Origin: Nitrospiria bacterium
GTDB taxonomy: Bacteria; Nitrospirota; Nitrospiria; Nitrospirales; UBA8639
Direction: 5' to 3'
Length of the DNA: 16,957 nt
NCBI GenBank assembly: GCA_030430725.1
Contig: JAUIKP010000016.1
Location: 1-16,957 of the forward strand
Below, piece after piece: positions 1-16,957 of the stretch. Under the pieces are notes generated by a model that was given only the letters and a program-made list of their open reading frames with translations, was not told the origin of the DNA and did no database searches. Made by a program: the position numbers and the translations under genes. Position 1 is the stretch's first letter. The number at the start of each line of letters is the position of its first letter.

Positions 1-147
1 GAGAAGTATGAATTGGCCTCTGGGATCTTCGTGCCCATTGCTCTAGGCCTCTCATTTGTCATCATCACATGGGGAAGAAACCGCATCCAAAAAAAAATTT
101 CAGCAATGTCTTCGGCCTCCAACTCTCATACTTCTGATCGTGCCTAA
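1..147 (+). CDS. C-terminal end of an unidentified membrane protein (5' truncated)
   Basis: Frame 1 is open from the window edge to a TAA at 145-147, giving 48 residues. The visible part begins EKYELASGIFVPIALG, continues as one hydrophobic stretch of about 17 residues (IFVPIALGLSFVIITWG, residues 9-25), then a basic patch RNRIQKK and a Ser-rich polar tail. This is the pattern of a last transmembrane helix with a positively charged cytoplasmic end. The family cannot be recognised from so short a piece. A chance open frame of this length is possible, but the helix-plus-basic-tail pattern and the absence of a better reading favour a real gene end. Confidence 0.45.
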   Translation, partial: EKYELASGIFVPIALGLSFVIITWGRNRIQKKISAMSSASNSHTSDRA

Positions 148-501
148 TCGTTCCTCTGTCCTTCCTCCTTCCTTCACATGCCTGACCGCAACCTAATCTG
201 ACAAAACAGGGACCTGTTCTCTCCTGCATGCTCCCCAAACCGACCGTTTGGGAATCAACCACGCCCGGGTACATGGCCGAATAGCCAATCTGGAACGGAA
301 AACGATTCATAAAAACAGCGCAGAATACACTCAACCTGCTGAGAGGGAGGAATGCGAAGTTGTAATTTGATAACACATGTACACAATGCCCTCAGCTGGG
401 AGGAGCTTCACGTTAAGTAACACAAGGAAATATCCGAAAACTATAAGAAAAGGTCAACGTTTAGGCCATTGTACACCAGAGCGGCACTAGAAGGGATCGC
501 C
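148..501. other. Intergenic region with two small inverted repeats, no gene seen
   Basis: I see no convincing gene here; the minus-strand open frame over 65-376 has a low-complexity, non-protein-like translation. Two short perfect inverted repeats follow the upstream stop: AACAGG-ga-CCTGTT at 205-218 and CCCAAAC-cgacc-GTTTGGG at 234-252. Neither is followed by a T-run, so they are only weak candidates for a transcription end. The stretch 380-500 should hold the promoter of the HDOD gene, but no clear -35/-10 pair stands out. Confidence 0.4.
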
Positions 502-1368
502 ATGCTAACAGCAGAGGAACTGGTAAAAAATTGCACCAAGCTCTTTACGCTTCCGGAAGTTTATCTGCAAGTCAAAAAGGTTATCGATAATCCAGAATCC
601 ACCATGGCCGATTTGTCCAGAGCGATCAGCATTGATCCTGGCATGACCGTCGCCGTCCTCAAATTAGTGAATAGCGCATTTTACGCAATGCCTCGAAAGG
701 TCGAGACCATTTCTCGAGCTGTCGGAATCCTCGGCATGCAACCCCTCCATGATTTGACCCTCGCCATCTCGGTCACCAAGACCTTCGCAGGCCTCAACCA
801 ACACGTGATGAGTATGAGCGTATATTGGTCCAACAGTTTCTTTAGCGGACTGGTCGCACGGGAATTAGCAAGAAAATGTTTTCTAGTGGACAGTGAACGG
901 ATGTTTGTGGAGGGTCTGTTGAGAGATATCGGACACCTTCTCCTTTATGAGCAACTCCCGGAACCATCAGAACAGGTGTTACGAGAATCCGCTAATACTG
1001 GGACTCCCATTCATATCTTAGAACAACGGATGTTGGGGTTCGATTTTACCGAAGTGGGGCAAACACTCATTGAAGAATGGCAGCTACCCAAAAATTTCGG
1101 GATCGCCATTCGACATCAAAACAAGCCGTCCTGCACCAACGATCACGGATTTGAAGCGGCGCTCCTCAATATGGCCAGCGCACTCACCGAAGGGTTCCAG
1201 ACACCAAATGGGCATGCACAGTGGCAACATCTGGTAGCTCCTGAATCGTGGAAATTAACAGGCTTGGAGGAGGACGGGCTCAAAGAATGTATGATAGAGG
1301 CGGAAAAGCAACTCTCCGGCATGTTAGACCTGATGAAAGAAGCCCACCAACCCGTAGCCACAGGATAA
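502..1368 (+). CDS. HDOD-domain protein (signalling/regulatory)
   Basis: 288 residues. Residues about 14-210 match the HDOD domain, a degenerate HD-phosphohydrolase fold found in bacterial signalling and stress proteins: LFTLPEVYLQVKKVIDNP (15-31), the SIDPGM..AVLKLVNSAFY block (43-61) and the helix RAVGILGMQPLHDL (72-85). Where catalytic HD proteins have LLHDIGK, this one reads LLRDIGH (139-145), so the first metal-binding histidine is absent and hydrolase activity is not expected, as is usual for HDOD. The C-terminal AIRHQNKP (202-209) is the relic of the last HD motif. No output domain is attached, so it probably acts through a partner. An in-frame TTG at 469 would add 11 residues; I chose ATG 502 because GAAGGG lies 7 bases upstream of it. 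It stands alone, with no operon partner visible. Confidence 0.9.
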   Translation: MLTAEELVKNCTKLFTLPEVYLQVKKVIDNPESTMADLSRAISIDPGMTVAVLKLVNSAFYAMPRKVETISRAVGILGMQPLHDLTLAISVTKTFAGLNQHVMSMSVYWSNSFFSGLVARELARKCFLVDSERMFVEGLLRDIGHLLLYEQLPEPSEQVLRESANTGTPIHILEQRMLGFDFTEVGQTLIEEWQLPKNFGIAIRHQNKPSCTNDHGFEAALLNMASALTEGFQTPNGHAQWQHLVAPESWKLTGLEEDGLKECMIEAEKQLSGMLDLMKEAHQPVATG

Positions 1369-1575
1369 AGGCGAGTAGAGCCGCATGACAGAAGGGGACA
1401 CGTAAGAAACACAACAATAGGGATTCATATTCCATACCATTAGGTAATGCCCTCTGCCCGCAATAACTTGTTTGTCCGCCATGTGCCAAAAGACTCCCTA
1501 GCTCACGGCTTGAGTTCAATGGATCAATGCCTCACCAAGTCGAAACTTGTTGCCATGGAGCGTGTTGCGTAGGGC

Positions 1576-1866
1576 CAATTAGACCGTTCCGAATTGTCAG
1601 CGGCGCAGAAAGCCACGGTTGAGAAACAATGGAAAGAGGGCGCGGCCAGCGGCCATTTATAATCGGGGCATTCTGGGGCACTGGAAAGAGGATTGACTGT
1701 CGGAATCGAAGAACACCCATATGGCCACCCTCAGTATTTCCCCAAGGGGACGGATCCGGCTCGGTACCCACAAGAGGCATTAGAGCGCGTGGCGTTACAG
1801 CTGATTCAACGGCCACATAAAACGTTGGCGTTTCAGACACCAGCGGAGAAACTCCCAGCGAGTGTG
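1576..1866 (+). pseudogene. IS30-family transposase remnant (internally deleted, frameshifted)
   Basis: Pieces of an IS30-type transposase lie in order but in two frames. An N-terminal part reads RSELSAAQKATVEKQWKEG (from 1582), like the helix-turn-helix start of IS30 transposases, and ends at a TAA at 1660-1662. GHWKED (1676-1693, other frame) matches the GHWEGD motif around the first catalytic aspartate. Back in the first frame, PQYFPKGTD (about 1729-1755) and RPHKTLAFQTPAEKL (about 1810-1854) match the C-terminal YFPKGTD and RPRKTLGFKTPAE signatures. Most of the catalytic core between GHWKED and YFPKGTD is missing, so it cannot transpose. I did not identify terminal inverted repeats. It lies directly left of the decayed toxin-antitoxin copy. 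Confidence 0.75.
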
Positions 1867-1957
1867 ACAATGCCGGTTGAACTCAAGGGAGCCTATCTCC
1901 AAAATTATAGTTTACAGATATCCATACCCTCTAATAAAAAAAGAAAAGGACTCGGGT

Positions 1958-2195
1958 ATACCTGTTGCCATGTTGACCGGCAAAACACATAACCCTTCCC
2001 AAAAAACATTCGGGAACAATAAAAAGCTACAACCCGGGGACCTGGTGCATTTTCTTGTCAAATCTGAATTGCGGGTTTCTGTTTAGACTGCCACCTCGGA
2101 TATCACAGTCATAAACGATCTGGTTCCTCACCCCAACCAACCATTTGCACTTAAAACCATACGGACAGCCATTAACCTCAGGAACCACCTTCGAG
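1958..2195 (+). pseudogene. Decayed copy of the AbrB/VapB-type antitoxin gene
   Basis: Read from 1958 (ATA where the intact gene has ATG), the translation aligns over its whole length with the intact antitoxin at 2593-2832. IPVAMLTGK parallels MPVATLTSK, KKLQPGDLVHFLV parallels LKLQPGDRVEFLV, and ATSDITVINDLVPHPNQP parallels VTSDVTILKGLIPKLKQP. A TAG at 2084-2086 interrupts it after 42 codons, the start codon is lost, and the Shine-Dalgarno region is degraded. Codon spacing is retained, so decay was by substitution. Weaker nucleotide similarity extends upstream to about 1918. Confidence 0.85.
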
Positions 2196-2198
2196 GAG

Positions 2199-2256
2199 TT
2201 TCAATACGATTGTGCTAGTCTGCAATCTCATCATAGACAATCCCGCTCACGCAGAA
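2199..2256 (+). pseudogene. Fragment of the PIN-toxin (VapC-type) gene, 5' end only
   Basis: The stretch aligns with the first 20 or so codons of the intact toxin at 2829. NTIVLVCNLIIDNPAHA here corresponds to DTNVLVRYLVQDDPAQS in the intact protein. The start is destroyed. From about 2257 the similarity to vapC stops and resumes with sequence matching the region just before 3287, so most of the toxin gene (roughly 2900-3262 in the intact copy) is deleted here. Confidence 0.75.
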
Positions 2257-2288
2257 AATGTTCCCACCCACACTTTCCTTCTGAAGAA

Positions 2289-2478
2289 TTAGGCTCCGCT
2301 TTCCCGAATGAGAATGGAGGCTAAATACGGTAGCGCCATTTCGGATTCGTCCACATGACGAAGGTCCGTAAGCCGCCCCTGTCTGGGAGGTCGGGTGGGG
2401 TCGTCTGGATAAAACCATCCTTCATTCCCCATCGAAAGCCAGGCTTTTTCTTTTTCCGTGGCGAGGGCGGCTCCATCA
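2289..2478 (-). pseudogene. Fragment of the 3' end of the M50 protease gene
   Basis: Strongly similar to the 3' part of the intact M50 gene (3287-3664), same orientation. The minus-strand reading ends ALPYLAS-ILIRESGA then TAA (2289-2291). The intact protein has ALPYLAS at 632-638 and ILIRESGA at 702-709, so exactly 63 codons are missing without a frame change. The joint falls on TGGAGGC (2315-2321), which occurs at both deletion borders in the intact copy (3313-3319 and 3502-3508). Similarity ends abruptly near 2478. There is no 5' part, so it cannot make the protein. Confidence 0.85.
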
Positions 2479-2536
2479 CACAGGACTCGTGGCTCAAAGG
2501 GCGTCGTGCGTCAGAAGCCTACCCACACAAATACAG

Positions 2537-2592
2537 TTGACAGAAATCCTTACTCTATAGTAAGGATTTAATATAAATGAAAGGAGGATGCC
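2537..2592 (+). promoter_or_regulatory. Probable vapBC promoter/operator and strong ribosome binding site
   Basis: A perfect inverted repeat with 10-base arms, AAATCCTTAC-tctata-GTAAGGATTT, lies at 2544-2569, 24 bases before the antitoxin ATG. AbrB-type antitoxins commonly bind such palindromes to repress their own operon, so this is a good operator candidate. A consensus-like TTGACA (2537-2542) overlaps its left edge; no well-spaced -10 is clear. AAGGAGG at 2581-2587, 5 bases before ATG 2593, is a near-perfect Shine-Dalgarno sequence. Confidence 0.6.
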
Positions 2593-2832
2593 ATGCCCGT
2601 TGCCACGTTAACCAGCAAAGGACAAATTACCCTTCCTAAGAAAATTCGAGAACAATTAAAACTACAACCCGGAGATCGGGTGGAGTTTCTTGTAGGGACT
2701 GATGGGCGAATTACCGTTTGGCCGGTGACCTCGGATGTCACAATTTTAAAAGGTCTGATTCCCAAGCTAAAACAACCGGTCACCCTTGAAGCCATGCGAG
2801 CTGCCATAAAGCAGCGAGGGGGCCAACCATGA
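2593..2832 (+). CDS. vapB: AbrB/MazE-type antitoxin (VapB-like)
   Basis: 79 residues. The N-terminal 45 residues are a typical AbrB/SpoVT swapped-hairpin DNA-binding domain: ATLTSKGQITLPKKIREQ followed by LQPGDRVEFLV. The C-terminal part (about 50-79) would wrap the toxin and carries the lysine-rich stretch ILKGLIPKLKQP. It is expected to neutralise the PIN ribonuclease encoded next and to repress the operon through the palindrome upstream. Its TGA overlaps the toxin ATG (ATGA at 2829-2832), so the two are translationally coupled. ATG 2593 is supported by the strong AAGGAGG. A degenerate copy lies 635 bp upstream. Confidence 0.88.
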   Translation: MPVATLTSKGQITLPKKIREQLKLQPGDRVEFLVGTDGRITVWPVTSDVTILKGLIPKLKQPVTLEAMRAAIKQRGGQP

Positions 2833-3227
2833 TAGGCCTCGATACGAATGTGCTCGTCCGCTATCTCGTCCAAGACGATCCCGCCCAATCCAAAGCTGCT
2901 ACGCAACTTATTGAGAAGCAATGCTCTCAGGAAAAACCCGGTTTTTTAAACCACTTGGTGCTGTGTGAAACGCTTTGGGTTCTTGAGGGCTGTTACCGCC
3001 AGACAAAAGAGACTCTCGTAAAAACCATCGAACAAGTATTGCGTGTCGCCCAATTACGAGTTGAAGATCCTCAGGTGGTCTGGCAAGCTTTGGACGATTA
3101 CCGAAAGAGCCGTGCCGATTTTGCCGACCATTTATTGAGCCGAATTAATGGTGGTCATGATTGCACCACGACTGTAACGTTTGATCGTGAGGCAGGGAAG
3201 TCTCCAGGATTTTCCTTGTTGCCGTAG
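2829..3227 (+). CDS. vapC: PIN-domain ribonuclease toxin (VapC-like)
   Basis: 132 residues, normal for VapC. It starts MIGLDTNVLVRYL, the hallmark of PIN domains, with D5 as first metal ligand. E47 (CETLW), D97 and D100 (RADFADHLL) and D119 (TFDRE) supply the remaining acidic residues expected to bind Mg2+/Mn2+ in the active site. VapC toxins cleave tRNA or rRNA; the target here is unknown. All acidic positions are present, so the toxin should be active. It overlaps the antitoxin gene by 4 bp and ends 59 bp before the convergent end of the M50 gene. A 5' fragment of a second copy lies near 2199-2256. Confidence 0.9.
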   Translation: MIGLDTNVLVRYLVQDDPAQSKAATQLIEKQCSQEKPGFLNHLVLCETLWVLEGCYRQTKETLVKTIEQVLRVAQLRVEDPQVVWQALDDYRKSRADFADHLLSRINGGHDCTTTVTFDREAGKSPGFSLLP

Positions 3228-3286
3228 CCGAAGAAAAGGCCACTCAACCTGGCGCCTCTCCCCAACCCCACGTTGCCACCTAACAA

Positions 3287-5416
3287 TCAGGCTCCGCTTT
3301 CCCGAATGAGGATGGAGGCCGCTTGTGCCCAGAGATGCCCCATCACACTTTGCCCATTGCCCTTCACATGGACCACCCCTCGCACCACCTGATTCCAGGA
3401 TGGACCCTTGTCCGTCACATCCAGCTCCACCCGGTACACGGAATGCTCGGGAATCAATTTGCCCCGCGCATCCTGGCGCACGGGCACACCTCCGGAATAG
3501 GTGGAGGCTAAATACGGTAGCGCCAGTTCGGATTCGTCCACATGACGAAGGTCCCGAAGCTGCCCCTGTCGGGCATGTCGCGTGGGGTCGTCCGGATAAA
3601 ACCATCCTTCATTCCCCACCGAGAGCCGGGCTTTTTCTTTTTCCGTGGCGAGGGCCAGCATCACGGATGGATGTTCCCCAATCACATGGGCCATTGCCAT
3701 GTCGGTATTCACCCATAAACCTGGATGAAGTGACGACGCCAGATCCGTGACCACGCCGGAGAACGGAGCACGCATGATCAAGTGGTCCCGGAGCGTAACC
3801 AGGCCGGCCAACGCCTTTCGCTCGCCCGCCAGCGTCTCCCAAATCACCAGATGATCATTCCGATCATCCTGATAGGCGACTTCTCGTTCCGCGCGCAATT
3901 CTAAGGCCGCAATGCGATGCCCGATAATATCAATCTGATGTTCCACCTGAGGCGACTGTAAAATTACAAGTGTTTGCCCATGTTCCACCCGATCTCCCTC
4001 CTCCACCAACACCTCCACCACCATTGCCGGAGCCGGCGGAAACATCGTCGTGCGTTCCGGAGCTTCAAGAATCGCGGGAATCTCCACTGTCGTATCCAAG
4101 GGCATCAGGCTCATGAGCAGACACCCCGTCAGTGCGATTCCGATTCCCCGCCCTCGCCAGGATTGGGTCACGGCCGCCCGACGTGTCCACCAGACCTGCA
4201 GCTCCTCATAGACCGGCCATGCCACAAACCAGCCTATTTCTACGAGAAAGAGGATGACGCCCAAGACCTTGAAAAAAAAGTAATACACCAGGACCGCAAT
4301 GCCAACGAACACGACGGCCCGGTAGACCCACACCGCCCACGCATAGGCGATCAGCACCGATTGACGTTGCGGGGGCATCTGTTCCGGAGGAGCATCTCCC
4401 CAGGCAAACAGCCATTCCCGTAATTTCCAACGACCAAACCCGAAGGCCCGTGATTGCAAATTCGGGACACCCAGCCAATCGGAGAGGACGTAGTAGCCGT
4501 CAAAACGGAGCAGCGGATTCAAATTGATCAACAACCCCGTGACCCAACTGGTGGTCGCCAAGACAAAGAGCATACTTTTGACAATGCCCTCAGGACAGAA
4601 ATTCCACAAAAAAGTCGCGAGCATCGCCACACTGAGTTCCACCATCATTCCCGCAGCGGCAATGGCCGCGCGTTGCTTCCGGACCGTGAGCCGCCAGGAG
4701 TCGGTCGTGTCGGTATAGAGGACAGGCACCATAATCAGGAACCCGAGGCCCATCGTGGGAACCCGGCACCCGTATCGAACGGCGGTATAGGCATGCCCCA
4801 GTTCATGCAAGATCTTAATGGCCACCAACCCGATGATATAACCGGCCATCCCTTGCAACGTAAAAAAGTATAAAAAGACATTGGCAAACGATACCCACTG
4901 CCGCACGACTCCCATACACCCGATCACACCCAATATAATCACACACCTTAAGGCCCAGCGACTAAACAGCGGAGTGACGAACGGAAGCGTTGCTCGCAAG
5001 AACCGGTCGGGGTTCCATAAGGGAATTCTGAAAAATAAATAGTTGTGAAGCACTCTCAGCAGCCAATGTTGTTTCGCCTGTTCGGCCTGCCCGAGGAACC
5101 CCTGACTTCCACCGGCTAAAGAATCCCGGGTTAAATTGTTCCGATAGAGAAACTGGATCAACTCCAGCACATTCCCGGTTGAGACCTTGGCCGAGGTGGT
5201 TCGGGTCACCAGATCCACCAGTCCTTCGGCCGTTCCCGCCTGCCAATGTGAAAGCAGTTGGAACTCGGCCCATTCAATTTGGAAAAATTGATTTCGAACC
5301 GTGTCCACGATCGTCCAGGTCGGGACGCCATCGGGCGTGGGGGTACCGGGCAGGATCTGAAGATCTTCACGCAAGAGAGGAAGGGGAACGTCTTCGTGAG
5401 GCTTTGGCCGACCCAT
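3287..5416 (-). CDS. M50-type membrane metalloprotease with PqqD-like N-terminus and HlyD-type C-terminus
   Basis: 709 residues. About 15-95 resembles a PqqD-like peptide-binding domain (NQFFQIEWAEFQLLSHWQAG, 42-61). A multi-helix membrane part follows (about 155-435) with the zinc motif HELGH at 204-208 and the third-ligand block NPLLRFDGYY (300-309, D306), as in site-2 protease/M50 enzymes. After a last helix (about 424-440) comes a periplasmic HlyD-type part with split lipoyl halves: APAMVVEVLVEEGDRVEHG (462-480) and APFSGVVTDL (550-559), around a coiled-coil region (about 490-545). The fold plan is that of 'putative peptide zinc metalloproteases' found beside secretion genes. Catalytic residues look complete. 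Inferred role: processing or docking of the exported giant protein in place of an ABC ATPase. Its ATG directly abuts the TAA of the upstream gene, with only a weak AGG, suggesting coupled translation. The alternative is a non-proteolytic adaptor. Confidence 0.9.
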   Translation of the reverse strand: MGRPKPHEDVPLPLLREDLQILPGTPTPDGVPTWTIVDTVRNQFFQIEWAEFQLLSHWQAGTAEGLVDLVTRTTSAKVSTGNVLELIQFLYRNNLTRDSLAGGSQGFLGQAEQAKQHWLLRVLHNYLFFRIPLWNPDRFLRATLPFVTPLFSRWALRCVIILGVIGCMGVVRQWVSFANVFLYFFTLQGMAGYIIGLVAIKILHELGHAYTAVRYGCRVPTMGLGFLIMVPVLYTDTTDSWRLTVRKQRAAIAAAGMMVELSVAMLATFLWNFCPEGIVKSMLFVLATTSWVTGLLINLNPLLRFDGYYVLSDWLGVPNLQSRAFGFGRWKLREWLFAWGDAPPEQMPPQRQSVLIAYAWAVWVYRAVVFVGIAVLVYYFFFKVLGVILFLVEIGWFVAWPVYEELQVWWTRRAAVTQSWRGRGIGIALTGCLLMSLMPLDTTVEIPAILEAPERTTMFPPAPAMVVEVLVEEGDRVEHGQTLVILQSPQVEHQIDIIGHRIAALELRAEREVAYQDDRNDHLVIWETLAGERKALAGLVTLRDHLIMRAPFSGVVTDLASSLHPGLWVNTDMAMAHVIGEHPSVMLALATEKEKARLSVGNEGWFYPDDPTRHARQGQLRDLRHVDESELALPYLASTYSGGVPVRQDARGKLIPEHSVYRVELDVTDKGPSWNQVVRGVVHVKGNGQSVMGHLWAQAASILIRESGA

Positions 5417-6862
5417 TTAGAAACCTAACGTTTGTCGAAGAACTCCGAGGGGGCGCCGGAAGAGATGGAAAAAGAGCGTGACCGGTTCCCCATAGATTTT
5501 GGCGGTGCCTTGCCAGCCGATTCGAATATCGTCAGGCGGGTCGATAAACTCGGCTTCCACCCGATAAGCCAGGACATTGGTCGGGAGAATACTCGCATGG
5601 TAACTCGCATGGAGTAATCGGGCAGGAATGGCTCGTAAGGGATTGGCATTTAAAAACACCTCAATCTCGGCCCCTTCCCGTAACACGATAGCGTCTTCCA
5701 CCGGTAGATCAATTTTCAATTCAAACTTCTGGGGATCGGCCACTTCCATAATACGTTCGCCCACCACCACCGGCTTGCCGATCCATTCGGATTTATCTGT
5801 GAAAATCACGATACCCGCCTGGGGAGCTTTAACCTCCACTTGCTGTAACATGTCCCAGGCGTAATCCCGTTCCGCTTCCTTCAGCCGGACTTCCGAGGCT
5901 TGCACGGGCATGCCCGCACCGGTGTCATGGTCAACAAAGGCGCCCTGCGACACTTTGCGATACTCCATCCAGGTGACGGACAGATTCTTTTCCGCCACTT
6001 CAAATTGATTCCGGAATGTGGTGTCCTCATAGCGAAAAAGCGTTTGCCCCGTCTGAACCAGGGTATTCGGGTGGACGAGGATTTCTCCCAGCACCCCATC
6101 CAAGGGGGCCGTCACCACCGACGGATCCCGGGGCACCACTTCCACAGGAGCCAGCGTGGACAATCGCACGGGCAGCCACATGGCGGCCATCACGACCACC
6201 AGTACTCCCCATAGCCAGTTCTTGAGCACCTTCCAGTTTGTGACTCTCCGTTTCGTGCCCCCAAGCGCCTGCCAGGCATGAGCCACCGTTTCGGCAAACC
6301 GCCGGACCAATTGCACTTCCCCATCTTTCCAGGGGATCTCCCTGGTCAACCACAAGCCACCAATCACCTGCTGATCGGCGCGGATCAATGGACACCAGAG
6401 GACATGTGGAAACGCAAAGAACTTCCAATCACGTTGGAGTTCTGTCGAACAATGAGTGGAGGAGAGAGGACGGGAATCTTTGAGGCTGCCTTGTTCCCAT
6501 AATTCTGAAATGACGCGTTCAATCCAAGTGATCATCGGCGCATTGCGGTCAACCACGGCCACACTGGACACCGCTTCCACCCTGCCCCGCATCCGCCCTT
6601 TCGGCGTGATGGAAAAAATACAGGCTTGTCGAAAGTCCACGAGACGCCGGGTCTCATTGGCCAGCAGAAAACAGAGTTCTTTCACCGTTTGGGCCTTGCG
6701 AACCTGACTTTCCAGTTGAAGCAGCGCCAGGAAGATACTTGAATCTTTTTCCGTTTTGACCTTGGACGCGATGGAAGGGGCGCCGGCCAGACCGGAGGAG
6801 GGTCTAAAGTCCTTCCCGGTCCCTCGCGAAGGGGACTCTGTCTGGGTTGCTGTGTGCATCAC
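5417..6862 (-). CDS. GAF-domain and HlyD-type adaptor hybrid, inner-membrane anchored
   Basis: 481 residues. The first 40 are low-complexity. About 45-200 looks like a GAF domain (SSIFLALLQLESQVRKAQTV, then VLWCPLIRADQQVIGGLWL at 154-172), placed on the cytoplasmic side. One transmembrane helix follows (about 213-231, LKNWLWGVLVVVMAAMWLP). The rest is a periplasmic membrane-fusion part: lipoyl half DPSVVTAPLDGVLGEILVHP (246-265), a short helical hairpin (about 283-340), second half VEVKAPQAGIVIF (342-354), then a beta-barrel-like region (375-460). It would couple a cytoplasmic sensor to the channel; the GAF ligand is unknown. GTG 6862 is listed as start because AGGAGG lies 9-10 bases upstream; ATG 6859, the next codon, is equally possible. 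The stop abuts the M50 start. A hairpin precedes the ribosome binding site. Confidence 0.88.
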   Translation of the reverse strand: MMHTATQTESPSRGTGKDFRPSSGLAGAPSIASKVKTEKDSSIFLALLQLESQVRKAQTVKELCFLLANETRRLVDFRQACIFSITPKGRMRGRVEAVSSVAVVDRNAPMITWIERVISELWEQGSLKDSRPLSSTHCSTELQRDWKFFAFPHVLWCPLIRADQQVIGGLWLTREIPWKDGEVQLVRRFAETVAHAWQALGGTKRRVTNWKVLKNWLWGVLVVVMAAMWLPVRLSTLAPVEVVPRDPSVVTAPLDGVLGEILVHPNTLVQTGQTLFRYEDTTFRNQFEVAEKNLSVTWMEYRKVSQGAFVDHDTGAGMPVQASEVRLKEAERDYAWDMLQQVEVKAPQAGIVIFTDKSEWIGKPVVVGERIMEVADPQKFELKIDLPVEDAIVLREGAEIEVFLNANPLRAIPARLLHASYHASILPTNVLAYRVEAEFIDPPDDIRIGWQGTAKIYGEPVTLFFHLFRRPLGVLRQTLGF

Positions 6863-6879
6863 GCTCGTTTCCCTCCTTT

Positions 6880-6901
6880 GGATCCACAGAGAGGTGGATC
6901 C
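6880..6901 (-). promoter_or_regulatory. Intercistronic hairpin before the GAF-HlyD gene
   Basis: A perfect inverted repeat GGATCCAC-agagag-GTGGATCC fills most of the 48-bp gap between the adaptor gene and the GAF-HlyD gene. In the minus-strand transcript the stem stands about one base upstream of the AAAGGAGGG ribosome binding site (about 6871-6879). It has no T-run, so it is more likely an mRNA processing or stability element, or a translation modulator, than a terminator. Confidence 0.5.
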
Positions 6902-6910
6902 GGGAAGGAG

Positions 6911-7768
6911 TTAAGGTTTGGCAGTTTGTTTACTCGTGGACGTCGGTGAGGCTAAAGGCTTCGTGCTTGGCGTAAATGTTGATTGCGTGGGAAACGTGCC
7001 TTCCGGAAATTTCGCGCTTCCACTCATACCGGCTAAGACACCTGTGGGATGTTTGTGAAATCGGCCAAAGACCCGAATGGTTTGACTTACAGGATCAACA
7101 CGAGGACCAATTTCCACCACTTCCGCCGAATAGTCCTTTTGAGTCTCATCGATACTAAATGAAAACGGACTATTCTTGGCGATCCACCGTAGAGAAGACG
7201 ACGGCAGAATCAGTTCAATATCCAGATCCTGATTACTGACAATACTCACTAGATCATCGTACGGATTCACACTTTCATAGGGGTGCACCAACGTCTTGAC
7301 CACATGTCCGGCAAAAGGGGCTGGAATCCCGCAACCTTGAACAATCACTTGTGCTCTGGTGAGAACCGCCCGGGCCTTTTTTAATTCGGCCTGGGAGATG
7401 TCCACTTCCAACCGGCCAATCCCGTGAAGAGCGGCCAGCTCCTCGTTATTGATGACAGTCTTTTGCCTTGCGTCCAAATCCGCTTGGGCGGCCGATAATT
7501 CCGCGCGGTATTTGGCACATTCAAATTCAACAAGGATGTCGCCCTTATTAAATGCGTCCCCGTCTCGAAACGGCATCCGCTTCACTAACGCCTGGATTTC
7601 ACTGGCCAGCACCGCTTCAACGACAGGTTTCACGATACCCCGAATCGTCTGAAGATCCGATGAGGGCAAACTACTGCGACCTCCGCTTTTTGCCACACTG
7701 ATGCTCCAAGTCAGCACGACCAGACTCAGGACCAAACACAGAATAGTGATAGGGTGTCGATGTATCAT
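6911..7768 (-). CDS. Periplasmic HlyD/RND-type adaptor subunit
   Basis: 285 residues. An N-terminal hydrophobic signal (about 8-26, ILCLVLSLVVLTWSISVAK) directs export; it has no lipobox, so it is either cleaved or kept as an anchor. Residues about 45-86 form the first lipoyl half (VVEAVLASEIQALVKRMPF, then GDAFNKGDILVEFEC). About 87-145 is a helical hairpin rich in Ala/Glu/Lys, and APFAGHVVKTLVHPYESVN (about 151-169) is the second half. The beta-barrel part ends near 255 and is followed by a Thr/Ser/Pro-rich tail. This is a small member of the membrane-fusion family, expected to bridge the inner-membrane parts and the TolC-type channel. ATG 7768 overlaps the TGA of the outer-membrane factor gene by 4 bp. 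The Shine-Dalgarno sequence is the GAGAGAG just upstream, inside that gene. Confidence 0.88.
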   Translation of the reverse strand: MIHRHPITILCLVLSLVVLTWSISVAKSGGRSSLPSSDLQTIRGIVKPVVEAVLASEIQALVKRMPFRDGDAFNKGDILVEFECAKYRAELSAAQADLDARQKTVINNEELAALHGIGRLEVDISQAELKKARAVLTRAQVIVQGCGIPAPFAGHVVKTLVHPYESVNPYDDLVSIVSNQDLDIELILPSSSLRWIAKNSPFSFSIDETQKDYSAEVVEIGPRVDPVSQTIRVFGRFHKHPTGVLAGMSGSAKFPEGTFPTQSTFTPSTKPLASPTSTSKQTAKP

Positions 7769-9546
7769 GGATTAACTCTCTCTTGGTGTTGAGTGGTTGT
7801 CTCTTGGGATTGCGCGATAGTGTCTTGAGATTGGGCTTCAGGCTCTTGAGATTGCGCGCCAGTCTCTTGGAGTTGGGCCTCAGGTTCTTGAGATAGCGTG
7901 CCAGTCTCTTGGAGTTGGGCTTCAGATTTCTGAGATACCGCGTCAGCCTTTTGGGTTTGCCCGACCGTCTCTTGGGATTGAGGCTCGGTCCCTTGGGATT
8001 GAGTGGTTGGCGGTTGAGTTTGAACGTCAGTTGGATGAACCTGCGCGAAAACCTCGGGGCGTTCAAGCCATTCCCAACGTTCTTGCAAGGCCACGGCCAG
8101 TTCTTCGACCCCGTCTCCCGTGATGTCCGTGGGGAAGGGGTCTTCTCCAATCGCGGCTAACACATTGGCATAGGCCATTTCCAATTTGGCCAGTGCCGAT
8201 TCATACCGTAATTCAGCGACGAGGCCTTGCATTTTTTCCCGGATGACCAGATGCTCACTGAGCCGGTTCAGGGACCAGGCACGCTGGACCTGTTCGGCAA
8301 TAGCCATTTGGGTCTCGAGGTAGCGCTTTCCCGTAGCCGCATCCTTCATAGCCGCATGATATTGCGCCACCGACACATGGACTTGACTCATCAGAGCCAT
8401 CGTCAACGCCAGGCTTTGCATGTCCAATACTTTCTCTTGAGCGTCAATGACCTGTAAGCGGACGGGGTGCCGGAACACATTCAACAGATTCCAGCTGATT
8501 TTGGCTCCGTAATTCAGCCAATTATTATGAAACAGAAAGTTGTTGCTATCGTAATTGCCCCCCATATACACATTGAGGTTGGGGAGCAATTCCAGAATGG
8601 CGGCTTTGGTTTCTTTGGCGTTTATACGTTTTTGGTAGTCGACCTTTCGCAGTTCAGGACGATTCATGAGTGCACGGTATTCCAAATCTTCCAGCTTCTC
8701 GGAGACCTTCGATTCGAGGAGTGGATGTTCCGGCACCGCCAATTCATAGGGCTCACCGGGATCCAGATTCATGAGTTCGGCAAGGTGAATTCTGGATAGC
8801 GATAATTCCTGATACAGCTGTTGAATTTCCCGTTGCGCGCTCAGAAGTTCCCGTTCATATTGTAGTGAAGTAAGTGGATCCGCCAGGGCCCGTTCTCGGA
8901 TCTGATGGACTTCACCCAGCGCTTGGTTCACCCAATCCTGAAGAAACGCCAGGCGACCCAACGCCCGTTCCGCTCCCACGGCCTTCCAAAAAGCTGAACG
9001 GACATCCTGAATAACCCGATTGGCAATGCGACGTTTATCTTCTTCCGCAATGAGCACGTCGTTAGCCGCTTGCTCGGCCCTGACATAGGACAGTCCAAAA
9101 TCCAGCACATCCCAGCTTAAGGCTAAATTGGCCGTGTAAATATTCTTGTCAGAAGACGTGGAGGATACGAGGGATTGTTGACCTGTTTCTAACGACTGGC
9201 TGCTCGCTCCCGCAAAGTTGCTGCGTCCATTATAGGCCGCATTCGCCACCACTTTTGGCAGCATATCGTAATGCGCCAGATCCAGTTGGCGATGCGTGAC
9301 CATTTCCTTCAATCCCTGGACCCGCGTTTCCAAATTATATTTCAACGCCCGCGCCATCGCTTCATACAGCGTGATGGGGCGAGCCACGGGTTCCTGAAAG
9401 TGCGTGAGTTGAGCCAGGTCCTCTTGGACCCGCTGTTGAATCTCGTCCTGCGTGAGTGGAGTAGGCATAACGGCACAACCGGAGTCCAGCAGAGCCAATC
9501 CCATCACCACCACACCGATCAGAATTTTTTGAACCTGTAGTCCCAT
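7765..9546 (-). CDS. TolC-family outer-membrane efflux/secretion channel with Gln-rich heptad tail
   Basis: 593 residues from ATG 9546 (an in-frame TTG at 9573 would add nine; neither start has a clear Shine-Dalgarno sequence). The N-terminus MGLQVQKILIGVVVMGLALL is a signal peptide, followed by DSGCAV, which may be an atypical lipobox (Asp at -3 is unusual). The body has two TolC-type repeats of long amphipathic helices (ARALKYNLETRVQGLKEM; later ALMNRPELRKVDYQKRINAK) with beta-strand segments such as LSWDVLDFGLSYVRAEQ and KISWNLLNVFRHPVRLQ. ANVLAAIGEDPFP near the C-terminal end of the body is characteristic of the family. The last 86 or so residues are an unusual Gln/Ser/Glu-rich tail of about twelve seven-residue units, absent from ordinary TolC proteins. 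First gene of the minus-strand operon, divergent from the giant protein gene. Confidence 0.9.
   Translation of the reverse strand: MGLQVQKILIGVVVMGLALLDSGCAVMPTPLTQDEIQQRVQEDLAQLTHFQEPVARPITLYEAMARALKYNLETRVQGLKEMVTHRQLDLAHYDMLPKVVANAAYNGRSNFAGASSQSLETGQQSLVSSTSSDKNIYTANLALSWDVLDFGLSYVRAEQAANDVLIAEEDKRRIANRVIQDVRSAFWKAVGAERALGRLAFLQDWVNQALGEVHQIRERALADPLTSLQYERELLSAQREIQQLYQELSLSRIHLAELMNLDPGEPYELAVPEHPLLESKVSEKLEDLEYRALMNRPELRKVDYQKRINAKETKAAILELLPNLNVYMGGNYDSNNFLFHNNWLNYGAKISWNLLNVFRHPVRLQVIDAQEKVLDMQSLALTMALMSQVHVSVAQYHAAMKDAATGKRYLETQMAIAEQVQRAWSLNRLSEHLVIREKMQGLVAELRYESALAKLEMAYANVLAAIGEDPFPTDITGDGVEELAVALQERWEWLERPEVFAQVHPTDVQTQPPTTQSQGTEPQSQETVGQTQKADAVSQKSEAQLQETGTLSQEPEAQLQETGAQSQEPEAQSQDTIAQSQETTTQHQERVNP
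7774..8025 (-). repeat. 21-bp tandem repeat encoding a (xQxQExx)-type heptad tail
   Basis: About twelve degenerate seven-residue units in a row, for example TQSQGTE, PQSQETV, AQLQETG, TLSQEPE, AQSQEPE, AQSQDTI, AQSQETT and TQHQERV. Glutamine at the fourth position is essentially invariant and the second is usually Gln. The DNA period is 21 bp, with some neighbouring units nearly identical (AQLQETG twice), so copy number may vary between strains. Confidence 0.85.
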
Positions 9547-10328
9547 AGATAATAAAATGCACGATCCAGCCAATCCAATTTATTTGCGCACTGATCTCAT
9601 GACCACAAGCACTCGGGTGCGGATTGTCACCACCCGAATGACTGCGCTGATCGGCATGTCGAATCTTCCGCAAATCAAGTCGGTCTATCCTTCCGGGCCC
9701 TTCGACCATTTCTGTTCACAATAGAAAACGGAACGCCCCCCTTTGCAGCTTTCCAGTTCTGTTTCTCGGTTTTTCTTATGTCAAGATTAGCTAACGGGCA
9801 TTTTTTCTATGTTCATTTCTTGCCCGGGCACAAAACAAAAGGCAACAACTTCACTCAACTTCTTTCACCGTCATATGTTGACCGCCATGGCAACCCCAAA
9901 AATATTTTTCACATCCACCTCATTTTTCCCTTAAGTCTTGTCTTCATTATCCTTATGAACCAGATCCACCGGATTTTATTGTCAATGACTGTTTGATCCC
10001 CGGACCGCCTCTCGTTCCCAAACCCGTTCTCGCCCTCAAACCCCTAAAAATCCAGATAGGAAAATTTTTCCTTATTTCTTCCAGTAAATAAAGCTGGTGA
10101 CCGAATAAGGAGGTAGCTCATACCGTGGGAATGCGTCAAAGGAAACAACAAGATGTCAGATGTGTCATGAGAGTTTAATGGAGATCATGGCTGCTGGTGA
10201 AACACCGAAGAAAGAATCGCGTCATCAAGATAGGTTCGTGAAGTCAGGTGAATCACCCCAATCAGTTGAAATACCTGAAAGAAAAAACGTCTGCGCCACG
10301 ACTCACTGGCACGAGGAATCGCATTGCA
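9547..10328. promoter_or_regulatory. Long divergent intergenic region between channel operon and giant-protein gene
   Basis: About 780 bp separate the two divergent units, so both promoters must lie here. I see no convincing protein gene: the open frames at 9778-9996 (72 codons) and 10160-10369 (69 codons) look non-coding. Visible structure: a stem TCGGGTG (9613-9619) with CACCCGA (9631-9637), and an AT-rich palindrome AGGAAAA-T-TTTTCCT at 10058-10072. The region 9780-10080 is pyrimidine- and AT-rich compared with the flanking genes. No sigma-54-type promoter or known riboswitch core was recognised. Confidence 0.5.
10107..10178 (+). other. Strong Shine-Dalgarno sequence with a possible 15-codon leader ORF
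   Basis: AAGGAGGT (10107-10114) is a full match to the anti-Shine-Dalgarno sequence. It is followed by a GTG at 10125 and an in-frame ATG at 10131, giving the short peptide MRQRKQQDVRCVMRV before TAA at 10176-10178. This lies about 150 bases ahead of the giant gene's ATG. It could be a leader peptide, an orphan ribosome-docking site, or chance. Confidence 0.3.
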
Positions 10329-13300
10329 ATGAAAACTCTGTTAGCACTCGAACCCAGAATCCTCTTTGATGGGGCGGCCCTCGTCACCGGGGCAGAAGTG
10401 GCCCAGGACCAGACCTCCCAGGATCAATCTATGCCGGGAACCGATACCGATGCGGCTAATAATTCCGGTGAACCTATGGCCAGTGCCCATGAAGCCGATT
10501 GGGCCGACAGTTTGTTACTTGCCGCCCCCACGCCATCCGATCATCGGGAAATGGTCTTCATCGATACGCGGGTTGAGGATTATCAGACCCTCATGAAAGG
10601 TATCCATCCAAGCGCGGAAGTCATTCTTCTGGATGGGGGGCGGGACGGACTTGAACAAATTGCCGAGGTGCTCAAGGGCCGGAATGCTGTGGATGCCATT
10701 CATCTCATTGGAGAAGGCACCGAAGCGGAACTGCATTTAGGCACGGCCTTTCTCACCAATGATTCGATCAGCAATCACTATGCAGCGTTGTTGAGTCAGA
10801 TCGGGCAGAGTTTGTCTGCCGACGCCGATCTGTTGATCTATGGCTGTACCTTTGGACGCGGTCAGGCCGGCTTCTCGGCGATCCAAACCCTAGCCGAACT
10901 GACAGGGGCTGATATTGCCGCGAGCACGGACCGGACCGGGCACGTCAGCGAATATGCCAACTGGGAATTGGAAGTAGCAACCGGGGTCATTGAAACGTCG
11001 GTCGTCATTGGCGAAGCCACCCAGGAAGCCTGGGAGGGTGTGCTGGCCACTTTTACCGTGACCAATACCAATGACGCCGGAGCGGGGTCACTCCGCCAGG
11101 CCATCATCGACGCGAATGCCGCACCGGGAACCGACACCATCATCGTGCCGATCGGCACATACCTCTTAACGACCGGTCAACTGCAGATCGATGACAACGT
11201 GATCATCACCGGTGCCGGCGCAGCCAATACCATTATCGATGGCAACGCAAACGGCCGGGTATTTGAGACGCGGGGAAGTAGCACAACCACCATGAGTGGA
11301 ATCACCATTCAAAACGGTTCGGCAAGTAACAATGGAGCCGGTGTGTATGTGAACAATTCCAGCATTCTGAATCTCAGCGATGCCAGGTTAACGAATAACG
11401 ACGGCACGGGTGGCGACGGCGGCGCCTTTCATGTGCATGGCACGCTGAATCTTAACCGGGTCCTCATTGATAATAATTTGGCCGATAAGGGCGCCGGGAT
11501 TTATTTTCATGGAGCCGTTGGGGGTTCTCTGACCAACGTCACAATCAGTGGCAATACTGCGGTCAACGAAGGAGGCGGGATCTGGACAGAAAACCCGATC
11601 ACGATCATGAATTCAACAATTGCCTTCAACACAGCACCCATTGGCGGAGGCGTGTATGACAAAAACGGCATGGAGATCACTCTCACCAATTCGATTCTCC
11701 ATAATCCAGGATCACCGAATAGTTTTGGCACGTTAATCTCGGGTGGGAACAATATCGATAGCGATGGCACGGCGGGATTGGGAGATCCGTTGGACGGCCA
11801 GGACCCCATGTTGGGTGGTCTGGCAGACAACGGGGGGCCGACCTGGACCCATGCGCTCCTGGCGGGCAGCCCGGCCCTCAACGCGGGCACGACATCCGGC
11901 GCACCTGCCGTCGATCAACGGGGACTGACCCGTGATGCCGCACCGGATATCGGCGCGTACGAATATAAGTCCTCCGCTTTTGTCTCGAAAAATGAATTCA
12001 TGGTCAACGCTCCTTCCGGAGACAACGAAATGATGAGCGGCCCGCTACGCGGGGCAGAGCGGGCGGTGGATATCGCCCCGAACGGCGACTATGTGGTGGT
12101 GTGGACGAACGGCACGTCCAACGACAAAGTGTATGCCAAAGTCTTTGACGCCAGCGGCAATCAGAAAGTCGCACAATTTCAAGTCAATATTGGTGGTGGT
12201 ACCAACAATTGGACAGATGTGGCCGTAGACGACAGCGGGAATTTCGTCATCACCTGGACGCAAGGAAACGAGGTGTTCATGCGTCGGTTCCTGGCCAACG
12301 GCACCGCCGTCGACGCCGGAGACGTGATGGTCAACACTGGCACGGCCAACACTCAACAAAACCCGTCCGTCAACATGAACGGTAACGGCAATTTCGTGAT
12401 CGCCTGGGAAGGCGATGGCGGCGGCAACGAAGGGATCTTCGTGCGGCAGGGCACCTTTGGCGGTGGGTTGGTCGGCAGCGACATCACTGTCAACACGGCC
12501 ACTGCTGCGAAGGACCCGTCTGTGGGCATTGACGATTCGGGAAACTTCGTCGTCGTGTGGGATAACGGGTCGGACGTGTTCTTTCAACTCTACAACAACG
12601 CGGGCGTTCCCCAAAACAGCGGGCAGGTTGACGTGATCTTACAGGCCAGCGCGGGCGGCGCGGCGGTGGATATGAGCGGCGACGGCCGGTTCACGGTAGC
12701 CTATCGCGCTACCGTTCTGGATGTGGATGTCTACGTCAGGCAATTCGATGCAACGGGCAACTCGCTATTCCTCCCGAAAACTGTCAACACCACGACACTC
12801 TTGACCACACAAACCAATCCCTCGGTCACCATGGACGATATTGGTGAATTCATCGTCGTCTGGGAGGGCACCGGCAACCAGCCGGGACAGGTTGACGGTT
12901 CGGGGGTCTTCGGTCAAAAGTTCAACGCCGGCGGTCAAAAAATCGGATTTGAGTTTTTAATCAATCAAACCACCGCCAACACCCAGGACCGTGCCTCGGT
13001 GGCCATGCTGGACCGGGACAACTTCGTGGCCGTGTGGACCGGCAGCGACGGCGCCCAAACCGATATTTTTGCCCGCCAATTCGGGAGTACAGCCACCCCA
13101 ACGCTGGACCTTGATGTGAATAACAGCAGTGGAGCTTTAGACAATGATTATGCCTTCACCTTTACCGAGGACGACGGCCCCACGGCCATTGCCGACAGCG
13201 ATACCGACCTGGCGGATGGGGACAGCACAACGTTCGCCTACGTGACCCTGTCCGTCAGCGGCCTGCTGGACGGCAATGCGGAGGTCCTGATCCTCGACGG

Positions 13301-16088
13301 CGATACCTTTGCCCTGGCTACCGACGCGCCAGGGCAGGACACTTCCGGCGGCAACTACCATGTCCGCGTGTCCACGGCTGCCGGTACGGCGATCGTCAGC
13401 ATCATTAAGCAGGGCGGGGGCACCTTTAGCGAAGCGGAGGTAGAAACGCTGATCAAAGCCATTCAATACCAGCACACGGATACGGACGCTCCCACCGACG
13501 GGAACCGGCTGATCGAGATAAGGGTGAACGACGGCACCACGGACAGTGCCGCCGCCCGCACCACCATCAATGTGGATCCGGTCAATGACCAGCCGACTGC
13601 CACGATTAGTCCGGTATCCTACGGAATGAATGAAGATGACACGTTCAGGCCTTTAGGCGGAGTGAGCGTTTCAGACAGTGATTCCGGAGCGAATGTCATT
13701 TCTGTCACCCTGTCTGTGAATGACGGCATTCTGAGATTGGTGACCACAACCGGCCTCACCTTTACCGGCGGGGCGAACGACAGTGCCACGATGACTGTCA
13801 CCGGCACCACGACCAATCTCAATAATGCATTGGCCACGCTTATGTACCAACCAAACGCGGATTTTGACGCCTCTGATCTGCTGACCTTGAGTGTTGATGA
13901 TTTGGGCAACACGGGTGGTGGGTCTCTTACCCACATGGATACGGCCACTATCACGGTTACTCCCATCAATGACCCGCCGGTGGTGGATCTTGATGCTAAT
14001 GACAGTTCCGGGGCCACCATCAACGACTATGCGGTTACCTTTACCGAAGGGGGCGTGCCCATTGCCATCGGCGACATCGACACGGATGTGGTCGACCCGG
14101 ACAATACCACCTTCGCCTATGTGAAACTGGGCGTGAGCGGTCTGCTGGACGGCAATGCCGAGACGCTCGTGCTCGACGGCGACACCTTTACTCTGGCGAC
14201 CGCCGTGGCCGGACAGGACACCACCGGCGGAAACTATCATGTGATGCTCGCCACCGGGGCCGGAACAGCCACTGTCACAATTACCAAACAAGGAGGCGGG
14301 ACATTTACCGAGGCCGAGACGGAGACCTTGATCCAGGCGATTCAGTACCAGCACACGGATACGAACGCTCCCACCGATGGAAACCGGTTAATCGACGTCT
14401 ATGTCAACGACGGCACGGCAGACAGCGCGGCCGCACGAACGACCATCAACGTCGATCCCGTCAATGATCCCCCGGTTGCCGTGGGGGACGGTTTTATCGT
14501 CAACGAAGGGTCGACCACCCGGCTGAACCTTTCCAACAATGACAGCGATCCGGATGACGCGTTGGATCTGACCAGCATCACGATTGTCTCCGGCCCCGCC
14601 AATGGCATCATCACGAGCATTAATTCCGATGGGTCGGTGGATTATACTCATAACGGCTCCGAAACCCTCTCTGATAGTTTCACCTATACGATCCGGGATC
14701 TCTCCGGCCTCCCCTCGAATACGGTCACGGTGGACGTGACCGTGGCCCCGGTCAACGATCCCCCCACAGCAATAGCCGACAGCTTCACCGTCAACGAGGG
14801 ATCCACGAATACGCTGAATCTTTCCAACAATGATACCGATCCGGATGACGCGTTGGATCTGACCAGCATCACGATTGTCTCCGGCCCCGCCAATGGCACC
14901 ATCACGAGCATTAATCCCGATGGGACGGTGGAGTATACTCATAACGGCTCCGAAACCCTCTCTGATAGTTTCACCTATACGATCCGGGATCTCTCCGGCG
15001 CCACATCCAATCCCATCAGAGTGGACGTGACCGTGACCCCGGTCAACGATGCTCCCGTCATCACCTCCGATGGAGGAAGTGCCACCGCCAATATTTCCGT
15101 GACCACCGGCACTGCGGCGGTGACGGATGTGCATGCCACAGATGCAGAGAACAATCCTCTGACCTACAGCATTGTAGGCGGTGTCGATGCGGCGTTATTC
15201 ACCATCGATCCCGCGACCGGGGTCCTGACATTCATCACCGCTCCGGATTTCCAGGCACCTGGCGATGTCGGAGCCGATAACATCTATGACGTGATCGTCC
15301 AGGTCTCCGATGGCACAACCGTCGATACGCAGGCCATCGCCGTCACGGTGACCCAAGCCAATGTCCCGCCCCAAATTTTTATTCCCCCTCCCCCACCGGA
15401 TCCTGCGCCCTCATCCGATCCCCCACCTAGAGAGGCCGGGGAAGACACTTCGGAGGACCAGGCGCCGGGCAATGGGGGCAGTCTTGATCCCGGCTCGCCA
15501 GGGAATATCCCTGACGGCGGCCAGGGCTCCACCATCACAAACGCCAAAAATTCCGTAACGGAGAATTCGCCGGGACGACAGGAATTGCCCGCTAAGCAAG
15601 AGGATGAAGCTCGCACGGGCCTCGTGGGGATAGTGAGTGACATGTGGAGTGTGCTCAGGAAGCCCCTAGATATCACAGGCTTCAAGGATGAAATCCGGTC
15701 TTTATTGACGAAGTCGAGATTTCTTCAGGATCTGGATCGCGTCCGCGACAATGTTCAGGAGGTCGCGGACACGGAACAAACCTATTTGGCCTCCAGCATT
15801 GCGGTCTCCACCGGATTGTCGATCGGCTATGTCGTCTGGCTCCTGCGTAGCGGCGTGCTATTGACGGCCCTGCTTTCGTCGGTGCCGGCCTGGCAGTTTG
15901 TGAACCCCCTGTTGGTGCTGGATGCCGCGGGGAAAAAGAAACGACAACAGGGGCAGAAAGGCGTGGACGGCGATTCGGTGGAGTCCCTGTTTGAGAAACC
16001 CACCGCATCTGCCGAGATGGGTGAGGAGAAGACCGGGGCCGCCGCTAAAACCCTTCGAGCCCGGTGGTTCCATTGGAATAAGGGATGA
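10329..16088 (+). CDS. Giant multidomain envelope protein (LEPR-type N-terminus, DUF4347, beta-helix, propeller, cadherin/Ig-like repeats, C-terminal membrane hairpin)
   Basis: 1,919 residues from ATG 10329, chosen because GAGG lies 12 bases upstream; a GTG at 10248 would add 27 basic residues. Order: LALEPRILFDGAA (5-17), the N-terminal signature of large 'LEPR-XLL' proteins; DUF4347 (about 75-240, YGC at 171-173); a right-handed beta-helix of the choice-of-anchor-Q type (about 241-547, TNTNDAGAGSLRQAI, ending PDIGAYEY); seven FVVVW-type repeats (about 551-920), probably a beta-propeller; repeat A1, a different Ig-like unit, repeat A2, repeats B1 and B2, and a cadherin-like unit, mostly joined by PVNDxP (about 925-1680); a Pro-rich linker (IPPPPPDPAP); and a C-terminal part with two hydrophobic segments (about 1819-1864, SIGYVVWLLRSGVLLTALL), then a basic polar tail. 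No Sec signal, RTX repeats or sortase motif. Likely adhesin or surface-contact protein exported by the divergent operon. ATGA overlap with the PAS gene. Confidence 0.88.
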   Translation: MKTLLALEPRILFDGAALVTGAEVAQDQTSQDQSMPGTDTDAANNSGEPMASAHEADWADSLLLAAPTPSDHREMVFIDTRVEDYQTLMKGIHPSAEVILLDGGRDGLEQIAEVLKGRNAVDAIHLIGEGTEAELHLGTAFLTNDSISNHYAALLSQIGQSLSADADLLIYGCTFGRGQAGFSAIQTLAELTGADIAASTDRTGHVSEYANWELEVATGVIETSVVIGEATQEAWEGVLATFTVTNTNDAGAGSLRQAIIDANAAPGTDTIIVPIGTYLLTTGQLQIDDNVIITGAGAANTIIDGNANGRVFETRGSSTTTMSGITIQNGSASNNGAGVYVNNSSILNLSDARLTNNDGTGGDGGAFHVHGTLNLNRVLIDNNLADKGAGIYFHGAVGGSLTNVTISGNTAVNEGGGIWTENPITIMNSTIAFNTAPIGGGVYDKNGMEITLTNSILHNPGSPNSFGTLISGGNNIDSDGTAGLGDPLDGQDPMLGGLADNGGPTWTHALLAGSPALNAGTTSGAPAVDQRGLTRDAAPDIGAYEYKSSAFVSKNEFMVNAPSGDNEMMSGPLRGAERAVDIAPNGDYVVVWTNGTSNDKVYAKVFDASGNQKVAQFQVNIGGGTNNWTDVAVDDSGNFVITWTQGNEVFMRRFLANGTAVDAGDVMVNTGTANTQQNPSVNMNGNGNFVIAWEGDGGGNEGIFVRQGTFGGGLVGSDITVNTATAAKDPSVGIDDSGNFVVVWDNGSDVFFQLYNNAGVPQNSGQVDVILQASAGGAAVDMSGDGRFTVAYRATVLDVDVYVRQFDATGNSLFLPKTVNTTTLLTTQTNPSVTMDDIGEFIVVWEGTGNQPGQVDGSGVFGQKFNAGGQKIGFEFLINQTTANTQDRASVAMLDRDNFVAVWTGSDGAQTDIFARQFGSTATPTLDLDVNNSSGALDNDYAFTFTEDDGPTAIADSDTDLADGDSTTFAYVTLSVSGLLDGNAEVLILDGDTFALATDAPGQDTSGGNYHVRVSTAAGTAIVSIIKQGGGTFSEAEVETLIKAIQYQHTDTDAPTDGNRLIEIRVNDGTTDSAAARTTINVDPVNDQPTATISPVSYGMNEDDTFRPLGGVSVSDSDSGANVISVTLSVNDGILRLVTTTGLTFTGGANDSATMTVTGTTTNLNNALATLMYQPNADFDASDLLTLSVDDLGNTGGGSLTHMDTATITVTPINDPPVVDLDANDSSGATINDYAVTFTEGGVPIAIGDIDTDVVDPDNTTFAYVKLGVSGLLDGNAETLVLDGDTFTLATAVAGQDTTGGNYHVMLATGAGTATVTITKQGGGTFTEAETETLIQAIQYQHTDTNAPTDGNRLIDVYVNDGTADSAAARTTINVDPVNDPPVAVGDGFIVNEGSTTRLNLSNNDSDPDDALDLTSITIVSGPANGIITSINSDGSVDYTHNGSETLSDSFTYTIRDLSGLPSNTVTVDVTVAPVNDPPTAIADSFTVNEGSTNTLNLSNNDTDPDDALDLTSITIVSGPANGTITSINPDGTVEYTHNGSETLSDSFTYTIRDLSGATSNPIRVDVTVTPVNDAPVITSDGGSATANISVTTGTAAVTDVHATDAENNPLTYSIVGGVDAALFTIDPATGVLTFITAPDFQAPGDVGADNIYDVIVQVSDGTTVDTQAIAVTVTQANVPPQIFIPPPPPDPAPSSDPPPREAGEDTSEDQAPGNGGSLDPGSPGNIPDGGQGSTITNAKNSVTENSPGRQELPAKQEDEARTGLVGIVSDMWSVLRKPLDITGFKDEIRSLLTKSRFLQDLDRVRDNVQEVADTEQTYLASSIAVSTGLSIGYVVWLLRSGVLLTALLSSVPAWQFVNPLLVLDAAGKKKRQQGQKGVDGDSVESLFEKPTASAEMGEEKTGAAAKTLRARWFHWNKG
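13104..13595 (+). repeat. 164-residue repeat A, copy 1, in the giant gene
   Basis: Encodes LDLDVNNSSGALDNDYAFTF through to INVDPVNDQP. It is the same length as copy 2 (13983-14474) and closely similar in protein sequence (shared SGLLDGNAE, LDGDTF, KQGGGTF, AIQYQHTDT and APTDGNRLI). The DNA has diverged noticeably, so the duplication is not recent. Predicted extracellular beta-sandwich of the cadherin-like class. Confidence 0.85.
13983..14474 (+). repeat. 164-residue repeat A, copy 2, in the giant gene
   Basis: Second copy of repeat A, separated from the first by a 129-residue unrelated Ig-like unit (13596-13982). It ends in the linker NVDPVNDPP that recurs between the following units. Confidence 0.85.
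14475..15056 (+). repeat. Tandem 291-bp repeat B (two copies) in the giant gene
   Basis: Two head-to-tail units of 97 codons, 14475-14765 and 14766-15056. Over the middle (about 14551-14700 versus 14842-14991) the DNA is almost identical, including silent positions, encoding LDLTSITIVSGPANG and YTHNGSETLSDSFTYTIRD. The family is the Ig-like/cadherin-like repeat common in large bacterial adhesins. Confidence 0.9.
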
Positions 16089-16957
16089 ACATTCTTTCGA
16101 CAAAATCTCGTCTGGCTTTCGGCCAGGTCAGTCTCCTTATCAGTGTGTTGCTGGCAGCAAGCTTGTGTGGTCTGATGCCGGACCGAACCGGAGCGGTTCG
16201 CCAGGGACGTGCGGCTCTGGCCGAATCCATAGCGGCCAATAGTACGATCCTAATTACCCAGGAAGATGTTGACCGCCTGGAGGGGATTTTACAGTTAGTC
16301 GTGGACCGTAACCCAGACCTATTGTCTGCCGGATTGCGAACTGAATCGGGTGATTGGCTTGTCACGATAGGTGACCATGAGAACCATTGGCGGGACAACA
16401 ATTCAGACTATTCATCCAATACCCAGGTGACCGTCGCTATCTGGGAAGGGGAAGACAAATGGGGCCAGGTCGAACTGCGGTTTACACCGTTAAGTAACGA
16501 AGGCTGGCTCGGGTACATCACCGGCCCACAACCACAACTTCTGTTGTTTGTGGGTCTGATGTGTTTCATCGGATTTTATCTGTATTTGGGAAAAATGTTG
16601 AAGCAACTCGATCCCTCACAGGCTGTTCCTGAGCGTGTGCGATCCGCTCTGGATACGATGGCGGAAGGACTCCTGGTGCTCGACAACAAAGGGCAAATCA
16701 TGCTGGCCAATCGGGCCTTTGCCACATTGTTGACCAAGACGCCTGAAGCGCTCTTGGGTCAAGCGGTCGAAGCGTTTCCCTGGTCGGACATCGAAGGCCA
16801 TCCGTTGGCACCGGGGACACACCCCTGGCACATCGCATTGAATTCGGGAGAGGCGCAAAAGAACGAACGCGTCCGATTGACTCTGTCCGACGGCAGACGG
16901 CTGACGTTCATGATTAACTGCTCCCCTATCCTTGGCAGCGGGGCCAAAAATGTCGGG
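16085..16957 (+). CDS. Membrane sensor protein with PAS domain (3' truncated by window end)
   Basis: 291 codons are visible from ATG 16085 to the window edge, in an open frame without a stop. It begins MNILSTKSRLAFGQVSLLIS. One membrane helix lies at about 13-31, an extracytoplasmic domain at about 32-150 (not a recognised family), and a second helix at about 151-172 (LLLFVGLMCFIGFYLYLGKML). A PAS domain starts near 185: ALDTMAEGLLVLDNKGQIML then NRAFATLLTKTPEALLGQ. The output module (histidine kinase, GGDEF/EAL or other) lies beyond the window. The start overlaps the stop of the giant protein gene (ATGA, 16085-16088), implying coupled expression and a shared function, probably sensing the state of the giant envelope protein or the surface it contacts. 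Confidence 0.88.
   Translation, partial: MNILSTKSRLAFGQVSLLISVLLAASLCGLMPDRTGAVRQGRAALAESIAANSTILITQEDVDRLEGILQLVVDRNPDLLSAGLRTESGDWLVTIGDHENHWRDNNSDYSSNTQVTVAIWEGEDKWGQVELRFTPLSNEGWLGYITGPQPQLLLFVGLMCFIGFYLYLGKMLKQLDPSQAVPERVRSALDTMAEGLLVLDNKGQIMLANRAFATLLTKTPEALLGQAVEAFPWSDIEGHPLAPGTHPWHIALNSGEAQKNERVRLTLSDGRRLTFMINCSPILGSGAKNVG

Follow-up and report, generated by a model that had tools for sequence, protein, structure and literature searches.

How does a giant repeat protein reach the cell surface when the genes beside it encode an outer-membrane channel and several adaptors, and no ABC transporter? The question is raised by a 16,957 nt stretch of DNA from a Nitrospiria bacterium (contig JAUIKP010000016.1), analysed whole and here called the window. 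The genes for the TolC-family protein, the small adaptor, the GAF-HlyD protein and the M50-HlyD protein lie on the minus strand, divergent from the giant and PAS genes. The first-pass annotation had described two packed, divergent units, with an LEPR-type giant beside the minus-strand genes. Open reading frames and a Pfam/NCBIfam scan of the window bear out this arrangement and find the genes where they had been placed. The features are as follows.

3287..5416, minus strand: RRE-M50-HlyD fusion, 709 aa, with predicted leader-binding-type, intramembrane metalloprotease and adaptor domains (Pfam/NCBIfam, AF2)
5117..5416, minus strand: RRE/PqqD-like domain, aa 1-100 of the M50 protein (predicted fold)
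4793..4807, minus strand: HExxH zinc motif of the M50 domain, aa 204-208 (alignment)
4496..4525, minus strand: NxxPxxxxDG, the second M50 motif, aa 298-307 (alignment)
5417..6862, minus strand: GAF-like region, one transmembrane segment (aa 212-230) and HlyD adaptor, 481 aa
6911..7768, minus strand: periplasmic adaptor, 285 aa, with a hydrophobic Sec-like N-terminus
7765..9573, minus strand: TolC-family outer-membrane factor (OEP), 602 aa
10248..16088, plus strand: DUF4347/cadherin/Ig giant, 1,946 aa, the likely cargo
10347..10379, plus strand: LEPRILFDGAA, the LExR leader motif of the giant
10551..11045, plus strand: DUF4347 domain of the giant
15804..15917, plus strand: hydrophobic C-terminal block, near-invariant in Nitrospira giants (GYVxWLLRSGVLLTALLSSVPAWQFVNPLLVL)
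16085..16957, plus strand: membrane PAS protein, overlapping the giant gene and cut by the window end

The channel gene matches the TolC/OEP family with an E of 2.2e-27 (7765-9573), and the ATG at 9546, with a lipobox-like LLDSGC, is its more likely start. The small adaptor is over cut-off for HlyD_3, HlyD_D23 and TIGR01730, its best match being RND-type adaptors. In the GAF-HlyD protein the HlyD_3 match has an E of 2.4e-12 and the GAF match scores 18.8 bits, under the cut-off of 22.4. GAF matches at E<=0.01 are found in 4 of 32 aligned class I GAF-HlyD proteins, and in a sister class (class II, below) one protein matches GAF_3 with an E of 2.7e-11. Thus the adaptor half of the earlier "GAF-fused adaptor" stands, but the GAF label is weak in class I and strong in the one sister-class protein. 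The locus had also been called a sensing system. The PAS gene itself is real, and its counterpart in the nearest relative, L097, comes after a giant gene and encodes a PAS-GGDEF protein; a sensing role for the system is not established. Relatives of the PAS protein occur only in Nitrospira loci (L016, L017, L020) among the loci compared. Neither Rfam nor a tRNA scan gives a match in the window.

The order TolC, adaptor, GAF-HlyD, M50-HlyD is found in 61 of 88 loci, from Nitrospirota and Proteobacteria, and in 54 of the 68 that have at least 5 kb upstream of the M50 gene. A repeat-rich open reading frame of at least 450 aa lies within 1 kb in 63 of the 88 loci and is absent in 25. The order, like the LExR motif described below, recurs across two phyla, which is more than chance would give. 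The first-pass annotation had also raised the co-occurrence of the operon with DUF4347 giants, and an association is indeed seen in two phyla. In 245 Nitrospirota genomes, 34 have both, one the operon only, three DUF4347 only and 207 neither (Fisher p 5e-37, uncorrected for relatedness); the corresponding numbers in 398 Pseudomonadota genomes are 70, 7, 24 and 297 (p 1.6e-48, likewise uncorrected). DUF4347 is thus present in 34/35 and 70/77 of the operon genomes, respectively. The system is also found on plasmids and in environmental species kept in laboratory culture, Azospirillum brasilense and Magnetospirillum gryphiswaldense being examples with a class I operon. A search of the open-access PMC literature found no description of the operon.

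No ABC transporter is detected among the eight window proteins scanned with Pfam/NCBIfam. In relatives, three of the 88 loci encode a T1SS-type ABC protein 500 aa or more in length (729, 700 and 518 aa); most of the 88 extend at most about 10 kb per side. The count rises to 12 of 88 when shorter or weaker ABC matches are included. The absence of the ABC protein reported earlier therefore extends to related loci, where none is consistently linked; the conserved ABC linkage that the first-pass annotation had named as refuting its proposal is not seen. At the genome level, at least one T1SS ABC protein exceeds the three family cut-offs in 37 of 50 carrier genomes, and none does in 13. Ten of these 13 do not have even a long HlyB-like match; they include a single-contig chromosome (G005) and an isolate draft (G025), and others of the ten are incomplete MAGs or single cells, among them the window's own assembly (83%). 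The part of the earlier proposal that concerns an ABC-free route survives these counts, but transport along that route is something we infer. RND and MFS transporters are likewise absent from the eight window proteins and from inside the annotated operons of relatives. L008, L009 and L011 do have MFS genes in their flanking regions.

The M50-HlyD protein is distinguished by its combination of domains. PF02163 matches the window protein with 33.6 bits against a cut-off of 27.2, and is found in all 62 aligned M50 proteins at E<=0.01. HExxH and NxxPxxxxDG are both present, and residues H204, E205, H208, N298 and D306 are kept in 62/62, window included. With both motifs in the membrane domain, the protein is, by its sequence, an M50 (site-2) protease. 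The NCBI daptide M50 model, whose cut-off is 300 bits, gives 151.5. In the AF2 model (pLDDT 85.8, pTM 0.65) the HlyD part matches MacA, MexA and EmrA folds. The 50 structural matches listed for the whole model are adaptor and biotinyl-domain proteins, and because of this the N-terminal domain was folded alone. A sequence profile of this domain found no matches among PDB sequences, and a fold search was therefore needed. The predicted structure is a winged fold of three strands and three helices, of the RRE/PqqD type. The models assign the N-terminal domain to the RRE/PqqD-like folds that bind RiPP leaders, and the earlier idea of an M50-PqqD-like protein is strengthened by this predicted fold.

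The giant displays a DUF4347 domain (E 1e-50), cadherin/Ig repeats and the LEPRILFD motif, and is the sole DUF4347 match in its own assembly (83% complete). The NCBI LEPR-XLL model (NF012209) scores 15.2 bits on it, under the cut-off of 17. Planctomycetota also have giants with similar motifs. Translation more likely begins at the ATG at 10329 than at 10248, since GAGGAA lies upstream and the motif is at offset 6 in homologues P0121 and P0123-P0129. An LExR leader is present in each of the 33 DUF4347 giants whose N-terminus could be read, in 31 by the strict pattern and in two as LEPRVVYD and LEPRLMLD. The shuffled expectation is 0.0, the motif occurs in 2 of 641 other open reading frames, and it is present in 3/3 held-out giants that were unread when the motif was defined. 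A KD19 value of at least 1.5 is reached by none of the 33 giant N-termini vs 47 of 67 adaptors. By this hydropathy measure the LExR leader is not Sec-like, and a plain Sec signal was rejected, hydrophobicity being too low in 33/33.

The C-termini differ between groups. In Nitrospira giants the chain closes with a hydrophobic block and then a basic stretch; of the 48 homologues found with this region, 44 keep the strict pattern. Most proteobacterial giants adjoining the M50 gene have no C-terminal transmembrane segment by hydropathy, and the tail [FLM]xxQ[LMV] occurs in 27 of 43 loci vs 54 of 608 other open reading frames, a pattern drawn from the same tails in which it was counted. The giants of the window and of L016-L021 have other ends, and these loci are not among the 43.

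Important is a deep sister class, class II, with the RRE-M50-HlyD core in common. In the M50 tree a branch with 99% SH-aLRT sets class I apart; L137 falls on its side as an outlier with a long branch, and L127 and L135, which have no full-length M50 reading frame, are outside the tree. A SecA-like ATPase is encoded in 30 of the 32 class II clade loci and in no class I locus reading frame. L133 and L134, which lack SecA and form a deep branch of their own, are not counted in the 32. One SecA-like protein scanned has SecA domains by Pfam, and a second is matched by NCBIfam SecA models under their cut-offs; most have a DEAD motif, and a Walker A regular expression gave no useful match. SecA-like matches on Variovorax and Pseudomonas plasmids do not adjoin an M50 operon and were taken to be unrelated. 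Most readable class II cargo has leaders of the form LExRxLL(A/S), and NCBI LEPR-XLL is over cut-off in two of three class II cargo proteins scanned. An open reading frame search of class I loci found no dedicated SecA paralogue; a single SecA is encoded in 46 of 50 class I genomes, and the window's own genome likewise has one.

The locus is probably a class I RRE-M50-HlyD system together with its cargo, that is, a distinct leader-guided export route for giants. Other readings should be considered. TolC and HlyD-type adaptors are parts of type I systems, and the giant may be a type I substrate, energised by an unlinked T1SS ABC protein with the adaptors and TolC as its partners. Most carriers (37/50) could supply one, and in Vibrio a LEPR-XLL giant is reported to carry RTX. 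However, 85 of the 88 loci encode no T1SS-type ABC protein of 500 aa or more within their extent, 13 carriers have none over cut-off, and the window giant has no RTX family match in Pfam/NCBIfam, all of which makes this reading distinctly unlikely. Ordinary efflux or peptide export, with the giant an unrelated neighbour, would suit the RND-type match of the small adaptor, the RRE domains, which are parts of RiPP pathways, and the 25 loci without a nearby repeat-rich frame. It is extremely improbable given the DUF4347 co-occurrence in two phyla, the repeat-rich frame that adjoins the operon in 63/88 loci, and annotated operons free of RND and MFS genes.

Two further readings give the protease the main part. 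M50 proteases are known chiefly for intramembrane proteolysis, and the four-gene complex might serve in maturation, retention or release of a giant that crosses by another route, as a LapG/LapD-type or regulated intramembrane proteolysis module. The PAS-GGDEF gene after the giant in L097 is consistent with this; the scan of the window's proteins gives no LapD or LapG match. A protease module, however, would not need a TolC channel plus three proteins of the adaptor type, the N-termini of the giants lack Sec-like hydrophobicity, and the sister class carries a SecA-like motor, so that we regard this reading as unlikely. Alternatively the M50 site may cut the hydrophobic C-terminal segment and release the giant from the inner membrane. 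The hydrophobic block and basic stretch of Nitrospira giants would fit, but most proteobacterial giants have no such segment, and often the [FLM]xxQ[LMV] tail instead, whereas the RRE domain and leader are common to both groups. As a C-terminal anchor cutter for all cargo the protease was rejected on the first of these grounds, and the release reading is on the whole very doubtful.

In the preferred reading, leader-guided export, the giant would be synthesised with a non-Sec N-terminal leader bearing LEPRILFDGAA. The RRE domain of M50-HlyD, presumably cytosolic, would bind this leader and bring the chain to the membrane, where the M50 site may cleave or otherwise process it. The HlyD domains of the M50 and GAF-HlyD proteins, the small adaptor and TolC would form the conduit that takes the unfolded giant to the surface. 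Binding and cleavage of the leader, the transport step and its source of energy are what we infer from the parts. By analogy with class II, which carries its own SecA-like motor, the most likely energy supply of class I would be the housekeeping SecA/SecYEG, the proton-motive force or both. A broader proposal, plausible and held tentatively, is a widespread unnamed secretion system, in which RRE-M50-HlyD picks giants by the LExR leader and a SecA-type motor drives them to TolC, class II using its own SecA and class I housekeeping Sec or the proton-motive force. If true, this proposal would explain the LEPR-XLL motif. If the export reading is right, DUF4347/LEPR giants, a common class, would gain an export machine with its signal and a mechanism that can be tested, an ABC transporter would no longer be required for TolC-dependent export of giants, and one pathway would bring together leader recognition of the RiPP kind, intramembrane proteolysis and motors related to SecA.

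Among known systems, type I secretion (HlyB/HlyD/TolC, and LapBCE for LapA-like adhesins) is similar in its TolC channel, HlyD-type adaptors and giant repeat-rich cargo without a Sec-like N-terminus. The TolC channel and HlyD adaptor are found here, but a dedicated ABC transporter is not: the class I operon has no conserved ABC ATPase, it has the RRE-M50-HlyD and GAF-HlyD proteins in addition, the LExR leader is N-terminal, and RTX is not matched in the window giant. Type I cargo has a C-terminal secretion signal, usually linked to RTX; many proteobacterial giants here have the short [FLM]xxQ[LMV] tail, which is different. RiPP and bacteriocin exporters (PCAT/C39; YydH/LiaK and daptide M50 proteases) also display a leader-reading RRE/PqqD-like fold with a protease. 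They differ in that the likely cargo here is about 2,000 (window) to 16,000 residues (Variovorax), one linked gene being 48.7 kb long, the protease is fused to an HlyD adaptor, and no ABC exporter is linked. Accessory Sec (SecA2) resembles class II, where a SecA-like ATPase is beside giant repeat proteins that bear a special motif at the N-terminus; unlike it, the present systems have OEP/HlyD parts and RRE-M50, and class I has no SecA-like gene of its own. The NCBI LEPR-XLL domain (NF012209) covers the same N-terminal motif region, but it names the motif only, whereas here the motif is tied to an export-like operon.

The window (positions 1-16957 of contig C193, in a 3.5 Mb assembly of 551 contigs that is 83% complete) has four close-set minus-strand genes that encode TolC, a small adaptor, a GAF-HlyD adaptor and an M50-HlyD protein; there is an overlap at 7765/7768, and 5416/5417 abut. 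A 1,946-aa DUF4347 giant protein and a PAS protein are encoded on the opposite strand. With ATG 10329 as its probable start, the giant has MKTLLALEPRILFDGAAL at the N-terminus. Genes and layout are as described in the first-pass annotation, with the exception of the GAF label, which is weakly supported in the window protein. The closest relatives of the M50 protein are those of Nitrospira and other Nitrospirales. The TolC protein displays a lipobox-like LLDSGC at the N-terminus and a long C-terminal low-complexity tail rich in Gln, Glu and Ser (window 7765-8100). Downstream of the M50 gene are a PIN-domain (VapC-like) ORF (2829-3227) and an HDOD gene (469-1368). In L096/L097, a relative, the stretch between M50 and HDOD holds a PAS-GGDEF gene and a further DUF4347 giant, and thus a second giant seems to be missing from the window. 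The PAS-GGDEF protein adjoining a Nitrospira giant hints at c-di-GMP control, and is outside the general system.

The operon is kept far beyond Nitrospira. A scan with one genome per species yielded 558 confirmed relatives; the best 80, together with seven plasmid loci and the window, make up a set of 88 loci. The same-strand order TolC, adaptor, GAF-HlyD, M50-HlyD is found in 61 of these 88 loci (80 being the best of the 558 relatives), and in 54 of the 68 whose sequence extends 5 kb or more upstream of M50; 12 of the 14 exceptions have no same-strand TolC match at the threshold used. Carriers include Nitrospira, Azospirillum, rhizobia, Burkholderia, Variovorax, Pectobacterium, Serratia and Pseudomonas, as well as sulfate reducers and Pelagibacteraceae single cells. 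The last three operon genes are matched in 24 of 5,426 complete E. coli genomes, and 21 of the 25 places are plasmid-borne. In 63/88 loci an operon gene has a repeat-rich ORF (450 aa or longer) no more than 1 kb away. This ORF is often downstream in Nitrospira and upstream in proteobacteria, and is divergent in the window. In Variovorax (L007) a 48.7 kb giant gene is followed by the operon and then by a type II secretion cluster. "Tail fiber protein" annotations are found close to the operon on Azospirillum, Burkholderia and Kosakonia plasmids (L006 206-874, L009 1-80, L011 18128-20235). On Magnetospirillum plasmid pMSR-1 (L012 8502-9980) the gene preceding the operon encodes a 492-aa ELWxxDGT protein without a leader at its start, perhaps a cut-down giant.

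Machine and cargo travel together. Class I, the window type, was separated from a sister class II by M50-HlyD score (at least 520 bits, except G584, entered as class I despite a split gene). Among 245 Nitrospirota genomes, class I is present in 35, DUF4347 in 37 and both in 34; among 398 Pseudomonadota the numbers are 77, 94 and 70 (Fisher p = 5e-37 and 1.6e-48, uncorrected for shared ancestry). Of the class I genomes, 34/35 and 70/77 have DUF4347 as well. Counting against a one-to-one link are genomes with DUF4347 in which no class I gene was detected (3 Nitrospirota, 24 Pseudomonadota) and genomes with class I but no DUF4347 (1 and 7). DUF4347 is found in 0/6 Nitrospirota and 4/11 Pseudomonadota genomes that have class II only.

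All 33 DUF4347 ORFs in the loci with a readable N-terminus display a leader motif, LE[PSQR]R followed by two residues, F/Y/L and D, at 8 to ~115 residues from the called start. The strict pattern is found in 31, the remaining two being LEPRVVYD and LEPRLMLD; shuffled N-termini gave 0.0, and other ORFs 2/641. LExR is also present in 3/3 held-out giants, whose N-termini were unread when the motif was defined.

Leaders of the held-out giants
E. coli plasmid: LESRQLFD
Variovorax: LEARYMFD
Mesorhizobium (class II): LEPRLLLS

In hydropathy the leader is unlike an ordinary Sec signal: a 19-residue Kyte-Doolittle mean of at least 1.5 is reached by 0/33 leaders, versus 47/67 adaptor N-termini. The C-termini of giants vary by lineage. 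Proteobacterial giants have a short [FLM]xxQ[LMV] tail in 27/43, a pattern derived from the very tails in which it was counted (controls 54/608 and 25/331; shuffled 3.9 of 43), and Nitrospira giants have a C-terminal hydrophobic block, with the strict pattern in 44/48 homologues.

No ABC transporter belongs to the operon. A T1SS-type ABC protein (at least 500 aa, >100 bits) is found in 3/88 loci (729, 700 and 518 aa), and any ABC ORF, short and weak matches included, in 12/88, most loci extending at most ~10 kb on either side; no ABC protein is consistently linked in these relatives. Supply of an ABC protein in trans is possible for many genomes. In 50 carriers (of 65 initially picked), with the best 13-22 candidates scored per genome, the three NCBI T1SS ABC exporter families exceed their cut-offs in 11, 19 and 24 genomes, and 37/50 have at least one. 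However, 13/50 have none over any of the three cut-offs, and a general requirement for an ABC protein in trans is therefore unlikely. Three of the 13 (G011, G023, G046) have near-full-length HlyB-like matches below cut-off, and ten have neither. Among these ten are a single-contig chromosome (G005) and an isolate draft (G025), and also incomplete MAGs, single cells and the assembly that holds the window.

Class II M50-HlyD proteins score about 280-370 bits in the Nitrospirota and Pseudomonadota genome scans, and their hosts belong to both phyla, e.g., Mesorhizobium, with a giant gene of 31.5 kb. In a tree of 71 M50 proteins, a branch with 99% SH-aLRT has class I as one side. Class II operons encode a SecA-like protein, mostly of 650-700 aa, alongside GAF-HlyD and adaptors. 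A repeat-rich giant is usually present as well, and the channel, in those operons where one was seen, is an OEP protein. The one SecA-like protein that was Pfam-scanned matches SecA_DEAD (E 6.9e-101) and P-loop_SecA (E 7.2e-54); that of L107 is matched by SecA models at 609 bits, below the cut-off of 814. In the 32-locus class II clade the SecA-like gene is present in 30 (29 by phmmer, L125 by profile), and missing by both in L128 and L132. No ORF in class I loci is SecA-like, and 46/50 class I genomes have a single SecA. A DUF3467 gene separates giant from adaptor in a Mesorhizobium class II operon (L103 3488-3793). Two further loci (L133, L134) form a third M50-HlyD branch, also deep, in which OEP genes are present (L133 has an adaptor too) and no SecA-like gene lies within the short contigs seen.

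Class II leaders are listed without a rate, because most giants are cut before the N-terminus.

Leaders in class II loci
L095/L107: LEARVLLAGD
L111: LEPLEGRVLLAAD
L112, L113: motif present
L115: motif present in two ORFs, e.g., LESLEPRLLLSAT
L128: LEPRLLFS

The motif was not found in the repeat ORF of L100, whose start is uncertain. With the NCBI LEPR-XLL model (cut-off 17), two class II cargo proteins score 25.1 and 28.3 and a third 14.7; the window giant scores 15.2 and L086 14.3, and L016 is unmatched.

Read most simply, the locus would encode an export route for the giant, in which the predicted RRE (PqqD-like) domain of the M50-HlyD protein would read the LExR leader, M50 would process it, and the HlyD arms and TolC would take the giant out of the cell. 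That two deep classes have this core in common, with related leaders, is what argues most strongly for RRE-M50 and leader acting together. Class II suggests a SecA-type motor as the driving force for the chain; for class I such a motor is only extrapolated.

According to a review (PMC8277102), such conduits are energised by partner transporters of the ABC, RND or MFS type. No description of the present gene combination was found in the open-access papers searched. The predicted system resembles type I secretion in the periplasm and at the outer membrane, but is without the ABC transporter that defines type I secretion, and differs from RND/MFS efflux in having no RND or MFS gene in the operon. 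Its putative leader reading is similar to that of RiPP pathways, and class II has a likeness to accessory Sec.
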